Source: Desulfoscipio geothermicus DSM 3669 (lineage in GTDB: Bacteria > Bacillota > Desulfotomaculia > Desulfotomaculales > Desulfallaceae). From it: DNA of 64,000 bases. The DNA lies in NCBI RefSeq assembly GCF_900115975.1, contig NZ_FOYM01000001.1, positions 1 through 64,000 on the forward strand, read 5' to 3'. Positions within the stretch are counted from its first letter, which is position 1, and the number at the start of each line of letters is the position of its first letter. Made by a program: the position numbers and the translations under genes. The notes under the pieces were generated by a model. It searched no databases. It was not told the DNA's origin and worked only from the letters and a program-made list of their open reading frames with translations. Below, one piece after another: positions 1 through 64,000 of this stretch.

Positions 1-121
1 GGGTGTTTTTGTTGTTAGATTTCAGATTTACCAAGGGTTTGAGGGCATTTTTCTAGTGCGAAAGTTGAATTATTAATTATTTCCTCTTATGAAAAAAATT
101 TAGGTTCAATCAATTGCGCAA

Positions 122-161
122 ATAAAAAAACCAACCCTTCAACATTTTAATGAAGAGTTGG
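122..161 (-). terminator. Intrinsic terminator of the DUF2294 gene
   Basis: An 11-bp stem with one mismatch (CCAACCCTTCA pairing with TGAAGAGTTGG, loop ACATTTTAA) is followed on the minus strand by a run of seven T. It lies about 40 bases past the stop of the DUF2294 gene. Confidence 0.8.
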
Positions 162-199
162 TATATTCCAAACTGACATCAAACATGCCTTTTTAAGAA

Positions 200-559
200 T
201 CAACCAAACAAAACCTTATCCATTTTAATTAATATTACCCTCTCGCCACTCTTTGTGCTAATGTCAGTATGCATACTAACAATATCACAACCAGTTACTT
301 CGGATATTATCTTTGTAAGATATTGCTTCCCGTTTTCCAACAACTTTGAACGCATTGACTTTACCATAAGTATGCCGTCCAGATCCTTGGCAAGTTCAAC
401 TTCAGCCTTGGTCAGCACCCCTTCAAGCCTAACCAATACCATATCGCGTATAATATCAGTTTTAACATTAATTGGTCCCCTGCCAAGAAACTCGCGCTCA
501 AACTGCATAAATTTTTTTGACAACTGATCTTCTATTTGACCTTTAGAAAAATTTTTCAT
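200..559 (-). CDS. DUF2294 domain protein
   Basis: A 119-residue protein that matches what I know of the DUF2294 family: KGQIEDQLSK near the start, then a basic GRGPINVKTDIIRDM stretch, MVLVRLEGVLTKAE, and a C-terminal part ending in RVILIKMDKVLF. The biochemical role of the family is not established. An upstream in-frame ATG at 601 would add 14 residues, but AGGAG sits seven bases before the ATG at 559, so I take that start. It stands alone, ends at a clear terminator and has a remnant of an unrelated gene upstream. There is no signal peptide or membrane segment. Confidence 0.75.
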   Translation of the reverse strand: MKNFSKGQIEDQLSKKFMQFEREFLGRGPINVKTDIIRDMVLVRLEGVLTKAEVELAKDLDGILMVKSMRSKLLENGKQYLTKIISEVTGCDIVSMHTDISTKSGERVILIKMDKVLFG

Positions 560-659
560 AAGCAACTCCTGATTGCTTAGTCCATGGCCCCTTTCAACCA
601 TTATAATAAGTATATATTAATAAACCCCAAAATGCAAGGGAGTTAAATTTGAAAGCAAC

Positions 660-796
660 AAGGCACACTGGACCCTTCTTTTGCTGGTATCGCGCCTCCC
701 ACAAACGCACCTGTTCCAGGGACAGTTGCGGGTCACCCGGATAAGCAGGCTGCCGGCTTCGCTGGGCGGCCTGATCGGCCCCTGTTCGATGAACAT
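660..796 (-). pseudogene. N-terminal remnant of a radical SAM protein
   Basis: From an ATG at 796, with GGGAGGGG nine bases upstream, the minus strand reads [19 protein letters not shown] and then [11 protein letters not shown]. This is the typical start of a radical SAM enzyme, just reaching the first cysteines of the CxxxC-type cluster motif. The next residues read CVCGRR rather than the expected C-x-x-C spacing, and similarity stops there. What remains is roughly the first 30 codons with their original ribosome binding site. The start and binding site look intact, so a short peptide could still be made. Confidence 0.6.
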
Positions 797-1023
797 TGCT
801 GTAAACCCCTCCCGTAAGATCAGTGTTACGGAAATTTTATCATAAGTTAATGAGCTGTAACGGTTAATTACTATTGTTCCCTACATCTTACCACAATTTT
901 TTTGTGTTTTTTTACTTTTATTGCCGCACCAATTGTGATTTCCCCGGCTCTGTGATATATTATTTTTAATAAATTGTGATAGATATAACTTTCACCTTTT
1001 TTTTTGGGGGAGGTAAGTTCCGG

Positions 1024-1809
1024 ATGGTTCCTGCTTTTGTGAAAAACTTTTTACATACGGGCGAACGGGTGCGGAAAACCGTTTCCGCCAGCATGGCGGA
1101 ACAGGAAAACTGCCGGTTGGTCCTGACCGACAAACGGCTGCTGATCACTTCGGATAATTTTTTTGGGCGGGGTACAATTTTTCACGAGCTGGACTACCTG
1201 GATATCCGGGGCTGGCAGGTGGAAAATCCGGACCACACGTCCTGCACCCTGTTGTTGAAAACCACCGCCGGGCCGATCGGCGTCAGCATCACCCAGTCGC
1301 ATATCAATGAAATCCAGAACATCATCAACGACCGGTGCGGTGGGAAGTTCAGGATCGAACAAATTCCCATTAACCGGCGGCTGGCCAGCAACAAGTGGTC
1401 CACCGTCACCCTGCTCTTTATTTTCCTGTTAACCATGCCCTTTATAACGGAAAAAATACAGAACCGGGGCTACTTTAACCAGGAACCGGACCGGCCGGCG
1501 CTTACCGAAGCCCAGCGACAGGCGGCCTACCGGGAATGGTCGGCCAAAATTAAAGAATACTGGAACAGCCGGGAAAATGAAACCGGCATCGTTACCGACA
1601 TTAAAATGTACGAAGAAACCAACGCGGTACGCGTAAACGTTAACATGCAGGACCTTGATGAAAACAACGCCGGCCGGTTGGCTGAATTTATCAGCGGCAA
1701 CTTCCGTTTAAACTTTCAAGACCGGGCACTGATCTTGAACATTTACAGCCCTTATCCGCATATTATCCTCACCCGGGTCTATAACACCGCCGGTGTTAAA
1801 AACACTTAA
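1024..1809 (+). CDS. Membrane-anchored protein with PH-like N-terminal domain
   Basis: 261 residues, function unknown. The first ~110 residues (ENCRLVLTDKRLLITSDNFFGRG, then a hydrophobic/charged beta-rich part) resemble bacterial PH-like domains, in which the phrase 'vLTdkRLli' is characteristic. A hydrophobic segment around residues 128-145 (STVTLLFIFLLTMPF) is a probable single membrane helix, followed by a charged ~115-residue C-terminal domain. GGGGGAGG at 1006-1013 sits ten bases before the ATG at 1024; a GTG at 976 is in frame but has no such site. The histidine kinase gene starts 22 bases downstream on the same strand, so the two are probably one operon and this protein may be an accessory to the kinase. 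Confidence 0.7.
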   Translation: MVPAFVKNFLHTGERVRKTVSASMAEQENCRLVLTDKRLLITSDNFFGRGTIFHELDYLDIRGWQVENPDHTSCTLLLKTTAGPIGVSITQSHINEIQNIINDRCGGKFRIEQIPINRRLASNKWSTVTLLFIFLLTMPFITEKIQNRGYFNQEPDRPALTEAQRQAAYREWSAKIKEYWNSRENETGIVTDIKMYEETNAVRVNVNMQDLDENNAGRLAEFISGNFRLNFQDRALILNIYSPYPHIILTRVYNTAGVKNT

Positions 1810-1831
1810 CACCTGAAAAGGGGCCTTGGCA

Positions 1832-3334
1832 ATGCCTTTTTTCCGCAGGCAGAGTTTAAAAACGCAGTTATTGGTTATTGTATTTTTGGCGCTGCTGCTG
1901 CCGGCGGCCGCCATGTTTTACGATATTTTTTTTGCCGCCAAAACCGACGATGTGCTCATTCATGCCACGGATAAAAAATTAACCCGCATCGCCAATCTGG
2001 TGCATGACCAGGTCCGGCGGGAATTAAAATCTTATCCCGGCAACAGCCAGCCCCTGGAAGAAGTTTTTACGGCGGTCACCGACCCCTTGATCAAACATTA
2101 CCCCGGGGTAAGGATTTGCTTGTATGACAAAGACTCCGGCGACATAACCATCCTGGGCTATTTACATGAATTCGGCACCCGCCTGCCCGAAGAAAAAAAA
2201 GAACGTGAACGGCGCATATATAATGAAACAAAAGCGGGCATCAATGCGGTGCTGGCCAGCGGCAACGCCATCAGCAGGCTGGGTAAGACTTACGACGACC
2301 AGTTTTTGGAGCGCCTGGTGCCGCTGCAAATAAACTCCCGAACTATCGCAGTGATCTGGGCCGAAGAAATGATGCACCCCATCTTCGCCCGGAGTTCCCG
2401 CATGCGCCTGGTGATTCGCTATGTCATACTGGGCGTGTTCGGTCTCGGAATTGCCGCCTCGCTGGCCACCATTTTCGGCCTGGTCAGAAGAATAAACATC
2501 ATCAAAGACGGAACGGTTAAGCTGGAGCAGAATTTAAACTATGCGTTACCGCAAATGCCCGGGGAAATGGGTCAGATCACCTCCGCCATCAACAAGATGG
2601 CCCGGGGGCTCATTGAAAAGGAGCAGCTCATCGACCAGTACAGGCGCTCGGAAAACTTGATCGCCATGGGGCGCACCATTACCGAAATCGCCCACGAATT
2701 GCGCGCGCCGGTAAGTGTTATTCAAGCCGCCGCCCAGGCGATGGCCCTCAATTTTCAAGACCTGCCCCGGCTTGACGAGTATATTCAACAAATTGACCGG
2801 CAGGTGGAACGTCACAGTAAGTTAATTAACGAATTGCTTGATTTCGGCCGCCCGGACCCCGGCACCATTGAAAAAATGGATATAAATGAATTGATTAAAT
2901 CCGTACTCACCGCCAACGAACCGTTAATATCGAAGACCGGCATTAAACTTAATTACCCGTCTGCCGGGCATAAACCGCTGGTTATCCAGGGGAACGCGGA
3001 AAAACTGAAACAGGTATTCACCAACCTGATAATCAATGCCCTGGAGGCGATGCGGCAAAACGGCGTTTTAACCATTGAATCCCATGCCGCCGGCGAGCAG
3101 GTCGCGGTCTCGGTCCGCGATACCGGAGAAGGCATTCCGCCGGAAGATTTACCCAATATTTTTGAGCCCTTTTACACCAAAAAAGCCGGGGGCAACGGAT
3201 TGGGTCTGGCGATTTGCAAGCGCATCGTCCAGATTCACGGCGGTTCCATCGAGGTAAAAAGCGTAAAGGGAAGCGGGAGTGAATTCATCGTAAGCCTGCC
3301 ACTTTATGAAAGGGATGTGATGGCTGTTGAGTAA
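1832..3334 (+). CDS. Membrane sensor histidine kinase (HAMP, HisKA, HATPase)
   Basis: About 500 residues. Order: membrane helix ~12-30, extracytoplasmic sensor ~31-190, second helix ~193-215, HAMP linker ~216-265, dimerisation domain with H-box AHELRAPVSVI (phospho-acceptor near His288), then an ATPase domain with N-box NLIINALEAM (~400), DTGEGIP (~430) and GNGLGLAICKRI (~453). All catalytic motifs look intact, so it should autophosphorylate and pass phosphate to a response regulator. No full-length regulator is adjacent; the only receiver in the window is the lone one at 6.7-7.1 kb. A TTG at 1826 is also possible, but the ATG at 1832 is better placed after AAAGGGG. The periplasmic domain gives no clue to the signal. 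Confidence 0.9.
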   Translation: MPFFRRQSLKTQLLVIVFLALLLPAAAMFYDIFFAAKTDDVLIHATDKKLTRIANLVHDQVRRELKSYPGNSQPLEEVFTAVTDPLIKHYPGVRICLYDKDSGDITILGYLHEFGTRLPEEKKERERRIYNETKAGINAVLASGNAISRLGKTYDDQFLERLVPLQINSRTIAVIWAEEMMHPIFARSSRMRLVIRYVILGVFGLGIAASLATIFGLVRRINIIKDGTVKLEQNLNYALPQMPGEMGQITSAINKMARGLIEKEQLIDQYRRSENLIAMGRTITEIAHELRAPVSVIQAAAQAMALNFQDLPRLDEYIQQIDRQVERHSKLINELLDFGRPDPGTIEKMDINELIKSVLTANEPLISKTGIKLNYPSAGHKPLVIQGNAEKLKQVFTNLIINALEAMRQNGVLTIESHAAGEQVAVSVRDTGEGIPPEDLPNIFEPFYTKKAGGNGLGLAICKRIVQIHGGSIEVKSVKGSGSEFIVSLPLYERDVMAVE

Positions 3335-3404
3335 AGTGAGAAAAATCGTGGTGGCCATAGCGCTGTTTGGTGTTATTATGCTTATAGCCTCCTATTTAAA
3401 ATGA
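3327..3404 (+). CDS. Possible 25-residue membrane peptide overlapping the kinase stop
   Basis: A TTG overlaps the kinase stop and opens a frame reading SKVRKIVVVAIALFGVIML and ending IASYLK, i.e. two basic residues followed by one strong hydrophobic helix. Translational coupling to the kinase is conceivable. There is no separate ribosome binding site and the frame is very short, so this is tentative. Confidence 0.3.
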   Translation: MSKVRKIVVAIALFGVIMLIASYLK

Positions 3405-3410
3405 AAGGCC

Positions 3411-3533
3411 AAAAAGGGGACTGGGGCTCCGTAAAAGGGGACTGGCTCTTTTTTCGCTTTTTGAAAAAAGTGCCTGTCCCCCTTTTACGGAGCCAGTCCC
3501 CTTTTACCTGAAAAAAGTGCCTGTCCCCTTTTT
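3411..3533. repeat. REP-like GGGGACAGGCAC hairpin array, copy 1
   Basis: Several direct and inverted copies of AAAAGGGGACTGGC and AAAGTGCCTGTCCCC are packed in about 120 bases and form strong stem-loops in either strand. The same unit recurs at 11.8, 14.7, 37.8 and 43.1 kb, always between genes. It follows the kinase gene and probably also acts as its terminator. No REP-associated transposase gene is in the window. Confidence 0.85.
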
Positions 3534-3536
3534 TGC

Positions 3537-3716
3537 TAAGTGTGTGTTCGAAAAGTAGCATGTACATGCTAGTACAGCATTTGAGCAAAGTTTGCCAAGT
3601 CGGGGTAGTTAGCTTTGGTGCCAGGTGTTGAAAGATGAAAATCGAAGATTTTTCAACTTTCAACACCTGGCACCTATCAAACGTGTGTCTCGCGCTGACT
3701 TTTCGAACAACCTCTA
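3537..3716 (-). mobile_element. MITE-like element, copy A
   Basis: A 180-bp element bounded by inverted TTCGAAAAG ends (GTGTGTTCGAAAAG on one side, CTTTTCGAACAACCTCT on the other). It carries a large internal hairpin (3617-3674) built on GGTGCCAGGTGTTGAAAG. It is homologous to copies at 11,942-12,155 and 20,584-20,804 but inverted relative to them, and has no coding capacity. It abuts REP array 1. Confidence 0.75.
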
Positions 3717-3835
3717 TAAACGGAAGTTGACAAAAACCCTTTAACATGTTATTGATAGGATAAATATTTGTCATTTTTGAGATCCAAATATTCATAATTT
3801 TCTATTATTTTTTTTTTGAAGGGGGGTGGAGAATT

Positions 3836-4450
3836 ATGCAAAGATGTTTGAGAATTATGGATATCATGCGCCCACCCGCGGACTATCCGACCGTAACACC
3901 GGAACAAACCATCCGGCAGGCCTGGCATATAATGGGAAGCCATTACCGAAACAGGCGTTTTGAATATGACAACGGCGAACGACTGCTGTTGGTGGTTAAT
4001 AAAGAAAACCGGCTGGTGGGGCTGGTAAACGGCGCGTTAATCACCAAACATGTGGATGCGCGGGTCTACGAATTGGCTTCCAGGGTTCCCGGGGGTTTTC
4101 TGGAGAATGAGAGCGATCCCGCCACCGCCTGCCTGCTGCCCCGCCTTAAAGTAAGCGATATTATGTTACCCGTTGAAAACATAGCCCTGAAAAGCACGGA
4201 AACTATCACCAAAGCCCTGTTCATCATGCTCAGGAACAACCTGGGCAGCCTGCCCGTTTTAAACATCTACCGGCAAGTTGTCGGCACTGTCGCGGCGGGC
4301 GACGTATTCCATCACCACGGCCTGGGCTCGGGCTATTGTAAAACGGCGTTTATGAACTACGACTATTTACGCTATGGTTTATTTGATGATTACTACGCAA
4401 ATTACGATGAAATTATAGAAAAAAAAGAAGCCCCGCAGGGGACTCAATAA
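3836..4450 (+). CDS. CBS-domain pair protein (first of three)
   Basis: 204 residues. Two CBS modules, ~5-75 (IMDIMRPPADYPTV start) and ~98-160 (VSDIMLPVENIALKST start, RQVVGTVAAGDVF end), then a Tyr/Asp-rich tail (LRYGLFDDYYANYDE). CBS pairs bind adenine nucleotides or similar ligands and usually regulate a partner enzyme or transporter; no partner domain is fused. Two divergent paralogues lie at 7.6-8.1 and 18.3-18.9 kb. All three stand next to or within a few kb of secondary anion transporters, and this one converges on a DASS transporter. GGGGGGTGGAG precedes the ATG. The ligand and target are unknown. Confidence 0.85.
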   Translation: MQRCLRIMDIMRPPADYPTVTPEQTIRQAWHIMGSHYRNRRFEYDNGERLLLVVNKENRLVGLVNGALITKHVDARVYELASRVPGGFLENESDPATACLLPRLKVSDIMLPVENIALKSTETITKALFIMLRNNLGSLPVLNIYRQVVGTVAAGDVFHHHGLGSGYCKTAFMNYDYLRYGLFDDYYANYDEIIEKKEAPQGTQ

Positions 4451-4487
4451 TAGGGAGAAGGTATGGGGAGAGAAAAAAACCCTTTTA

Positions 4488-4526
4488 ACGGCGGCCGGGC
4501 CGGCAAGCCCGGCCGCTGCGCTGTTT
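4488..4526. terminator. Terminator between convergent CBS and DASS genes
   Basis: A perfect 10-bp GC stem (GCGGCCGGGC / GCCCGGCCGC) is followed on the plus strand by TGCGCTGTTTTT. On the minus strand a looser T-rich stretch follows. It probably serves both converging genes. Confidence 0.8.
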
Positions 4527-4535
4527 TTACCAACC

Positions 4536-6146
4536 TTATTTCACGCCCGGCCAGGGTAGGAAGTTCCAGTAACCGAAGCAGGCAACTCCCCAGAGGATCA
4601 GTATGGAGATGATAATGGCCGGTATGCCGTACTTGATAAAATCGAACACCGAAAGCAGGTGCTCCCCGGTCTCCGGGTCCCGGGCCATCCCGTAGGCGAT
4701 GGCGTTGTTCACGGTGCCGACAATCATGGCGTGGGCGTAAGAGGAGCTGAAGGAGCAGGCCAGGCCCACCTTCCAGAGGTGGATACCGCCGATCTTGGCC
4801 ATGGGCAGCACCACCGGGCCTATTGCGCCCACCGTGGCGCCGTCCGACATGAAGTTGGTAATTATCACGGTGAACAAACTGACCGCCAGCAGGATCAAGC
4901 TGCCGTGACTCCAGGATTCAGGCAGGATACCCAGAAACTCCCGGGCCAGCCAGAGGGCACCGCCGGTGGATTTCAGGGCCACGCCCATGGCGCAGGCTGC
5001 GGCGTACAGCAGCACCACGTCCATGGCCACCCGCCGCTGCAGGTCCTGCCAGGTCACCACCCGGGACAGTAGCATGGCGACCACGATAATTATAGTGGTT
5101 CCGCCCAGGCCGAACCTGTCGCTGAAGCCCACCCACAGCACCACCAGGGCGGCGAACAGGACGGCCATGCGCAGTTCCTTGCCCTTGAGGGGGCCGATAT
5201 TTTCCACGTTTTCCTTCATCACCTTGGCAATTTCAACATTGGCCTGGGTCCGGCGCCCCGCGGTGAAGTACATGTAAGCCCCCATGGCAATCGCCAGCAC
5301 CGGCACCACGGGCAGGCCGTACATCATCCACTGTCCGAAACTGATGGGCACCCCGTAGCCGCTGAAATAACCAACCATGATGGCGCTCCGGCCACCCACC
5401 GCCGGGGACCCGGAACCGCCCACGTTGGCCGCGAAGCAGATGCCCAGAAAGAGCAGTGCTGCCAGGGCCGGGTCGGCTTTAACGCCCGCTTTTTTGCACC
5501 CGTTGACATACACCAGCAGCAGAATGGGGCAGAGCAGCGCCACCAGCGCGTGTTCCGAAAAGAACCCGGCCACTACTGCCAGCAAGGGAAAAAAGAGGAA
5601 GCAAAAGCCCTTGGCCCCTTTAATTTTCCCCAGCAGCAGGTAACCGATACGCCGGTCCAGACCGGTGAGGGATACCCCGGCGGCCACACACAGCACCCCG
5701 CCGATGAAGAATACCGCATCCTTGAAATATGCCTGAGAGATTTTATTTATGGGCAAAAGCGAGAATAAGTACAGGATCACCGCCACCAGAAAGTCCGTCG
5801 CCCCCAGGGGTATGGCCTCGGTACCCCACAGCAGCGCCACCGTGAACAAAAGCGCCACGGTCACCTTGGCCTTTTGGGCCACCTCCACCGGGGTAAGCTC
5901 CGACTTCATCAGCTTGTTATATGAATCCACGTAGGTTGTGGTACCGCTCTCCAGGCTGGCTCCCAACGGTTTTTCCTCGGTCATCAGGTTCACCATGCTC
6001 TGCGGCGGGGGAATGATAACCATGGTAATGAAAAAGAGCGCCAGAAGCAGCATGATCAACGGCCTGTTCCCCGGCACGCCCGCCCACCAGGCCCAGGAAC
6101 CGACCGGTGCCGATTGCTCAACGCCGATAGTACTCACATCAGCCAT
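4536..6146 (-). CDS. SLC13/DASS-family Na+-coupled anion transporter
   Basis: 536 residues with a cytoplasmic N-terminus, a first helix at ~30-47 (LIMLLLALFFITMVIIPPP), a ~50-residue loop and about ten further membrane helices: the divalent anion:Na+ symporter fold. Family members import sulfate, phosphate or di-/tricarboxylates. The two signature Ser-Asn-Thr motifs are replaced here, by SEHA (in AGFFSEHALVALLCPI) and SDG (in TNFMSDGATVGAIGP), as in the second DASS protein at 41.3-42.8 kb. The substrate therefore cannot be read off from characterised members; sulfate is plausible from context only. AAGGAGG precedes the ATG. It converges on the CBS gene; DUF2292 and receiver genes lie upstream on the same strand. 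Confidence 0.9.
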   Translation of the reverse strand: MADVSTIGVEQSAPVGSWAWWAGVPGNRPLIMLLLALFFITMVIIPPPQSMVNLMTEEKPLGASLESGTTTYVDSYNKLMKSELTPVEVAQKAKVTVALLFTVALLWGTEAIPLGATDFLVAVILYLFSLLPINKISQAYFKDAVFFIGGVLCVAAGVSLTGLDRRIGYLLLGKIKGAKGFCFLFFPLLAVVAGFFSEHALVALLCPILLLVYVNGCKKAGVKADPALAALLFLGICFAANVGGSGSPAVGGRSAIMVGYFSGYGVPISFGQWMMYGLPVVPVLAIAMGAYMYFTAGRRTQANVEIAKVMKENVENIGPLKGKELRMAVLFAALVVLWVGFSDRFGLGGTTIIIVVAMLLSRVVTWQDLQRRVAMDVVLLYAAACAMGVALKSTGGALWLAREFLGILPESWSHGSLILLAVSLFTVIITNFMSDGATVGAIGPVVLPMAKIGGIHLWKVGLACSFSSSYAHAMIVGTVNNAIAYGMARDPETGEHLLSVFDFIKYGIPAIIISILILWGVACFGYWNFLPWPGVK

Positions 6147-6331
6147 TGTTTCAACCTCCTTTTATAAACCTAACTTATTAATCTTCAAGATAAGTCCATG
6201 ATCAGGCTGTCAAAATCCGATATTTTTCAAAACCGCAATGTGCTGTTATAACTTCACCGGGTCATTTTAACCACCCCCTTTTTCGTTAGTAATTTCTATC
6301 TCCCCTTCCGGGGGATAATATTTGAAAGCTT

Positions 6332-6523
6332 TTATTCTACGGCATTCCCTTCCGGCAAAGCGGTTTTTTCTTCCAGTTTCAAGGTATTTACGGTTTCATA
6401 TATGAGCACCGGCTGGCCGTTTTCCACCCGAATTGTCAACTCCCCCCGGGCCATGCGGCGCATAAAACGAATCAATTGTTTTTCACGATTGGTTAATGAA
6501 CCGGAGTCAGCACCCGAAGGCAT
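6332..6523 (-). CDS. DUF2292 (YezD-like) small protein, copy 1
   Basis: 63 residues: a helical N-terminal half (SLTNREKQLIRFMRRM) and a beta-hairpin half (GELTIRVENGQPVLIYETV), which is the DUF2292/YezD pattern. Members are often found near sulfur-compound genes, but their role is unknown. GGGGGAAAA lies eight bases before the ATG. A paralogue sits at 7.1-7.3 kb, with a receiver-domain gene between the two. A CRP/FNR-type palindrome is centred about 46 bases upstream of the start codon. Confidence 0.8.
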   Translation of the reverse strand: MPSGADSGSLTNREKQLIRFMRRMARGELTIRVENGQPVLIYETVNTLKLEEKTALPEGNAVE

Positions 6524-6561
6524 TGATTTTCCCCCTTCGTCATATATTGCAAATCAGATAA

Positions 6562-6577
6562 TGTGCTATTTTTCACA
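6562..6577. promoter_or_regulatory. CRP/FNR-type palindrome upstream of DUF2292 copy 1
   Basis: TGTGC-TATTTT-TCACA fits the CRP/FNR-superfamily pattern TGTGA-N6-TCACA with one mismatch. It lies just upstream of the 6523 start codon. Confidence 0.5.
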
Positions 6578-6585
6578 ATATATCT

Positions 6586-6676
6586 ATAAAACAAAGGCTG
6601 ACACACCCCCGGTTTTTTTCGGAGAAACGTCAGCCTATCGTTGTTCGATTCGGCACCACATTTTTAAATGTCCGAC
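6586..6676 (-). ncRNA. Conserved 21-nt motif plus terminator, copy 2
   Basis: Reading the minus strand: GTCGG, a small AT hairpin (ACATTT/AAATGT), then a 21-nt sequence beginning GCCGAATCGA (6654-6634) that is identical to 8413-8433, running into a GGCTGAC/GTCAGCC stem and TTTGTTTT. It lies 28 bases past the stop of the receiver gene, so it could be the 3' end of that transcript or an independent small RNA. Confidence 0.5.
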
Positions 6677-6703
6677 ACCTATATCGTTGTATATATCCTG
6701 AGG

Positions 6704-7078
6704 CTATACTTGGTTTTCCGTTAGCAGGACGCTTACTTTTTCCCTTAAACCGGCCATATCAAAAGGCTTGGTTAGATATCCCGCGGCTCCCCGGTTGATC
6801 GCCTCGAGGGCTACGGACATGGAACTGTACCCCGTCATGATCAATACCGGTATGCTTGCGCTTTTTTGCATCACCTGCTTCAGGATATCCAGTCCGTTCA
6901 TGTCATTTAAACTAACATCCAAAAGGATCAATTTGACATCATCAAGATTATCTGTAAACAATGCCAGGCCCTCCCGGCCGCTGGTGGCGGTCAAAATTCG
7001 GTACCCGCCGCTTTGTAAGGACTTTTCCAGGGCCCAGCACATACCCTCATCGTCATCAATGATTAATATGCTTGCCAT
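6704..7078 (-). CDS. Stand-alone response-regulator receiver domain
   Basis: 124 residues, a single CheY-like receiver: acidic cluster ILIIDDDEG, phospho-acceptor Asp in LILLDVSLNDMNG, Thr in VLIMTGYSSMS and the conserved Lys in GYLTKPFDM. There is no output domain, so it must act through a partner protein. The start is the ATG at 7078, six bases after GGGGAGGG; an in-frame TTG at 7093 would place that site inside the gene. It lies between two DUF2292 genes on the same strand and 18 bases after the upstream one, so they probably form an operon. The kinase at 1.8-3.3 kb is the only kinase in the window, but the pairing is speculative. Confidence 0.9.
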   Translation of the reverse strand: MASILIIDDDEGMCWALEKSLQSGGYRILTATSGREGLALFTDNLDDVKLILLDVSLNDMNGLDILKQVMQKSASIPVLIMTGYSSMSVALEAINRGAAGYLTKPFDMAGLREKVSVLLTENQV

Positions 7079-7096
7079 ATCTACCCTCCCCAAAAG

Positions 7097-7324
7097 TCAA
7101 CACTCATGAACTCCTGCGTACTGTCTCTTGGACCTTTTGTTGGATTTTATGCCGGAGACGGGGTGCTCTTCCAGTTTGAAAGTGCGTATGGCTTCGTAAA
7201 TTAAAACCGGTTTTCCGTTCTCCACCCGCACCTTGACCTCACCCCAGCCCAGTTCCCTAATAAATTTTATCAATTGTTTTTCCCTGTTGCTTAAAGGCAA
7301 AGGCACCACATCCTTTTCCCCCAT
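7097..7324 (-). CDS. DUF2292 (YezD-like) small protein, copy 2
   Basis: Up to 75 residues, with LSNREKQLIKFIRELGWGEV and VRVENGKPVLIYEAI. It is clearly paralogous to the 6332-6523 protein and extended by a basic C-terminal tail (SNKRSKRQYAGVHEC). The start is unsure: the ATG at 7324 has a weak site, while GGGGGAAAAGG lies inside the frame and would fit a GTG at 7309 or 7306. Alignment with copy 1, whose ATG follows the same GGGGGAAAA, favours the internal GTG. A near-perfect CRP/FNR palindrome sits 17 bases before the annotated ATG. Confidence 0.75.
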   Translation of the reverse strand: MGEKDVVPLPLSNREKQLIKFIRELGWGEVKVRVENGKPVLIYEAIRTFKLEEHPVSGIKSNKRSKRQYAGVHEC

Positions 7325-7340
7325 ATCTACCCGTGCGGTT

Positions 7341-7356
7341 TGTGATTTATCTCACA
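7341..7356. promoter_or_regulatory. Perfect CRP/FNR-type palindrome
   Basis: TGTGA-TTTATC-TCACA is an exact match to the superfamily consensus TGTGA-N6-TCACA. It lies immediately upstream of DUF2292 copy 2, where a bound regulator would block transcription or translation initiation. Confidence 0.65.
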
Positions 7357-7565
7357 ATACCACTGTATTTTAAAACCGTCAATACTTAATTTTATATTCA
7401 TTTTGATTTGTCATTGCCGGGACGTGCAGCCTGATATTGCTTGAATGCTGCGATACAAGGATCCTGTTGCACCTGTGAATTTTTTATTTTTTAAACTGGT
7501 TTTTTATTAACAAAGCAAAAAAAAGACCTCCAAAAAAGGCCCCCATAATTATGGCTTTGTTTTTC

Positions 7566-8081
7566 TTAGGCCATTTTAAGCCAATACAACCGGTGCCGGG
7601 CATTTAACCCCAGTTCCTCGTACACATCCGCTATCCGCACGATACCGATCACCTTGTGATAGATGTTGATTACCGGCAGGGCTTCCAGGCGGTGTTTAAG
7701 CATGATACGCAGGGCAACCACCAGTGAATCCCAGCTTTTCAGCATTATTTCTTCATCAGCGCACATTATTTCCCGCACCGAGCGCCGGTATTGCTCTATG
7801 CAATTGGCGTTCAGGTTCCCCTCATAATAGCCGGGAACCCTGCGAACCGCCGCCAGGTAACGCTGGTTGAAAGTTTTCAACATTTCCCGCATGGTAACCA
7901 TGCCCACCAGGGCGTCATCATCGTTATAAACCATCAGGTAACCCTGGTTATAGTCCGGGTGTTCTTCAATAGTGAAAACGAATTTGCACATTTTTTCCCA
8001 GGCATCACGCAAGGGCAAATTTTCACGGATGATCGGGTAACCCGCCGGAAGCATAATGTCCATAACCCGTTTTGCGCACAT
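7566..8081 (-). CDS. CBS-domain pair protein (second of three)
   Basis: 171 residues with two CBS modules: ~4-75 (RVMDIMLPAGYPIIREN start, DALVGMVTMREML end) and ~100-160 (REIMCADEEIMLKSWDS start, HKVIGIVRIADVYEEL end). It is paralogous to the 3.8-4.5 kb protein, including the shared segment YLAAVRRVPGYYEGN / YELASRVPGGFLEN between the modules, but lacks its Tyr-rich tail. The ATG at 8081 is preferred over the adjacent TTG because GGAGGTGAT lies seven bases upstream. A TTGTCACTAC-type site lies 180 bases upstream. Ligand and partner are unknown. Confidence 0.85.
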   Translation of the reverse strand: MCAKRVMDIMLPAGYPIIRENLPLRDAWEKMCKFVFTIEEHPDYNQGYLMVYNDDDALVGMVTMREMLKTFNQRYLAAVRRVPGYYEGNLNANCIEQYRRSVREIMCADEEIMLKSWDSLVVALRIMLKHRLEALPVINIYHKVIGIVRIADVYEELGLNARHRLYWLKMA

Positions 8082-8259
8082 CAAAGATCACCTCCCGTCA
8101 TAATGTAAGCCAACTTTTAGCTAAACGTTGCATTATGTTTTATTTAACTTAAATATAAAATAAAGTGGCTTTAGTTGTAAACAAAAACACCTTTAACAGA
8201 CATATTTGACAGTCCAGCAAACCACCTGATTTGGCTATAATTTCACAAACCAAGTACTT

Positions 8260-8269
8260 GTAGTGACAA
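8260..8269 (+). promoter_or_regulatory. GTAGTGACAA decamer (TTGTCACYAC family)
   Basis: One of five exact intergenic copies of TTGTCACYAC or its complement between 8.2 and 21.1 kb. This one lies 180 bases upstream of the CBS gene. Confidence 0.45.
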
Positions 8270-8348
8270 AATATTAACGACCGGCAAATATTATTATGCA
8301 ACTCAATATTGGTTAAATTTTTATACATTATTTAATTTAATTTTTATA

Positions 8349-8377
8349 TTGACACGGGATGAACTCCTTGTTATAAT
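8349..8377 (+). promoter_or_regulatory. Consensus sigma-A promoter (TTGACA-17-TATAAT)
   Basis: TTGACA at 8349-8354, a 17-base spacer and TATAAT at 8372-8377: a perfect housekeeping promoter. Transcription would start near 8384, about 90 bases before an intrinsic terminator, with no open frame between. Confidence 0.75.
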
Positions 8378-8383
8378 TGAGAA

Positions 8384-8472
8384 AAATTTAACGAAGTCGG
8401 GATATCCCATCAGCCGAATCGAACAACGATAGGCCGGTGAACATTAACAGGTAATGTTCACCGGCCTGTTTC
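8384..8472 (+). ncRNA. Short terminated transcript (small RNA or attenuator), copy 1
   Basis: From the predicted start of the consensus promoter the RNA runs GTCGG, a short GGG/CCC hairpin, then the 21-nt sequence beginning GCCGAATCGA, and a 14-bp stem (GGCCGGTGAACATT / AATGTTCACCGGCC) followed by TGTTTCATTTT. The 21-nt block and its position directly before a terminator are shared with 6586-6676. UCGG and CCGA can pair in both copies. The gene downstream is the crystallin-like protein at 8697. Confidence 0.6.
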
Positions 8473-8511
8473 ATTTTAAAATAACTGACAGCGCCGGGAT
8501 GAACTTGTCGC

Positions 8512-8612
8512 TCATGCAAATCCGGGTAGGGTGGATCCGGTATGGGCAATGGCAGGTATTAAAGCGGGTAAAACAACATGATCAGCAGGATCAAGGGGTA
8601 TTTTGTTTTCAT
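8512..8612 (-). pseudogene. Frameshifted fragment of the TSUP permease gene
   Basis: Read on the minus strand, this ~100-bp segment closely matches the 5' coding region of the TSUP gene around 9838-9935 (shared runs such as TTTAATACCTGCCATTGCCC), and encodes LIPAIAHTGSTLPGF against LIPAIAHAGSTLPGF in the intact gene. A one-base insertion shifts the frame upstream of that peptide, and a TGA follows soon after. It is an inverted scrap of a duplicate. Confidence 0.8.
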
Positions 8613-8639
8613 TTAATGCCTGCGTACTTTCCACCATCA

Positions 8640-8671
8640 AGCATGAGCCATATTGCTCATGCTTTTTTTTT
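8640..8671 (+). terminator. Perfect terminator 25 bases before the 8697 start codon
   Basis: AGCATGAGC pairs with GCTCATGCT around a 6-base loop, with a run of nine T. Its T-run ends about 12 bases before the ribosome binding site of the following gene, leaving no room for a promoter between. Expression of that gene must depend on read-through. Confidence 0.85.
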
Positions 8672-8696
8672 AAAATTTTATGAAGGAGGGACTGCC

Positions 8697-9137
8697 ATGT
8701 CAGCAATTTCACAAACAGGTGACCATTGCGGCAGCTTTGCGGTAAAGGGTTTTTTGAGACGCCTGTTAAAATCCCTGACCGGTTTTGCCAGAACCAAAAC
8801 CATCTCCAGGACGGCTAAAATTTTTCATGGAGATTATGCCTATGATTTAATACCGGATACAGCAATCAACGATTTCATGAACATGCGGCGGGTTACGTCG
8901 GTGGATGCCGGGGATTGCTACGTTTGTATTTTTGAAAAGCCCCTTTACCAGGGCGGTTATTTCATCATCGGTCCCGGGGAAAGGGCGGATGTCGGTGCTT
9001 GCGGCTCCGTAATAGTGGGTATGCAAAAGTTCTCCGTTAACATGGCCAGGAAAAACGCCAGGCTCCCGGACCGGTTCTGGGAACTCTCCGGTCCTATGTA
9101 CCAGTGGCATTTTGCTGCCGGCTACAGATATGTGTAG
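8697..9137 (+). CDS. Beta/gamma-crystallin-like protein, paralogue 1
   Basis: 146 residues. The central part, AGDCYVCIFEKPLYQGGYF and IIGPGERADVGACGSVIV, has the shape of a beta/gamma-crystallin Greek key (aromatic-x-aromatic, Gly, a conserved GPGE turn and a closing S-V-x-V strand). The N-terminal ~50 residues are basic and helical; there is no clear signal peptide. The family assignment is mine, by pattern, and not certain. A paralogue of exactly the same length lies at 12,154-12,594 on the other strand (shared LIPDTAI, DAGDCYVCIF, IGPGE, FWEL-GPMY, YRYV end), and the two bracket the TSUP operon. AGGAGGG precedes the ATG. A terminator immediately upstream suggests attenuation control. Confidence 0.7.
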   Translation: MSAISQTGDHCGSFAVKGFLRRLLKSLTGFARTKTISRTAKIFHGDYAYDLIPDTAINDFMNMRRVTSVDAGDCYVCIFEKPLYQGGYFIIGPGERADVGACGSVIVGMQKFSVNMARKNARLPDRFWELSGPMYQWHFAAGYRYV

Positions 9138-9203
9138 GGTGCAAAAACAATTTAGTATACAAAAAAACCGAATGGTGCTACCTTCCGCTCACCGATCAGC
9201 CAC

Positions 9204-9244
9204 TTGGGGACATTCATACGAAGGAGGTGTATCCCCTTTCCTTA
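9204..9244 (+). repeat. GGGGACATTC hairpin repeat
   Basis: TTGGGGACATTC and AGGAGGTGTATCCCC form a hairpin that matches the hairpin inside the MITE-like element at 20,708-20,770, including the trailing TTTCCTTA. It is a solo copy of that module. Confidence 0.6.
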
Positions 9245-9314
9245 CTACAAAAAATTAAATAGCCTGCTAACCGGCCCTTGAAAAAAGAACTTGTGAAATT
9301 TTTATCAAAGGGTA

Positions 9315-9342
9315 TTGACAAATGTAGTGACACAATCATAAT
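9315..9342 (+). promoter_or_regulatory. Promoter candidate with embedded GTAGTGACAC site
   Basis: TTGACA (9315-9320), 16 bases, CATAAT (9337-9342). The near-consensus decamer GTAGTGACAC (9324-9333) falls exactly between the two boxes, where a bound regulator would occlude RNA polymerase. It lies about 410 bases upstream of the TSUP start. Confidence 0.45.
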
Positions 9343-9570
9343 CTTTATGCAAAGGTACGGTTGCGCCATCCACCCGGTTGTAAAACCGGCGCGACCAACC
9401 CGCTCATCTTTGCCGGTCCGGCAAGGAAACCGGCGCATCGGTCAACCTAATCGGTTAACCTGGAAGTTGATTAAATTAAAAAGGAGGTAAAATAAGGGCA
9501 TTTTTAATATAAAGTATTTTATCGACAAGGGGGGTGATTACCGGCCCAAGGAAAATTTGTCACCGAAATA

Positions 9571-9584
9571 GTGAAATATTTCAC
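9571..9584. promoter_or_regulatory. CRP/FNR-type palindrome upstream of TSUP
   Basis: GTGA-AATATT-TCAC is a perfect dyad, 172 bases upstream of the TSUP start codon. Confidence 0.5.
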
Positions 9585-9755
9585 CATCTCAACAGGCTTA
9601 ATTCAACAGTTTGCACTTATATGTTATAAGGAATTTTGTCATTGCCGCGGGGAGGCCCTTACCCCGCAGGCAACCGGACAACAACTTCCGGTAGAAAAAA
9701 AAACGGCATCAAGCGGCATGAAAAAAAAATTAAACCTGTAAAAGGGGGTTAACCC

Positions 9756-11039
9756 ATGAGAAACCTGTACGCGGGCCTTATGCAGGCGGCAAGGGCCCAC
9801 GCCCAATGGGAGATCGAAACCTCCCGGGTGATTATCGGAAACAGAAAAAAACTCTTGATCCTGTTGATCATGTTTTTACCCGTTTTAATACCTGCCATTG
9901 CCCATGCCGGGTCCACCCTGCCCGGTTTCATCGGCGGCAAATCGTCTTTCGGTCCATCGTTCTTTTCGCCGACCACATTTTACGGCTCCATCCTGGTGGG
10001 GCTTTGCGCCGGTCTGATCACGGGATGTATCGGCGCCGGCGGGGGCTTCATCATTACCCCGGCGCTGATGAGCCTGGGCGTTAAAGGCATAATGGCCGTC
10101 GGTACCGATATGTTCCATATTTTCGCCAAGGCGATCATGGGCACAACGGTGCACAAAAAACTGGGCAACGTGCACGTAGGTCTGGCCATCGCCTTCCTGG
10201 GCGGTTCTTTCCTGGGCGTTACCGGCGGCGGCATATTGAACCGGGCCATTTTCAACTATAACCCGGTGCTCAGCGGTTTCATCATCAGCCTGGTGTACGT
10301 GTTCATGCTGGGATTCCTGGGCTTCTACGCTATGAGCGACTTTATGCGGTCCAGAAAAACTCCCCAAAATGCCGGGGATGCACACGGCGGGTCCAGCGGG
10401 CTTACCCCGTTGGCACGGAAACTGCAGAGCGTCAATATTCCTCCGATGATTAAGTTTGACGAGGAACTGACCCCCGGCGGCAGAAAAATCTCCGGTATAT
10501 TTGTAGCTTTTTGCGGCGGCATCGTCGGCTTCGTGGCCGCCATCATGGGTGTGGGCGGAGGCTTTTTAACCTTCCCGATGTTCGTTTACGGGCTGGGCGT
10601 ATCCTCGTTCACCACTGTGGGCACCGACATTCTGCAAATCATCTTTACCGCCGGTTATGGCTCCATCACCCAGTACGCCATTTACGGTTACGTTTTCTAC
10701 ACCCTGGCCATGGGCATGCTGGTGGGTTCCCTGCTGGGCATCCAGATCGGCGCCCTGACCACCAAGGTCGTGCCGGGTATTTATATCAGAGGTTTCTACG
10801 CTCTGGCCATCCTGGCCGGCTTTGTGAACAGACTGTTCGACCTGCCGGATAAATTAAGACAGATGGGCTACATCAGCATGACCCCGGCCACAACAAAACT
10901 TATTTCCCAGGTAGGCGTCGTCATTTTCTTTGCCCTGGTGGGCGTTTTCGCCCTCTGGATATTGTCCACCTTTGTGCGCAGTATTCCCAAACTGCGGGCT
11001 GAAGCCGTGGCTGCAGCCCCTGGCGGGAAGGGGGAATGA
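9756..11039 (+). CDS. TSUP (TauE/SafE) family anion permease
   Basis: 427 residues, about eight membrane helices in two repeats. The glycine-rich repeat signatures GLCAGLITGCIGAGGGFI and GGIVGFVAAIMGVGGGFL, followed by LMSLGVKGIMAVGTDMF and FVYGLGVSSFTTVGTDIL, define the sulfite exporter TauE/SafE family. Members move sulfite, sulfoacetate, sulfate or other small anions. In a sulfate reducer either import of sulfate or export of a sulfur anion is possible. AAAGGGGG lies eight bases before the ATG. The next gene starts four bases after the stop, so the two are co-transcribed. The N-terminal ~45 residues form an extra hydrophobic segment (LLILLIMFLPVLIPAIAHA) resembling a signal anchor. A fragment of the same gene lies at 8.5 kb. 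Confidence 0.9.
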   Translation: MRNLYAGLMQAARAHAQWEIETSRVIIGNRKKLLILLIMFLPVLIPAIAHAGSTLPGFIGGKSSFGPSFFSPTTFYGSILVGLCAGLITGCIGAGGGFIITPALMSLGVKGIMAVGTDMFHIFAKAIMGTTVHKKLGNVHVGLAIAFLGGSFLGVTGGGILNRAIFNYNPVLSGFIISLVYVFMLGFLGFYAMSDFMRSRKTPQNAGDAHGGSSGLTPLARKLQSVNIPPMIKFDEELTPGGRKISGIFVAFCGGIVGFVAAIMGVGGGFLTFPMFVYGLGVSSFTTVGTDILQIIFTAGYGSITQYAIYGYVFYTLAMGMLVGSLLGIQIGALTTKVVPGIYIRGFYALAILAGFVNRLFDLPDKLRQMGYISMTPATTKLISQVGVVIFFALVGVFALWILSTFVRSIPKLRAEAVAAAPGGKGE

Positions 11040-11043
11040 TCCG

Positions 11044-11754
11044 ATGATAACCAATAAGAAAACCTTTGCTCTGGGATTGTTTTTGATGCTGTCCTTCATC
11101 GCAATATTTGCCGTGATGATGTCGCCCATATACGGGAATGGCAGAAACGGCCTGGAATTTGCGGATGATATGTTCAACTCCCTGTCCAAAGGGTCCGCCA
11201 ACTTCATGCAAAGTGAACAGCAAAAAGCCGATAAATTGACCGGCACCGCCATTGAAGTTAACCTGGCCGCCTCCGACGGCGTTGAAGCGGAAAAATGGAA
11301 CAACTTGTATACCGCCGCCGGCGCAACTGTCAATGTTTCCGGCACAGACGTCAATATCAAGGGTGACATGGGCCAAATCTTCACCGCTATTCTGGCGGAC
11401 TGCAAGGCCATGTACGACAACAACGGCGATGTACTCAGCGGCAAGTACGGCATGGAAGGCCGGGAAGCGACCTATGCCTGGTACACTTCCCTGAAAGGCA
11501 TGGATAAAGCCTTTGAGAAGCAAAAGCTCTTCAAGGAACAGTCCGCCGTGCAGAGCCTGGTCAAAAAGGCCGTGGAACCGGCTTACAACTATTACGGTAT
11601 CGAAGCCAAACAGGTGGCGGACAACAAAGTAATGTTATTCCTGCTCATGTCCTTCTACCTGGTATACACACTATGGTACGGGTTCGCCTTCTATTTCATG
11701 TTCGACGGGTTGGGCATCGCCACCACCAAGGCCGCCAAGAAAGCCGAAGCATAA
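11044..11754 (+). CDS. Two-helix membrane protein co-transcribed with TSUP
   Basis: 236 residues, function unknown. There is a membrane helix at ~8-27 (ALGLFLMLSFIAIFAVMM), a ~165-residue soluble loop presumably outside the cytoplasm, a second helix at ~198-218 (VMLFLLMSFYLVYTLWYGF) and a short basic Ala/Lys tail. The ATG at 11,044 follows GGAAGGGGGAATG closely and four bases after the TSUP stop. An upstream start within the TSUP gene is not needed. The tight coupling suggests an accessory or regulatory subunit of the permease. I do not recognise the family. Confidence 0.8.
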   Translation: MITNKKTFALGLFLMLSFIAIFAVMMSPIYGNGRNGLEFADDMFNSLSKGSANFMQSEQQKADKLTGTAIEVNLAASDGVEAEKWNNLYTAAGATVNVSGTDVNIKGDMGQIFTAILADCKAMYDNNGDVLSGKYGMEGREATYAWYTSLKGMDKAFEKQKLFKEQSAVQSLVKKAVEPAYNYYGIEAKQVADNKVMLFLLMSFYLVYTLWYGFAFYFMFDGLGIATTKAAKKAEA

Positions 11755-11930
11755 ACAAAAAAGGGGACAGGCTACTTTTCCTGGCAAAATAAGGGGATTG
11801 GTAACGATTTCTAAAACGCATCGTTACCAGTCCCCTTTTTGCGTATGCTTTCCTCAACAATAAAAAAGCCAAAAAGGGGACAGGCATCTTTTTTCAAAAA
11901 ACGAAAAAAGCAGCCTGTCCCCTTTTTTCC
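11755..11930. repeat. REP-like hairpin array, copy 2
   Basis: Two hairpin units: one with arms TTGGTAACGAT/ATCGTTACCAG inside AAGGGGA/TCCCCTTT, and one with GGGGACAGGCATC/GCAGCCTGTCCCC. The loops are TTCTAAAACGC and CAAAAAACG. It follows the TSUP operon and directly abuts MITE-like copy B. Confidence 0.85.
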
Positions 11931-11941
11931 TTTATGCTTTA

Positions 11942-12155
11942 AGAGGTTATTCGAAAAGTCCGCGCGAGATCCACGTCGCCAGTCGCTCCGTTCCTCAAAG
12001 CCTCCGCTGCCTTGATAGGTGCCAGGTGTTGAAAGTTGAAAAATCTTCGATTTTCAACTTTCAACACCTGGCACCAAAGCCGACTACCCCGACTTGGCAA
12101 ACTTTGCTCAAGTGCTGCCCTGGTACCTACGTGCTCCTTTTCGAACACACACTTT
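11942..12155 (+). mobile_element. MITE-like element, copy B
   Basis: A 214-bp element from AGAGGTTATTCGAAAAGTC to CTTTTCGAACACACACTTTA, with the GGTGCCAGGTGTTGAAAG hairpin at 12,018-12,075. It matches copy A (inverted) and copy C. Its right end touches the stop of the crystallin-like gene at 12,154. Confidence 0.8.
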
Positions 12156-12594
12156 AAACGTACCTGTAGGCGCGGGAAAATTGCATTACGTACATGGGCC
12201 CGTCAAGCTCCCAGAAACCTCCGGGGGGTTGCCCGTTGCGCCTGACCGATTCCACGGGTATTTTACGGTCGCTGATTACCACGGAAGCGCATTGGCTCAC
12301 CTGCGCCTTTTCCCCCGGCCCGATAACCTGGTAGTTCCCCCGGTATTGCTCATCATCAAAAATACATACGTAGCAGTCCCCGGCATCAATCGATGTGGCG
12401 GGACTCATATAATGAAAACTTTTTATGGCCGTATCGGGTATCAGCGGGTAACTGAAATTGCCATGCCAGATGCGCGCTCTTTTGGTAATCTCCGGTCTTC
12501 TGAAAAACCCCTCCAGGGATTTTATCAGATGCTGCAGAGAAATGCCGGGAATCCAGTCCAGATATTTATTGCCTGCATGGGAGACGCTCGACAT
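12154..12594 (-). CDS. Beta/gamma-crystallin-like protein, paralogue 2
   Basis: 146 residues, the same length as paralogue 1 and collinear with it: MSSVSHAGN start against MSAISQTGD, LIPDTAIKSF, DAGDCYVCIFDDEQYRGNY, then VIGPGEKAQVSQCASVVIS, FWELDGPMY and an AYRYV end. The Greek-key-like core is again central. An earlier in-frame ATG at 12,615 exists, but the ATG at 12,594 follows GGAGA by seven bases and matches the start of the paralogue. It faces the TSUP operon from the other side. The function is unknown; a calcium- or anion-binding structural role is only a guess from the fold. Confidence 0.7.
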   Translation of the reverse strand: MSSVSHAGNKYLDWIPGISLQHLIKSLEGFFRRPEITKRARIWHGNFSYPLIPDTAIKSFHYMSPATSIDAGDCYVCIFDDEQYRGNYQVIGPGEKAQVSQCASVVISDRKIPVESVRRNGQPPGGFWELDGPMYVMQFSRAYRYV

Positions 12595-13126
12595 ATTCGC
12601 TCTCCGCATAATCACCCACCACCTGTTATATATATATCATAATTTACCTGCAGTTAAATTGCGCCGCTGAACCGCCCAAAAGCACTAATTTTTCCCTTAA
12701 GGGGTCATATGCATGTCGAAGGTTTCACCATCCGGCAAAACCCCAAAATCCCAAACATTATATTTTCAGAATGTTTTTAAATATATTTCTTCTTACCTGT
12801 ATTTTACCTTGTCACCACGGTTATAGCAAGTTAAAAATACATTTAATGCCCGCTATTGCTATAATTTTTGTGTTATAACTCATATATTTGTCACTGATAT
12901 TTTGTTCTTTAAAATCCCTCCCCGGCCATTACAACGTCATACCTTTTCAACATTGAAACAAGCTGTTAAGAAGGATTTTAAACAGCCAAGGGAGAATCAT
13001 ATTAACACAACCTGAAAACCGAAAATATTATAAAATTTCTGCAACGATTAGGTTTTTCAGTAAACCCAGACGCTTTGCCAGTCTTGTTAAAATAAACCAC
13101 CCCGGGATAACAAGGAGGTTTCTCAT
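12595..13126. other. AT-rich divergent intergenic region
   Basis: Separates the crystallin-like gene (minus) and the acyl-CoA ligase (plus). It holds a TTGTCACCAC decamer at 12,809-12,818, a related TTTGTCACTGAT at 12,887, a TTATAGCAAG / TTGCTATAAT inverted pair and a TATAAT at 12,860. No gene seen. Confidence 0.5.
12809..12818 (-). promoter_or_regulatory. TTGTCACCAC decamer
   Basis: Exact copy of the TTGTCACYAC motif, in the divergent region between the crystallin-like and acyl-CoA ligase genes. Confidence 0.4.
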
Positions 13127-14653
13127 ATGAACTTGCCGATGAGACTTGCCGAAATTGCCAGGGTTTCACCCGGTCAGGAGGCTATAGTTTTCGATAATCA
13201 AAGAATAACTTACGCCCAGTTGGATACCCGGGTCAGCCAGCTGGCCAGCGGCCTGCAACAATTGGGCGTCAAACCCGGCGACCGGGTGCTGACAGCCCTG
13301 GGCAACTGCCCCGAAATGGTTATTGCATATTATGCCATTATTAGAATGAAGGGCGTGGTCGTACCGGTCAGCCCACAATATACAATTAATGAACTGGGTG
13401 TTATCGTAAAGGATTGTTTACCGGCAGCAGTCATTACATGCCCCCAATTACAGGGAACCTTTTCCATGATTAACGAATCGGTGAAAATTCCCCGGGGTAT
13501 CGTTGTAAATAGCTGCAGTACTGAAAGAGATACTTTCTACACCCTGGAGCAAGTGAGCAGCAAGGGTACGGATGCTTTTCCGGAAATAAGGTACAGCCGC
13601 GAGGACATAGCAGAGATTTTATATACCGCCGGTACATCCGGCAAACCCAAGGGAGCCATGCTGACCAATTACAATCTGTACAGCAATGCGCTCACCTTCT
13701 CCCAATTGTGCCGCATGGGTCCCGCCGACCGCGCCCTGTTGACGGCGCCCGCCTACCATGCCGGCGGCCAAACCTGCGTGATGAACAACGCCATTGTAGC
13801 CGGGGCCACTTTGGTAATCCAAGAAGGCTGGAAAGGCGCGGCGGAACTTTTAAAAATTATTGATGAAGAAAGAATCACTTTCTTTTTCGGTACGCCCACC
13901 ATGTACAAATATATTCTCAACTTCCCGGATTTGGACCAATACAATACCGCCTCATTGCGTATTGCCCTCACCGGCGCCGCCAGTACGCCGGCGGACCTGT
14001 ATGAAGCTTTTTACGCTAAAATGAAACTGCATTTAACGGAAGGATACGGGCTGTCGGAAACTTCGCCGGTGGTCAGCATCAATTTCATCAGCGAATCCGG
14101 TAAAAAGGGATCCATAGGTAAACCCATACCCGGTGTGGAGGTTAAAATATTTGATTACGAGGACCGGGAAGTCCCGCCGGGCCAGGTGGGGGAAATCGTT
14201 GTCCGGGGGCCCAACATCATGAAGGGCTATTTCAACCGGGAAGAGGAAACCCGCTGGGTATTGCGCAACGGCTGGTTCCATACGGGCGATCTGGCATACA
14301 TGGACCAGGAGGGCTATCTGTACATCGTAGACCGCAAAAAGGATCTGATCATCCGGGGCGGCGTCAACATCAACCCGAAGGAAGTTGAGGAAGTGCTTTA
14401 CGAGCACCCCGGCGTATTCGAAGTGGCCGTTGTCGGCGTGCCGGACGCTTTGATGGGCGAGGAAATACTTGCTTTTATCATGCCCCGGGAGGGCCGGCAG
14501 CTTGAAGAAGATGAGTTGAAAGAATTCTGCCGGGGTAAACTGGCCAAGTATAAAATACCCCGCTATTACCGTTTTGTAGACAACCTGCCGAAGACATCGT
14601 CCGGTAAGTTGATGCGCAAGGAACTGCAAAACTGGCTCAACAACGGTAAGTAG
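13127..14653 (+). CDS. AMP-forming acyl-CoA ligase
   Basis: 508 residues of the ANL superfamily. It activates a carboxylic acid with ATP and CoA. Motifs: phosphate-binding YTAGTSGKPKGAM (~167-179), GYGLSETSP (~306), YLYIVDRKKDLIIRGG (the A8 hinge) and the catalytic-lysine motif KTSSGKLMRKEL near the C-terminus (~493). The length is normal for fatty-acid or aryl-acid ligases; the acyl substrate is not predictable from these motifs. ACAAGGAGG lies nine bases before the ATG. It stands alone, ending at REP array 3. It probably serves oxidation of a fatty or other organic acid, as complete or partial acid oxidisers in this group need. Confidence 0.9.
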   Translation: MNLPMRLAEIARVSPGQEAIVFDNQRITYAQLDTRVSQLASGLQQLGVKPGDRVLTALGNCPEMVIAYYAIIRMKGVVVPVSPQYTINELGVIVKDCLPAAVITCPQLQGTFSMINESVKIPRGIVVNSCSTERDTFYTLEQVSSKGTDAFPEIRYSREDIAEILYTAGTSGKPKGAMLTNYNLYSNALTFSQLCRMGPADRALLTAPAYHAGGQTCVMNNAIVAGATLVIQEGWKGAAELLKIIDEERITFFFGTPTMYKYILNFPDLDQYNTASLRIALTGAASTPADLYEAFYAKMKLHLTEGYGLSETSPVVSINFISESGKKGSIGKPIPGVEVKIFDYEDREVPPGQVGEIVVRGPNIMKGYFNREEETRWVLRNGWFHTGDLAYMDQEGYLYIVDRKKDLIIRGGVNINPKEVEEVLYEHPGVFEVAVVGVPDALMGEEILAFIMPREGRQLEEDELKEFCRGKLAKYKIPRYYRFVDNLPKTSSGKLMRKELQNWLNNGK

Positions 14654-14675
14654 TTTGTAAAAAGGCGATAAAACA

Positions 14676-14832
14676 AAAAAGGGACAGGCAAAAAAGGGGA
14701 CTGGCTCTTTTTTCGCTTTTAGAAAAAAGTGCCTGTCCCCTTTTTTGCCGGCACCGGTAAAAGGGGGACAGGCACCGATTCATAAAACGAATCGGAGCCA
14801 GTCCCCTTTTACCGGAGCCTGTCCCCTTTTTT
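14676..14832. repeat. REP-like hairpin array, copy 3
   Basis: Two units between the convergent acyl-CoA ligase and HtrA genes. One has the variable stem CCGATTC / GAATCGG around ATAAAAC, flanked by GGGGACAGGCA and AGCCAGTCCCC; the other has CTTTTTTCGCTTTTAGAAAA. It probably doubles as a bidirectional terminator and overlaps the region just past the HtrA stop. Confidence 0.85.
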
Positions 14833-14833
14833 G

Positions 14834-15991
14834 TTATTGCACGTTAGCCGGTTTTTCTCCCACCTGCACCGTGATGTATAAGGGCTGATGGTTGCGATAA
14901 ACCAGAAGCAGTATTTTCTGCCCGATACCGGCCTTTTTAACGCGCTCAACCAGCGCATCAACATCAGGTACGGGCTCGTTATCCAGTTTCAAAATCACGT
15001 CCCCCTGGCGCAAGCCGGCCCTGTCAGCCGGGCTGCCCGGCACCGTACCCACCACCACGACGCCTTCAGTGCTATCCAGGCCAAAATATTGTGCCAGGTC
15101 GGGTGTCAAATTATGCATTTGAATGCCCAGCCAGGGCCTGATAACCTTGCCTTTATGCATCAAATCATCCTGCACCTTTTTTACCGTGCTGGTGGGAATG
15201 GCAAACCCGATCCCCTGTGCCTGGGCCACCGCGGTGTTGATGCCCACCACTTCACCCTGTAAATTCAACAGCGGCCCCCCGCTGTTGCCCGGATTGATGG
15301 CAGCGTCCGTCTGCAACAAGTTCTTGTAATAACGTCCCTCCACCGGCACCGGCCTGCCCTTGGCGCTGATCACGCCCACGGTTACGGTATGGTCAAATCC
15401 GAACGGATTACCGATGGCAATAACCCAGTTACCCACCTCGATTTTTTCTGAATCGCCCAATTTCAGATAGGATAGATTATTACCCGCGTCAATCTTTAAT
15501 ACCGCCAGGTCCAGGTCGTAATCGGCGCCGATCAGTCTGGCGGGATATTCTTTTTTATCATCCTGCATGGTGACCATGATCTTGTCGGCGCCGGAAACTA
15601 CGTGCTCATTGGTTAAAATATAACCGTCTTTGGAGATGATGAATCCCGAACCCATACCGGATTCCCTGCGCGGTTGATTGGGAATGGAGGAACCGAAAAA
15701 GTAGCGGAAAAAAGGATCGTCCCAATAGGGGTTTTCCCGTAAGCCGCTGCTTACTTTCTCCACGCTGATTTTAACCACGGCCGGCCCGGATTTTTTAACA
15801 ATATCCGCAATGGTTCCGGCATTAACTCCGGGCATGGTTGCGGCGCCGGCGTTATTGCCCGTCAGGCCCGACGGCGGTGTTTTATTCCCCTGCAGGTCAT
15901 TAACCAGCAAGCAGCCTCCGGTGAACATGATACCGGCCACAAAGGCGGCCAGGCCGATAAGCATTATTTTGCGCCTGTATTCAGCCCACAA
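14834..15991 (-). CDS. HtrA/DegP-type membrane-anchored serine protease
   Basis: 385 residues from a TTG at 15,991, eight bases after AGGGGGG; an ATG at 16,030 is in frame but its site is poor. There is a membrane anchor at ~12-33 (IMLIGLAAFVAGIMFTGGCL) and a trypsin-like domain with the catalytic triad His130 (TNEHVV), Asp161 (DLDLAVLKID) and Ser237 (NPGNSGGPL). One PDZ domain follows at ~285-375 (VRPWLGIQM, then SPADRAGLRQGDVIL). It degrades misfolded proteins outside the membrane. Its length and single PDZ fit HtrA of Gram-positive bacteria. It is monocistronic. Confidence 0.92.
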   Translation of the reverse strand: MWAEYRRKIMLIGLAAFVAGIMFTGGCLLVNDLQGNKTPPSGLTGNNAGAATMPGVNAGTIADIVKKSGPAVVKISVEKVSSGLRENPYWDDPFFRYFFGSSIPNQPRRESGMGSGFIISKDGYILTNEHVVSGADKIMVTMQDDKKEYPARLIGADYDLDLAVLKIDAGNNLSYLKLGDSEKIEVGNWVIAIGNPFGFDHTVTVGVISAKGRPVPVEGRYYKNLLQTDAAINPGNSGGPLLNLQGEVVGINTAVAQAQGIGFAIPTSTVKKVQDDLMHKGKVIRPWLGIQMHNLTPDLAQYFGLDSTEGVVVVGTVPGSPADRAGLRQGDVILKLDNEPVPDVDALVERVKKAGIGQKILLLVYRNHQPLYITVQVGEKPANVQ

Positions 15992-16423
15992 TTGCTTTAC
16001 CCCCCTTATAGCAATAATTAATTCTATCATAACAAAGATAAAAAATTTTTTCCACCGGCTTGAAAACAGCTCCGCTCAGTGTCTGCCGTTGTCTTTCGCA
16101 TACTACAGGTAAAATAACAGAGGTTTTCAGTTTTACACATAGCTTTGCACTATATACCCCCGCCAATTTGTCAGCGGCGCCTGTCCGCGGCAGGGTGCCG
16201 GGACCGGCCAGCATCAAGGATTGTGCTTATTTTCTGAAAATTTAAATTTTGGCAAACCATTTGTGAATTATTGCACTACCTAATCTTATGGGTTATAATA
16301 ATACAAACAATAATTTATTGCTTATTTGTGAAAAACATTACAACCTTGCCGGTTGTACCAGGAGGGGGGATTATTGGTTACCAATTAAAAAATTAATCAT
16401 TTTAAGCAAGGCGGTGATGACAA
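15992..16423. other. Divergent intergenic region, HtrA / transposase-like gene
   Basis: 432 bases, partly AT-rich. It has a TATAAT-like GGGTTATAATAAT at ~16,290 and AGGAGGGGGG at ~16,362 with no usable start after it. No gene recognised and no clear terminal inverted repeat for the transposase-like gene. Confidence 0.4.
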
Positions 16424-18103
16424 TTGTTTTTTCGTAAAGTAACCACTAAAAGCGGCGGGAAAGAGTATACTTACTTAAAATTAATCGAAAATTACCGGGA
16501 AGGCAGCAAAGTAAAACAGAGGGTTATCGCCAACCTGGGCAACCTGGAAAATATGACTCCGGACAAAGTACAATCACTGATTACCGGACTGAGCAAAATC
16601 TGCGGCTTGGACACCCAATTCGACCAGCAGATAAGTAACAAATTGGTGCTGGATTTTGGTACAGTGGCGGCAGTAAATAAAATCTGGCGGATATTAAACC
16701 TGGATTTTCACATCAAGGAATGTGTCGGCACTGCAGGTAGCAATAGCTTTCCTTTGATGGTGAAATTATTGGTCCTTAACCAGGTGATTAAAAATCACCA
16801 GCGTCTGCCGCTCAACGTCTGGTGTAAAAAACTATATATGCCTGAAATGCAAAACGAGGAAATTTCCGAGGAAGGTTATAATGCAGCGCTAAAAAAGCTG
16901 ATTGCTATTAAAGAAAAACTGGAAGAGCGGATCTTGCTTGATTTACAAAACCAGGCGCTGGTTGATACGGAAACCGTATTTTGTCATTTGTTACGCGGTA
17001 AAATGCTCAGCCCGGCAGCTTATGATGAACAAAACTTTTTCAACCATTACCCGGTCAGGGAAAACGTGGACATGGCCGTACTTACGTCCCAAGAAGGCAT
17101 TCCCTTCAGGCACCGCACCTTCAAGGGGCACTTTTCCGACGGGGAAACCGTGCCGCGCCGAATTAATGAGCTTAAACAGCAATTTGGCATTAAAAGATGC
17201 GTATTTGTCGGCGACCAGCACATCATCACCGGGGAAAATGTACAATTGCTGGTCAGCTACGGGCATGAATACATTATCGGTGTAGAAATTTGGTCTTCCC
17301 CCGAAGTAAAAAACTTAATGGAAGATATGCATAAGGTACCGGGCGATTTTGTAAAACATTCCGAAGACTTGTTGTACAGGGAAATCCAGGAGGGCCCGGT
17401 AAGATACCTCCTTTGCTACAGCCCCAGCCGGGCGGCCCGTAAAAACGAGGAACTGGAGAACCGGCTCACCTTTATTGAAAAGGAACTGGAAAATATTAAA
17501 CAATGGGTTGCCACGGACTGCTCCGACAACCCGCGGGCCAACTTCTTTAAAGCCACCAACATTTTACGCAACTATTACTGCAAGCGCTATTTTGAATGCG
17601 TTTATAACGAGGAACAGCGCGAGTTTTCATACCGCCGCAACGATAAGGTTATCGAAGATCAGCAGTTATATAACGGCAAGTTCATATTAAAGACCAACTG
17701 TAATACCCTGACCTCCACGGAAATAATTGAAGCCTACACTTTATTTTCCAAGTTAAAGAACACTTTCCGGCAAATGCGCGGGTTCTACAGATATGAAAAC
17801 TCACCATTCAATGAAAGTTTAATTGGTGGGCAAGTTCAGGTAAGCGTAATATCCTACCTCATTGAGCAAATGATGGAGTTGATGCTGCAGCAAAACAACA
17901 TAAAAATAAGCGCCTCAAAAGCACTTGACATTCTGGAAGGCATAAAAATAACCATCAATCAGATGGGCGATAACGAAGTTGCCTTATTGACCCCGGCTAC
18001 CAGCGAGCAGCTGGCCATATTACAGGCGTTGCATATAGATTATGATAAGATAAAAATTGAATTTGAGGGAGTGTCTTCATCGCTGGCCGCCACCAGCTCA
18101 TAA
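16424..18103 (+). CDS. IS1634-like transposase, probably inactive or repurposed
   Basis: 559 residues, TTG start after AAGGCGGTGATG. The N-terminus (SGGKEYTYLKLIENYREGSK, VKQRVIANLGNL) and the core (LTSQEGIPFRHRTFKGHFSDG, CVFVGDQHIITGENVQLL, YIIGVE) are typical of IS1634 transposases. The first two catalytic Asp residues appear kept (LVDTETVF; FVGDQ). The usual Glu before the FR motif (family pattern VExsFR) reads KLKNTFRQMR here, and the RP-I-H motif is FYRYE. The frame is nonetheless full length with no stop. I saw no terminal inverted repeats or target duplication. It is either a decayed transposase or a domesticated derivative. Confidence 0.75.
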   Translation: MFFRKVTTKSGGKEYTYLKLIENYREGSKVKQRVIANLGNLENMTPDKVQSLITGLSKICGLDTQFDQQISNKLVLDFGTVAAVNKIWRILNLDFHIKECVGTAGSNSFPLMVKLLVLNQVIKNHQRLPLNVWCKKLYMPEMQNEEISEEGYNAALKKLIAIKEKLEERILLDLQNQALVDTETVFCHLLRGKMLSPAAYDEQNFFNHYPVRENVDMAVLTSQEGIPFRHRTFKGHFSDGETVPRRINELKQQFGIKRCVFVGDQHIITGENVQLLVSYGHEYIIGVEIWSSPEVKNLMEDMHKVPGDFVKHSEDLLYREIQEGPVRYLLCYSPSRAARKNEELENRLTFIEKELENIKQWVATDCSDNPRANFFKATNILRNYYCKRYFECVYNEEQREFSYRRNDKVIEDQQLYNGKFILKTNCNTLTSTEIIEAYTLFSKLKNTFRQMRGFYRYENSPFNESLIGGQVQVSVISYLIEQMMELMLQQNNIKISASKALDILEGIKITINQMGDNEVALLTPATSEQLAILQALHIDYDKIKIEFEGVSSSLAATSS

Positions 18104-18270
18104 CACGCCCTCGCGACTAAAATAACAATACAAATACTAACAAAAAATAACAACATATAAAAGTTTAGAAAAAAAATTTTAGAACTTAATATTTATTGAC
18201 ACTACTATATACTTTATTTCACTAATAATATCATACATCCAGCCTTCTGACAACACCTTACACTAAAATA

Positions 18271-18304
18271 TTGTCACTACCTGCATAAGAGCCCGTGGTG
18301 ACAA
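18271..18304. promoter_or_regulatory. Inverted pair of TTGTCACYAC sites
   Basis: TTGTCACTAC (18,271-18,280) and GTGGTGACAA (18,295-18,304) face each other with 14 bases between, a dimeric operator arrangement 38 bases upstream of the CBS start codon. Confidence 0.55.
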
Positions 18305-18341
18305 GTTAACCGTCCCTGTAGGGACTAAAGGAGGTTGCAAT

Positions 18342-18938
18342 ATGAAAAATTCTCTCCGTGAAAAAAAGGTTAAAGATATGATGATTCCCATACATGATTA
18401 TCCGACAGTGTCTGCGGAAACAACGCTAAAAGATGCTATCCGGGTTTTGCGCAATTCTTTTCATCCTCATGAAAAAAAGCCCCGCACAGGGCGCCAGCAC
18501 ATTTTTGTGGTGGAAGACAACGAACCGGTGGGGACTTTCGGCGTGTATGAATTGCTCAAGGCCATCGAGCCTCAGTTTCTTAAAGGAACCTCCTATTTTA
18601 GCATGAAATTAAATAACAGCTGGGCCATACCCATCTTTTGGGACGGGCTGTTTACCGAGCGGTGCAGGGAAATCGCCCATAAGAAAGTTAAGGAATTCAT
18701 GAACCCCATAGAGTTTTACGTGCATATTGACGATACTTTACTCAAGGCTTCCTACTCCATGGCCAAGTACAAATCAGATTTCGTGGCGGTAATGGATAAA
18801 GACCGGTTGGTGGGGATGATTCGCAGCGTGGATGTTTTCCAGGAAATTTCCAATTGGGTCGTTTACGGAGATATGGAGTTGGATTCCCTTGAGGCACCCG
18901 ACGAGCCCTGGTTGAAGGAATTCGCCTTTGAGCGGTAA
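18342..18938 (+). CDS. CBS-domain pair protein (third of three)
   Basis: 198 residues. The first CBS module is at ~8-75 (KVKDMMIPIHDYPTVSAE, then HIFVVEDNEPVGTFGVYELL); after a longer linker with aromatic residues comes the second at ~113-165 (KVKEFMNPIEFYVHIDD, then FVAVMDKDRLVGMIRSVDVF). The acidic tail ends in PWLKEFAFER. Same architecture as the 3.8 and 7.6 kb proteins but more divergent. AAAGGAGG lies seven bases before the ATG. It converges on an ArsB/NhaD-type transporter with a shared terminator. An inverted pair of TTGTCACYAC sites sits just upstream, so it is probably regulated with other genes carrying that motif. Confidence 0.85.
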   Translation: MKNSLREKKVKDMMIPIHDYPTVSAETTLKDAIRVLRNSFHPHEKKPRTGRQHIFVVEDNEPVGTFGVYELLKAIEPQFLKGTSYFSMKLNNSWAIPIFWDGLFTERCREIAHKKVKEFMNPIEFYVHIDDTLLKASYSMAKYKSDFVAVMDKDRLVGMIRSVDVFQEISNWVVYGDMELDSLEAPDEPWLKEFAFER

Positions 18939-18954
18939 TGGTTGCTGCACAAAA

Positions 18955-18986
18955 GCAAGGCTCCCCGTAACGTCGGGGAGCCTTTT
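18955..18986. terminator. Bidirectional terminator, CBS / ArsB-NhaD genes
   Basis: AAGGCTCCCC pairs with GGGGAGCCTT around GTAACGTC, with TTTTG on the plus side and CTTTTG on the minus side. It sits between two converging stops. Confidence 0.8.
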
Positions 18987-19001
18987 GAAAATTACCTGCG
19001 C

Positions 19002-20420
19002 TTATAATTGCGCTGATTTTTTGGCTTTGGCCTGCGCAGCGCTTTTCTCCAGCGCCTTGTTTATTGGTATAAAGGCCACTGCCACCGCTATGCCGAACAG
19101 CAGTGTAACAACGATGGTGATTGTTTCCGGGTAAATATGCCAGAGCAGCATGTATGCGGAACTAAGCACCAGGGATACCAGCATCAAGGGAAACGCCACC
19201 TTGAAGAAGCCCATGAAGGTAATATGGGAACCCCGTTTTTCCGCCATCCCGATAACCACAACATTGGCGGAAGCGCCGATGATGGTGCCGTTGCCGCCCA
19301 GGCAAGCCCCCAGGGACAAAGACCACCAGAACAGGTTTAACGCGGCCGGGTCGGTAACCCCCATAAGCTCGCCCATATCCTTGATCAATGGAATCATGGT
19401 AGCCACAAACGGAATATTGTCTACAAATGCCGAGGCAATTCCCGACAACCAGAGTATGAGCATGGCAGTGGGTATCATCACCCCGCCGGTAATCTCCATG
19501 GCAGTTTCGGCAATGGCTTCAATCACGCCCACCTTTTCCAGGCTGCCCACCAGTACAAACAAACCGATAAAGAAGAAAATGACGGGCCATTCCACGGCGT
19601 GCAATGCGTGTTCCGGGTCTTCCTTGCTTATCAATAGCAGCAAGCTGGCGCCGGTAAGGGCAATAACCGATGACTCCAGATGCACATACTGGTGCATCAC
19701 AAAGCCGAAAATAGTTAACCCCAGTACCAGCAGGCACTTGCGTAAAAGCTTCATATCCTTCAGTTCATCATTCTCATTTAGTTCCATAATTGTTTTTTGC
19801 CTTGCCGGGTCGGCTACCAGTTGGGTTCGGTATATCAACCGCAGCAGCGTTAGGGTAACAACGTAAATAACTACTACAATGGGTGTCAGGTTGATGATGA
19901 AGTCCATAAACCCCAGGTGAGTGGCGCTGCCGATCATAATGTTCGGCGGGTCGCCGATGAGCGTGGCAGTGCCGCCGATATTGGACGAAATAATTTCTGC
20001 AATTAAAATTGGGATGGGGCTGATTTGCAATTTTTGGGCTATCGCAAATGTCACCGGCACAATAAGCAGCACCGTGGTAACGTTATCCAAAAGGGCTGAT
20101 AAAACCGCCGTTACCAGCGAAAGCGCGGCCATAATTTTCAATGGCTCCCCTTTGGAACTCTTAGCCGCCTTGATGGCCAGATATTCAAACACACCGGTCT
20201 GGCGGGTGATACCTACAATAATCATCATGCCCACCAGCAAACCGATGGTGTTGAAATCAATAGCGTGCACCGCTTCTTCGGGGTCGAGTATTTTAGTCAG
20301 CGCAATCAGCGCTGCACCCACCAGGGCAATTACCGCCCGGTGAATTTTTTCGGAAACTATGATGGCATAAGTAATTAAAAAGACCGCTGAGGCAAAATAT
20401 ATTTGAATGTGTTCCGGCAA
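19002..20420 (-). CDS. ArsB/NhaD/P-protein-type ion transporter
   Basis: 472 residues, about eleven helices in two inverted halves. Conserved pieces: LLDNVTTVLLIVPVTFAI and SSNIGGTATLIGDPPNIMIG in the first half, SAFVDNIPFVATMIPL and LGGNGTIIGASANVVVIG in the second, all typical of the ArsB/NhaD part of the ion-transporter superfamily. Substrates in this group include arsenite, Na+/H+ and dicarboxylates, so no substrate can be named. The TTG at 20,420 follows AAAGGAGG by six bases; the in-frame ATG at 20,444 would lie upstream of the site. The upstream region carries MITE-like copy C, a CRP/FNR-type dyad and a TTGTCACTAC site beyond it. Confidence 0.85.
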   Translation of the reverse strand: MPEHIQIYFASAVFLITYAIIVSEKIHRAVIALVGAALIALTKILDPEEAVHAIDFNTIGLLVGMMIIVGITRQTGVFEYLAIKAAKSSKGEPLKIMAALSLVTAVLSALLDNVTTVLLIVPVTFAIAQKLQISPIPILIAEIISSNIGGTATLIGDPPNIMIGSATHLGFMDFIINLTPIVVVIYVVTLTLLRLIYRTQLVADPARQKTIMELNENDELKDMKLLRKCLLVLGLTIFGFVMHQYVHLESSVIALTGASLLLLISKEDPEHALHAVEWPVIFFFIGLFVLVGSLEKVGVIEAIAETAMEITGGVMIPTAMLILWLSGIASAFVDNIPFVATMIPLIKDMGELMGVTDPAALNLFWWSLSLGACLGGNGTIIGASANVVVIGMAEKRGSHITFMGFFKVAFPLMLVSLVLSSAYMLLWHIYPETITIVVTLLFGIAVAVAFIPINKALEKSAAQAKAKKSAQL

Positions 20421-20583
20421 ATCCCTTCCTCCTTTACAATCCATTCACTGGCAATGCAACTGGATGGGTAAATTTCCTAAATATTTATATTTATTTTTTT
20501 TAAATATTAAATACTCTATTAGCCTTCAAAAATCCTTCATATATTCGCCCCCTTATACTTTACTTCAGCATAATTTCAGCATT

Positions 20584-20804
20584 AAGAGGTTGTTCGAAAA
20601 GTCCGCGCGAGATCTACGTCGAATTTCTGCGTCGGCTCGGCTTTTACGGTGCTCACGTATTATATATACGCTCCGCTCCTCAAAGCCTTCGCCGCCTTGA
20701 ACACTTATTGGGGACATTCCTCCGACCCCAAAGCTATGACCCAAAAGAGGAGGTGTGTCCCCTTTCCTTATTTCTATCGTGCTCCTTTTCGAACCCATAC
20801 TTTA
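20584..20804 (+). mobile_element. MITE-like element, copy C
   Basis: A 221-bp element with AGAGGTTGTTCGAAAAGTC and CTTTTCGAACCCATACTTTA ends. Instead of the GGTGCCAGG hairpin of copies A and B it carries, at 20,708-20,770, a GGGGACATTCCTCC / GGAGGTGTGTCCCC hairpin that also occurs alone at 9.2 kb. It lies between the ArsB/NhaD gene and its likely upstream operators. Confidence 0.8.
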
Positions 20805-20903
20805 AAAAAACACCTGTGCCAGTGCTCTACAGCCGGTAAGTCCGGTTTTTAACGTTGTTAATCAACAGTTTGATTATGTAAAATTCAAGACATTTGCAGA
20901 TGT

Positions 20904-20919
20904 TGTGAAATATTTTACA
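20904..20919. promoter_or_regulatory. CRP/FNR-type site, beyond MITE copy C
   Basis: TGTGA-AATATT-TTACA, one mismatch from the dyad consensus. It is 484 bases from the ArsB/NhaD start, with the MITE-like element in between. Confidence 0.4.
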
Positions 20920-21043
20920 TGCGCTCACGGATTACACTGACTACATACATATATTTTACCACAGTCCGTCCGGCCAGTACAATCAGTTTTGCATAATAAT
21001 ACTGCATACAGGCATGGTATTTGTTAAATGTCACATCTTTTTT

Positions 21044-21053
21044 TTGTCACTAC
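21044..21053 (-). promoter_or_regulatory. TTGTCACTAC decamer
   Basis: Exact copy of the intergenic decamer, in the region between the hdrB terminator and the ArsB/NhaD gene. Confidence 0.4.
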
Positions 21054-21069
21054 CCACCCAGTGTTTTAT

Positions 21070-21109
21070 TGCCAAAAAATATAAGCTCCCAGCATGAATT
21101 GGGAGCTTA
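21070..21109 (-). terminator. Terminator of the sat-apr-qmo-hdr block
   Basis: AAGCTCCCA pairs with TGGGAGCTT; the minus strand continues ATATTTTTTGGC. It lies 29 bases past the hdrB stop. Confidence 0.85.
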
Positions 21110-21137
21110 ACCACTGTCATTAATCCGATTATACATT

Positions 21138-22022
21138 TTACTTGCTTGCCCCGTAAGTCGCCAGGGCTTCATATGGCGATACGATATTGTATTTCAGTGC
21201 CTGGGCGTCCGGAGCCAGGTCAAAAGCTATGGCCATCAGTTGCGTGAAGAATAATACCGGCATATTAAAACTGGTGCCGTGCAACTGGTTAACCCGCTGC
21301 TGGTAAGCATCCAGGTTTAACTGGCACATCGGACAGGGAGTGACTATAACCTGTGCGCCGCCTGCAGCGGCCGAATCAAATATCTTGCGGGCGCAGTCAA
21401 TGACAATGTCGGTGGCGGGAATAGTCTGTGAACTGCCGCAGCAGCGCGCTTTCATGGGAAATTCGGTGGCGGTGGCTCCCAGAGCCTCCATCAAGCGATC
21501 CATAAGCACGGGATATTCAGGATCATCAAATTCATACGGTATCGCCCGCACCGTCTGGCAGCCCACGTAACCGGCCACCTTCAATCCTTTTAGCGGGCGC
21601 TTGACCCGCCGGGCCACTTTATCAAAACCAACATCGTTAATTACCACTTCCAGAAACTGGCGTACGCGCAGGGTGCCGTCGTATTTTAAGCCGCCTTCCG
21701 CCAGCGCCTGGTTGGCCAGGGCCCGGAAATGCTCGTCTTCCTTGAAGCGCTTGTTGGTAACGGCCAGACTCAGGTAACAGGAACTGCAGCCCACCACCAC
21801 GTCCTGACCCTTGGGCTCGGCTATGGCCAGGTTGCGCCCTGTCATTACCTGCTGGATAAAATCCCCCACTACTCCGGAGACCACCGTTGCCCCGCAACAG
21901 TTCCAGTCAGGTATTTCTTCCAGTTGGATATCCAGGGCAGAAGCTACGGCCTCGATGGATTTCAAGTTGGCCTGGGCTGTTGCTTCCATGGAACATCCGG
22001 GATAAAAGCTGTATTTCATCAT
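21138..22022 (-). CDS. hdrB: HdrB-like heterodisulfide reductase subunit
   Basis: 294 residues with two CCG-type cysteine domains: YPGCSMEATA with DWNCCGAT and VVGCSSC in the first half, YVGCQTV, ARCCGSS and CPMCQLN in the second. In methanogen HdrB these bind the unusual non-cubane [4Fe-4S] clusters that reduce CoM-S-S-CoB. It overlaps hdrC by four bases. In Gram-positive sulfate reducers an hdrBC pair is known to follow qmoAB in place of the membrane subunit QmoC. The inferred role is to connect QmoAB to a cytoplasmic thiol/disulfide or low-potential donor for APS reduction. There is no membrane segment. The electron partner is not visible in the sequence. Confidence 0.92.
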   Translation of the reverse strand: MMKYSFYPGCSMEATAQANLKSIEAVASALDIQLEEIPDWNCCGATVVSGVVGDFIQQVMTGRNLAIAEPKGQDVVVGCSSCYLSLAVTNKRFKEDEHFRALANQALAEGGLKYDGTLRVRQFLEVVINDVGFDKVARRVKRPLKGLKVAGYVGCQTVRAIPYEFDDPEYPVLMDRLMEALGATATEFPMKARCCGSSQTIPATDIVIDCARKIFDSAAAGGAQVIVTPCPMCQLNLDAYQQRVNQLHGTSFNMPVLFFTQLMAIAFDLAPDAQALKYNIVSPYEALATYGASK

Positions 22023-22606
22023 CTGGCCTCCTTCCGCTGTAGTTCCTGGGCTTTACGGATAATCTTTTTCAGATTACCCATACCTTTGACTTTTTTGGGC
22101 GGCAGCAGAGGCAGCCGGCCATGTTTGAGCATGTTAATACCGACATCTTTCATGTCCATGGCCTTTTTCACCTCATCCAAACCCCTGATTAGGTAATAGC
22201 GGCCCGTTACCCCGCCTTCAAACACTTTGCCCCGCCCGGCCACTTCCGACCAAAATGCTTTATAGAATGCAGCCTGGGGATAATCTGCATAGCCGTTTTC
22301 AATGGCGTATTTCTTCAGATCATGCATCACATCCACCAGGGGTACTCCCCTGGGACAGCGCGCCTTGCAGGTGCAGCATGAGGTACAGTGCCACATGGTG
22401 TTGGCCTGCAGCACTTCATCTTTTTTACCCAGTTTAATCAGGTTAAACAATTGTCTGGGCGAATAATCCATTATTTCACGGGTGGCGCAGGAAATAGCGC
22501 ACATGCCGCACTGCATGCACTGCTTGATATAAGAACCATTCTCCAAACTGTAAATCTCCCGGGCAAAAGTCAAATCATATTTTACAGGTTTATTATTTTG
22601 TTCCAT
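22019..22606 (-). CDS. hdrC: HdrC-like iron-sulfur subunit
   Basis: 195 residues. Two classical [4Fe-4S] motifs near the N-terminus, CMQCGMCAISC and CTSCCTCKARCP, pass electrons between the flavin subunits and HdrB. The C-terminal ~95 residues are helical, with a Pro/Lys-rich stretch (LPLLPPKKVKGM). Unlike QmoC it has no cytochrome-b-like membrane domain. The likely site GGAG is 11 bases before the ATG, a little far. It is separated from qmoB by 127 bases that contain a GC hairpin, and couples to hdrB by an ATGA overlap. Confidence 0.92.
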   Translation of the reverse strand: MEQNNKPVKYDLTFAREIYSLENGSYIKQCMQCGMCAISCATREIMDYSPRQLFNLIKLGKKDEVLQANTMWHCTSCCTCKARCPRGVPLVDVMHDLKKYAIENGYADYPQAAFYKAFWSEVAGRGKVFEGGVTGRYYLIRGLDEVKKAMDMKDVGINMLKHGRLPLLPPKKVKGMGNLKKIIRKAQELQRKEAR

Positions 22607-22644
22607 AAAAGAACATGCTCCTTTTCTTTTTTTTAAAGGAGTAC

Positions 22645-22668
22645 AGGACGGCCTCCGGGGCCGTCCTT
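22645..22668 (-). other. Stem-loop between qmoB and hdrC
   Basis: AGGACGGCC pairs with GGCCGTCCT around TCCGG. On the minus strand no T-run follows, so it is more likely an mRNA-processing or stability hairpin than a terminator. Confidence 0.5.
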
Positions 22669-22733
22669 TCTATCTAATTTTGTACTTCAAAATCAAAGAT
22701 TCATCCTGACGGTTGGGTCCTGTAGCTTTAATC

Positions 22734-24938
22734 TTACTGGAAGTCCTTCATCGGGTTGGGTCCAAGTTCTTCCAGTTCCTCGGCAAACTCGTCCAGCATG
22801 GCCGGAATCTTGTCGTAATCCATGATATTCACCGTGGTCGCACGCACCCGTTCGGATTCCAGGCCCAGGCGGTTTAACGTCTCGGAAATCTTGGAAAGGC
22901 GGATTTCCGCCAGTTCACTGCCTTTCATGAAGTGGCACTGGTAATCGTCGCCGTGCTTGCAGCCCATCAACAATACGCCGTCAAAGCCCTTGGCCATGGC
23001 ATCGTTGATCCATACCAGGTTCAACGAGCCCAGGCAGCGAACCGGGATAATCCGGACCCAGGGGTTGTACTGCAGGCGGTTGATGCCGGCCATATCCAGG
23101 GCGGGCATGGCATCGTTTTCACAGGCAAATACCAGGATTCTCGGTTTCTCATCCAATTCCTCCGGCACTTCAATGGCCTTCACCATGTTGCCGATCATGG
23201 GCACCGAGTAGTTCTTGAAGGAAATAATCCGCTCGGGGCAGGCGCCCATACAGGTACCGCACCTTCTGCAGCGGGTGGGGTTGGGCAGCGGGTTGGCCTT
23301 TTCGTCTTCGTTGATGGCTCCGAACGGGCATTCCTCGGTGCACCGTTTACACTGGGTGCAGCGGTTCATATTGAATTCCGGGAAGGACATATCGCCGGAA
23401 CGCGGGTGAACCGCCTCGCCCTTGGCAGTTGCTTCAACGCACTGAACAGCCTTCAAGGCGGCGCCGGCGGCGTCTTCCATTGCCGAAAGCATATCCATCG
23501 GCGCTCTTACCACGCCCGCGGCATAAATGCCGGTACGCCGGGTTTCATACGGGAAGCAAATGTAATGTGAATCGGGGAAACCGTATTTCAGTTCCGGCAG
23601 TTCCGGACCCTGTCTGTATTCCAAATTCAGCATATTGGACTTGATAATGGTGGGTCCAACCACTTTTGGTTCGTCGGCAGCGGCAGCCGCTTCTTCCTCG
23701 GCCTCTTCCTCAATCATTTCACCGAACGCAGCCGTCGGCACCATGCCGTTGGCCAGCACAACCAGGTCAAACTCGTCCGCTTCGGAAGTGGTACCCATGG
23801 TCTTGTCATCGGCCTCAATGGCCAGCTGGCCGTCGCTTTCGGTGATGGCGGTGACGTCACCCTTAATAAAGATCACGCCCGCCTGCTGGGCTTTCTTGTA
23901 GAAGTGTTCATACTGCCCGTTGGACCGGATGTCTTTGTAATATACATAGACGTTGGCCTCGGGGTTCTTTTCCTTCACGTACAGAGCCTGCTTGATCGAT
24001 TCCACGCAGCAGGCCGCCGAGCAGTAAGGCAGGTGCTCCTGGTCGCGGGAACCGGCACACTGGATGAAGGCCACTTTACCGGCTTCCATGTTACCGGCGG
24101 CAACCATTTCTTCGAAAGCGGACTGAGTGATCACGTTTTCGTATTGGCCAAAACCAAGGTGGGCAAGCTTGGAGGCATCATATGGCCTGGCCCCGGTGGC
24201 CAGCACAATGGCGCCCACCCGTTCCTCCACGGTTCCGCCGTTCTGGTTGATGGTAACGTCAAACATGCCCGGGCCGCCGGCGGTTTTGGCAATGGTGGCC
24301 GAAGTGTAAACCTTGACCCCTGCTTCTTCAACCGCCTTGACCAGACCGGGAATGCAATTTTCCTCCAGGTCGGTAAAGGGGGGCTTCAATGGGACTTGTT
24401 TATACATTTTACCCACGTAGCCGCCCAGCTTGTCTTCTTTTTCCACCAGCACCGTCCGGTAGCCGGCTTTGGCCGATTCCAGGGCCGCGGTAAGACCGGT
24501 GAATCCGCCGCCAACCACCATGATGGTTTTGGACAGGTTTTCCACCTGGTAGGGTTCAGGCAGGTTCATGTTTTTCTGCTTGACCAGAGCCATACGGATA
24601 TAGTCTTCGGCCAGCATTTGTGTATCTTCGTCATCGGCCGGGTGACACCAGATCACCTGCTCCCGCAGGTTGGCCCGCTCTACAATTACGTTAGGGCCAA
24701 AATTAAAGACATCGGCATTTACCCGGGAAGAACAACCGGCAACGACAACCGTATTTACACCTTCGTTTTCAATATCATTTTTTATGACCGCAACCCCGTC
24801 TTTTCCGCAGAGAAAAGCATCGGTTTTGCAAATATCCGCTTTGTATTCCTTCAATGCCACGTTGGACAGGGCGTCAACGTCCAGGGCATCACCAATTCCA
24901 CAGCCTGTGCAAATATATACAGCTATCTTCTTTTCCAT
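22734..24938 (-). CDS. qmoB: QmoB, quinone-interacting oxidoreductase subunit
   Basis: 734 residues. After a ~130-residue N-terminal domain with Cys residues (ICTGCGIGD, VVAGCSSR) comes an HdrA-like FAD domain (GGGFTGLTAALESAKAG, ~143; QCAGSRDQEHLPYCSAACC, ~300). Then two ferredoxin motifs (CTQCKRCTEECP and CRRCGTCMGACP, ~525-570) and a C-terminal MvhD-like domain (ILVFACENDA, VRCLGSLN, GVLLMGCKHGDDYQC). This is the standard QmoB layout and links QmoA to the HdrCB pair. It transfers electrons toward AprBA. The ATG overlaps the qmoA stop by one base (TAATG). An acidic/Ala-rich insert (EEEAEEEAAAAADEP, ~415) is unusual-looking but in frame. Confidence 0.95.
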   Translation of the reverse strand: MEKKIAVYICTGCGIGDALDVDALSNVALKEYKADICKTDAFLCGKDGVAVIKNDIENEGVNTVVVAGCSSRVNADVFNFGPNVIVERANLREQVIWCHPADDEDTQMLAEDYIRMALVKQKNMNLPEPYQVENLSKTIMVVGGGFTGLTAALESAKAGYRTVLVEKEDKLGGYVGKMYKQVPLKPPFTDLEENCIPGLVKAVEEAGVKVYTSATIAKTAGGPGMFDVTINQNGGTVEERVGAIVLATGARPYDASKLAHLGFGQYENVITQSAFEEMVAAGNMEAGKVAFIQCAGSRDQEHLPYCSAACCVESIKQALYVKEKNPEANVYVYYKDIRSNGQYEHFYKKAQQAGVIFIKGDVTAITESDGQLAIEADDKTMGTTSEADEFDLVVLANGMVPTAAFGEMIEEEAEEEAAAAADEPKVVGPTIIKSNMLNLEYRQGPELPELKYGFPDSHYICFPYETRRTGIYAAGVVRAPMDMLSAMEDAAGAALKAVQCVEATAKGEAVHPRSGDMSFPEFNMNRCTQCKRCTEECPFGAINEDEKANPLPNPTRCRRCGTCMGACPERIISFKNYSVPMIGNMVKAIEVPEELDEKPRILVFACENDAMPALDMAGINRLQYNPWVRIIPVRCLGSLNLVWINDAMAKGFDGVLLMGCKHGDDYQCHFMKGSELAEIRLSKISETLNRLGLESERVRATTVNIMDYDKIPAMLDEFAEELEELGPNPMKDFQ

Positions 24939-26197
24939 TACTGTTGCCCCCTCACCGTAGATTGGATCGCCTTAAGAGCCGTAGCGGTAGCATCTCTTAC
25001 AGCTGAGGCAACGTCCAGCGGGTTTTTGACGCAACCTGCGGCATAAATTCCGGGTGTGTTGGCCCCTGAAACCAAAAATCCGTCCTCATCGTAGGCCATT
25101 TCGGCAGGCACTTTGGCCGCAGCAGTGGTGGGCGCCATACCGGTGGCCAGCACCACCAGGTCAAACTTCTTCTCAACAACTTCCTGGGCAACTTGATCCT
25201 CAGCAATAACAACCAGTTTTTTAGTAGACGGATCTTCTTTCACTTCACCGGCTTTACCCTTGATCAGGGTAATATTGGCCTCCTCTTGAACCTTGGTAAA
25301 GAAATCTTCATACTTGCCGCGCGCTCTGATGTCAATGTAGTAAATGCAAATCTCGGCGTCGGGATACTGCTCCCGCACATAAGTGGCGTGTTTCAGCGAA
25401 GCCAGACAGCAAACCGATGAGCAAGCTTTCAGGTGGTTTTCATCCCGGGAACCGGCGCACTGAATGAAAGCAACGCTCTTGATTTCCTTGCCGTCGGTCG
25501 GGCGTACAATTTTGCCCTTGGTCGGACCGTTCAAAGCCGCCATTCTTTCCATCATCACGTTGGTAATAACATTGTCGTACCGGCCAAATCCATAGTAGCT
25601 CAATTTATTGGCATCGTACGGATCCCAACCGGTGGCCCAGACAATGGCGCCAACGTTCAGGTTTATTGTTTTGGGCTCCATGTTCAAATCAATAGCGTTA
25701 TACTCGCAAACTTGGGCACACTTGCCGCATTCCGCTCCTTTACAGGCCCGGGCGTCAATAACATATTTCATGGGAAAAGCAAATTCGTGCGGCAGGTAGA
25801 CGGCCTTGGTTTTATCCAAGCCATAATTGAAAGCATTGGCCCTTTCCGCGGGACAGGCCTCTGTACATTTACCGCATCCGGTACAATTTTCGTTCACGAA
25901 GCGGGGATTTAATTTAACGGTAACATCAAAGTTACCTTCCTGGCCGGAAATACTTTCCACTTCCGCCATGGTAAAGAAGTTGATCCGGGGATTTTTTCTA
26001 ATTCGCTGGAAATTAATTTCCAGACCGCAGTTCGGTGGGCATAGTTTCGGGAAGTACTGGTTGATCTGCGTTACTTTGCCGCCAAGGTACGGGTTCTTTT
26101 CCACGATGTAGACCTCATGGCCCACTTCGGCGGCTTCCAGTGCTGCAGTTAAACCGCTGATTCCTCCCCCTACCACCAGTATACTTTTATTTGCCAT
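24938..26197 (-). CDS. qmoA: QmoA, flavin subunit of the Qmo complex
   Basis: 419 residues, an HdrA-like flavoprotein. FAD-binding motif GGGISGLTAALEAAE (~9), CPPNCGLE (~53), ferredoxin motif CTGCGKCTEACP (~107), a CKGAECGKCAQVCEY cluster (~152) and QCAGSRDENHLKACSSVCC (~245) mark the family. It is the subunit thought to contact AprBA. The site GGTG before the ATG is modest. It is separated from aprA by 359 bases holding a terminator, so qmoA-qmoB-hdrCB may be expressed at a different level from aprBA. Confidence 0.95.
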   Translation of the reverse strand: MANKSILVVGGGISGLTAALEAAEVGHEVYIVEKNPYLGGKVTQINQYFPKLCPPNCGLEINFQRIRKNPRINFFTMAEVESISGQEGNFDVTVKLNPRFVNENCTGCGKCTEACPAERANAFNYGLDKTKAVYLPHEFAFPMKYVIDARACKGAECGKCAQVCEYNAIDLNMEPKTINLNVGAIVWATGWDPYDANKLSYYGFGRYDNVITNVMMERMAALNGPTKGKIVRPTDGKEIKSVAFIQCAGSRDENHLKACSSVCCLASLKHATYVREQYPDAEICIYYIDIRARGKYEDFFTKVQEEANITLIKGKAGEVKEDPSTKKLVVIAEDQVAQEVVEKKFDLVVLATGMAPTTAAAKVPAEMAYDEDGFLVSGANTPGIYAAGCVKNPLDVASAVRDATATALKAIQSTVRGQQ

Positions 26198-26309
26198 AAT
26201 TTATCACCACGCCATTTCTCCCGTGTTATTTTTAATCCTGCTTTTTCTATTATCTAACCCCGTTTAAAACTCGAAATTACAATTAAAACTTGTAAACAGC
26301 CACCGGGAT

Positions 26310-26347
26310 CGAAAAAAAACTCCAGGCGGCCGTGTAAGGACGCCTGG
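26310..26347 (-). terminator. Internal terminator between aprA and qmoA
   Basis: CCAGGCG pairs with CGCCTGG; on the minus strand the stem is followed by AGTTTTTTTT. It lies 210 bases past the aprA stop and 113 bases before the qmoA start. Confidence 0.85.
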
Positions 26348-26438
26348 CAGAATAACATTAACCTTGGTAAAAAACGCCCAGTCCCTACAAGCGCGCTTCA
26401 GCCAGGTCTGTATCGTAACTCCCGCTAATATGATCACA

Positions 26439-26482
26439 GCGCAAAAGGACCCGTGGCCATCGGCTACGGGCCCTCTTTGCGC
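26439..26482 (-). other. Long stem-loop downstream of aprA
   Basis: GCGCAAAAGGACCCGT pairs with ACGGGCCCTCTTTGCGC (two small mismatches) around an 11-base loop. No T-run follows on the minus strand. It may protect the 3' end of the aprBA mRNA. Confidence 0.6.
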
Positions 26483-26555
26483 CGTGGATGGCACATGCGA
26501 AGAGTTACTTGATCTCGCCCGGGACATGGGGTGAGATCAGTTTTTATATAGTTAA

Positions 26556-28436
26556 CTATTCAAACAGACGGATAACCGGCTTCTTGAATACATCCCACTG
26601 GCCACTGGCGGGATCGTACTTGAGGTTAACAAAGCAGAGCCAGTTTTCTTCGTCCATCTTCGGACAGTCGGAACGGAAGTAGTAACCGGGCCACCTGGTT
26701 TCTTCACGGAACAGCACGGTACGTACGTGTGCTTCAGCCTGCCACATCCGGTGGATGTTCTCCCAGCACCTCATGAGCTCGTGCAGGTCAGCGGCAGCCA
26801 GTTTCTCGGCGTCTTCCTTCATGAACTCGAGCAGTTCCAGAGCCCTGTCGAGCATGGGCTTGTTGGTGGTGAAGTTAGCGCTCACGCCGCCAACATACTC
26901 GTCCATGAGCTTCTGCAGGCGGAACATGAACATCTTGGGCTTAATGTAAGCCGGGTTGACTTCCGGATCGGTGGTGAAGTCTTTATTGGCTTCGTAAGTT
27001 TCCAGCGGCTTGTAGGTCAACGCTTTCAGTTCTTCTACCTTGGCCATGTCAACGTTGGGCTGGGTGTTGTTCTCAACGATGAACTTGATGGCAGCCTTGG
27101 CGGCAATTCTACCTTCAGCGTGGGAGCCGGAGGAGAACTTGTGGCTGGAAGCACCGGAAGCGTCACCGGCGGCAAACAGACCCTTGACGGTGGTCATGTT
27201 GGCATAACCCCAGAAGTACTCGGGCGGAGCGATGTCCTCGGGACCGGATACCCATGCGCCGGAACCGCCGGAGTGGGAGCCGATGAAGTAAGGCTCAGCA
27301 GCGGCAATCTCGGAGGACTTCTCTTCCGGAGCGGTGTTGGTGGCTGCCCACAGCAGGGCCTGGGAGATGGTCATGTCGAGGAAGTCTTCCCAAGCTTCGG
27401 CTTCCAGTTCCTTCATTTTCTTCTTGAAGGCCTTGGGATCATCTTTATAAGCATCGGCCAGCTTGGCGATGGCTTCTTCAGTCCTCATGTAGATGGGGCC
27501 TTTGCCTTCGCTTACATCCAGCATGCCGAGGTAGTTGCGCAGGTTGGCCGGAATCGGCTTGACCAAGCCGTAAGGAGCCCAGTTTTGCAGTTCGTCTCTG
27601 CGCTCAACCATGTACTCGCCGCCGAACGCGTTGGTGGCTCTGGATTTGAAGAGCAGGAACCATGCGCCGACCGGGCCGTATGCATCCTTGAAGCGGACCG
27701 GGATGAAGCGGATTTCCTGACAGGTCATTTCAGCGCCGGCACGGATGGTGAAGTATGCGCTGGAACCGGTGCTGAACGGAGGATACCAGGAACGGCCGAG
27801 ACCTTCACCGGTGGAGCGGGGCTTGAATACGCCTACGGCACCGCCCATGGCAGCCAGAACGGCTTTGGCCTTGAATACGTAGAATTTATTTTCGCGAACG
27901 CTGAAGCCCACAGCACCAGCGATTCTGTCGCCGTCGAGCAGCGGCTCGATAACGAATACACGCTCGTAAATATTGTCCATGCCCAGGGCGTTCTTGGCAG
28001 CTTCAGCAACGATTACCTTGTAGGATTCACCGTTGATCATGATCTGCCAGCGACCTTCGTTTACATACTCGCCGTCGTCGGTTTTCCAAATGGGCAGGCC
28101 CCACTTTTCAAACAGGTGCACGGTGCCGTCAACGTGGCGGGCAATGTTGTAGACCAGGTCGTCACGGGCAACGCCCATCAGGTCGTTCTTAACATACTCG
28201 ACGTACTGCTCAACGGTGTTTTTGCCTTTGCCAACACCAATGTATTGGTTAATAGCGGACAGACCCATGGCCACCGCACCACTGCGGTCCATCGAAGCCT
28301 TGTCCACGAGGGTGACTTGCAGGCCGTTTTTCTTTGCCCAATAAGCTGCTTCCACGGCCGCCCCGCAGGCTGCCATGCCGCCGCCTACAATCAGAAGGTC
28401 AGTGGTAACTTCAACAGTTTCAAAATTCATCGGCAT
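26556..28436 (-). CDS. aprA: Adenylylsulfate (APS) reductase alpha subunit
   Basis: 626 residues. It reduces APS to sulfite and AMP on FAD in the cytoplasm, with electrons from AprB. FAD-binding GGGMAACGAAVEAAYWAKK at ~18, DRSGAVAMGLSAINQY at ~50, GRSWYPPFSTGSSAYF at ~220 and FAAGDASGASSHKFSSGSH near 430 are all standard dissimilatory AprA sequence. The length is slightly shorter than delta-proteobacterial AprA. AGGAGG precedes the first ATG by about ten bases; a second ATG two codons on is possible. It lies 50 bases after aprB and is co-transcribed with it. Confidence 0.98.
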   Translation of the reverse strand: MPMNFETVEVTTDLLIVGGGMAACGAAVEAAYWAKKNGLQVTLVDKASMDRSGAVAMGLSAINQYIGVGKGKNTVEQYVEYVKNDLMGVARDDLVYNIARHVDGTVHLFEKWGLPIWKTDDGEYVNEGRWQIMINGESYKVIVAEAAKNALGMDNIYERVFVIEPLLDGDRIAGAVGFSVRENKFYVFKAKAVLAAMGGAVGVFKPRSTGEGLGRSWYPPFSTGSSAYFTIRAGAEMTCQEIRFIPVRFKDAYGPVGAWFLLFKSRATNAFGGEYMVERRDELQNWAPYGLVKPIPANLRNYLGMLDVSEGKGPIYMRTEEAIAKLADAYKDDPKAFKKKMKELEAEAWEDFLDMTISQALLWAATNTAPEEKSSEIAAAEPYFIGSHSGGSGAWVSGPEDIAPPEYFWGYANMTTVKGLFAAGDASGASSHKFSSGSHAEGRIAAKAAIKFIVENNTQPNVDMAKVEELKALTYKPLETYEANKDFTTDPEVNPAYIKPKMFMFRLQKLMDEYVGGVSANFTTNKPMLDRALELLEFMKEDAEKLAAADLHELMRCWENIHRMWQAEAHVRTVLFREETRWPGYYFRSDCPKMDEENWLCFVNLKYDPASGQWDVFKKPVIRLFE

Positions 28437-28486
28437 TTATATTAACCTCCTCCGTAAAGTTCTTTAAATAACAAGCCTTAATTTGG

Positions 28487-28930
28487 TTATTTTTTGATGG
28501 TGGGTACTTCGTCCATCAGCAGGGATGCCGGTTCGGTGAACAGGGCCTGGCTGTTCAGGTCGTCCTGGTCTGCCGGGAACCCGCCGTCAGGCACTGCAGT
28601 ACCTTCTTCAGTGGTCCGGATGGGGAACTTGAAGCGCTTGACCATTCCGTTTCTGAACTTAACGGTCCACATAATATTGTCAGAACCTCTCAGAGGAGTT
28701 ACACTGGCGCCCATGGGGACGAAGTCAGCGTAACCGCGCAGGTCCATAGCTTGCTGCGGGCAGGCTTTGGCGCAGCAGAGGCACTCCCAGCAATGCCAGG
28801 GATCACGGTTGTAGGCTTTCATTTTTTCTTTGTCCAGCACCATCAGATCGTTGGGGCATGCATACATGCAAGCGGTTTTGTCCTGACCCTTGCAGCCGTC
28901 ACATTTCTCGGTCATTACAAAAGTTGGCAT
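28487..28930 (-). CDS. aprB: APS reductase beta (iron-sulfur) subunit
   Basis: 147 residues with two [4Fe-4S] motifs, CDGCKGQDKTACMYACP (residues ~10-26) and CWECLCCAKACP (~47-58), then a beta-rich middle and a C-terminal tail (FTEPASLLMDEVPTIKK) that in AprBA wraps around the alpha subunit. It shuttles electrons from Qmo to the AprA flavin. GGGAGG lies before the ATG. It is the first gene of the apr transcript, but a 900-base gap with RNA-like structure separates it from sat. Confidence 0.98.
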   Translation of the reverse strand: MPTFVMTEKCDGCKGQDKTACMYACPNDLMVLDKEKMKAYNRDPWHCWECLCCAKACPQQAMDLRGYADFVPMGASVTPLRGSDNIMWTVKFRNGMVKRFKFPIRTTEEGTAVPDGGFPADQDDLNSQALFTEPASLLMDEVPTIKK

Positions 28931-29084
28931 TTATTCAACCTCCCGTTCCCAATTTGTTTAAAATTTCCGTGCAAATTATCAAAAAGATGTGTTACCAGTT
29001 GCTTTAAGATTGGCACAACATGGTTTTGAGGGGTTAAGTAAATCAATCAGCTAGAGAAAATAACTTAACCTTTCTCCTGGTTTC

Positions 29085-29470
29085 CAAAACTTACGCATAC
29101 ATATTCAAACTATAGCGTAAGTTTTTCACCCGTCCGGCAAACAGGTGGCAGTGTCACAGGATTCAACTGCTTGGCTGTGGCCTTTCGACCACATACCGGG
29201 TGGTTATCTAAAACCGCCACTTAGAGTATTCTGCCCGGTAGAGGGTGTTACCCTCGCCTATTTCCCAATGTCTCAGCGCCCGACTTTCGCTCCGTGTCTT
29301 TGCGACGCTTCATCGGCTACACTGCTTAGAAACCCTTCTCCTCCCAAATAAACCAAAAATGTTTTTTGATTTTGTGCCCGGCATAACACAGTATGCCGCG
29401 CTTAAAACCACCTCCTTCAAATGCTGTTCAGGTCTCGGGCGCCAGGTTGGCTACCCGGTGGCGTGAGTTT
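29085..29470 (-). ncRNA. Candidate structured RNA between sat and aprB
   Basis: On the minus strand ~380 bases are GC-richer than their AT-rich surroundings and can form many hairpins: 29,440-29,463 (CGCCA/TGGCG), 29,380-29,397 (GGCAT/ATGCC), 29,241-29,255 (GAGGG/CCCTC), 29,199-29,220, 29,177-29,192 (six pairs closed by a GAAA loop) and a GTC-GCAA-AGAC turn near 29,305. It ends with a 9-bp AACTTACGC/GCGTAAGTT stem at 29,088-29,123. Repeated GNRA-type loops are typical of large structured RNAs. No frame reads as a protein. I cannot match it to a known RNA class. Confidence 0.5.
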
Positions 29471-29837
29471 ATTAACACTATTGGTTCCAAATCATAAGCG
29501 GCACTGATAATTACTATAACCTATGCTTAATATTAAAGTAGTTTCGACAAGCATGTTTCGGGTTCCTTCTTTTTCAGGAAATAAAATTACACTTTTTTAT
29601 AGTAATTTTCGACCGAAAAAGAAGCATGTAACCGGATCCGGCATTCCAGGCATATTATATTCAGCACTTCAACCATATATTAGTAAAAAATATGGCATTA
29701 AAATATATATGCCGGACTGTCCGCGTATTAAAGCAAACACTCGGGAATTCGCACCGCGCCTGCAAAACAGGGCACGGGCACATCCCTTTCTTTTACAATA
29801 ACTAATATACAATGCTTGCTGTATTACAAGATTGTTG

Positions 29838-31076
29838 TTACTTCTGCGGACCGGGGATGTCCTCGTAAGCGCCCTTCTTGATTTCCACTTTTTCCGCGGT
29901 CTTGTAGTATTCGCGGAGGATTTCCATAACTTCGGGACGACCGAATTCCTTCGGAATCTCCTCGCCATCCTGCATCATGCGGCGGAACTTGGTGCCGCTG
30001 ACGACGCAGCGATCTTCCGGACCGTGCGGGCAGGTGCGCTGGCTGGCCATGCTCTGGCACTTGTAGCAGTAGAAGGTCCAGGCTATCAGCATGGGCTTGA
30101 GTTCCAGGGCGCCCGGCCAGAGTTCATCGAAAATCTTCTGAGCGTCGAAGGGACCGTAGTAGTCGCCCACACCGGCGTGGTCACGCCCCACGATGAGGTA
30201 TTTGCAGCCCCAGTTTTGACGGAACACGGCGTGCAGCAGGGCTTCACGCGGCCCACCGTAACGCATTTCCATGGGGTACACGCCCAGGGCGATGTTCTCT
30301 TTCGGGAAGTACTTTTCAACCAGCACTTCATAGCACTTGGTGCGTACTTCGCCCGGAATGTCGCCGGGTTTCAAAGCGCCGACAATGGCGTGGATAAAGC
30401 AGCCGTCCACCATGCCGCTTTCCAGGGCGAACTTGCAGAGGTATTCGTGTGAACGGTGCATGGGGTTCCGGGTTTGGAAAGCAACAACATTGGACCAGCC
30501 TTTTTCTTCAAAAAGCTTTCTGGCTTCCGCGGGATACAGGTAGTACTTGGGATATTTTTGAGGATAAACGCCTTCATTCAGGACCTTGATGGGGCCGCCC
30601 AAGTTGAATTCGCCTTGTTTCATAACGCTGGCCACACCGGGGTGTCCTTCGGCGTCCAGGGTCTTGAATACTTCACGGCACTCGGCTTCCTTGTCGTAGG
30701 TGTAAATTTCTTCAACCTTCATGGTGGCGTACAGTTCTTTGGAAGCCCTGTCATACAAAGCTACTTCCATGCCTTCCTTGAGGCCGATGGCGTCTTTTTC
30801 CTCGCCGGTGATGGACAGGGTAACAGGCATAGGCCACATGGTACCGTCGGTCAGTTTAAGATCAAATACGCAGCCGGTGTAATCATCCTTTTTCATGAAG
30901 CCAGCCAGGGGTGTGAATGCACCAATGCCAAGCATCAAAACATCGGAAGTTTCCCGGGAGCTCATGTACACCTTGGGCAAACTTTCCGCCCGCTTGATTT
31001 CAGCTTCCCTTTCTTCGCCGTACAGCAACAAGGGCTTGAGTTTTCCTTCTGGGCCATGCGGTTTGGGTAGCGCCAT
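29838..31076 (-). CDS. sat: Sulfate adenylyltransferase (ATP sulfurylase)
   Basis: 412 residues. It activates sulfate with ATP to APS and pyrophosphate, the first cytoplasmic step of sulfate respiration. Active-site motifs [12 protein letters not shown] (~200) and GRDHAG (~295) are intact. A cysteine cluster CYKCQSM, then CPHGPEDRC, near residues 340-360 fits the metal-binding site seen in many bacterial and archaeal homohexameric enzymes. There is no fused APS kinase, as expected for the dissimilatory form. AGGAGGGG lies before the ATG. It is upstream of aprBA on the same strand but 900 bases away; a 24-bp palindrome and a CRP/FNR-type site lie upstream. Confidence 0.98.
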
Positions 31077-31192
31077 AAATGTTTCCCCTCCTAGATATTT
31101 TTTTATTTTGTTTTACTAACAAGGAACAAAATGTTCCCAAATACAAACCTAATCTCCCAATTGTTGGCGCTTGCTTGTCATATTTTGTCGCT

Positions 31193-31216
31193 TATTTGAC
31201 ATTATAATGTCAAATA
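31193..31216. promoter_or_regulatory. 24-bp perfect palindrome upstream of sat
   Basis: TATTTGACATTA and its exact complement TAATGTCAAATA abut without a spacer, 117 bases before the sat ATG. A 10-bp inverted repeat, AACAAAGCAC / GTGCTTTGTT (31,223-31,232 and 31,257-31,266), lies next to it. Both look like operators for dimeric regulators of sat. Confidence 0.6.
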
Positions 31217-31354
31217 GTTGCTAACAAAGCACTTGTATTTTGTTTAAAATATATATGTGCTTTGTTTAAGAAATTAGACACAAAGTAGAGTTTTCCTTCT
31301 TTTGTTTAGGTAAAAATAATTATTTTCTTTTAAAAGGCATCGTTTGCAATTTAT

Positions 31355-31370
31355 TGTGAAGAGAGGCACA
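31355..31370. promoter_or_regulatory. CRP/FNR-type site upstream of sat
   Basis: TGTGA-AGAGAG-GCACA, one mismatch from the dyad consensus, 279 bases upstream of sat. Confidence 0.35.
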
Positions 31371-31454
31371 AAAATGGTTCATCAATTAAAAATATAGCAT
31401 GAATCATAAATATTGACAAGCACTTTACGCCTGAAATAAGTGTAAGACATAAAT

Positions 31455-31482
31455 TCAAGAGGACATCAAAACGATGTCCTCT
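31455..31482 (-). terminator. Hairpin overlapping the YkgJ-family stop
   Basis: AAGAGGACATC pairs with GATGTCCTCTT around AAAAC and includes the stop codon. The following T content is weak (GAATTTATG), so termination may be inefficient. Confidence 0.5.
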
Positions 31483-32209
31483 TGTACTTTTCCACGTATT
31501 TTTCCAGCATTTCGCTTTGTCCGTTGGCCAAAAATTCCTGCATCACCTTGGGGCGGCGGAACCTGGCCCCCTCACTGACGACACTCATGACCAGGTGATT
31601 AACAAAGGGCATAAAAGTATACTGGCTCTCCACTACAGACATGGGCACGAACAGCGATTCCAGCTGTCCGATGTCCGCGGTAAGCATCTGAATCAATTCC
31701 AGAGGCGTTTTGTTTTTGCCGTTGACCACCCGGACATTTTGGCAACGGGGCAATTGGAAGTTCACGATTTCTTCGGGCAGTTCGACCCCGTGCTCCTCCC
31801 GGTATTTTACCACCAGCTTGTCCATATTGCGGCGCGCCAGGTCATCTTCCCCGTTCCCATTGCCCATCAATCCGTAAGAACGGCAGGTAAACGGCCGCAC
31901 TTCGTAGATTTGGCATTGCCTGTCATCCCCCAGAAACGGGCAGCGCTGGTTGATATCCACCAGTTCCAAAAAGTAATAACGCACCGCCCCGGCGATAAAT
32001 TCCGGCCATTTTTCGGGCAGGTGCTTGTTGACATAGCGGAACATATTTAAAAATTCCACTATATACGCCGGCGGCGGCACCGTACAGCAGGTGGCGCAGC
32101 GGTTGCATTCGGTTTCCGGTATTTGATCGTATATCTCATGTAATTTTTCAAATAAACCGTTTTCCTCGGACTGGCTTACCGCCGGATGCAGTTTAACCAG
32201 TGGCAGCAT
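31466..32209 (-). CDS. YkgJ-family cysteine-cluster protein
   Basis: 247 residues. Cysteine pattern CNRCATCCTVPP (~35-45), CPFLGDDRQCQIYEVRP and FTCRSYG (~95-125), which is the YkgJ/UPF0153 pattern, thought to bind zinc or an iron-sulfur cluster. The role is unknown. The C-terminal half is variable and helical. AAGGAG stands eight bases before the ATG at 32,209; an ATG three codons upstream overlaps the site and is less likely. It is the only minus-strand gene between sat and the small genes at 32.4-33 kb and probably has its own promoter. Confidence 0.85.
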   Translation of the reverse strand: MLPLVKLHPAVSQSEENGLFEKLHEIYDQIPETECNRCATCCTVPPPAYIVEFLNMFRYVNKHLPEKWPEFIAGAVRYYFLELVDINQRCPFLGDDRQCQIYEVRPFTCRSYGLMGNGNGEDDLARRNMDKLVVKYREEHGVELPEEIVNFQLPRCQNVRVVNGKNKTPLELIQMLTADIGQLESLFVPMSVVESQYTFMPFVNHLVMSVVSEGARFRRPKVMQEFLANGQSEMLEKYVEKYKRTSF

Positions 32210-32390
32210 TAACACCATCTCCTTCCATGCAACATCCCAAAACTTTTACTGCAACTAATCCTATAATAAAGTAAAATATAATTAAACACAAAATATTTTT
32301 TCCTCCATAATAATAATCAAGCAACAAAACCTAACAAAAACAAAAAGCACCCCCTGATGGAGGTATTGGTTGTTAAAGGAGGCCGGTGAA

Positions 32391-32600
32391 ATGATATTAA
32401 TGAGCTTTATCCTTATTCTTTCTGGTCTTTCTCTAATCACTGCCGGCATATTATTATTAACCTTATGCATCGCCGGCACCGGAAAATGGCCCGGGTGCCA
32501 CCCCGCCAGGTGGCCAACCCGGGTAAAAAAATTGGCGTTGTTAACCGGCGGCGGCGCCTTGCTTACATTATTTGGCATTTTGGTCGCTTACGGCATTTAA
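32391..32600 (+). CDS. Small two-helix membrane protein
   Basis: 69 residues, two hydrophobic helices (MSFILILSGLSLITAGILLL at ~4-23 and LALLTGGGALLTLFGILVAY at ~47-66) joined by a short loop with a Cys-His pair (WPGCHPARW). No family recognised. AAAGGAGG lies eight bases before the ATG at 32,391. The stop overlaps the end of the convergent NifX-like gene by four bases. It is a credible gene because of its binding site and amphipathic layout. Confidence 0.6.
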   Translation: MILMSFILILSGLSLITAGILLLTLCIAGTGKWPGCHPARWPTRVKKLALLTGGGALLTLFGILVAYGI

Positions 32601-32980
32601 TGATGGCAACTGTGCCCGTGGTCGTGTTCCCCATGATGATGGCCGCACACTGCTGCGCTGGAAACCAGTTCACCGCGCAAATACCTGCCGACTACCTCTG
32701 TAATTTTACCGCTGGCCCCCGTAATGACCTCCAGGCCGCTATCTTTCAAGGGAGCCAGGGCCCGGGCGCCGATGCCCCCGACAATAACCACATCTATGCC
32801 TTCTTTTTGCATTAATCCGGCCAATCCCTCATGGTTATGCTGCAGGCTTTCCGCGGAGATTATTTTTTGTGACAGAATTTTATCACCATCCGCTTCAATT
32901 ACCGCAAATTCCCTGCTCCTGCCAAAATGTTGGTTTACATGGCCATATTCATGTGGCAAAGCGATCTTCATTGTTTGCAT
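32597..32980 (-). CDS. NifX/NifB-type iron-molybdenum cofactor-binding domain protein
   Basis: 127 residues. MKIALPHEYGHVNQHFGRS (~4-22) and VVIVGGIGARALAPLKDSG (~66-84) are hallmarks of the dinitrogenase FeMo-cofactor family, small cytoplasmic proteins that bind iron-sulfur or Mo-Fe-S clusters. The tail CGHHHGEHDHGHSCHH is a metal-binding His/Cys string. There are no nif genes nearby, so a general metal-cluster carrier role is more likely than nitrogen fixation. Such proteins are frequent in anaerobes. Confidence 0.88.
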   Translation of the reverse strand: MQTMKIALPHEYGHVNQHFGRSREFAVIEADGDKILSQKIISAESLQHNHEGLAGLMQKEGIDVVIVGGIGARALAPLKDSGLEVITGASGKITEVVGRYLRGELVSSAAVCGHHHGEHDHGHSCHH

Positions 32981-33083
32981 ACCTCCAACTATTGTCGTTA
33001 AACAGCATATTACGTTATGAACATTTGTTAATTAAATTTTAAATATTAAAATAAGAAATGTCAATGCTTTTTTATAACTTGGG

Positions 33084-33120
33084 CAAAAAAAAACCGCCTT
33101 GAGCGGCGGTTTAATTTTTT
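33084..33120. terminator. Terminator after dsrC
   Basis: AACCGCC pairs with GGCGGTT around TTGAGC, with T/A runs on both sides (a run of nine A on the plus strand gives nine T on the minus strand). Confidence 0.85.
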
Positions 33121-33121
33121 A

Positions 33122-33439
33122 TTAAACGCAACCGGTGGGCTTGGGCAGTCCTGCCAGTTTGCAGGCGCCTTTAGCCGGGCCGGACGGGAAGAGTTCATAA
33201 ATTTGCTTCAAGCTGTATCCGGTTTGTTTGCACATTTTCCGTACCATCGGAGCAACCTGGAACTGTTTGTAATAATCACGCAGGTAATGGATTACCTTCC
33301 AATGATCTTCGGTGAGTTCCTTGATACCTTCGCCCTCAGCAAATTGAATGGCCACGGCTTCAGTCCACTCGTCCGGGTTAACTACAAAACCGTCCTCATC
33401 CAGCTCGATTTGTTTGCCGTCTACTTCTATAAAAGCCAT
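33122..33439 (-). CDS. dsrC: DsrC/TusE-family sulfur carrier
   Basis: 105 residues. DsrC accepts sulfur from dissimilatory sulfite reductase as a trisulfide between its two C-terminal cysteines. Both are here, Cys93 and Cys104 in KGACKLAGLPKPTGCV, with the penultimate Cys in the swinging arm. Other landmarks: GFVVNPDEWTEAVAIQFAE and ELTEDHWKVIHYLRDYY. The ATG at 33,439 follows GGAGGTGGAG; the longer frame upstream has no such site and is not conserved-looking. It is monocistronic and away from dsrAB, which are outside the window. Confidence 0.97.
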   Translation of the reverse strand: MAFIEVDGKQIELDEDGFVVNPDEWTEAVAIQFAEGEGIKELTEDHWKVIHYLRDYYKQFQVAPMVRKMCKQTGYSLKQIYELFPSGPAKGACKLAGLPKPTGCV

Positions 33440-33802
33440 TAATCTCCACCTCCATAAATATTGTTTAAGTAAATTTTTCTTTATTTTTCCCCTAAAAATA
33501 ATTACTTTACGTTTTTTCATTTTTAGGGCAAAAAGCATATCTTGTACTACATTATATTATCATTCCATTCACTTTAACGCAACAGGTTCATTTAGAAAAT
33601 ATACACCGCCGACTATATCAATCCGGGCTGCACAATGCTAAAAACCCGTCCAACCACCTCCCAACGGATTACAGGTTAATATTTACCAGTGCCGGTATTA
33701 TTTTATTCATAAACGGCACCGAACGTACCCAGCCAAATACATAACTTACATTTATAATGTACGACAGAACATCTTCAGAATCCTGCCGGTTTAATATAAA
33801 GG
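33440..33802. other. Intergenic, nothing recognised
   Basis: AT-rich 360 bases between dsrC and the Na/Pi symporter, expected to contain the dsrC promoter. I see no gene, repeat or clear operator. Confidence 0.4.
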
Positions 33803-35572
33803 TTATCTATAATTTTGCTCATTTTTTTTCACCTGGTTTTCTTCATCCATGGCGATTCGCTTGCTGGCCATTTTAACTTCCTGCCGCTCCACGGCGCCCA
33901 TTTCGCCCAGCACGTATTCCGCGATATTAACCGAATGGTCCCCAACCCGTTCCATATTACTCAGCAGGTCCAAAAAGACCGAACCTTCCGTTCCAGTACA
34001 GATTCCTTCGTTCAACCGCATGATGTGACCTTCCCGGAATTCCTTTTCCAGGTTGTCTATGACAACTTCGTTGCGGATCACCTGCCGGGCCATGGACCGG
34101 TCGCCGGTTTCCAGGGCTTTCAGGGCCATTTGCAGGGTTTCTTCGGTCAGTTCGGCCATGGAGCGAATGCTGGCCAGCGCCTCATCCGAAAAATTAATTT
34201 TGTGCTCCACGCTGTAAACACTGAGTTCCACGATATTGTCCGCGTGATCGCCGATCCTTTCCAGATCGCTGACCGCCTGCAACAAGGTTTGGGCATAATT
34301 GGCCTGATCTTCCGTAATATTTCGGTTGGAAGACACTTTGACCAGGTAGTCGGTGATGGTACCATCCAACCGGTTGATCAATTCCTCCTTTTGCTCCAGA
34401 TACATGGGATTTAATTCCTTGTTCCTGGGGTTGAAGAAAAAACGCACCGATTCACCGAAAAATTCCCGGGCGTGCCGCCCCATGCGCAGTGTTTCCTGGG
34501 TGGCCTGCCCCAACGCCACTGCAGGGTTGGCCAACAGGCGCGGTTCCAGGTAACGGGGTTCCATGACAAACTGGGCGTCCTTGCCCGGCACGATTTTACT
34601 TACCGCCCACGCCAGGTAAGCAACAAACGGAAGCTGAATCAAGGTATTGGTTATATTGAACATCCCGTGGGTCTGGGCAATCTGCATGCGGATATTCAGC
34701 GTTTCCCAGGTACCCTCGAAACCGGGCAGCAGTACAAACACATAATTTGTTGCCAGGCGAACCAGTTCCGGGAAGATGCCCAGCATAGCCAAAGGCAGGA
34801 AAATGGCGGTGCCGCTCAGATTAAACAAAGTATGGGTCAGCGCCGCACGGCGCGCCGCGACGGTGGTGCCTATCGAAGCCAACAGCGCCGTCACCGTGGT
34901 GCCGATGTTGTCCCCGAACAATATGGGCACCGCTTGCTGGTAAGTCACCGCGCCCTGGTCGGCCAGTTCCTGCAGCACACCGATGGTGGCGCTGCTGCTC
35001 TGTACTATTACTGTAAAAACAGTGCCGATGGCCACCCCCAGCAAGGGATTGTCTTCCACGCCGGTCATCAAGTTTAAAAACATGTCCAAATTTTTCAAGG
35101 GTTTCAAACCATGCCCCATGACACTCATGCCGTAAAACAGCATACCGAAACCAAAAATAACCTGCCCCACGTTGGCAACCTTCTTATTTTTTATAAAAAA
35201 CAACATGATTACGCCGGCAGCGATAATGGGCAGGGCATAATGTTCCAGCTTGAACCCGATCAGGTAGGCCGTCAAGGTGGTGCCGATGTTGGCGCCCATG
35301 ATTATACCGATGGCCTGCCGCAGGGTCAACAGCCCGGCGTTGACCAGACCGACGGTCAAAACCGTAGTCCCGCTGCTGCTCTGGATCAAAGCGGTAACCA
35401 GCGCGCCGGTGATCACCCCGCGCAGCGGCGTCTTGGTTCCCTTCTCGAGGAACTCCCGCATGCGCTCGCCGGCGACATTCTGTAACCCCTCCGACATGTA
35501 CTTGATGCCGAACAAGAAAATCCCCAGGCCGCCCAGCGCATAGAATAATATGTCCTGAACCGATAAAGACAT
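33803..35572 (-). CDS. Na+/phosphate symporter with PhoU-like C-terminus
   Basis: 589 residues. Two inverted repeats of about four helices each, with the signature QSSS motifs (ALIQSSSGTTVLTVGLVNAG, ~60; VIVQSSSATIGVLQELADQG, ~190) of the NptA/PNaS family, then a ~230-residue cytoplasmic helical domain resembling PhoU (repeats such as LLQAVSDLERIGDHADNI and LLSNMERVGDHSVNIAEY). The fused PhoU-like part is normal for bacterial members. It imports inorganic phosphate with Na+. The ATG at 35,572, seven bases after GGAGGGA, is preferred to the GTG at 35,587. No pho genes are adjacent. Confidence 0.92.
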   Translation of the reverse strand: MSLSVQDILFYALGGLGIFLFGIKYMSEGLQNVAGERMREFLEKGTKTPLRGVITGALVTALIQSSSGTTVLTVGLVNAGLLTLRQAIGIIMGANIGTTLTAYLIGFKLEHYALPIIAAGVIMLFFIKNKKVANVGQVIFGFGMLFYGMSVMGHGLKPLKNLDMFLNLMTGVEDNPLLGVAIGTVFTVIVQSSSATIGVLQELADQGAVTYQQAVPILFGDNIGTTVTALLASIGTTVAARRAALTHTLFNLSGTAIFLPLAMLGIFPELVRLATNYVFVLLPGFEGTWETLNIRMQIAQTHGMFNITNTLIQLPFVAYLAWAVSKIVPGKDAQFVMEPRYLEPRLLANPAVALGQATQETLRMGRHAREFFGESVRFFFNPRNKELNPMYLEQKEELINRLDGTITDYLVKVSSNRNITEDQANYAQTLLQAVSDLERIGDHADNIVELSVYSVEHKINFSDEALASIRSMAELTEETLQMALKALETGDRSMARQVIRNEVVIDNLEKEFREGHIMRLNEGICTGTEGSVFLDLLSNMERVGDHSVNIAEYVLGEMGAVERQEVKMASKRIAMDEENQVKKNEQNYR

Positions 35573-35801
35573 GGCATGTCCCTCCACAGAGTAGTGATAA
35601 ATTCCACAACCATTCTACCAGATTAAAGATTACTTGCGCATGCCTTTACATTTTCTTTACATACAATTAAACTACTGCGCCGGGCTTAATAAAAACTTAA
35701 CAATATTTTAATATTACGCCCCCGCCCATACAAGCGCATATTTCGGCTTGTGAACTCCTGCGGAGATGAGGTAAACTTTATGGGTACGGGAGTGATTTTT
35801 T

Positions 35802-37718
35802 GTGATTATATTGCAAGCCTCACATATTTATAAATATTACGGTGATGTTCAGGTACTGAACGATGTCAACCTGACCGTGCGGGCGGGTGAAAGGATCGGT
35901 CTGGTGGGACGAAACGGGGCGGGCAAAACCACCCTGCTGAAAATTATGACCGGGCAGCTCTCCGCCGACGCCGGGGAAATAATCAAAGCCAGGCAAACCT
36001 CAGTCGGTTACCTGGCGCAGGATGGAGGGCTGCAGTCAAACCGCACTGTACGGGAAGAAATGCTGCAGGTATTTACCTCCCTCATACAACAGGAAAAGCA
36101 ATTGCGCGAACTTGAAATAAAGATGGGGCTGCCGGAAGTTACGTCCAACCCGGCATTACAGGTCAAAATAACAGCGGAGTACACCGACCTCCGGGAATCC
36201 TTCAGCCGGAACGGGGGATACGGGTACGAAGCCGGCATTCGCAGCGTGCTCCACGGATTGCAGTTCGGCGAGGAATACCATGACATACCGGTAAGCCGGC
36301 TGAGCGGTGGCGAGAAAACACGCCTGGCCCTGGCCAAGCTGCTGCTGGCCAAACCGGAAGTGTTGATTTTGGACGAACCGACGAACTACCTGGACATGGA
36401 AACCATGGGCTGGCTGGAAAAATTTCTGCAAACTTACCCCGGTGCCATACTGGCCGTATCTCATGACCGTTATTTTCTGGATGCCATTGCCGAAACAGTT
36501 TATGAACTGGAGTTCACCCGCCTGACCCGTTACAGCGGCAACTACTCGCGCTATCTGGCACTAAAGGCGGAAGAAATGGAACGCCGTGCCAAACAATATA
36601 AAAAACAACAGGAAGAAATAGCCCGGCTGCAGGATTTTGTGCAGCGCAACATCGCCAGGGCCTCCACCACCGGGCGGGCTAAAAGCAAGCAAAAACTGCT
36701 GGAAAAAATCAAGCCATTGGAAAAACCCGCTATAGATGACAAAAAAATTCACCTGACCCTGGGCGCAGCCAGACAAAGCGGGAAGGAAGTCCTGGAAGTG
36801 AAGGAATTAAGCGTGGGGTACGGTAACCGGCCGGTGGCCCGCAATATAACATTTACCGTATACCGGGGCGAGCGGGTGGCCTTGCTGGGCCCCAACGGCA
36901 CCGGCAAAACCACCCTGCTCAAAACGGCGGCCGGGTTACTGCCGCCGCTGGCCGGCCGGGTGCGTACCGGTTATCACGTGGCCGCGGGTTATTTTGAACA
37001 GGAGCAGCGACAGCTGACCGGGAACAAGCAAATCCTTTATGAATTATGGGACGATTACCCGCACATGGAAGAGCAGGCGGTACGTTCCGTGCTGGGCAGG
37101 TTTCTTTTCACCGGCGAAGATGTGCTGAAAACCGTGAATGACCTGAGCGGGGGCGAGAAGTCCAGACTGGCCCTGGCCAAACTGATCTGCAGCCAAACCA
37201 ACTTCCTGCTGCTGGACGAGCCGACCAGCCACCTGGATATTCTCAGCAACGAGGCCATGGAGGAAGCGCTGCTCAATTACCCGGGCACCATCCTTTTTGT
37301 ATCCCACGACCGTTATTTCATCAATAAAATAGCCACCCGCATTATAGAATTGACCCCGGACGGCGTTAACATCTACCACGGCAATTTTGAGTATTACCAG
37401 CGCAAAAAAGCGGAACAGGCGGCCCTGGTAGAAACCGGCGGCGACGCGCCTTTATCCGAAGCCAAAAAGAATTTCCTCCAGCGCAAGGAAATACAACGGG
37501 AAGCAAGAAAAAAACAGCGCCGGGCGGAACAACTGGAGCAGCTCATCAGCGAAACCGAACAGGCTGTCGCGGACCTGGAGCAGGAACTCTACCGGCCCGA
37601 AGTGTACAACGATCACGCGGTTTACCGGGAAAAAAGTTCCGTCCTGGAAAAACTCCGCGCGGAACTGGAGGACTACCTGGCGGAGTGGGTGGAGCTGGCG
37701 GAAGAAAACAGCGGGTAA
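35802..37718 (+). CDS. ABC-F family ATPase (ribosome-associated)
   Basis: 638 residues, two ABC ATPase domains and no membrane helices. Walker A motifs GRNGAGKTT (~38) and GPNGTGKTT (~364), signatures LSGGEKTRLALAK (~167) and LSGGEKSRLALAK (~448), Walker B VLILDEPTNYLD and FLLLDEPTSHLD. The inter-domain linker is Lys/Gln-rich (~250-310), and a C-terminal coiled coil (~545-635) is present. This layout is that of YdiF/Uup-type ABC-F proteins, which act on ribosomes in translation rescue or, in some, antibiotic protection. GTG start after GGGAG. It stands alone. Confidence 0.92.
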   Translation: MIILQASHIYKYYGDVQVLNDVNLTVRAGERIGLVGRNGAGKTTLLKIMTGQLSADAGEIIKARQTSVGYLAQDGGLQSNRTVREEMLQVFTSLIQQEKQLRELEIKMGLPEVTSNPALQVKITAEYTDLRESFSRNGGYGYEAGIRSVLHGLQFGEEYHDIPVSRLSGGEKTRLALAKLLLAKPEVLILDEPTNYLDMETMGWLEKFLQTYPGAILAVSHDRYFLDAIAETVYELEFTRLTRYSGNYSRYLALKAEEMERRAKQYKKQQEEIARLQDFVQRNIARASTTGRAKSKQKLLEKIKPLEKPAIDDKKIHLTLGAARQSGKEVLEVKELSVGYGNRPVARNITFTVYRGERVALLGPNGTGKTTLLKTAAGLLPPLAGRVRTGYHVAAGYFEQEQRQLTGNKQILYELWDDYPHMEEQAVRSVLGRFLFTGEDVLKTVNDLSGGEKSRLALAKLICSQTNFLLLDEPTSHLDILSNEAMEEALLNYPGTILFVSHDRYFINKIATRIIELTPDGVNIYHGNFEYYQRKKAEQAALVETGGDAPLSEAKKNFLQRKEIQREARKKQRRAEQLEQLISETEQAVADLEQELYRPEVYNDHAVYREKSSVLEKLRAELEDYLAEWVELAEENSG

Positions 37719-37760
37719 TTAACTTGCGGTACAATATACGCGAGGTTGATAGTCTGAACT

Positions 37761-37886
37761 AAAAAGGGGACTGGCTCTTTTTTCGCTTTTTGAAAAAAGT
37801 GCCTGTCCCCTTTTTAGTTCTTTTTTCGCTTTTTGAAAAAAGTGCCTGTCCCCTTTTTTGCCTGGCTCCGGTAAAAGGGGGACAGA
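37761..37886. repeat. REP-like hairpin array, copy 4
   Basis: AAAAAGGGGACTGGC with a CTTTTTTCGC/GAAAAAAG arm and AAGTGCCTGTCCCC, nearly identical to array 1 at 3.4 kb, plus a second half unit. It follows the ABC-F gene and adjoins the other repeat family at 37,938. Confidence 0.85.
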
Positions 37887-37937
37887 CCTTAATGCCGCTA
37901 TCGCGGCACCAGCAAAAGGATGAAAAAGTCTGCTGGG

Positions 37938-38143
37938 GGGCCGGTGGCTCCCCGCAAGAGATGTACGAAAGCGCCGGTAACAGCACCCGGCGAAGTACCG
38001 GTCAAAACCGGACGAGCGGGCGTGATGCCCGCGAGAGCCCGAACTGAGCTAGGATGGCGAATTGAGGGCGGTCCGGTTTTGACCGGTGCAAGCCGTTGGT
38101 GCTGTCGGTGCTGAAGTTCTGAACGCAGCGGGGACCACCGGCC
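37938..38143 (+). repeat. GGTGG/CCACC-ended repeat, copy 1
   Basis: A 206-bp element with ends GGCCGGTGGCTCCCCGC and GCGGGGACCACCGGCC. Inside, CCGGTCAAAACCGGAC pairs with GTCCGGTTTTGACCGG, enclosing a CGGGCG/TGCCCG hairpin. Its ends and subterminal parts (CCCCGCAAG, GCGCCGGTAAC, GAACGCAGCGGGGACCACC) recur inverted at 58,091-58,342 and in a short version at 61,560-61,621. There is no coding capacity. Confidence 0.7.
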
Positions 38144-38164
38144 CTAAAAGGAAGATACCAATCT

Positions 38165-38806
38165 TTAAGACAGTCCTTTCAATACCCTGACCAAATCAGC
38201 CCAGGTTTCCACCAAAAAATCCGGCCCGGCGACCTCCAGCTCCGCACGGGACGCCATACCCCAGGTCACCCCCACGGTAATCACCCCGGCATTGCGCCCC
38301 GATTCAATATCAAAATAACTGTCACCTACGAATACCGTCTGCTCCGGTGCGGCACCGAACTTTTCCATACCGCGCCGCACCGGCTCGGCGTCGGGTTTGG
38401 GCTTTTCCACATCTTCCAGAGTAACCAGATGATCCAGGTAACGCCCCAGGCCGGTGATGGCGATACCCCGCTCCGCCATGGGCCGGCGCTTTGAGGTCAC
38501 CACTCCCACGCCCTTGACCAGAGGCTTGATTTCCGCCAGAGTTTCCGGCGCCCCGGGAAAAACCTTGATATATTCATCATGAATCTCCAGCTGGTATTTT
38601 ATGTAGCAATCAAACAACTCCTGCCACCTTTCCCCGGCGAACTGCCGGCAGGCATCGCGCAGGGGCAGTCCCACCGTTTTCATCACCGCCCCGTTTTCCC
38701 ACGGAATGTCCATGGTTTCAAAAACATGGCGAAAGGTCGTTTCAATAAGAGGCAGCGAATCCAGTAAAGTACCGTCCAGGTCAAAGAGCACGTAATCCCT
38801 AAGCAT
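38165..38806 (-). CDS. HAD-superfamily phosphatase (PGP/PpaX-like)
   Basis: 213 residues. The HAD motifs are intact: I LFDLDGTLLDS (nucleophile Asp9 and acid Asp11), II VVTSKR, III Lys in VEKPKPD, IV VFVGDSYFDIESG. A helical cap at ~15-85 makes it type C1, as in phosphoglycolate phosphatase and pyrophosphatase PpaX. The substrate cannot be told from the motifs. AGGAG lies before the ATG. It is a single gene and the region between it and the next gene carries a promoter for the opposite strand. Confidence 0.85.
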   Translation of the reverse strand: MLRDYVLFDLDGTLLDSLPLIETTFRHVFETMDIPWENGAVMKTVGLPLRDACRQFAGERWQELFDCYIKYQLEIHDEYIKVFPGAPETLAEIKPLVKGVGVVTSKRRPMAERGIAITGLGRYLDHLVTLEDVEKPKPDAEPVRRGMEKFGAAPEQTVFVGDSYFDIESGRNAGVITVGVTWGMASRAELEVAGPDFLVETWADLVRVLKGLS

Positions 38807-38917
38807 GGTTCATCTCCTATCTGCAAAAAAGTTTTTTACACAAGGCTAATTATAACAAACCCGGTAATAGATGGCTATTGCTTTATCATACAAAAACATT
38901 AAATATATAACTTTACT

Positions 38918-38945
38918 TTGGTTCCTTGTCCCCGCATGGTATAAT
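38918..38945 (+). promoter_or_regulatory. Promoter candidate for the YlbF-family gene
   Basis: TTGGTT, 16 bases, TATAAT (38,940-38,945), giving a leader of about 90 bases before the start codon. Confidence 0.4.
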
Positions 38946-39039
38946 ACACCTGTGCGGTATTCCCGGCGCATATAGGAAATAGCTCTTCACCCCGTGTTCC
39001 GGTATGCACGCTTGAAAAATATCAAAGGAGGCGAAATAT

Positions 39040-39384
39040 ATGTCCAGTGACGTATTTGAAAAAGCCAGGGCCCTGGGCCGGAGCATTGTAGAATCAGAAG
39101 AGTTCAAAGAAGTACAAAAATGTGAAAACGCAATGATCGGCAATCCCGACGCCCAGGCTCTGCTGAAAAAGTTTCATGAACTGCAGCAAGCGCAAAAGGA
39201 AAAACAGAAAAAAGGACAATCCCTGACCAAGGAAGAAGCCAGGGATTTCGAACAGGTACAGCTCAAAATCGTGGAGAATAAAACCATCAAGGCCTTTTCA
39301 GACGCGCAGGAAAAATTTCAAAACATGATGAACGAGGTCATGAAAATCATCAAGGAATCGGGTATGAAAGCAGTCAAGGAATAA
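39040..39384 (+). CDS. YlbF/YmcA-family protein
   Basis: 114 residues, almost entirely helical and charged (VFEKARALGRSIVESEEF, then EEARDFEQVQLKIVENKTI). This fits the YlbF/YmcA family, whose Bacillus members form the Y-complex that modulates RNase Y and affects sporulation and competence. In anaerobic Firmicutes single members of the family are common and their role is not defined. AAAGGAGG lies before the ATG. A terminator follows at once, so it is monocistronic. Confidence 0.8.
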   Translation: MSSDVFEKARALGRSIVESEEFKEVQKCENAMIGNPDAQALLKKFHELQQAQKEKQKKGQSLTKEEARDFEQVQLKIVENKTIKAFSDAQEKFQNMMNEVMKIIKESGMKAVKE

Positions 39385-39412
39385 AGGCGGGAGTGTCCCG
39401 CCTCTTTAATTA
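39385..39412 (+). terminator. Terminator of the YlbF-family gene
   Basis: GGCGGGA pairs with TCCCGCC around GTG, followed by TCTTTAATT. Confidence 0.8.
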
Positions 39413-39461
39413 AGCCCGTTAGTTCAGCGCTGTTTCTCAACAATAACCGGGAGGTTGAACA

Positions 39462-39977
39462 ATGTCCATCATTAAAGAAGCCGAGTTACCGGGTCTGGGA
39501 AAAAAATTTGAAATTTCCCTGGAAAACGGCGACCGGGTGGCCGTGGTCATTCACGACGAAGGAACCAGGGAAGTATACTATTTCCCGGAAGGCGAAGACG
39601 ACCCCCTTTCCGGCGTCACCATGACCGACCAGGAAGCCAGGCAGGTCGGCTCCATTATCAGCGGTTCTTTCTACCAGCCGCGGGTGCTGGAAAAACTGGA
39701 AACAGCCGTGGCGGAATTAAAGATCGAATGGCTGGAAGTGCGGGACAATTCTCCGGTCGCCGGCAAGAATATCGGAGAACTGGGCCTCAGGAAAAATCAC
39801 AGCATCACCGTCATTGCCGTCATTGAGGACAAACGAAAAGGCAAAACCCTCATTAATCCCGGTCCGTCATATGTTTTTACACCGGGACATACCGTTGTGG
39901 CGGCAGGCACAAAGGATAAAATGAAACAATTTGAAGAACTGTTGCAAAAAAGCCCGGCAGAGGAAGATGACCGTTGA
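39462..39977 (+). CDS. khtT: KhtT-type regulatory subunit of a K+/H+ antiporter
   Basis: 171 residues. An N-terminal ~75-residue domain (KKFEISLENGDRVAVVIHDE, then REVYYFPEGEDDP) and a C-terminal RCK_C/TrkA-C domain (~85-160: EWLEVRDNSPVAGKNIGELG, then PGPSYVFTPGHTVVAAGT) match Bacillus KhtT. That protein binds nucleotide or senses pH to gate the partner antiporter. The stop overlaps the start of the antiporter gene (TTGA), so the two are translationally coupled. A good GGGAGG site precedes the ATG. Confidence 0.9.
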   Translation: MSIIKEAELPGLGKKFEISLENGDRVAVVIHDEGTREVYYFPEGEDDPLSGVTMTDQEARQVGSIISGSFYQPRVLEKLETAVAELKIEWLEVRDNSPVAGKNIGELGLRKNHSITVIAVIEDKRKGKTLINPGPSYVFTPGHTVVAAGTKDKMKQFEELLQKSPAEEDDR

Positions 39978-41200
39978 GCCCCAATATGATTTTAAATTTG
40001 GGCCTGGCATTTACTTTCATCAGTCTGGCCATATATATTTCCAATAAAATCAAATTCTCTTCCATCCCCTTTTTAATTTTGGTCGGTATGCTAGTGGGCC
40101 CGCACGCTCCGGAGGTGTCCGGCATCTCACTGGCGCTGGTGCAGCGCACCGAATCCATAGACTTGCTCTCCCGGCTGGGTGTTTTACTGATGCTCTTTTA
40201 CCTGGGGCTGGAATTTTCCGCCGGCAAGCTGGCCGCCACCGGTCCGGCTCTGTTTAAGGGCGGCACCGTTTACGTGGGCTTGAACTTCGTGCGCGGGCTG
40301 GTTTTCGGCCGGCTGTTCTTTCAAAACTGGCCGGAGGCATTTGTGGTGGCCGGTATCACGGGCATTTCCAGCAGCGCCATAATCACAAAATTATTAGTTG
40401 ATTTAAAAAGAACCGCCAACCCGGAAACGGAATTTATATTGGGCATCATGGTGTTTGAGGATGTTTTTCTGGCTATTTACCTTTCGGTGCTTTCCGGGCT
40501 TCTGTTCAGCGGCGGGCATTTGGCGGCATGGGATATAATCCCCGGCATTGCGTTGATTTTCCTGTTCATCATTTCCATCATAGTACTGGGGCGGCGCATC
40601 GGGGCGCTGCTGGAGCCCAGGCTGTCCATCAAGTCGGCGGAAAGTTTCGTGGTCATCGTGTTTACCATGCTGCTGTTAACCGCCGTGCTGGTGGAAACCA
40701 TCCACATCGCCGAGGCCATCGGAGCGCTGCTGCTGGGACTGGTGCTGGCGGAGACCGTCCACTCCAAGCGGGTGATTCAATTCATTACCCCCATGCGGGA
40801 CCTTTTTGGCGCCGTTTTTTTCTTCGCTTTCGGGCTGGAAATAGATTACCGGCTTTTCGGCAACGCCGTTTACATCACCCTGGCTGCCGTGCTGATGACG
40901 GTGTTGGGCAACATTTTCACCGGATTACTGGCTTCCTGGCTGGCCGGCTATAAAGCCAGGCGCGGTTTTAACGTGGCCTTCACCATCATCGCCCGGGGCG
41001 AATTCGCCGTCATCGTGGCCAGCCTCGCCGTAACCGCCGGGGTCAGCCAGGTGTTACCCGCTTTCGCCGCCCTGTACGTTTTAATTTTAGCCTTTATCAG
41101 CCCGGTGCTGGCCAAACAATCCCGCAGTTTTTACCAGGCCTATACCAGGGTGGTTGACTTGATTCCCCGGCCGGGAGTATCTTCCGGCAAAGAAAATTAG
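39974..41200 (+). CDS. khtU: KhtU-type K+(NH4+)/H+ antiporter, CPA2 family
   Basis: 408 residues, about 12-13 helices. CPA2 features: LLSRLGVLLMLFYLGLEFS (~57), TGISSSAIITKLLVDLK (~130), LLGLVLAETVHSKRVI, FFFAFGLEIDYRLF and FTIIARGEFAVIVASLAVTAG. It exports K+ in exchange for protons in the membrane. There is no fused TrkA domain; that function is supplied by the adjacent KhtT. TTG start overlapping the khtT stop. A terminator follows, shared with the convergent DASS gene. Confidence 0.9.
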   Translation: MSPNMILNLGLAFTFISLAIYISNKIKFSSIPFLILVGMLVGPHAPEVSGISLALVQRTESIDLLSRLGVLLMLFYLGLEFSAGKLAATGPALFKGGTVYVGLNFVRGLVFGRLFFQNWPEAFVVAGITGISSSAIITKLLVDLKRTANPETEFILGIMVFEDVFLAIYLSVLSGLLFSGGHLAAWDIIPGIALIFLFIISIIVLGRRIGALLEPRLSIKSAESFVVIVFTMLLLTAVLVETIHIAEAIGALLLGLVLAETVHSKRVIQFITPMRDLFGAVFFFAFGLEIDYRLFGNAVYITLAAVLMTVLGNIFTGLLASWLAGYKARRGFNVAFTIIARGEFAVIVASLAVTAGVSQVLPAFAALYVLILAFISPVLAKQSRSFYQAYTRVVDLIPRPGVSSGKEN

Positions 41201-41227
41201 TAAGTATTAAATTTTAAAGCACAGACA

Positions 41228-41262
41228 AAAACCGCCCCGTTGACGGAGCGGTTTACTTTTTC
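41228..41262. terminator. Terminator between khtU and the second DASS gene
   Basis: AAACCGC pairs with GCGGTTT with an inner CCGTTGACGG part, followed by ACTTTTTC on the plus strand; A-rich flanks give T on the minus strand. Confidence 0.75.
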
Positions 41263-41297
41263 ATTATACAGGTTACCACAGTTTGTATGCCGGAATT

Positions 41298-42821
41298 TTA
41301 CCAGATGCCGAGGATTTTCCACCAGAACCCCGCCAGGCCGAAAATGACCAGGACCAGGGAAACCAGGAACAGCACGGAACCCGCCTTCAGGTAATCCGAA
41401 GCCTTTAGATACCCGGGGCCGTACACAATGGCGTTGGCCGGGGTGCCGATAATCAACAGGTAGGCAAAAGCCGCGCCCAGAGAGGTAGATATACCGATGG
41501 CAAACGGTGATGTTTTGGCCAGGTCAGCCACCTGCAGCAGGATGGGACCCAGCACAGCCACGGTGGGGCCGTCGGCCATGGTATTGGTGGTAATCGCCGT
41601 GATGGCGGTGGTGGCCGCCAGCAACGGCAAGCCCGACTTGATCCCCAAAGCGCTTGCCAGGGCCAGGAAGTTCTGGGCCAACCACATGGCGGCACCGGTA
41701 CTGGCCAGCATGGCTCCCATGGAAATGGCGCCCGCGTACAGCAACACCACGCCCCACTGGGTTTGTTCCTGCAAGTACTTCCAATCCACCAGGCCGAGAA
41801 TCATTGCCAACACGGCACCCATAATAGCAATGTTACCCAACCCCAGGTGCTCGCTGGCGGTGATCCAGAGCACCAGCACCGTGAGGAAGAGCACCAGGGC
41901 CATCTTGGCCTGGGCGGTCATGGGCCCGGCCGAAGCCATTTCCTTTTTAATTTCTTCCACTGCTTTGGATAAATCGGTTACTTCAGGTTTAAACACTTTG
42001 GTGAGCCAGAACGTAACAAACGGAATCATGATAATGGTGAACGGCATACACATAAGCAACCATTGGCCATAACTTATGCTAATATCATATTTGTAAAGAA
42101 AACCGATCATCAGCGCGTTCCGGGCTCCACCGGACGGTGACGCCAGACCGCCGATAACACAACCGTAAGCAATGGCAAGCATCAGCAGTTTACCCAACCG
42201 GGGCACCTTGTTGATGCCGCCGGACAGCGATACAATACCCATACCCACGGGCAGCATAATGGTGGCGGTAGCGTGTTCCGAAATAAAACCGGCGCTGAAG
42301 GCGCAGAAAGTAGTGATCCCCAATACCACGCGGTTTACTTTGGTTCCCGCGACGTTCAATATGGCCAGCGCAATCTTGTTGTGGATATTATGCTTGACAA
42401 GCATGGCGCCGATCATGAGCGCACCCATAATGAAGCCGACGGCGTCGTTCATGAATGTCTTCGGCACATCACGGAATGAAGAGAGCCCCATGACCACCTG
42501 ATATGAACCAATGATCAGAGCCACCGCCGGCAGAGGAATCGCCTCGGTGAAGAAACAAATCACTACAAAGGCCATCAGGCCGACGGCGTATTTACCCTGT
42601 ACGGACAGTCCCTCCGGCGTGGGCATCAGGCAGATGGCCGCAGCCACCGCGGCAGCCAGCAAAAACCATTTTCTCTCACTAAAGAATTGAGCCAGAAAAC
42701 TTTGGGACTTACTCTCCAGTCCCGCAACCTGTTGTTCAGCGTGGGCTTTCAAAGCCAACCCCCCCAACTCTAGTTTTAACCTGAACAAGTTTATCACCGG
42801 ATTAATGACCGGCACCGACAT
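41298..42821 (-). CDS. SLC13/DASS-family transporter, second copy
   Basis: 507 residues from the ATG at 42,821, which has no evident binding site. A TTG at 42,752, six bases after GGGGGGG, would give 484 residues beginning LKAHAEQQVAG and is the better start. About eleven helices; the family core is clear (CFFTEAIPLPAVALIIGSYQ, then GFIMGALMIGAML). The usual Ser-Asn-Thr motifs are SEHA (ISEHATATIMLPVGMG) and ADG (TTNTMADGPTVAVLGP), the same substitutions as in the 4.5-6.1 kb transporter. The substrate is therefore uncertain; sulfate, another oxyanion or a dicarboxylate are all possible. A CRP/FNR-type dyad lies 87 bases upstream of the ATG. Confidence 0.88.
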   Translation of the reverse strand: MSVPVINPVINLFRLKLELGGLALKAHAEQQVAGLESKSQSFLAQFFSERKWFLLAAAVAAAICLMPTPEGLSVQGKYAVGLMAFVVICFFTEAIPLPAVALIIGSYQVVMGLSSFRDVPKTFMNDAVGFIMGALMIGAMLVKHNIHNKIALAILNVAGTKVNRVVLGITTFCAFSAGFISEHATATIMLPVGMGIVSLSGGINKVPRLGKLLMLAIAYGCVIGGLASPSGGARNALMIGFLYKYDISISYGQWLLMCMPFTIIMIPFVTFWLTKVFKPEVTDLSKAVEEIKKEMASAGPMTAQAKMALVLFLTVLVLWITASEHLGLGNIAIMGAVLAMILGLVDWKYLQEQTQWGVVLLYAGAISMGAMLASTGAAMWLAQNFLALASALGIKSGLPLLAATTAITAITTNTMADGPTVAVLGPILLQVADLAKTSPFAIGISTSLGAAFAYLLIIGTPANAIVYGPGYLKASDYLKAGSVLFLVSLVLVIFGLAGFWWKILGIW

Positions 42822-42907
42822 TCAGACAGCCAAGATTACACTTAATTTCACAAGGCATATTATTAGTCCTAAACTACTTTGTTAGATAATTAACAAATTA
42901 AAATATG

Positions 42908-42921
42908 GTGAAATATATCAC
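42908..42921. promoter_or_regulatory. CRP/FNR-type palindrome upstream of the second DASS gene
   Basis: GTGA-AATATA-TCAC, a perfect TGTGA-N6-TCACA-type core dyad. A second dyad, CACCATGGTG within TTTTGTCACCATGGTGAAAA, lies at 43,090-43,099. Confidence 0.5.
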
Positions 42922-43119
42922 TTTAGTCCTTAAAATAAAGATATGCCTTCTCCCGTTTATCCCCTCCTTTGTTACTACATTTTTGGTCGCCGGCACCATT
43001 CGTTGGCGCAAACCGCTGCTCGAATTTGTGCAATATGTAACTTATTAAGATTATATACGCTGCCGTCGTTTTTGACAACTACTTTTTGTCACCATGGTGA
43101 AAAATTTCAAAAAGAAAGA

Positions 43120-43239
43120 AAAAGGGGATAGGCTTTTATGCCGGGTAAAAAAGGGGACAGGCACCGTAAAAGGGGACAGGCACCATTTTCAAAAAACGAA
43201 AATGGAGCCAGTCCCCTTTTACGGTGCCTGTACCCCCTT
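43120..43239. repeat. REP-like hairpin array, copy 5
   Basis: AAAGGGGACAGGCACC, the variable stem ATTTTC/GAAAAT around AAAAAAC, then GGAGCCAGTCCCC, preceded by two partial units. It lies just past the tex stop and probably terminates tex. Confidence 0.85.
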
Positions 43240-43248
43240 AACGTCTCT

Positions 43249-45399
43249 TCAATTACGCATGGAAAGGGCAATGCGGGAGCGTTCCACATCCACGGACAGC
43301 ACCCGCACCGTGACCACATCGCCCACCGAAACCACATCCAGCGGGTGACTCACATAATCATTGGCGAGTTCGGAAATGTGCACCAGGCCGTCCTGCTTAA
43401 CCCCGATATCCACAAAAGCCCCGAAGTCTACCACGTTGCGCACCGTACCTTTTAACACCATGCCCGGCTTGAGGTCTTCCATGCCAAGCACGTCGGTACG
43501 GAAAACGGGCGGCGGCAGTTCTTCGCGCGGGTCCCGCCCCGGGCGCGCCAGGCTCTCCACAATATCCCGCATGGTCGGCACCCCGGCGTCCAGTTGCTTC
43601 GCCACCTCGTCAATATTCAGCCGCGCAAGTTTGGCCCGCAGGGCCGAGCCACCGATGTCCCGCATATCAATCCCGATCGAATCCAGCAACTTTCGAGCCA
43701 GGGCATACGATTCCGGGTGAATGGGGGTGGCGTCCAGCGGGTTATCACCATCGCTGATGCGCAAAAAACCGGCGCACTGCTCGAAGGTTTTAGGCCCCAG
43801 CCGGGGCACCCTGGCCAACATACCGCGGTTTTTAAAACGGCCGTTTTGTTCCCGGTATTTTATTATATTGTCCGCTACGGTGGCGTTGATCCCCGCCACG
43901 TATTTGAGCAGGGGCGCCGAGGCCGTGTTCAAGTCCACCCCCACGTAATTAACCGCCGATTCCACCACTTTGCCCAGGCTTTCATTTAATTTCTTGGGCG
44001 CGACATCATGTTGATACTGGCCCACACCAACGGCCCTGGGCTCGATTTTCACCAGCTCCGCCAGCGGATCCTGCAGACGGCGCGCAATGGAAACGGCGCT
44101 GCGCTCCGCCACGTCCAGTTCCGGGAATTCCCGGGCCGCCAGTTCCGAGGCCGAATAAACGCTGGCCCCGGCCTCGCTGACAATGGTATAAGCCAGCCCC
44201 GGTTTACCGTGTTTTTGAATGAAACCGGCCACAAACTGCTCGGTTTCCCGGGATGCCGTGCCGTTGCCGACAGCGATGGCCTGCACTCCGTACTGTTCCA
44301 CCACCCGCGCGAATACAGACTCGGCCTCCCGTATCTTTTTCTGGGGCGGCGTGGGGTAAACCACCCCCACTTCCAGTAGTTTGCCCGTTTCGTCCACCAC
44401 AGCCCACTTGCAGCCGGTACGATAGGCGGGATCCACCCCCAGCACCGCTTTGCCCCGCACCGGCGGCTGCAACAACAGGCTGCGCAGGTTGCGCGCAAAT
44501 ACCAGCACGGCACGCGACTCCGCCCCCTCAGTCAATTCATTGCGGATTTCGCGTTCCACGGCCGGTGCGATGAGCCGCCGGTAAGCATCCAGTACAGCTT
44601 TGCGCACCAAATCCGTGGTTGCCGCCCCTTCTTTCACGAAGCGGCGGGAAAGCCAGGTAATAACATTTTCCTCCTCCACTTCCACCGACACCTTGAGATA
44701 TTCCTCGCGCTCCCCCCGGTTAACGGCCAGCACCCGGTGCGGGGCCACCGCCCGCACCGGCTCCCGGTAGTCATAATACATTTGATAAACCGATTCCGCC
44801 CCCGCATCCCGGGCCCGGGTGGCCAGCACGCCCCGACGGCGGGTATAATCGCGTACCCAACCGCGCACATCGGGGTCATCGGCCACCTGCTCGGCCACAA
44901 TGTCCATGGCCCCCTGCAACGCTTCCTCCACCGACGGCACGGAATCCGTCAAAAAAGCCTCTGCTTTGGCTTCGGGGTTGCCCGACCGCGGAAAGGAGAC
45001 CAGGTATTCGGCCAGCGGCTCAAGCCCCCTCTCCCGGGCCACACCGGCCCGGGTCTTGCGTTTCTGCCGGTAAGGCCGGTACAGGTCCTCCACCTCGGTG
45101 GGCCTGGATGCGGCCATAACCCGCGCCCTGAGTTTCCCGGTCAGCTTGCCCTGCTCCTCGATCAGCCGGATCACCTCGGCCTTGCGCTGCTCCAGGTTGC
45201 GATAATACTTGACCAGTTCTTCAATACGGCGAATCTGCACCTCGTCCAGTTCACCGGTGACTTCTTTTCGGTACCGGGCGATAAAAGGCACGGTGTTCCC
45301 TTCGTCAAGCAGCCGCACGGTGTTTTCCACCTTCTGCCGGGGTATCTCCGTTTCCCGGGCGACGATCTGTAACAGGTCAACTTGCTGTTGGGTATCCAA
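43249..45399 (-). CDS. tex: Tex-type RNA-binding transcription accessory protein
   Basis: 716 residues from the TTG at 45,399, which follows GAGGGAG; the frame is open to 45,537 but would then overlap the divergent gene and lacks a site. Order: helical Tex N-domain (~10-200, RQKVENTVRLLDEGNTVPFI, ARYRKEVTGELDEVQIRRIE), YqgF/RNase H-like domain (~320-450, VLGVDPAYRTGCKWAVVDE), helix-hairpin-helix region (~485-560, NTASAPLLKYVAGI) and a C-terminal S1 domain (~640-716, LKGTVRNVVDFGAFVDIGV, KQDGLVHISEL). It is a nucleic-acid-binding protein of the transcription machinery, normal in length. Confidence 0.95.
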   Translation of the reverse strand: MDTQQQVDLLQIVARETEIPRQKVENTVRLLDEGNTVPFIARYRKEVTGELDEVQIRRIEELVKYYRNLEQRKAEVIRLIEEQGKLTGKLRARVMAASRPTEVEDLYRPYRQKRKTRAGVARERGLEPLAEYLVSFPRSGNPEAKAEAFLTDSVPSVEEALQGAMDIVAEQVADDPDVRGWVRDYTRRRGVLATRARDAGAESVYQMYYDYREPVRAVAPHRVLAVNRGEREEYLKVSVEVEEENVITWLSRRFVKEGAATTDLVRKAVLDAYRRLIAPAVEREIRNELTEGAESRAVLVFARNLRSLLLQPPVRGKAVLGVDPAYRTGCKWAVVDETGKLLEVGVVYPTPPQKKIREAESVFARVVEQYGVQAIAVGNGTASRETEQFVAGFIQKHGKPGLAYTIVSEAGASVYSASELAAREFPELDVAERSAVSIARRLQDPLAELVKIEPRAVGVGQYQHDVAPKKLNESLGKVVESAVNYVGVDLNTASAPLLKYVAGINATVADNIIKYREQNGRFKNRGMLARVPRLGPKTFEQCAGFLRISDGDNPLDATPIHPESYALARKLLDSIGIDMRDIGGSALRAKLARLNIDEVAKQLDAGVPTMRDIVESLARPGRDPREELPPPVFRTDVLGMEDLKPGMVLKGTVRNVVDFGAFVDIGVKQDGLVHISELANDYVSHPLDVVSVGDVVTVRVLSVDVERSRIALSMRN

Positions 45400-45530
45400 A
45401 ATTACTCCCTCTTTCTTTTCGGTTGTTTGTCGGGATGCAGCGGGGCCGCCCCACAGAATCCCGCCTTCTAAATATTTACCCCCGGGAATATGATTATTAT
45501 TAACAACCATCCACCGGAGGTGATGTTTTA

Positions 45531-46082
45531 TTGACACAGGGAAATGTGAAGCCGGCCGCTGCCCGACAGGATCATTTAAACAGGTGGTGCGCGCTGCCCA
45601 CGCTTTACCCGGAAATCAGGGTGCAGAGACCGAACCGCTATTACGCCGAATTGCTGCTGGAAGATTACGCCGGGCAGGTCAGTGAAATGACCGCCATCAA
45701 CCAGTACTTTTATCACCACGTGGTATTTAAAGAAAAGTATGCCGACCTGGCGGCACTGGAAGAATGTATTTCAATTATTGAAATGTGGCACCTGGAAATG
45801 CTGGCCGAAACCATTCTCCTGCTGGGAGTCGACCCCCGGATCAGGACCCTGACCGGCAACCAGACAGTGTATTGGAACGCAAATTATGTATACTACGGCA
45901 ATTCCGTGTGCGACCGCCTGGCCGCCGACATCGCCGCGGAAAAATCAGCCATTGTCCAGTACCGCAAACACCGGGATTTGATCAATGACCCTTACATAGA
46001 TGCGATACTGGAACGGATTATCATGGACGAACAGCACCATTTGCGACTGTTTACCGAAGCCATGGATAAGTATTGTCGATAA
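45531..46082 (+). CDS. Ferritin-like di-iron protein
   Basis: 183 residues, helical, with carboxylate/His motifs spaced like a four-helix-bundle di-metal site: EMTAINQYFYHH (~50), EMWHLEMLAE (~84), EKSAIVQYR (~142) and MDEQHHLRLF (~170). Such proteins store iron or detoxify peroxide; the sequence is closest in style to the ferritin-like/rubrerythrin-type group rather than to true ferritin. TTG start, nine bases after GGAGGTGATG. It is divergent from tex with 131 bases between, and converges on the CapA-like gene with only four bases between stops. Confidence 0.75.
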   Translation: MTQGNVKPAAARQDHLNRWCALPTLYPEIRVQRPNRYYAELLLEDYAGQVSEMTAINQYFYHHVVFKEKYADLAALEECISIIEMWHLEMLAETILLLGVDPRIRTLTGNQTVYWNANYVYYGNSVCDRLAADIAAEKSAIVQYRKHRDLINDPYIDAILERIIMDEQHHLRLFTEAMDKYCR

Positions 46083-46086
46083 GGCG

Positions 46087-47262
46087 TTAAAAAGCGATTT
46101 CCCCTTTTTCGTCAATGGCGGTTCCCAGGGGTTCGGATAATGCCTGCAGCCTTTGAATTATAACTGTATGTTTTTTTTCGTCCGCCGGTACAGTGAAGCC
46201 GTATTCAATCCAGGCGGGAATGACCCGCGCCCCCGTAATCCCCCCGGGGCCGGCGTCTGCTTGCAAAATTGCGCTCTGCCGCCCCCGGACATCCCTGGAG
46301 ACGGTAAAAATAAAGTTGCCCAAACTGTAAGCAATTAATCCCTTGTTATATATTTCCAACCCTTGCAGCACGTGCGGGTGATGTCCCAAAACAACGTCCG
46401 CCCCCCGGTCCACCAGGTTGTGGGCCAATTTTTTTTGCGCTTCCGTAGGCCGATCGGCCAGTTCCTTTCCCCAGTGCACGGATACTACGGTAATATCGGT
46501 TCTGGCACTGAGGTCCTGAACCAACCGGTAAACCAGGTCGTAGTCGTACCCGCCGGCCAATCCGGGGTGTCCGGCACCCGCCACCCACCACCCTTGGGGG
46601 AAAACATAAGAGAAAGCCAACACACCGATGCGCAAACCATTTTTTTCAATCAGCACCGGAGAGACGGCCCGGAGCAAATCTTTGCCGGCACCGGTGGACA
46701 CAATGCCGTTATCCTCCAGTATTTGCAATGTATCCGCCATGGCGGCGACGCCGAAATCGAGTATATGATTGTTGGCCAACGTAAGCACGTCAATTCCGGC
46801 GTCCCGTACGCCGGCCAGGGCTTCGGGCTGCGCCAGGAAAGTATATTGCTTACCGAGCACCGGTTCATACTTTTTGCCGCTGACTGCGCATTCCAGGTTG
46901 CCCAGGGTGACATCGGCTCCGGCCAGAATATCCCGCACCCCCTGCCAGGGATAGCCCGGTCCTTTTTTCTCAATCACTTCCCCCACCCCGGAAGCGAGCA
47001 TAATGTCACCCACCATGCTTATAACCGCAGTCCTGTCATTCCCGCCATTTGCATCAGCCACACCGCCGCCTGCGTTTATCTCCCGGACACCGCCCCCCTC
47101 CGAACGGGACCGAAAAAAAGCGTCTGAAAATCCATACCACCTGAAATCATCACCTGTTTTCGTACCCACCGCCAAGCAAGCAAACCATGCCAGAACGATA
47201 CCGCCGGCAATCAAAACCGGCAGAATAAAATGTTTCTTATTCAATAAACTCTTATCTTTCAT
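46087..47262 (-). CDS. CapA-family (PgsA-like) metallophosphatase
   Basis: 391 residues. N-terminal membrane anchor (~9-30, FILPVLIAGGIVLAWFACLA), a linker, then a calcineurin-like fold: MVGDIML (~85), GNLECAVS (~120), TLANNHILDFG (~165), VVSVHWGKEL (~265), GHHPHVLQGLE (~295) and SLGNFIF (~320). All conserved metal-ligand motifs of the CapA/PgsA family are present. Family members take part in poly-gamma-glutamate capsule synthesis or act as secreted phosphoesterases. No capB/capC genes are adjacent, so a capsule role is unproven. The ATG at 47,262, after AGAGG, is preferred over the one nine codons upstream. Confidence 0.88.
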   Translation of the reverse strand: MKDKSLLNKKHFILPVLIAGGIVLAWFACLAVGTKTGDDFRWYGFSDAFFRSRSEGGGVREINAGGGVADANGGNDRTAVISMVGDIMLASGVGEVIEKKGPGYPWQGVRDILAGADVTLGNLECAVSGKKYEPVLGKQYTFLAQPEALAGVRDAGIDVLTLANNHILDFGVAAMADTLQILEDNGIVSTGAGKDLLRAVSPVLIEKNGLRIGVLAFSYVFPQGWWVAGAGHPGLAGGYDYDLVYRLVQDLSARTDITVVSVHWGKELADRPTEAQKKLAHNLVDRGADVVLGHHPHVLQGLEIYNKGLIAYSLGNFIFTVSRDVRGRQSAILQADAGPGGITGARVIPAWIEYGFTVPADEKKHTVIIQRLQALSEPLGTAIDEKGEIAF

Positions 47263-47418
47263 TTTACAAACCTCTATTGACTGTTTCATTGCTAATTATA
47301 CTATAGACATTAGTACAATTGCGCTAATAAATAAAAAAGCACCGGCCCTGCCCGTCACCATTTCATTGAAATAAAAAATGCCCGCCAGTCCAGTGGAAAG
47401 ATGGCAAGCATTTTCCTG

Positions 47419-48063
47419 CTATGGCCGGTTGCCCCCCACGCCGGGCAGCGCCATGCTTAAACCAAGCCCGATTAAAACACACCCGGGCAGCCATTGTATT
47501 TTACGACCGATATTTTGTTTGCCGCTCAGCATGCTGCCGATTTTACCCGACAGCAAAGCGATTACTGTCAGTACCAGCAAGCTAAGCAAAAAATAAGATA
47601 ACCCCAGAACAATCATCTGCAGCGCCGGCATCGCAGCCCGGTGATCAATAAACTGCGGCAAGAAGCTGAGAAAAAACAAAGCCATTTTGGGATTCAGCAC
47701 ATCAGTTACAAAACCTTGCCAGAATAAACTGCCGGACGATTGCTTCATTCCGGTTTTATTCAGACTGAGGTTTTGTTTGCCGGCTAAATTTTTCACACCC
47801 AGGTAAATTAAATAAACCGCACCCATATACTTTACCGTATAATAGGCAACCATGGAAGTTTGCAATAACAGCGCCAAGCCCAAGGCCGCCGCCAGCGTGT
47901 GCACAATCACCCCGCAACACACGCCCAGGGCGGAAAGAACGCCGGCCGCGCGGCCCTGGACAATGCCCCGTGAAACGATATATACCATGTCCGGACCGGG
48001 CGTGATGATTAAAGCCAGCGCCGCTCCCAAAAACAGCGCATAATGCGCAGAGAATAGTACCAT
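47419..48063 (-). CDS. LysE-family amino-acid exporter
   Basis: 214 residues, about six helices. The conserved N-terminal motif ALALIITPGPDMVYIVSRG (~14-32) and the GFVTDVLNPKMALFFLSFLP segment (~120) define the LysE/RhtB family, which exports amino acids or their derivatives. The ATG at 48,063, seven bases after GGGGAGGGG, replaces a longer upstream frame. It lies 40 bases downstream of the amino-acid ABC transporter ATPase on the same strand and may be the last gene of that operon. Its substrate is unknown. Confidence 0.88.
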   Translation of the reverse strand: MVLFSAHYALFLGAALALIITPGPDMVYIVSRGIVQGRAAGVLSALGVCCGVIVHTLAAALGLALLLQTSMVAYYTVKYMGAVYLIYLGVKNLAGKQNLSLNKTGMKQSSGSLFWQGFVTDVLNPKMALFFLSFLPQFIDHRAAMPALQMIVLGLSYFLLSLLVLTVIALLSGKIGSMLSGKQNIGRKIQWLPGCVLIGLGLSMALPGVGGNRP

Positions 48064-48103
48064 AGGTTTTGCCCCTCCCCATCGTTTCAGCACCCACAAA
48101 ATA

Positions 48104-48829
48104 TTACAGTATCATATTCAAAAAGGCCCGGGTCCGCTCGTTTTGCGGGTTGGTAAAAATCTCTTGCGGGGTGTTTTCCTCCACAATCACGCCGTGGTCC
48201 ATGAAGATCACCCGGTCCGCCACCTCCCGGGCAAACCCCATTTCGTGCGTCACCACCACCATGGTCATCCCCTCCCGCGCCAGTTCCTTCATTACGGTCA
48301 ATACTTCGCCCACCAGTTCCGGGTCCAGGGCCGAGGTGGGCTCGTCAAACAGCATTATCCTGGGGTTCATGGCCAGCGCCCGGGCAATGGCCACGCGCTG
48401 CATTTGCCCCCCGGAAAGGTTCTGGGGGTAAACGTGGGCTTTGTCGCTCAAGCCTACTTTTTCCAGCAGCTTTAATGCCGTCTGGTTAACCTGATCCCTG
48501 GGCAACCCCAATCCCTTCACCGGCGCCAGAGTGACATTTTGCAGGGCGGTCATGTGGGGAAAGAGGTTAAATTGTTGAAAAACCATACCCACCTCGGTGC
48601 GCACTTTGTTGATGTCCGTTTTGGGGTCGGTCAGGTCATGGCCGTTGACAATCACTTTGCCGGAGGTAATACCTTCCAGGAGGTTCAGGCAGCGCAGGAA
48701 AGTGCTTTTCCCCGAGCCGGACGGGCCGATCACGCAAACCACTTCCCGCTCGGCGATCTCACAGTCGATGCCCTTCAAAACTTCCAGTTCGCCAAAGCTT
48801 TTATGCAGATTCTCCACTTTTATGATCAA
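48104..48829 (-). CDS. Polar amino-acid ABC transporter, ATPase
   Basis: 241 residues. Walker [10 protein letters not shown] (~33), Q-loop [17 protein letters not shown] (~83), signature [15 protein letters not shown] (~137), Walker [18 protein letters not shown] (~155), switch His in VVTHEMGFA (~195). This is the GlnQ/HisP class, which powers uptake of glutamine, histidine, arginine or similar. It overlaps the permease gene by four bases. A glutamine-type system is likely but not certain. Confidence 0.93.
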
Positions 48830-49506
48830 CTTACATCCAACCTCTTTTCCACAAATCTCAGTACGGTTGAAATAGACAACGTCATGGCGAGATATAAAAC
48901 CGCTACCATGGTATATATTTCAAAGGCGGCAAAGGTGGCCGATATGACAATTTGCCCCTGCCTCAGCAACTCACCCACGGCAATAAAGGCAAAGAGGGAG
49001 GTATCCTTGAGGCTGATAATGAACTGGTTGCCCAGGGGCGGAATCATGCGCTTGAAAGCCTGCGGCCACACTACGTAGTAAAATGTTTTAAAGCTGCTGA
49101 GCCCCAGGGAACGCCCGGCCTCTACCTGGCCTTTGTCAATTGATTGCACGGCTCCCCGGACGATTTCGGCAATATAAGCGCCGGAATTGATGGCTATGGC
49201 GATAATCCCCGCCGGAACGCTTTCTATTTTCCAGTTGATGGTCTGCATAAGCAACTGGTTAACACCAAAATAAAGATATAATGCCTGCACCAGGATGGGC
49301 GTTCCGCGTATCGCCTCGACGTAAACGGTGGCTATACCGTAAAGCGGCTTGTTTTTGGACGTCCTGGCCAGTCCCGCCGCGGCTCCCAGCAAAAAACCGA
49401 AAAATAAGCCGGCAATGGTTATGATAATAGTTAATTTTATGCCGCCCAGCAATAGCGGCAGAGCATAGATGGCAATGCCCCAATCAAGATTAAAACCACT
49501 GACCAC
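48826..49506 (-). CDS. Polar amino-acid ABC transporter, permease
   Basis: About 226 residues, five helices ([20 protein letters not shown], then [19 protein letters not shown]). The EAA loop [20 protein letters not shown] contacts the ATPase, and the end FVEKRLDV is typical of the GlnP/HisM family. The start is probably the GTG at 49,506, after GAGGTG; a GTG at 49,524 is also possible. The binding-protein gene lies 190 bases upstream, with a terminator in between. Confidence 0.9.
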
Positions 49507-49643
49507 TAAAAACACCTCGTTCACTTGTTATTCGACAAATCCCAGGAAAAGGCGCGCTTGATTCTGTTCCCCCGGCGCGCGCCTTGTGGTACTTTAATCA
49601 CCGGCCCCGGCCTTAAGTATGGCCGGTATACTTTCCTAAAGTA

Positions 49644-49681
49644 CCAAAAAGAAGCGTAACAACCGCGTGTTACGCTTCTTA
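49644..49681 (-). terminator. Attenuating terminator between binding protein and permease genes
   Basis: AGAAGCGTAACA pairs with TGTTACGCTTCT, followed on the minus strand by TTTTTGG. It lies 16 bases after the binding-protein stop, explaining higher expression of the binding protein than of the membrane components. A second GC hairpin (GGCGCGC/GCGCGCC) lies at 49,551-49,583. Confidence 0.8.
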
Positions 49682-49696
49682 AAAGCATTTGGCCGA

Positions 49697-50524
49697 TTAT
49701 TTTGCGCTTGGAATATGCTGCGGTTTTTGCCCGAACCATTTTACGTATATTTCTTCGTATTTTCCGTTTTCAAAGAATTTCTGCAGTACCTGGTTCACAT
49801 CGTCCACCAGTTCGCTTCCCTTGGGGAAAGCAATGCCGTACTGCTGCCCTTCCAAAATGTCGCCCACCGGCTTAACCTGGCCCTTGCCCTTGTTGGCGGC
49901 AAAGTACAGCACATTGGGCGAATCAAAGATAACCGCGTCGGCACCGCCGTTGATCAGCTCCATGTAAGCTCCGTCAATATTTGGGAATGGCTTGACTTCC
50001 TTCACGCCTTCCACGGCCACCGAATAGTCATAACTGGTAGTGCCGGTCTTGGTGGCCACAACCTTGCCTTTCAGGTCGTCAACGCTTTTGATGTCTTCGT
50101 TATCGGCCCGCACCAGCACCAGCAAACCGGCGTCATAGTACGGCAGGGCAAAGTCCACCTTTTCCTTGCGCTCTTCTTTAATGGTCATACCGGCCAGCGC
50201 CACGTCGATGGTACCGGACTGCAGAGCAGGGATCAAACCGTTGAAGTCCATGGGCTTCAACTCATACTCCAGGCCCAGTTCTTCCGCAATGGCGGCCCAC
50301 AGGTCGATGTCAAAACCGACATATTTTTGGGTTTCCTGGTCCATAAACTCAAAGGGCACAAAACTGGTATCCGTACCCACGATCAACTTTTCCCCGACGC
50401 CGTTCTCGGCCGCGCTCTTGTCCTGGCTGTCCGAACCTTCATTGGAAGACGAACCGCAGGCCGTCAGGCCGATAGCCAAAACTAATACCATAAGTAATAA
50501 ACCTATTTTTTTCAAGACCTTCAT
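49697..50524 (-). CDS. Polar amino-acid ABC transporter, lipoprotein binding protein
   Basis: 275 residues. Lipoprotein signal ([20 protein letters not shown] then TACGSS, lipid-bearing Cys near 23), then a two-lobed family-3 binding domain: [15 protein letters not shown] (~50), [39 protein letters not shown] and [16 protein letters not shown]. The pattern is of the glutamine/polar amino-acid group. The ATG at 50,524 follows AAGGGGG by eight bases; an ATG five codons upstream overlaps the site. It is the first gene of the operon. Its upstream region holds a GTAGGAAAATCTAC dyad. Confidence 0.93.
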
Positions 50525-50707
50525 AAATGCCCCCTTCATTTAAATAGTTTTTTTAGTTGTATTACATTTTTTATTTATTCCAGACATATTCAAAAAATCC
50601 TGCAAATTTTGTCGTTTATTTTTAAATCTTCCTTATGTGCAGGTTTATATGTATTTATCCACCCGGAATGCTTTATTTTAACGTGCTTTAGTTTTTTACG
50701 CAGTTTT

Positions 50708-50721
50708 GTAGGAAAATCTAC
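50708..50721. promoter_or_regulatory. GTAG/CTAC dyad in the divergent region
   Basis: TGTAGGAAAATCTACA, followed by a further half site TTTTTGTAGAATTT. It lies between the amino-acid transporter operon and the KamA-family gene and could regulate either. Confidence 0.35.
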
Positions 50722-50808
50722 ATTTTTGTAGAATTTGAAGAAAATAATCGCGCCAGTAATGAGCATATTGCCTTAAATGACGCAATTTACTTCTAAGGAG
50801 GAGTTTAT

Positions 50809-51882
50809 ATGGAACAGTGGCAATACCAGATGCAAAACTTTGTAAACACCATTGACAAGCTGGAAAAATTCATCAACATAACGCAGGAAGAAAGGGAAGC
50901 CATTGCATCCACCAACACCAAATGGGGCACCACCCCGTATTTTGCCGGTCTGATGGATCGCGACGACCCAAACTGCCCCATCCGCAAACAAGTTATTCCG
51001 TCACCCAGGGAAAAGGTCAACCGGTACGGAATTGAAAATTACCTGATTTACAAGGAAAATCGTTCCAATGAAGAAAAAAGGCCGGACACCATCGCCCGGC
51101 AGTACCACGACCGGATTGCCTTTACAGTAATGAATATCTGCGCCAACTACTGCCGGCACTGTTTCCGCAAGGAACTGGTGGTTGACGAATCACTGCACTT
51201 CAACTTCAACGTTGATGAAGGACTGGCGTGGATCAGGGAGCACAACGAAATCAGGGACGTGCTCATAACCGGGGGAGACCCGCTGCTCCTTGCCAATGAT
51301 AAACTGGAATATATTATCAGCAAACTGCGGGATATTCCGCATATTGAAATGATCCGTTTCGGGAGCCGGGTACCCATTGTACTGCCGCACCGGATCACCG
51401 ACGGGCTGTTAAAGGTGCTGGGCGGTTTCCACAAAGTGCCCATCTGGCTGAACACCCAGTGCAACCATGCCAAGGAAATCACCGAGCAAACCGCCGAAGC
51501 GGTTTACAAGCTGATGACGGCCGGAGTAAACGTCGGCAACCAGGCCGTGCTGCTAAAGGGCATCAACGACGACAAGAAATCCTTTAAAGAACTGCACCAG
51601 AAGCTGCTGACGGTCAGGATCAGGCCCTATTACGTGTTCTACTGCGAGCCGGCGCCGGGCATCGACCATTTCCGGACCCCGGTGGAAAAAGGCGCCGAAC
51701 TGATCAGGGACTGCCTGCGGGGACACACCACCGGCCTGGCCCAGCCCATGTACGTCATGGCCACCAACATCGGCAAAATACCCCTAATGCCCGATTATTA
51801 TATAATGGATAAGAATGAAGAGGAGTACACGTTGAAAAACTATAAAGGACAAATCACCAAAATCCCCAATATTCCTGAGTAA
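50809..51882 (+). CDS. KamA-family radical SAM amino-acid 2,3-aminomutase
   Basis: 357 residues. Radical SAM cysteines CANYCRHC at Cys111, Cys115 and Cys118 coordinate the [4Fe-4S]-SAM cluster. GGDPLLLAND, LNTQCNHAKEIT, GNQAVLLKGIND and IRPYYVFYCEPAPG are family landmarks, including the region of the PLP-binding Lys. In lysine 2,3-aminomutase two Asp residues bind the substrate amine. Here the matching places read CEPAPGIDHFRTP and YVMATNIGKIPLMP, so one is Glu and the other is not Asp. The protein also lacks the ~60-residue extensions of the lysine enzyme. Another amino acid such as glutamate is therefore likely. No ablB acetyltransferase is adjacent. AAGGAGGAG precedes the ATG. Confidence 0.85.
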   Translation: MEQWQYQMQNFVNTIDKLEKFINITQEEREAIASTNTKWGTTPYFAGLMDRDDPNCPIRKQVIPSPREKVNRYGIENYLIYKENRSNEEKRPDTIARQYHDRIAFTVMNICANYCRHCFRKELVVDESLHFNFNVDEGLAWIREHNEIRDVLITGGDPLLLANDKLEYIISKLRDIPHIEMIRFGSRVPIVLPHRITDGLLKVLGGFHKVPIWLNTQCNHAKEITEQTAEAVYKLMTAGVNVGNQAVLLKGINDDKKSFKELHQKLLTVRIRPYYVFYCEPAPGIDHFRTPVEKGAELIRDCLRGHTTGLAQPMYVMATNIGKIPLMPDYYIMDKNEEEYTLKNYKGQITKIPNIPE

Positions 51883-51893
51883 CGCAATATCAC

Positions 51894-51927
51894 AAGCCCC
51901 CAACAAGGTAAACCAAGTTGGGGGCTT
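51894..51927 (+). terminator. Stem-loop after the KamA-family gene
   Basis: AAGCCCCCAAC pairs with GTTGGGGGCTT around a 12-base loop. The T-run is absent, so termination strength is uncertain. Confidence 0.5.
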
Positions 51928-52038
51928 AAACATAGAAAGGTTGACTCAACTTGGGCAAATACATGCCGGCCTCGGAAAAATTTTATAATATTTAAGCAGG
52001 AATATCACCCGGCAGGTCAAACTTTATAATAGTAAGTA

Positions 52039-52052
52039 AATGAATATTCATT
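52039..52052. promoter_or_regulatory. TetR/FadR-type operator candidate
   Basis: AATGAATATTCATT is a perfect 14-bp palindrome with a further TCATT half, just upstream of an enoyl-CoA hydratase gene. TGAATxxxxATTCA palindromes are typical targets of TetR-type fatty-acid regulators. It sits 14 bases downstream of a TATAAT (52,025-52,030). Confidence 0.5.
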
Positions 52053-52073
52053 CATTAAAGGTGGGTGTATTTA

Positions 52074-52853
52074 TTGGACTATAAAGCCATATCTTACGAG
52101 GTGCTGGACAACCGGGTCGCCGTGGTGACATTGAACAGGCCCGCAAGCCTGAATGCCATCAACCTGGACCTGGCCACCGAAGTCGCCGGCGTGCTCCGGC
52201 AGGCGGAACAGGACGACAGCGTACGGGTGCTGGTGGTCACCGGGGCCGGCAAGGCTTTTTGCGCCGGCGGTGACCTGGCGTGGCTGATGGCGGCGGACGA
52301 CAACCTCAAAAAGAGAGAGATCCTGGAAAACGCCGCCACGGTTATTACCTTGCTGGACAGGTTCAGCAAACCCGTCATCGCCGCGGTAAACGGGGCGGTG
52401 GCCGGGGCCGGAACAGCGGTGGCCCTGGCCTGCGATATCATCATTGCCTCGGACAGGGCGAAATTTGCCCCGAACTTCGTCAACATCGCCTCGGTGCCGG
52501 ACAGCGGCGCTTCTTGGTTCCTGCCCCGCAAAATCGGTTACCACAAAGCGGCGGAGTTGATGCTAACCGGACGCCTGCTTGACGCGCAAGAATGCCTGCA
52601 ACTGGGCTTGTTTAACCGGGTGGTGGCGCATGATGAACTGGAACAGGCGGCATTCAGGCTGGCGCAAAAGCTGGCCGCCGGTCCCCAAAGAGCCATCCGC
52701 CATATCAAGCAAATGCTGAAAATGAGCGCCCAGAACACCCTGACCGCGCAGCTGGAAATCGAAGCCTCCATGCAGTTGATGGCCTGGTCGGATGACGATT
52801 TCAACGAAGGGGTCAGCGCCTTCCTGCAAAAAAGAAAGCCCGCTTTTAAATAA
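52074..52853 (+). CDS. Enoyl-CoA hydratase/isomerase family protein
   Basis: 259 residues, crotonase fold. NRPASLNAINLDLATEV, the oxyanion-hole pieces GAGKAFCAGGDLAWL (~65) and AAVNGAVAGAGTAVALACDII (~108), and the catalytic region FAPNFVNIASVPDSGASWFL (~135) with DSG rather than the Glu of classical hydratases. The lack of that Glu suggests an isomerase or another crotonase reaction. A TTG at 52,074 fits the AAAGGTGGG site; a GTG at 52,065 overlaps it. It is preceded by a palindrome of the TetR/FadR operator type, so acyl-CoA control is likely. It stands alone. Confidence 0.85.
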   Translation: MDYKAISYEVLDNRVAVVTLNRPASLNAINLDLATEVAGVLRQAEQDDSVRVLVVTGAGKAFCAGGDLAWLMAADDNLKKREILENAATVITLLDRFSKPVIAAVNGAVAGAGTAVALACDIIIASDRAKFAPNFVNIASVPDSGASWFLPRKIGYHKAAELMLTGRLLDAQECLQLGLFNRVVAHDELEQAAFRLAQKLAAGPQRAIRHIKQMLKMSAQNTLTAQLEIEASMQLMAWSDDDFNEGVSAFLQKRKPAFK

Positions 52854-52929
52854 CCCCGGCTGTGACAGCTTGCGGGCAACCGCTGAAAAATAATATTTAA
52901 AGGGGGCCGTCATGGCCCCCGAAATATAA

Positions 52930-53577
52930 CTAATCAACCCGGTAATGAGCACCGACGCTGACCTGCCGGTTAAGGGCCGCATCAATGATTTGCCCCGCCG
53001 TGGTCAGCATTAACATGGTTTGGTGGTAACAGAGCAGTTCCTGATAACTGTTGATGCTGCAGTCCTCCAACTGCGCAGTTAGTTCACCCAGCCTGTCCCG
53101 GGCCTCTTTTAACCCTTTAGCAGTACGCACCAGGCCTGCGTAACGCCCCATAATCCCTCGCAAATTCCCGGCGATGTCCGAAAAAGAAGGCCGGCCATTG
53201 GCATCTTTCCCGGCAACTGCGCCCCCGGAAAAACCGGATAATACTTTGCTTTTCATTAAAACTTCCTTAATATAATTATCCGGCAGGTCATCCCGGTCCG
53301 TCCCGGCCTGAACCTCAGCAGCCGCTTCCCGACCGGCCAGCAGGCCGAAGACCGCCGCCTCCGTGAGGGCGTTGCCGGCAAGGCGGTTGGCCCCGTGCAC
53401 CCCGCCGGCCAGTATTCCCACCAGCCGGGCGTCGTTCAGATGCGCGCCGCCGGCCAGGGTATCCGCCACATGGCGATCAACTGAATCCCCGCCCTCCCCT
53501 TCGGATAACACCGCCGCCAGCCCCGCCAGTCCCCCGCCGATTACAAGAACACCGGTTTTAATCCTGGCTATCTGCAC
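52930..53577 (-). pseudogene. Internally deleted FAD-dependent succinate dehydrogenase/aspartate oxidase-type protein
   Basis: 215 residues, GTG start after GGAGG. The start (TGVLVIGGGLAGLAA) is an FAD-binding motif, but it jumps directly to VLSEGEGGDSVDRHVADTLA, normally ~35 residues further on. It jumps again from NDARLVGILA to GGVHGANRLAGNALTEAAVFG, normally ~250 residues further on. The C-terminal helical part (RTAKGLKEARDRLGELTAQL) is complete. The substrate and most of the FAD domain are therefore missing, though the frame stays open. I read it as two in-frame deletions in a fumarate reductase/L-aspartate oxidase-like gene; a functional mini-protein is less likely. Confidence 0.7.
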
Positions 53578-53727
53578 TTTTCTACCTCCATAGACTTATT
53601 TGCCAAATTTATGTAGCAACCCCGCCAAACCCTTGATCTTCCAACCGATCCCGACAAAAAAACACTTGCCGTTTACACAAAAAAACTGCTGCACCTATTG
53701 TACAGCAATTTATAGCACCGGGCATCT

Positions 53728-53892
53728 TTATTCTTCACCATCATACTTTTTGCCCATGGTGAACTCGGGCGGCAAGTTCCGAAACGCCCGGGAGGCGTTG
53801 ATCATTTGGGACAACTTCTCGGGGGCAGCAGCTGCAGTGCGGTTATCTCCGGGCTTATTGTTATGTTCAGCCTGTTTATCTTTTCTTGCCAT
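53728..53892 (-). CDS. Small charged hypothetical protein
   Basis: 54 residues, hydrophilic (MARKDKQAEHNNKPGDNRT, then APEKLSQMINASRAFRNLPP). AAGGAGG lies eight bases before the ATG at 53,892, which argues that it is real; an ATG six codons upstream overlaps the site. No family recognised and no cysteine or membrane segment. It stands alone between the flavoprotein remnant and the peptide transporter. Confidence 0.55.
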   Translation of the reverse strand: MARKDKQAEHNNKPGDNRTAAAAPEKLSQMINASRAFRNLPPEFTMGKKYDGEE

Positions 53893-54058
53893 GTAAAGGC
53901 CTCCTTGCATTTGTTGTGGTAATTTCTATGAACGGCAGCATTTACTAATATTCCTTTCACCGCCCGGTGGTTTTTATGTGCTTTGCAAACATAATAATTA
54001 TAAGGACTTGTAATTGTAGTATAACAGCTAGCAAATCAACCCGTACAAAAAATATAGA

Positions 54059-54103
54059 TTAAGCCCGCCCCCCCCTTAAAAACAAGGAGAAGCGGGCTTT
54101 TAT
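54059..54103. terminator. Weak terminator downstream of the peptide transporter
   Basis: AAGCCCGC pairs with GCGGGCTT across a 23-base loop, with TTTT on the plus side and a distant T-rich tract on the minus side. Confidence 0.4.
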
Positions 54104-54158
54104 GCATTAACTGACATAGTGCTAATACAGTCTATAATATCTGATTTTAACTATTTTT

Positions 54159-55130
54159 TTAATCCCCCTCCACCGCGTGGCAGGCCACCCAGTGGCCGGG
54201 CCGCGCTTCCCGGAATTCCGGCGGCCGGCGGCGGCAAACCTCCATGCACCTGAAACAGCGGGTGTGGAACCGGCAGCCATCCGGCGGGTTGACCGGGCTG
54301 GGCACGTCGCCGGTGAGGATAATGCGCTCTTTTTTCACCTTGGGGTCGGGCACCGGCACCGCCGACAGCAGGGCCCGGGTGTACGGGTGCAGCGGCGCGC
54401 CGTAAAGTTCATCGTCACCGGCCAGTTCCACCAACTGCCCCAGGTACATTACCCCCACCCGGTCGGAAACATGCTTCACCACGTTCAGCCCGTGGGCGAT
54501 GAACAGGTAGGTAAAACCAAATTCCTTTTGCAGGTCCTTGAGCAGGTTCAAAACCTGGGATTGAATGGAAACGTCCAGGGCCGACACCGGTTCGTCGCAA
54601 ATTATCAGCTTGGGATTTGTGGCCAGAGCCCGGGCAATGCCCACCCGCTGGCGCTGGCCGCCGCTGAACTCGTGGGGATAACGGCGGGCGTGATAGCCGG
54701 CCAGGCCCACGCAGGACAGCAGCTCCCGTACCCGTTTTTCCAATTCCGCGCCCGCGGCCAGGTTAAACACCCGCAGGGGCTCGGCCACAATTTGCCCCAC
54801 CGTCATGCGCGGGTTCAACGAAGCGTAAGGGTCCTGGAAGATAATTTGCATTTCCCGCCGCAGGTTGCGCATTTCCGCCGCCGAGGCATCGAATATATTC
54901 CGCCCGTTGAAAAACACCTCGCCCGCCGTCGGCTCCAGCAAGCGCAGTATCAGCCGCCCGGTGGTGGACTTGCCGCAGCCGCTTTCCCCCACCAGCCCCA
55001 GGGTTTCCCCGGGGTGGATGTCGAAGCTGACTCCGTCCACCGCCTTGACCACGGCCCGGGGCTTGCCGAACATGGAAGCCTGCACAGTAAAATATTTTTT
55101 CAGGTTGCGCACTTTGACCAGCGGTTCCAT
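54159..55130 (-). CDS. Peptide-type ABC transporter ATPase 2 (OppF/DppF-like)
   Basis: 323 residues. Walker [10 protein letters not shown] (~47), Q-loop [20 protein letters not shown] (~90), signature [15 protein letters not shown] (~155), Walker [17 protein letters not shown] (~175), and the C-terminal extension with a cysteine motif [20 protein letters not shown] (~285), common in this subfamily, which binds an iron-sulfur cluster in some relatives. It is the last gene of the operon; its start directly abuts the stop of ATPase 1. Confidence 0.93.
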
Positions 55131-56111
55131 CTAAGCGGCACCCCCTTCCACCAGCAGGCAGCTCACCAGGCGGCCAGGAGCCACCCGGGTAAGGCGCGGC
55201 GCGGTTTCCCGGCAGTGCTCGCGGGCCTCGGGGCAGCGGGGGGCAAAGGCGCATCCGGGGGGCAGGCGCAGCATATTGGGCACCACGCCGTCAATCATGA
55301 ACAGGCGGTCCACATTTTCGTCCAGCCGTGGTATGGAGTTCAGCAGTCCCCTGGTATACGGATGCAGGGGATTTTCAAACAGCTCGGCCACCGGTGCCTC
55401 TTCCACCACCTTGCCGCAGTACATCACCACGGCCCGGTCGGCCACCTCGGCCACCACTGCCAGGTCATGGGTGATCAGGATAATGGACGTGTTCATCTGC
55501 CGCTGCAGTTCCTGCATCAACTCCAAAATTTGGGCCTGGATGGTCACGTCAAGCGCCGTGGTGGGCTCGTCGGCAATCAAAAGCTCCGGCTGGCAGCACA
55601 GGGCCATGGCAATCATCACCCGCTGGCGCATGCCCCCGCTCATCTGGTGCGGAAAATCACGCACCCGCTTTTCCGGCGACGGTATGCCCGTCAGCCGCAG
55701 CATTTCCACGGCCTGCTCCAGGGCCTCTTTTTTCTTCATCCTTTTATGCAGCACCAGGGATTCGGCAATCTGGTCCCCCACCCGGTAAACCGGGTTCAGG
55801 GAAGTCATGGGTTCCTGAAAGATCATGGAGATGCGGTTGCCCCGCACGTCGCGCATTTCCTTTTCCGACTTGGCCAGCAGGTCTTCCCCGGCGAAGGTGA
55901 TCCTGCCGCCCACAATCCGGCCCGGCGGCGCGGGGACCAGGCGCATAATGGACAGGGAAGTAATGCTCTTGCCGCTGCCCGACTCACCCACCACCGCCAG
56001 GGTCTCCCCCTTGCGCAGGTGAAAGCTGACCCCGTCCACCGCGGGCACCACGCCGTCATCCAAAAAGAAGTGCGTTTTTAAATCTTCTACGTTAAGCAAT
56101 AAATTATCCAT
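55131..56111 (-). CDS. Peptide-type ABC transporter ATPase 1 (OppD/DppD-like)
   Basis: 326 residues from the ATG at 56,111, which follows AGGAGG by 11 bases. Walker [10 protein letters not shown] (~39), Q-loop [20 protein letters not shown], signature [15 protein letters not shown] (~155), Walker [17 protein letters not shown], and a C-terminal [16 protein letters not shown] cysteine motif near residue 290. It pairs with the downstream ATPase to drive di- or oligopeptide uptake. It overlaps neither neighbour but lies only 17 bases from the upstream permease. Confidence 0.93.
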
Positions 56112-56127
56112 TATAACAATACACCTC

Positions 56128-57018
56128 CTACTGGCGCAGCCGTGGATCCAGGGCATCCCGCAGGCCGTCGCCCAGCAGGTTGAAGGCCATCACCGTCAGG
56201 GTAATGGCGATCCCCGGGAAATACACCAGGTGCGGCGCGTTGAACAGGTAACCGCGCCCGGAGCCCAGCATCGTGCCCCATTCCGCGTCAGGCGGCTGCA
56301 CCCCCAGGCCCAGAAAGCCCAGGGCGGCCGTTTCCAAAATAGCGGTGGAGATGCCCAGGGTGCCGCGCACGATAATCGGTGCCATCACGTTGGGCAGAAT
56401 GTGCTTGAAAATTATAGCTGCATCCCGGTTACCGATGGCCCGGGCGGCCTGCACGTATTCATTTTCCTTGACCGACAGCACCGATCCCCGCACTATGCGG
56501 GCGTATTCGGGCATGGTCACGATACTGATGGCGATAACCGCGTTCTCCACCCCCCGGCCCAGCACGGCCATAAAAGCTATGGCCAGCAGCAACGAGGGGA
56601 AGGACAGCATGATGTCCATAAAGCGCATGATGATGAGGTCGATTTTCCCCCCGTAGTAACCGGCGATGGAACCCAGCACGGTGCCGACGGACAGGGCGAT
56701 GGCCACCGCCAAAAGCCCCACCCGCAGGGAGATGCGGGCCCCGAAGATAATCCGGCTCAAAATATCCCGGCCCAGTTCATCAGTGCCCAGAAGGTGCTTG
56801 GCGTTGGGGGCTTGCAAACTTTCTTCCATTATACCGTTTATGGGGTCATAGGGGGCGATGTAAGGGGCAAAGAGCGCCACCAGAGTCAGGCCCAGCAAAA
56901 AGACCAGGCTGACCATGGCCAGCTTGTTTTTACTCAGGCGGCGCCAAAATTCCCGCAGCGGGGAATGAAGTTCATCAATTTCCGCCGTTTCAACCGTCGC
57001 TTTAGCTAATTCAGCCAT
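56128..57018 (-). CDS. Peptide-type ABC transporter permease 2 (OppC/DppC-like)
   Basis: 296 residues. A cytoplasmic N-terminus ([19 protein letters not shown]), a first helix at ~36-55, a periplasmic loop ([20 protein letters not shown], then [19 protein letters not shown]) and five more helices with the EAA loop [21 protein letters not shown]. All are typical of DppC-type permeases. The start is the ATG at 57,018; the permease 1 stop lies 14 bases upstream. There is no sign of damage. Confidence 0.92.
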
Positions 57019-57032
57019 GCCAAAAACTCCCT

Positions 57033-58037
57033 TTAAGAATACTTGATCCGCGGATCCAGCCAGGCGTACAGCAGGTCAACCACCAGGTTGACCACCACGA
57101 ACACCGTGGCGATAAAGATGATGCTGCCCTGCACCATGGGGTAATCCGAGGCCAGAATGGCGTCCACCAGGCGGCTGCCGATGCCCGGCCAGGAAAAAAC
57201 CGTTTCCGTCAGCACCGCGCCGCCCATCAACACCCCCATCTGCAGGCCGATGACGGTGATCACAGGAATGAGGGCATTGCGCAGGGCGTGCCTGTAGGTT
57301 ACCACCGTTTCCTTCAGTCCCTTGGCCCGGGCGGTGCGGATGTAGTCCTGCCGGATCACCTCCAGCATGGTGGAGCGGGTCATCCGGGCGATAATGGCCA
57401 TGGAATACGATGCCAGCGCAGTGGCGGGCATAATGATGTGCAGAAGGGCGCTTTTTAATGACTCCCAATCCCGGGTCAAAATGCTGTCCATGATATACAG
57501 GCCGGTGATATGCACGGGTTCCATGCCGATGTCAATGCGGCCGGAAACAGGCAGCCAGTGCAGTTTTAATGAGAATAAAACAATCATCATCAGGCCCAGC
57601 CAGAAAATGGGCATGGAAACGCCCAGCAGCGCGCCGATCATGCTGAAATAATCGAAAACCGAGTACTGCTTGACCGCCGAAACGACCCCCACGGTGATGC
57701 CCACGATGGCGGCGATGAAAATGGCGGCCAGGGCCAGCTCCACCGTGGCCGGAAAACGGGAAAAGATTTCATCCAGCACCGGGGCGCGGGTCATTAAAGA
57801 ACGTCCGAAGTCACCCTGCACAAGGTCGGAAAGAAACCGGAAAAACTGCACCCACACGGGGTCGTTCAAACCCAGTTCCTCCCGCAATGCCGCCACCTGC
57901 TCGTTGGTGGCGTGCTGGCCCAGCATCAGCGCAGCCGGGTCGGTGGTGAACAGGTGCAGGACCATGAATACGAAGAAACTGATGCCCAGCAGCACCGGTA
58001 TTAACAGCAATATTCTTTTGATTACGTAACGGAGCAT
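57033..58037 (-). CDS. Peptide-type ABC transporter permease 1 (OppB/DppB-like)
   Basis: 334 residues, six helices. N-terminus MLRYVIKRILLLIPVLLGIS, TDPAALMLGQHATNEQVAAL, the EAA loop DYIRTARAKGLKETVVTYRH, ALRNALIPVITVIGLQMG and the end LVVDLLYAWLDPRIKY, all as in DppB. It is separated from the binding-protein gene by 400 bases that hold a repeat element and a stem-loop; the other four components are contiguous. Confidence 0.93.
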   Translation of the reverse strand: MLRYVIKRILLLIPVLLGISFFVFMVLHLFTTDPAALMLGQHATNEQVAALREELGLNDPVWVQFFRFLSDLVQGDFGRSLMTRAPVLDEIFSRFPATVELALAAIFIAAIVGITVGVVSAVKQYSVFDYFSMIGALLGVSMPIFWLGLMMIVLFSLKLHWLPVSGRIDIGMEPVHITGLYIMDSILTRDWESLKSALLHIIMPATALASYSMAIIARMTRSTMLEVIRQDYIRTARAKGLKETVVTYRHALRNALIPVITVIGLQMGVLMGGAVLTETVFSWPGIGSRLVDAILASDYPMVQGSIIFIATVFVVVNLVVDLLYAWLDPRIKYS

Positions 58038-58090
58038 CTGTTTTTAACCCCCTCACCAGTGCTTGCATAACACTGGTACTGGTGATGTAT

Positions 58091-58342
58091 GGTTTCGGTG
58101 GTCCCCGCTGCGTTCAAAATCTCCGCGCCGACGGGACTAAGGCTCGCTTCGGGCCGGCCCTGGCGGTCCTGCATAATGCGCGCAACGGTTAGTTATTCTT
58201 TGTTTATTGTTAACTATCGCATTTGCTGGGCTTGCCAAGATGATGATATCGGCGCGATTCGTCCCGCCGGGCCGGCAACCTCAGCTTCGCCAAGTCCCGT
58301 TACCGGCGCTCCGATATATCACTTGCGGGGACCACCGAAACC
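58091..58342 (-). repeat. GGTGG/CCACC-ended repeat, copy 2
   Basis: A 252-bp element, inverted relative to the copy at 37.9 kb. Read on the minus strand it starts GGTTTCGGTGGTCCCCGC, has CCCCGCAAGTGATATA and GCGCCGGTAACGG, and ends GAACGCAGCGGGGACCACC. The interior is unlike copy 1. It sits within the peptide-transporter operon, between the binding-protein and permease genes. Confidence 0.7.
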
Positions 58343-58376
58343 GCTTAGCTACTGTTAATCTAATGTATTAAACACG

Positions 58377-58405
58377 GATATGGCCCAAATTGATTGGGCC
58401 ATATC
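58377..58405 (-). terminator. Stem-loop after the peptide-binding protein gene
   Basis: GATATGGCCCAA pairs with TTGGGCCATATC around ATTGA. The T-run is poor on the minus strand (CGTGTTTA), so it may limit read-through into the permease genes or protect the upstream mRNA. Confidence 0.55.
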
Positions 58406-58437
58406 CGCTTGCGCGTTAAATTTTCGGGGAAAGAAAG

Positions 58438-60015
58438 TTATTTCTTATCCACATTGTGGAAGAAGATAACCCCCGTCGGGTGCAGGCTGAAGTTTTCAAC
58501 GTTCTTGGACTGGGCCGTCATGGCCGTGGCGTGGGAAATAAACACCCACGGGGCGTCCTTGACCACGATTTGCTGCAGTTCACTATATATTTGCGCCCGC
58601 TTGGCCATGTCAAATTCCCGGCGTCCCTGCTCCAGCAGCTGATCTACCTGCGGGTTGGCATACTTGGCGCTGTTCAGGCTGCCGGCGATTTCCTTGCTGT
58701 CCAGCAGGGTCAGGAAGTTATCCGGGTCACCGTTGTCACCAATCCAGCCATAAATCATCATATCGCCTTCTTCCACCGTCACGGGCGATACAACTTCCTT
58801 ATACTCTTTCCACGGGTAAGCCTTGATTTCCACCTCAATCCCGACCTTCTGCAGGTCGTTTTGAATGGCCTCGGCCAGTTTCTGACCCACGGTGTTATAA
58901 GGGCGCGGGTTGGTGTAGGACAACAGGGTCACCTTGAGGCCGTTTTCATAGCCCGCTTCCTTTAAGAGCGCCTTGGCTTTTTCGGGGTCGTATGCATAAG
59001 GCTGCAGGTCCTTGTCATAGCCGGGCATAAAGGACGGCAGCGGTCCGTTGGCCAGCTCGGCCATTCCCTGATACAGGTGCTCCACAATGGCCTCTCGGTT
59101 GATGGCGTGACTCACCGCCTGGCGCAGCTTGGGATTGTTGAACGGTTCCTTGTTGGTAAAGAAGGCCAGGTAGTTGATATTCATACCGGGGCTCTTGGCC
59201 ACGACAACGCCGCTTTCTTCCAATTTCTTGACGTCGTTGGGATCAACCCCGTCCATGGCATCAATGGAACCGCTGATCAATTCGCTGGCCCGCACGGAGT
59301 TTTCCTTGACAAATTTGAAAATCAGCTTGTCCAGCTTGGGCGCGCCGTCCCAGTAATCCTCGTTGGCCACCAGCTCAACGGCCTGGCCGCGGTCCCACTT
59401 GACAAACTTGAACGGGCCGGTGCCCACCGGGTGGGAGATATAATCCTCGCCGTACTTCTCCACGGCCGCGGGGCTGACGATGGGCGCCGCCATGCACATG
59501 GCCATGTTGGCCAGGAAGGGCGAATAAGGCGCATTTAGAATAATTTTTACAGTGTACTCGTCGACAACTTCCACTTTCTTCACCGGGCCGAAGGTGAAGG
59601 AAGCATAAGGCATGTCGTCGGTGCGGTTGGGCGGCAGCTGGCGCTCAATGCTGAACTTCACCGCCTCCGCGTTGAAGGGAGTGCCATCGTGAAATTTTAC
59701 GCCCTCACGCAAATGGAAAGTCCATTCGGTCTTATCTTCATTGGTCTCCCAGCTGGTGGCCAGGGCCGGTTCGATTTCCGTGCTGTCCGGCTTATAGCGC
59801 ACCAGGTTGTCGTAAATATTGACCATGATCTTGGCGGATTCCCCGTCGTCAACATAGGCGGGGTCCAGACCCCGGGGGTCGGAACCCTGGGCAAACACAA
59901 ACACCTTTTCCTTGCCGGAATCGGCGGCCTGTTGTTTTTCCCCGCCGCTGCAGCCGGCCAGCAGTAAAGCCACCAAGGCTACCGCCAGTATAACAGTTAA
60001 CATTCTTTTACCCAT
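58438..60015 (-). CDS. Peptide-type ABC transporter lipoprotein binding protein
   Basis: 525 residues, family-5 solute-binding protein. Lipoprotein signal MGKRMLTVILAVALVALLLA then GCSGG (lipid-bearing Cys ~22). Family landmarks: GLDPAYVDDGES, LVRYKPDSTEIEPALATSWE, GVKFHDGTPFNAEAVKFSIE, HPVGTGPFKFVKWDRGQAVE, LRQAVSHAINREAIV and the YGWIGDNGDPDNFL segment. It delivers di- or oligopeptides to the adjacent DppBCDF-type complex. The ATG at 60,015, ten bases after AGGAGG, is chosen over the TTG two codons before it. It is the first gene of the operon. Confidence 0.94.
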   Translation of the reverse strand: MGKRMLTVILAVALVALLLAGCSGGEKQQAADSGKEKVFVFAQGSDPRGLDPAYVDDGESAKIMVNIYDNLVRYKPDSTEIEPALATSWETNEDKTEWTFHLREGVKFHDGTPFNAEAVKFSIERQLPPNRTDDMPYASFTFGPVKKVEVVDEYTVKIILNAPYSPFLANMAMCMAAPIVSPAAVEKYGEDYISHPVGTGPFKFVKWDRGQAVELVANEDYWDGAPKLDKLIFKFVKENSVRASELISGSIDAMDGVDPNDVKKLEESGVVVAKSPGMNINYLAFFTNKEPFNNPKLRQAVSHAINREAIVEHLYQGMAELANGPLPSFMPGYDKDLQPYAYDPEKAKALLKEAGYENGLKVTLLSYTNPRPYNTVGQKLAEAIQNDLQKVGIEVEIKAYPWKEYKEVVSPVTVEEGDMMIYGWIGDNGDPDNFLTLLDSKEIAGSLNSAKYANPQVDQLLEQGRREFDMAKRAQIYSELQQIVVKDAPWVFISHATAMTAQSKNVENFSLHPTGVIFFHNVDKK

Positions 60016-60650
60016 GTGCAATAAGTCCTCCTAAAATCTATTTACCGGATAACCGATCTACCGACCAATACTCCCCCCTCCCCTTGATTTAACGCGCATT
60101 TCAAAAAATCAGGGCCATCCCTGAAAAATTTTACCTTTCCGTTAAGTACCGGTTAACCAAAAATTAAATTCGCTGTCAAAAGTCATTATCCTTTTTAATA
60201 ATAAAGAAACTAACAAAGAAACCGGCTGTAAATCTATAGCAATATATAAACAAACTGCTTGTTTAAGAAAAACCACAAAATAAAGGTGAAACCATATGCA
60301 TAATATGCAGAATATATTTTTTAACTCACTAAATCAATAATGCATTGAAAGATAGATACAAAACCAACCACAGTGCCAATGTTTATTTAAAAATTAAGCT
60401 TAATAATTATCAACCGTTACAAGAAATTGGATGCATATTTATATAAAAAAAGAAAGGCGTGCTTAATTCAGCGCGCCTTTCTTTACTCTTTTCCTTAGCC
60501 CGGTCATATATTTGCCCGTTATCACAATCCAGCATGTTCCGGGGCGAATTGCAAATACATTTAAATTGTTTTGGCAATAACAATTAATTACAGTACAGAT
60601 CAAGCTGTTTTTGAACATAATAGAATGTAAAGCCCGGAGGAGGAGCAACA
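60016..60650. other. AT-rich divergent region with one orphan terminator
   Basis: 635 bases between the peptide-transporter operon (minus) and the membrane glutaredoxin-fusion gene (plus). No gene recognised. A strong terminator for minus-strand transcription lies at 60,446-60,486 with no gene before it. Confidence 0.5.
60446..60486 (-). terminator. Orphan intrinsic terminator
   Basis: AAAGAAAGGCG pairs with CGCCTTTCTTT, followed on the minus strand by TTTTTTTATAA. There is no minus-strand gene between it and the divergent start at 60,651. Confidence 0.75.
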
Positions 60651-61409
60651 ATGGCAGTAAAAACAACAAGGTCATATGCCTGGTCAATACTGGTGCTATT
60701 TTTAATAATAGGCTGGATATATCCCGTGGTGGGTATTATGGCCATTATATGCATGACAGCGCCGGTAGCCGTAGCCCTGGTCTCCGGTAAAAGAAAATGG
60801 TGCGCCATGTTTTGCCCCCGGGGTATTTTCAATGACGTCATCCTGGCTAAAATCAGCCGCAGGCGAAAGGTGCCGGCTATCCTGACTTCAAACTACTTTA
60901 AAACAGGGTTCTTAATTTTCCTGATGGCCAACCTGGTTGTGGGCATTGTCAACGCCCGGGGCGATCTAACCGCCATAGGTTTTGTTTTTGTCAGGCTGGT
61001 ATCCCTCACCACCGCCATCGCCATCGTGCTGGGCTATATATACAGCCAGCGAACCTGGTGCGGTTTCTGCCCCATGGGCTTTCTGGCCACCCTGGGCATC
61101 AAGGCCGGAAACCTGATCAGAAAACCCCGCCGGGTGCCCGAGTTATCGCAAGCCCAAAAGCAAGGAGTTATCCTGTACACCGGCGAAAACTGCCCGGCCT
61201 GTGACAGGGTAAAGGAAATGCTGCAAAGATTAAAGATTGTCTTCCAGGAAATAAATATCGACCGGAACAAATCAGCCCGGGATGCCCTGGTGGCCGGACA
61301 CCGAAGCGCAGCCGTCCCCGCCCTGGTTGTAGATGGCAAATTAATCAAGGATATGAGCGACGATAACCTGCAAAAACAGCTGGCGGAAAATGTACGGCTG
61401 GCGGGCTAA
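60651..61409 (+). CDS. NapH/NosR-like membrane cysteine-motif protein fused to a glutaredoxin domain
   Basis: 252 residues. The N-terminal ~165 residues hold four or five helices and two cysteine motifs, WCAMFCPRG (~50-58) and WCGFCPMG (~136-143), which match the membrane CxxxCP motifs of NapH/NosR/RdxA-type electron-transfer proteins. A basic linker (RKPRRVPELSQAQKQ) leads to a glutaredoxin-like domain at ~174-250 with active site CPAC (Cys181, Cys184), the conserved cis-Pro in SAAVPALVVDG and a normal length. The layout suggests electron flow from the membrane to a thiol/disulfide centre. AGGAGGAG precedes the ATG. It is monocistronic with a terminator. Confidence 0.8.
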   Translation: MAVKTTRSYAWSILVLFLIIGWIYPVVGIMAIICMTAPVAVALVSGKRKWCAMFCPRGIFNDVILAKISRRRKVPAILTSNYFKTGFLIFLMANLVVGIVNARGDLTAIGFVFVRLVSLTTAIAIVLGYIYSQRTWCGFCPMGFLATLGIKAGNLIRKPRRVPELSQAQKQGVILYTGENCPACDRVKEMLQRLKIVFQEINIDRNKSARDALVAGHRSAAVPALVVDGKLIKDMSDDNLQKQLAENVRLAG

Positions 61410-61428
61410 AAGCGTATTATTTTCAAAA

Positions 61429-61468
61429 GGGCCGATCGTTAATGCGATTTTCGGCCCGATTTTATTTT
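61429..61468 (+). terminator. Terminator of the glutaredoxin-fusion gene
   Basis: GGGCCGA pairs with TCGGCCC, with an inner ATCG/CGAT part, followed by GATTTTATTTTG. Confidence 0.85.
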
Positions 61469-61559
61469 GTTCCGGATGAACATTCACATAAATGACCGGC
61501 ATACCGGGGAAAATAAGTCAAAGTATGGTATTATCATGATTTAAACTTTGCTACGTGGA

Positions 61560-61621
61560 GCAGGCGGTTCCCGTTGCGTCTAAGTTTTCGCGCCGATATA
61601 TTACTTGCGGGAACCGCCTGC
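61560..61621 (-). repeat. GGTGG/CCACC-ended repeat, short copy 3
   Basis: A 62-bp version with ends GCAGGCGGTTCCCG and CGGGAACCGCCTGC. Read on the minus strand it has CCCGCAAGTAATATATCGG and then GACGCAACGGG, the same subterminal words as the longer copies with the interior missing. It ends 26 bases before the gnd start codon and so lies in the gnd leader. Confidence 0.65.
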
Positions 61622-61647
61622 CCCGTTTATAAAAGGAGTCAGTGAAA

Positions 61648-62553
61648 ATGCAAGTAGGATTAATCGGTCTAGGTAAAATGGGCTTTAACCTGGCCCTGAA
61701 CATGAAAGACCACGGGCACCGGGTAATTGGCTACAACCGGTCCCCCGGCGCGGTTAAAAAAGCGGAGGCGGAAGGTATCGCGGGGGTCTACAGCCTGGAT
61801 AAGCTGGTGGAAAAGCTCGCGCCCCGGCGGGTGCTGTGGCTGATGGTACCGGCGGGAAAGCCCGTTGATGACACAATAGAAAAATTAATCCCTCTGCTTG
61901 ATGAACACGACATCATCATCGACGGGGGCAACTCCAATTATAAAGACACCCTGGCCAGATACCGGAAGCTCAGGGAAAAAGGCATTGACTTTGTTGACGT
62001 GGGCACCAGCGGAGGCACGGAGGGCGCCAGATACGGCGCTTGCACCATGATCGGGGCCGAAGACTCGGTATTTTCGTACCTGGAACCCCTCTTCAGGGAC
62101 ATTTGCGTGGAGGGCGGCTACCTGCACACCGGTCCCAGCGGTTCGGGACACTTTGTAAAAATGGTGCACAACGGCGTGGAATACGGCATGATGCAGGCCA
62201 TCGGCGAGGGATTCGAAATCCTGGAAAAAAGCCTGTTTGACTTGAATTACCGGGAGATTGCCCGGGTTTGGAACCACGGTTCGGTAATCCGCAGCTGGCT
62301 CATGGAACTGACAGAGAAGGCTTTTGCCGGCGACCCGAAGTTGGAAAAGATCAAGGGGGTTATACACTCGTCGGGCGAGGGGCTCTGGACGGTGCAGGAG
62401 GCCCTGGAATTGCAGGTGCCGGTTCCGGTGATCGCCCAGGCCCTGTTCATGCGTTATCGCTCGGAACAGGAGGATACTTTCAGCGGCAAAGTGGTGGCGG
62501 CGCTGCGAAACCGGTTTGGAGGCCATGCAGTTGAAGAAAAGCAGCCTGATTAG
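61648..62553 (+). CDS. gnd: 6-phosphogluconate dehydrogenase (decarboxylating), short form
   Basis: 301 residues, the short bacterial type found in many Gram-positive bacteria (about 300 residues rather than 470). Rossmann motif GLIGLGKMGFNLALNM (~4), IIDGGNSNYKDTLARYRKL (~92), DVGTSGGTEGARYGACTMIG (~117), GPSGSGHFVKMVHNGVEYGM with the catalytic Lys (~165) and a shortened C-terminal helical domain. It oxidises 6-phosphogluconate to ribulose 5-phosphate. The ATG at 61,648 follows AAGGAG by nine bases. zwf overlaps its 3' end. Confidence 0.93.
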   Translation: MQVGLIGLGKMGFNLALNMKDHGHRVIGYNRSPGAVKKAEAEGIAGVYSLDKLVEKLAPRRVLWLMVPAGKPVDDTIEKLIPLLDEHDIIIDGGNSNYKDTLARYRKLREKGIDFVDVGTSGGTEGARYGACTMIGAEDSVFSYLEPLFRDICVEGGYLHTGPSGSGHFVKMVHNGVEYGMMQAIGEGFEILEKSLFDLNYREIARVWNHGSVIRSWLMELTEKAFAGDPKLEKIKGVIHSSGEGLWTVQEALELQVPVPVIAQALFMRYRSEQEDTFSGKVVAALRNRFGGHAVEEKQPD

Positions 62554-64000
62554 CAATGTGGAAAATGTATTCAACTACAATATTGATGCCGCTGACCCCT
62601 GCGTTATGGTTATCTTTGGCGGCACCGGCGACCTGACGCATCGCAAGCTGATGCCGGCCTTATATAACCTGCAACATGAGAAAAGACTGCCAAAGCACTT
62701 TGCCGTGGTGGCCGTCGGCAGGCGTAACAAAGATCATGAAACATACCGGTACGAGGTATATGATTCCATCAAAAATTATGCCAGGTTCAAATTGCATGAA
62801 CATACCTGGAGCGAACTGCGGCGGCGGATTTATTATCAAAAATTCGACTTTAACAACGATATAGGTTATATCCGGCTGAATACCTTTTTACAGAAACTGG
62901 ATGAACAATACCGGACCAGGGGCAACCGGATTTATTACCTGGCGGTGGCGCCGGAGTATTTTGCCGTGATAGTGGAAAAACTGTATCTGCATGGCATGGC
63001 GCGAAACAGCGGCTCCTGGCAGCGGCTGGTCATTGAAAAACCCTTTGGCAGGGACCTGGATTCCGCCCGGCAGTTAAACGAAAAGATAACCGCCGTATTT
63101 GACGAAAGTAATATTTACCGTATCGACCACTACCTGGGCAAGGAAATGCTGCAAAATATCATGGTCATCCGGTTCGCCAATATGCTTTTTGAACCGGTCT
63201 GGAACAACCGGTTCATCGATAACATTCAAATATTATCCTGCGAAAAGGTGGGCGTGGGCAGCCGGGGCGGCTATTACGAGCAAGCCGGGGCCCTGCGGGA
63301 CATGCTGCAAAATCACATGCTGCAATTGCTCACCCTCACCGCCATTGAGCCCCCGGCCGGCCTGGACACCAAATCCATCCGGGACGAGAAAGTAAAGGTG
63401 CTCCGTTCCCTGGAACAATTCACCCCGGAACTGGTTGAGCAAAACGTGGTGCGGGGTCAGTACGGCCCCGGCATTGTAGATAACGAAGAAGTGCCCGGCT
63501 ACCGGCAGGAAGAACGGGTATCCCCCACCTCCAACACCGAGACCTTTATCGCCTTGAAAGCCCATATTGATAACTTACGCTGGGCGGGCGTCCCCTTTTA
63601 TATCCGTACGGGCAAAAGAATGCCGGTCAAAACCACGGAAATCATCATCCAGTTCAAACCGCTGCCGAAGATTCTGTACGCCAGGGAATACGGCCATTTG
63701 CAGCCCAATATATTAATTATTAAAATTCAGCCCCGGGAGGGTGTTTTTTTCCAATTTAACGCCAAAAAGCCCGGCACGGAATGCAATATCGTCCCGGTGC
63801 AGATGGATTACTGCCAGAACTGCCGGGAAGGCGTCAATTCCCCCGCAGCTTATGAAAGACTGTTGTTTGATGTCATGCGCGGAGAGTCCACCTTGTTCGC
63901 CCGGTGGGATGAAGTGGAATACGCCTGGAAGTTTGTGGACAATATAGCCGCAGCCTGGCAAACCCGGCAACCCGGTTTTCCCAATTACCCGGCGGGAAGC
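62531..64000 (+). CDS. zwf: Glucose-6-phosphate 1-dehydrogenase (partial, runs off the window)
   Basis: At least 490 residues with no stop before the edge. Cofactor motif GGTGDLTHRKL (~28), EKPFGRDL (~165), the substrate-binding/catalytic RIDHYLGKE (~198), FEPVWNNRFIDNIQI and YIRTGKRMPVK (~355) are all present. It converts glucose 6-phosphate to 6-phosphogluconolactone, and with gnd gives the oxidative pentose-phosphate pathway. The TTG at 62,531 follows GGAGG by eight bases; the ATG two codons earlier is only two bases from the site. It overlaps gnd by 23 bases in another frame, so the two are co-translated. The end of the gene is outside the window. Confidence 0.95.
   Translation, partial: MKKSSLISNVENVFNYNIDAADPCVMVIFGGTGDLTHRKLMPALYNLQHEKRLPKHFAVVAVGRRNKDHETYRYEVYDSIKNYARFKLHEHTWSELRRRIYYQKFDFNNDIGYIRLNTFLQKLDEQYRTRGNRIYYLAVAPEYFAVIVEKLYLHGMARNSGSWQRLVIEKPFGRDLDSARQLNEKITAVFDESNIYRIDHYLGKEMLQNIMVIRFANMLFEPVWNNRFIDNIQILSCEKVGVGSRGGYYEQAGALRDMLQNHMLQLLTLTAIEPPAGLDTKSIRDEKVKVLRSLEQFTPELVEQNVVRGQYGPGIVDNEEVPGYRQEERVSPTSNTETFIALKAHIDNLRWAGVPFYIRTGKRMPVKTTEIIIQFKPLPKILYAREYGHLQPNILIIKIQPREGVFFQFNAKKPGTECNIVPVQMDYCQNCREGVNSPAAYERLLFDVMRGESTLFARWDEVEYAWKFVDNIAAAWQTRQPGFPNYPAGS

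What the first reader, a model, noticed from the sequence alone, without database searches (positions are those of the whole stretch)
29085..29470. Possible large structured RNA embedded between sat and aprB
The gap between two genes of the sulfate-activation pathway is 900 bases, far longer than any other gap in the block. About 380 bases of it, on the transcribed strand, can fold into at least six local hairpins, including six base pairs closed by a GAAA loop and a GTC-GCAA-AGAC turn, and no protein frame is convincing. It does not match any riboswitch, RNase P, tmRNA or group II intron core I can recall. It could be a regulatory RNA that sets the ratio of Sat to AprBA, or a transposable-element-like RNA.
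Basis: partly seen in the sequence, partly recalled or inferred. Interest (0 to 1): 0.75.

Follow-up and report, generated by a model that had tools for sequence, protein, structure and literature searches.

The report
Stranded transposon guide RNA beside aprBA
The folded RNA between the sulfate genes sat and aprB is a left-behind guide RNA of a small IS607-type jumping gene that inserts at ribosome-binding sites, here lodged in a leader sequence that related bacteria conserve upstream of aprB; it is a new RNA family of a known kind, not a new type of gene switch.

Summary
(1) Window 29339-29076, minus strand (same strand as sat, aprB and aprA), is a complete TnpB omegaRNA (guide RNA, also called reRNA) plus right end of an IS607-type element. 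A covariance model built without the window finds it at 177.5 bits, E=3e-61. About 120 copies lie in 38 of 113 genomes of the class. Full copies carry IS607 TnpA and an atypical TnpB, with this RNA at their 3' end. The copy in the window belongs to a tnpB-less 'solo' branch whose intact members in relatives have left end, promoter, omegaRNA and right end. (2) Window 29340 to about 29610 is a separate aprBA leader conserved in Desulfallaceae, with one covarying hairpin. Eleven relatives keep this leader without the insert. Rfam knows neither part. Elements of this family sit behind GGAGG, and 27 of 40 copies lie at Shine-Dalgarno spacing before a start codon. The host genome has only tnpB fragments of this family and no second target for the guide, so a stranded, probably inert guide RNA read through with aprBA is most likely. 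No expression data exist.

The parts
29076..29339 (-). solo (tnpB-less) IS607-type TnpB omegaRNA scaffold plus right end; about 264 nt; left limit uncertain by a few bases (29339-29334)
   Evidence: CM R1 built without the window: 29299-29076, 177.5 bits, E=2.8e-61, model 1-239/239; extra 5' domain 29339-29300 shared with solo copies L210-L220, L021, L025; z=-4.08
29079..29334 (-). closing stem P0: GGTTTC 29334-29329 with GAAACC 29084-29079
   Evidence: formed in the minimum-energy fold; kept in the solo branch, with a compensatory A-T pair in L226
29241..29255 (-). stem P1 GAGGGT/ACCCTC
29195..29239 (-). stem P2 ACCGGG/CCCGGT
   Evidence: the outer A-T pair is swapped relative to T-A in the other copies
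   Evidence: 6 of 7 pairs show changes on both sides across 28 copies
29148..29170 (-). stem P4 GCAGT/ACTGC enclosing the conserved TGAATCCTGTGAC
   Evidence: nearly invariant, so little covariation information
29128..29146 (-). stem P5 ACCTG/CGGGT
29086..29125 (-). right-end hairpin AAAACTTACGC/GCGTAAGTTTT, 11 bp perfect
   Evidence: hairpin retained with a different sequence in L003/L004
29076..29084 (-). element terminus GAAACCAGG; the guide would begin at 29075
   Evidence: GAAACCAGG or a one-base variant in 40 distinct copies
29056..29075 (-). inferred 20-nt guide AGAAAGGTTAAGTTATTTTC (flanking leader sequence)
   Evidence: position immediately after the right end, by analogy with IS607 TnpB; no second GGAGG-flanked match in the own genome
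29340..29345 (-). GGGAGG insertion box (TAM-like, Shine-Dalgarno-like), part of conserved leader block C
29340..29610 (-). aprBA leader conserved within Desulfallaceae
   Evidence: nhmmer profile of 11 relatives' leaders matches window 29610-29330(-), E=1.8e-16; nothing significant outside the family
29380..29397 (-). leader hairpin GGCATA/TATGCC
   Evidence: 4 of 6 pairs with changes on both sides; 7 cells against 1.7 in shuffles, 0/500
28487..28930 (-). aprB, APS reductase beta subunit
   Evidence: PF12139 E=1.5e-40
29838..31076 (-). sat, ATP sulfurylase
   Evidence: PF01747 E=2.7e-91

Best explanation
A small non-autonomous IS607-type element of the 'omegaRNA-only' kind inserted, in the transcribed orientation, at a GGGAGG box of a pre-existing aprBA leader in the lineage of this Desulfallaceae bacterium. 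It then lost its left end and promoter, leaving the omegaRNA scaffold and right end. In intact relatives the scaffold would bind TnpB, and the sequence just past the right end would serve as guide next to a GGAGG TAM, which is also the Shine-Dalgarno core. That would mark the empty site for cutting and help the element persist. Here no TnpB of this family remains, so the RNA is most likely a stranded guide RNA read through as part of the sat-aprBA transcript, with at most incidental effects on it. Shown by sequence: homology, structure, element anatomy, insertion point, empty sites in relatives, lack of an intact family TnpB. Inferred: TnpB binding, the TAM, guide use, the loss of the left end, present inertness.
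For: Part of the gap recurs in the own genome and 24 of 100 relatives carry the element. Full copies carry IS607 TnpA (NF033518, E=2.8e-57) and a TnpB (NF040570, E=3.8e-15), with this RNA after tnpB; the TnpB model matches Cas12f (E=4.6e-8), ISFba1 TnpB (E=2.5e-4) and RuvC folds. A CM from 28 copies without the window finds it at E=2.8e-61. Covariation: 10 pairs, 45 cells against 13.6 shuffled. The solo branch shares the window's 5' domain, and copies L213 and L217-L219 keep left end, promoter and right end without tnpAB. Eleven relatives have the leader without the insert. GGAGG directly precedes the left end in 10 of 11 left ends examined, GGATG in the other.
Against: All counted stems are paired in the window copy although it is only 60-72% identical to other solo copies, so decay is not visible. 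That fits either a recent insertion from an unsampled branch or continued selection. Block C of the relatives' leader resembles the 5' start of the solo omegaRNA (AGAGAGGAAAAGGTTTCT), so the left boundary is ambiguous. The 'lost left end' step rests on this one site; a search for a general signature at other copies was negative.
Confidence: 0.86

Rival explanations
1. A cis-regulatory RNA (riboswitch or attenuator) native to the sat-aprBA operon, with the whole 29076-29610 region acting as one leader.
For: The Desulfallaceae leader (29340-29610) is conserved in 12 genomes and has a covarying hairpin. The insert lies inside it and reads in the same direction.
Against: The best-structured part, 29339-29076, is absent from the gap in all 11 relatives and recurs at unrelated loci. 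No Rfam riboswitch matches. The leader is not detected outside the family. No terminator-like site was found in 28900-29900.
Confidence: 0.12
2. An exapted, still functional guide RNA: the orphan omegaRNA works in trans with another TnpB or TldR-like protein to bind or silence a target, for example in its own promoter region.
For: All stems intact. The own genome has several TnpB-domain proteins of other families. TnpB exaptation as RNA-guided repressors (TldR) is known (PMC13418256). 20 of 38 carriers lack a family TnpB yet keep the RNA.
Against: No TnpB of this family is intact in the genome. No second GGAGG+guide site beyond the control count, 6 against 9. The insert is not shared at this locus by any relative.
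Confidence: 0.1
3. Chance GC-rich sequence with incidental hairpins.
For: The left half, 29310-29470, folds no better than shuffled sequence.
Against: E=2.8e-61 to an independent covariance model, z=-4.08 with correct boundaries, and covariation well above shuffled and slid controls.
Confidence: 0.01

Closest known systems
IS607-family transposon with TnpB and its omegaRNA/reRNA
   Same: Serine-recombinase TnpA with MerR-type HTH, TnpB gene, structured RNA overlapping the right end, insertion after a GG-containing site, guide drawn from the right flank.
   Different: This copy has neither gene; the family TnpB lacks the usual Cys pairs and has His where Thermus relatives have Asp at RuvC-III.
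RAGATH-18 reRNA with IS607 TnpB such as ISFba1 (Cell Res 2024, PMC11061315)
   Same: IS607 TnpB guide RNA next to the right end; reported TAM AGGAG or GAGGG, also Shine-Dalgarno-like; TnpB fold match to 8iaz.
   Different: No RAGATH-18 match even at E<=5 in canonical copies; here the 5' part of tnpB-linked RNAs appears to reach into tnpB, whereas the reRNA of ISFba1 is reported independent of the coding sequence.
TldR-type exapted TnpB with guide RNA
   Same: TnpB-derived guide RNA outside an active transposon.
   Different: No partner protein or regulatory target found here.
IStrons of group B (IS607 plus group I intron, PMC4227781)
   Same: IS607 derivative inserted at GG-containing sites, carrying a structured RNA.
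   Different: No group I intron match in Rfam.

Membership tests
IS607-type TnpB omegaRNA | lies at the 3' end of tnpB and spans the right end in autonomous copies | tested here: met
   L040, L043, L049 and others; shown for relatives, as the window copy has no tnpB
IS607-type TnpB omegaRNA | conserved secondary structure with compensatory changes, shared by the window copy | tested here: met
IS607-type TnpB omegaRNA | linked TnpA is an IS607 serine transposase | tested here: met
   NF033518 193.3 bits against cut-off 110 for L043 TnpA
IS607-type TnpB omegaRNA | linked TnpB is an RNA-guided nuclease family member | tested here: inconclusive
   NF040570 56 bits, below cut-off 100; fold matches Cas12f, ISFba1 TnpB and RuvC; RuvC-III Asp replaced by His
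IS607-type TnpB omegaRNA | RNA binds TnpB and directs cleavage next to a TAM | not testable with these tools
   needs RNP purification and a TAM assay
RAGATH-18 RNA | match to the Rfam RAGATH-18 model | tested here: not met
   no match at E<=10 in the window or E<=5 in seven family loci
aprBA riboswitch or attenuator | conserved with the gene across relatives | tested here: not met
   omegaRNA part absent in 11 relatives; only the leader 29340-29610 meets this, within one family
aprBA riboswitch or attenuator | changes expression in response to a signal | not testable with these tools
   needs reporter or RNA-seq data

The most novel reading that the evidence does not exclude
This IS607 lineage is a self-spreading, promoter-bearing omegaRNA-only element aimed at Shine-Dalgarno sites, whose TnpB carries a His-substituted RuvC-III and may bind more than cut. 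Such stranded guide RNAs could then act as RNA-guided regulators at translation starts, the copy in the aprBA leader being one.
Probability: 0.12. Interest if true: 0.8.

Novelty: new variant of a known kind. Interest (0 to 1): 0.48.

Why it matters
It adds an uncatalogued TnpB guide RNA family, with about 120 copies to test, to a class of sulfate reducers and relatives. It shows tnpB-less omegaRNA elements that keep both ends and a promoter. It also shows a mobile element whose target motif is the ribosome-binding site itself, so that each insertion gives a different start region as guide. It corrects the idea of a dedicated Sat/AprBA switch, while pointing to a separate conserved aprBA leader that is worth testing.

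Tried and rejected
Rfam on 27000-31000 at E<=10, on the whole window, and on canonical copies: no relevant match. PDB sequence search with TnpB, single and profile: none. Idea that truncated copies arise by TnpB-guided repair leaving a duplicated guide upstream: no general signal, dropped. Search for a second genomic target of the window guide: no excess over control. Leader profile outside Desulfallaceae: only a weak hit at E=0.037. No paper found in the held library on IS607 or TnpB targeting Shine-Dalgarno sequences; many journals are not held. The count of P3 pairs used a register shifted by one and is ignored; one search is the valid count.

Full report
What was claimed. The gap is 907 bases and has no convincing ORF; the neighbours are ATP sulfurylase and APS reductase beta. 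Rfam gives nothing at gathering scores in the whole window or at E<=10 around the gap apart from a chance snoRNA match at E=7.5.

It is repeated. A search of the own genome with the gap found three further partial copies, and a search with the best of these found matches in 24 of 100 related genomes. Copies in G056 repeat over about 2 kb. Full copies encode an IS607-type transposase (NF033518, 193 bits against a cut-off of 110) and a TnpB relative (NF040570 56 bits, TIGR01766 38 bits), and the structured RNA follows tnpB and ends at the element's right end. An AlphaFold2 model of the TnpB from an alignment of ten relatives (mean pLDDT 80, pTM 0.50) matches AsCas12f (E=4.6e-8), ISFba1 TnpB (E=2.5e-4) and RuvC resolvases. 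So the RNA is a TnpB omegaRNA (reRNA).

The window copy is a member by an independent test. From 28 copies, the window not among them, a covariance model of 239 positions was built. Across these copies 10 of 23 pairs show changes on both sides, 45 cells against 13.6 in shuffles, and sliding the partners by 1-3 columns destroys the signal. The model finds the window at 29299-29076, minus strand, end to end, 177.5 bits, E=2.8e-61, with no non-standard pair marked. It finds about 120 copies in 38 of 113 genomes of the class.

The window copy belongs to a tnpB-less branch. Upstream of the model's first position, solo copies in several genomes share AAAGGTTTCTAAGCAGTTACATCCGATGATGCGTCGCAAAGACACG, and so does the window, from 29339 on. 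GGTTTC pairs with the terminal GAAACC to close the RNA; with these boundaries the fold has z=-4.08. Four solo copies (L213, L217, L218, L219) are whole small elements: AAGGAGG or GAGGAGG, a left end TTGTAAGCAGCTAC like that of the autonomous copies, a TTGACA/TATAAT-type promoter, a very short ORF, the omegaRNA, and the right end. The window copy lacks the left end and promoter. It is 60-72% identical to the other solo copies yet keeps every counted stem.

Where these elements insert. Of 11 left ends examined, 10 begin directly after GGAGG and one (L047) after GGATG. After the right end, GAAACCAGG, a start codon of an ORF of at least 80 codons follows within 3-16 nt in 27 of 40 distinct copies. 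The rate is 24% at all GGAGG sites and 13% at all GG sites of the same loci (Fisher P=1.5e-8 against GGAGG). So the family sits at Shine-Dalgarno sequences, in the direction of the downstream gene. A published IS607 TnpB group guided by RAGATH-18-derived RNA has the TAM AGGAG or GAGGG (PMC11061315), which makes a GGAGG TAM plausible here, but it is inferred.

The site in the window. In eleven other genomes of the family the sat-aprB gap is 517-859 bp and aligns with the window except for the insert. The relatives share a leader with blocks AGAAGGAGCC...GTCGAAA, GGAGGTGRTT plus a hairpin, and GGGAGAGAAAGGGT. The insert interrupts the last block. A profile of the relatives' leaders matches window 29610-29330 at E=1.8e-16 and nothing convincing outside the family. 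The hairpin at 29397-29380 covaries: 4 of 6 pairs, 7 cells against 1.7 in shuffles. The 12 sequences are related, and the hairpin was chosen on this alignment, so its support is moderate.

Function. The own genome keeps only fragments of this tnpB, no IS607 TnpA over the cut-off, and TnpB-domain proteins of other families. No second place carries the guide next to a GGAGG-like TAM beyond the control count. Twenty of the 38 genomes that carry the RNA have no TnpB of this family at E<=1e-10, though some are incomplete. The simplest reading is a stranded guide RNA transcribed through with aprBA. Use in trans with a foreign TnpB is not excluded. Whether the insert or the leader affects the Sat:AprBA ratio is untested.

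Limits. No expression data were available. The left boundary is ambiguous by a few bases because leader block C resembles the RNA's start. The TAM, guide start and loss of the left end are inferences. The GGAGG background in the insertion test comes from the same fetched loci. Absence of literature applies to the held library only.

Noticed in passing
alignments A2 and A7; L040 4743-6176 and relatives: The family TnpB lacks the usual Cys-pair zinc ribbon and has an invariant His where Thermus relatives (L074, L076) have Asp in RuvC-III; RuvC-I Asp and RuvC-II Glu are kept. Whether it still cuts DNA is open.
   Followed up: partly
window 29340-29610 and L082-L092: A conserved aprBA leader in Desulfallaceae with three purine-rich boxes and a covarying hairpin, unknown to Rfam and not found outside the family.
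   Followed up: partly
L002, L003, L004 (own genome contigs C39, C49, C34): The other three copies of the own genome lie 7-9 nt before the start codons of what look like an MFS transporter, an acyl-CoA dehydrogenase and a TatD-like hydrolase (judged from sequence, no family search run).
   Followed up: no
L217, L218, L219: The solo elements carry a four-codon ORF with its own Shine-Dalgarno sequence (ATGAGAGTTAAGTAA) between promoter and omegaRNA, similar in most solo copies.
   Followed up: no
L217-L219 omegaRNA, between the P2 strands: An extra insertion of about 87 nt in the apical part of P2 in the Pelotomaculum propionicicum copies.
   Followed up: no
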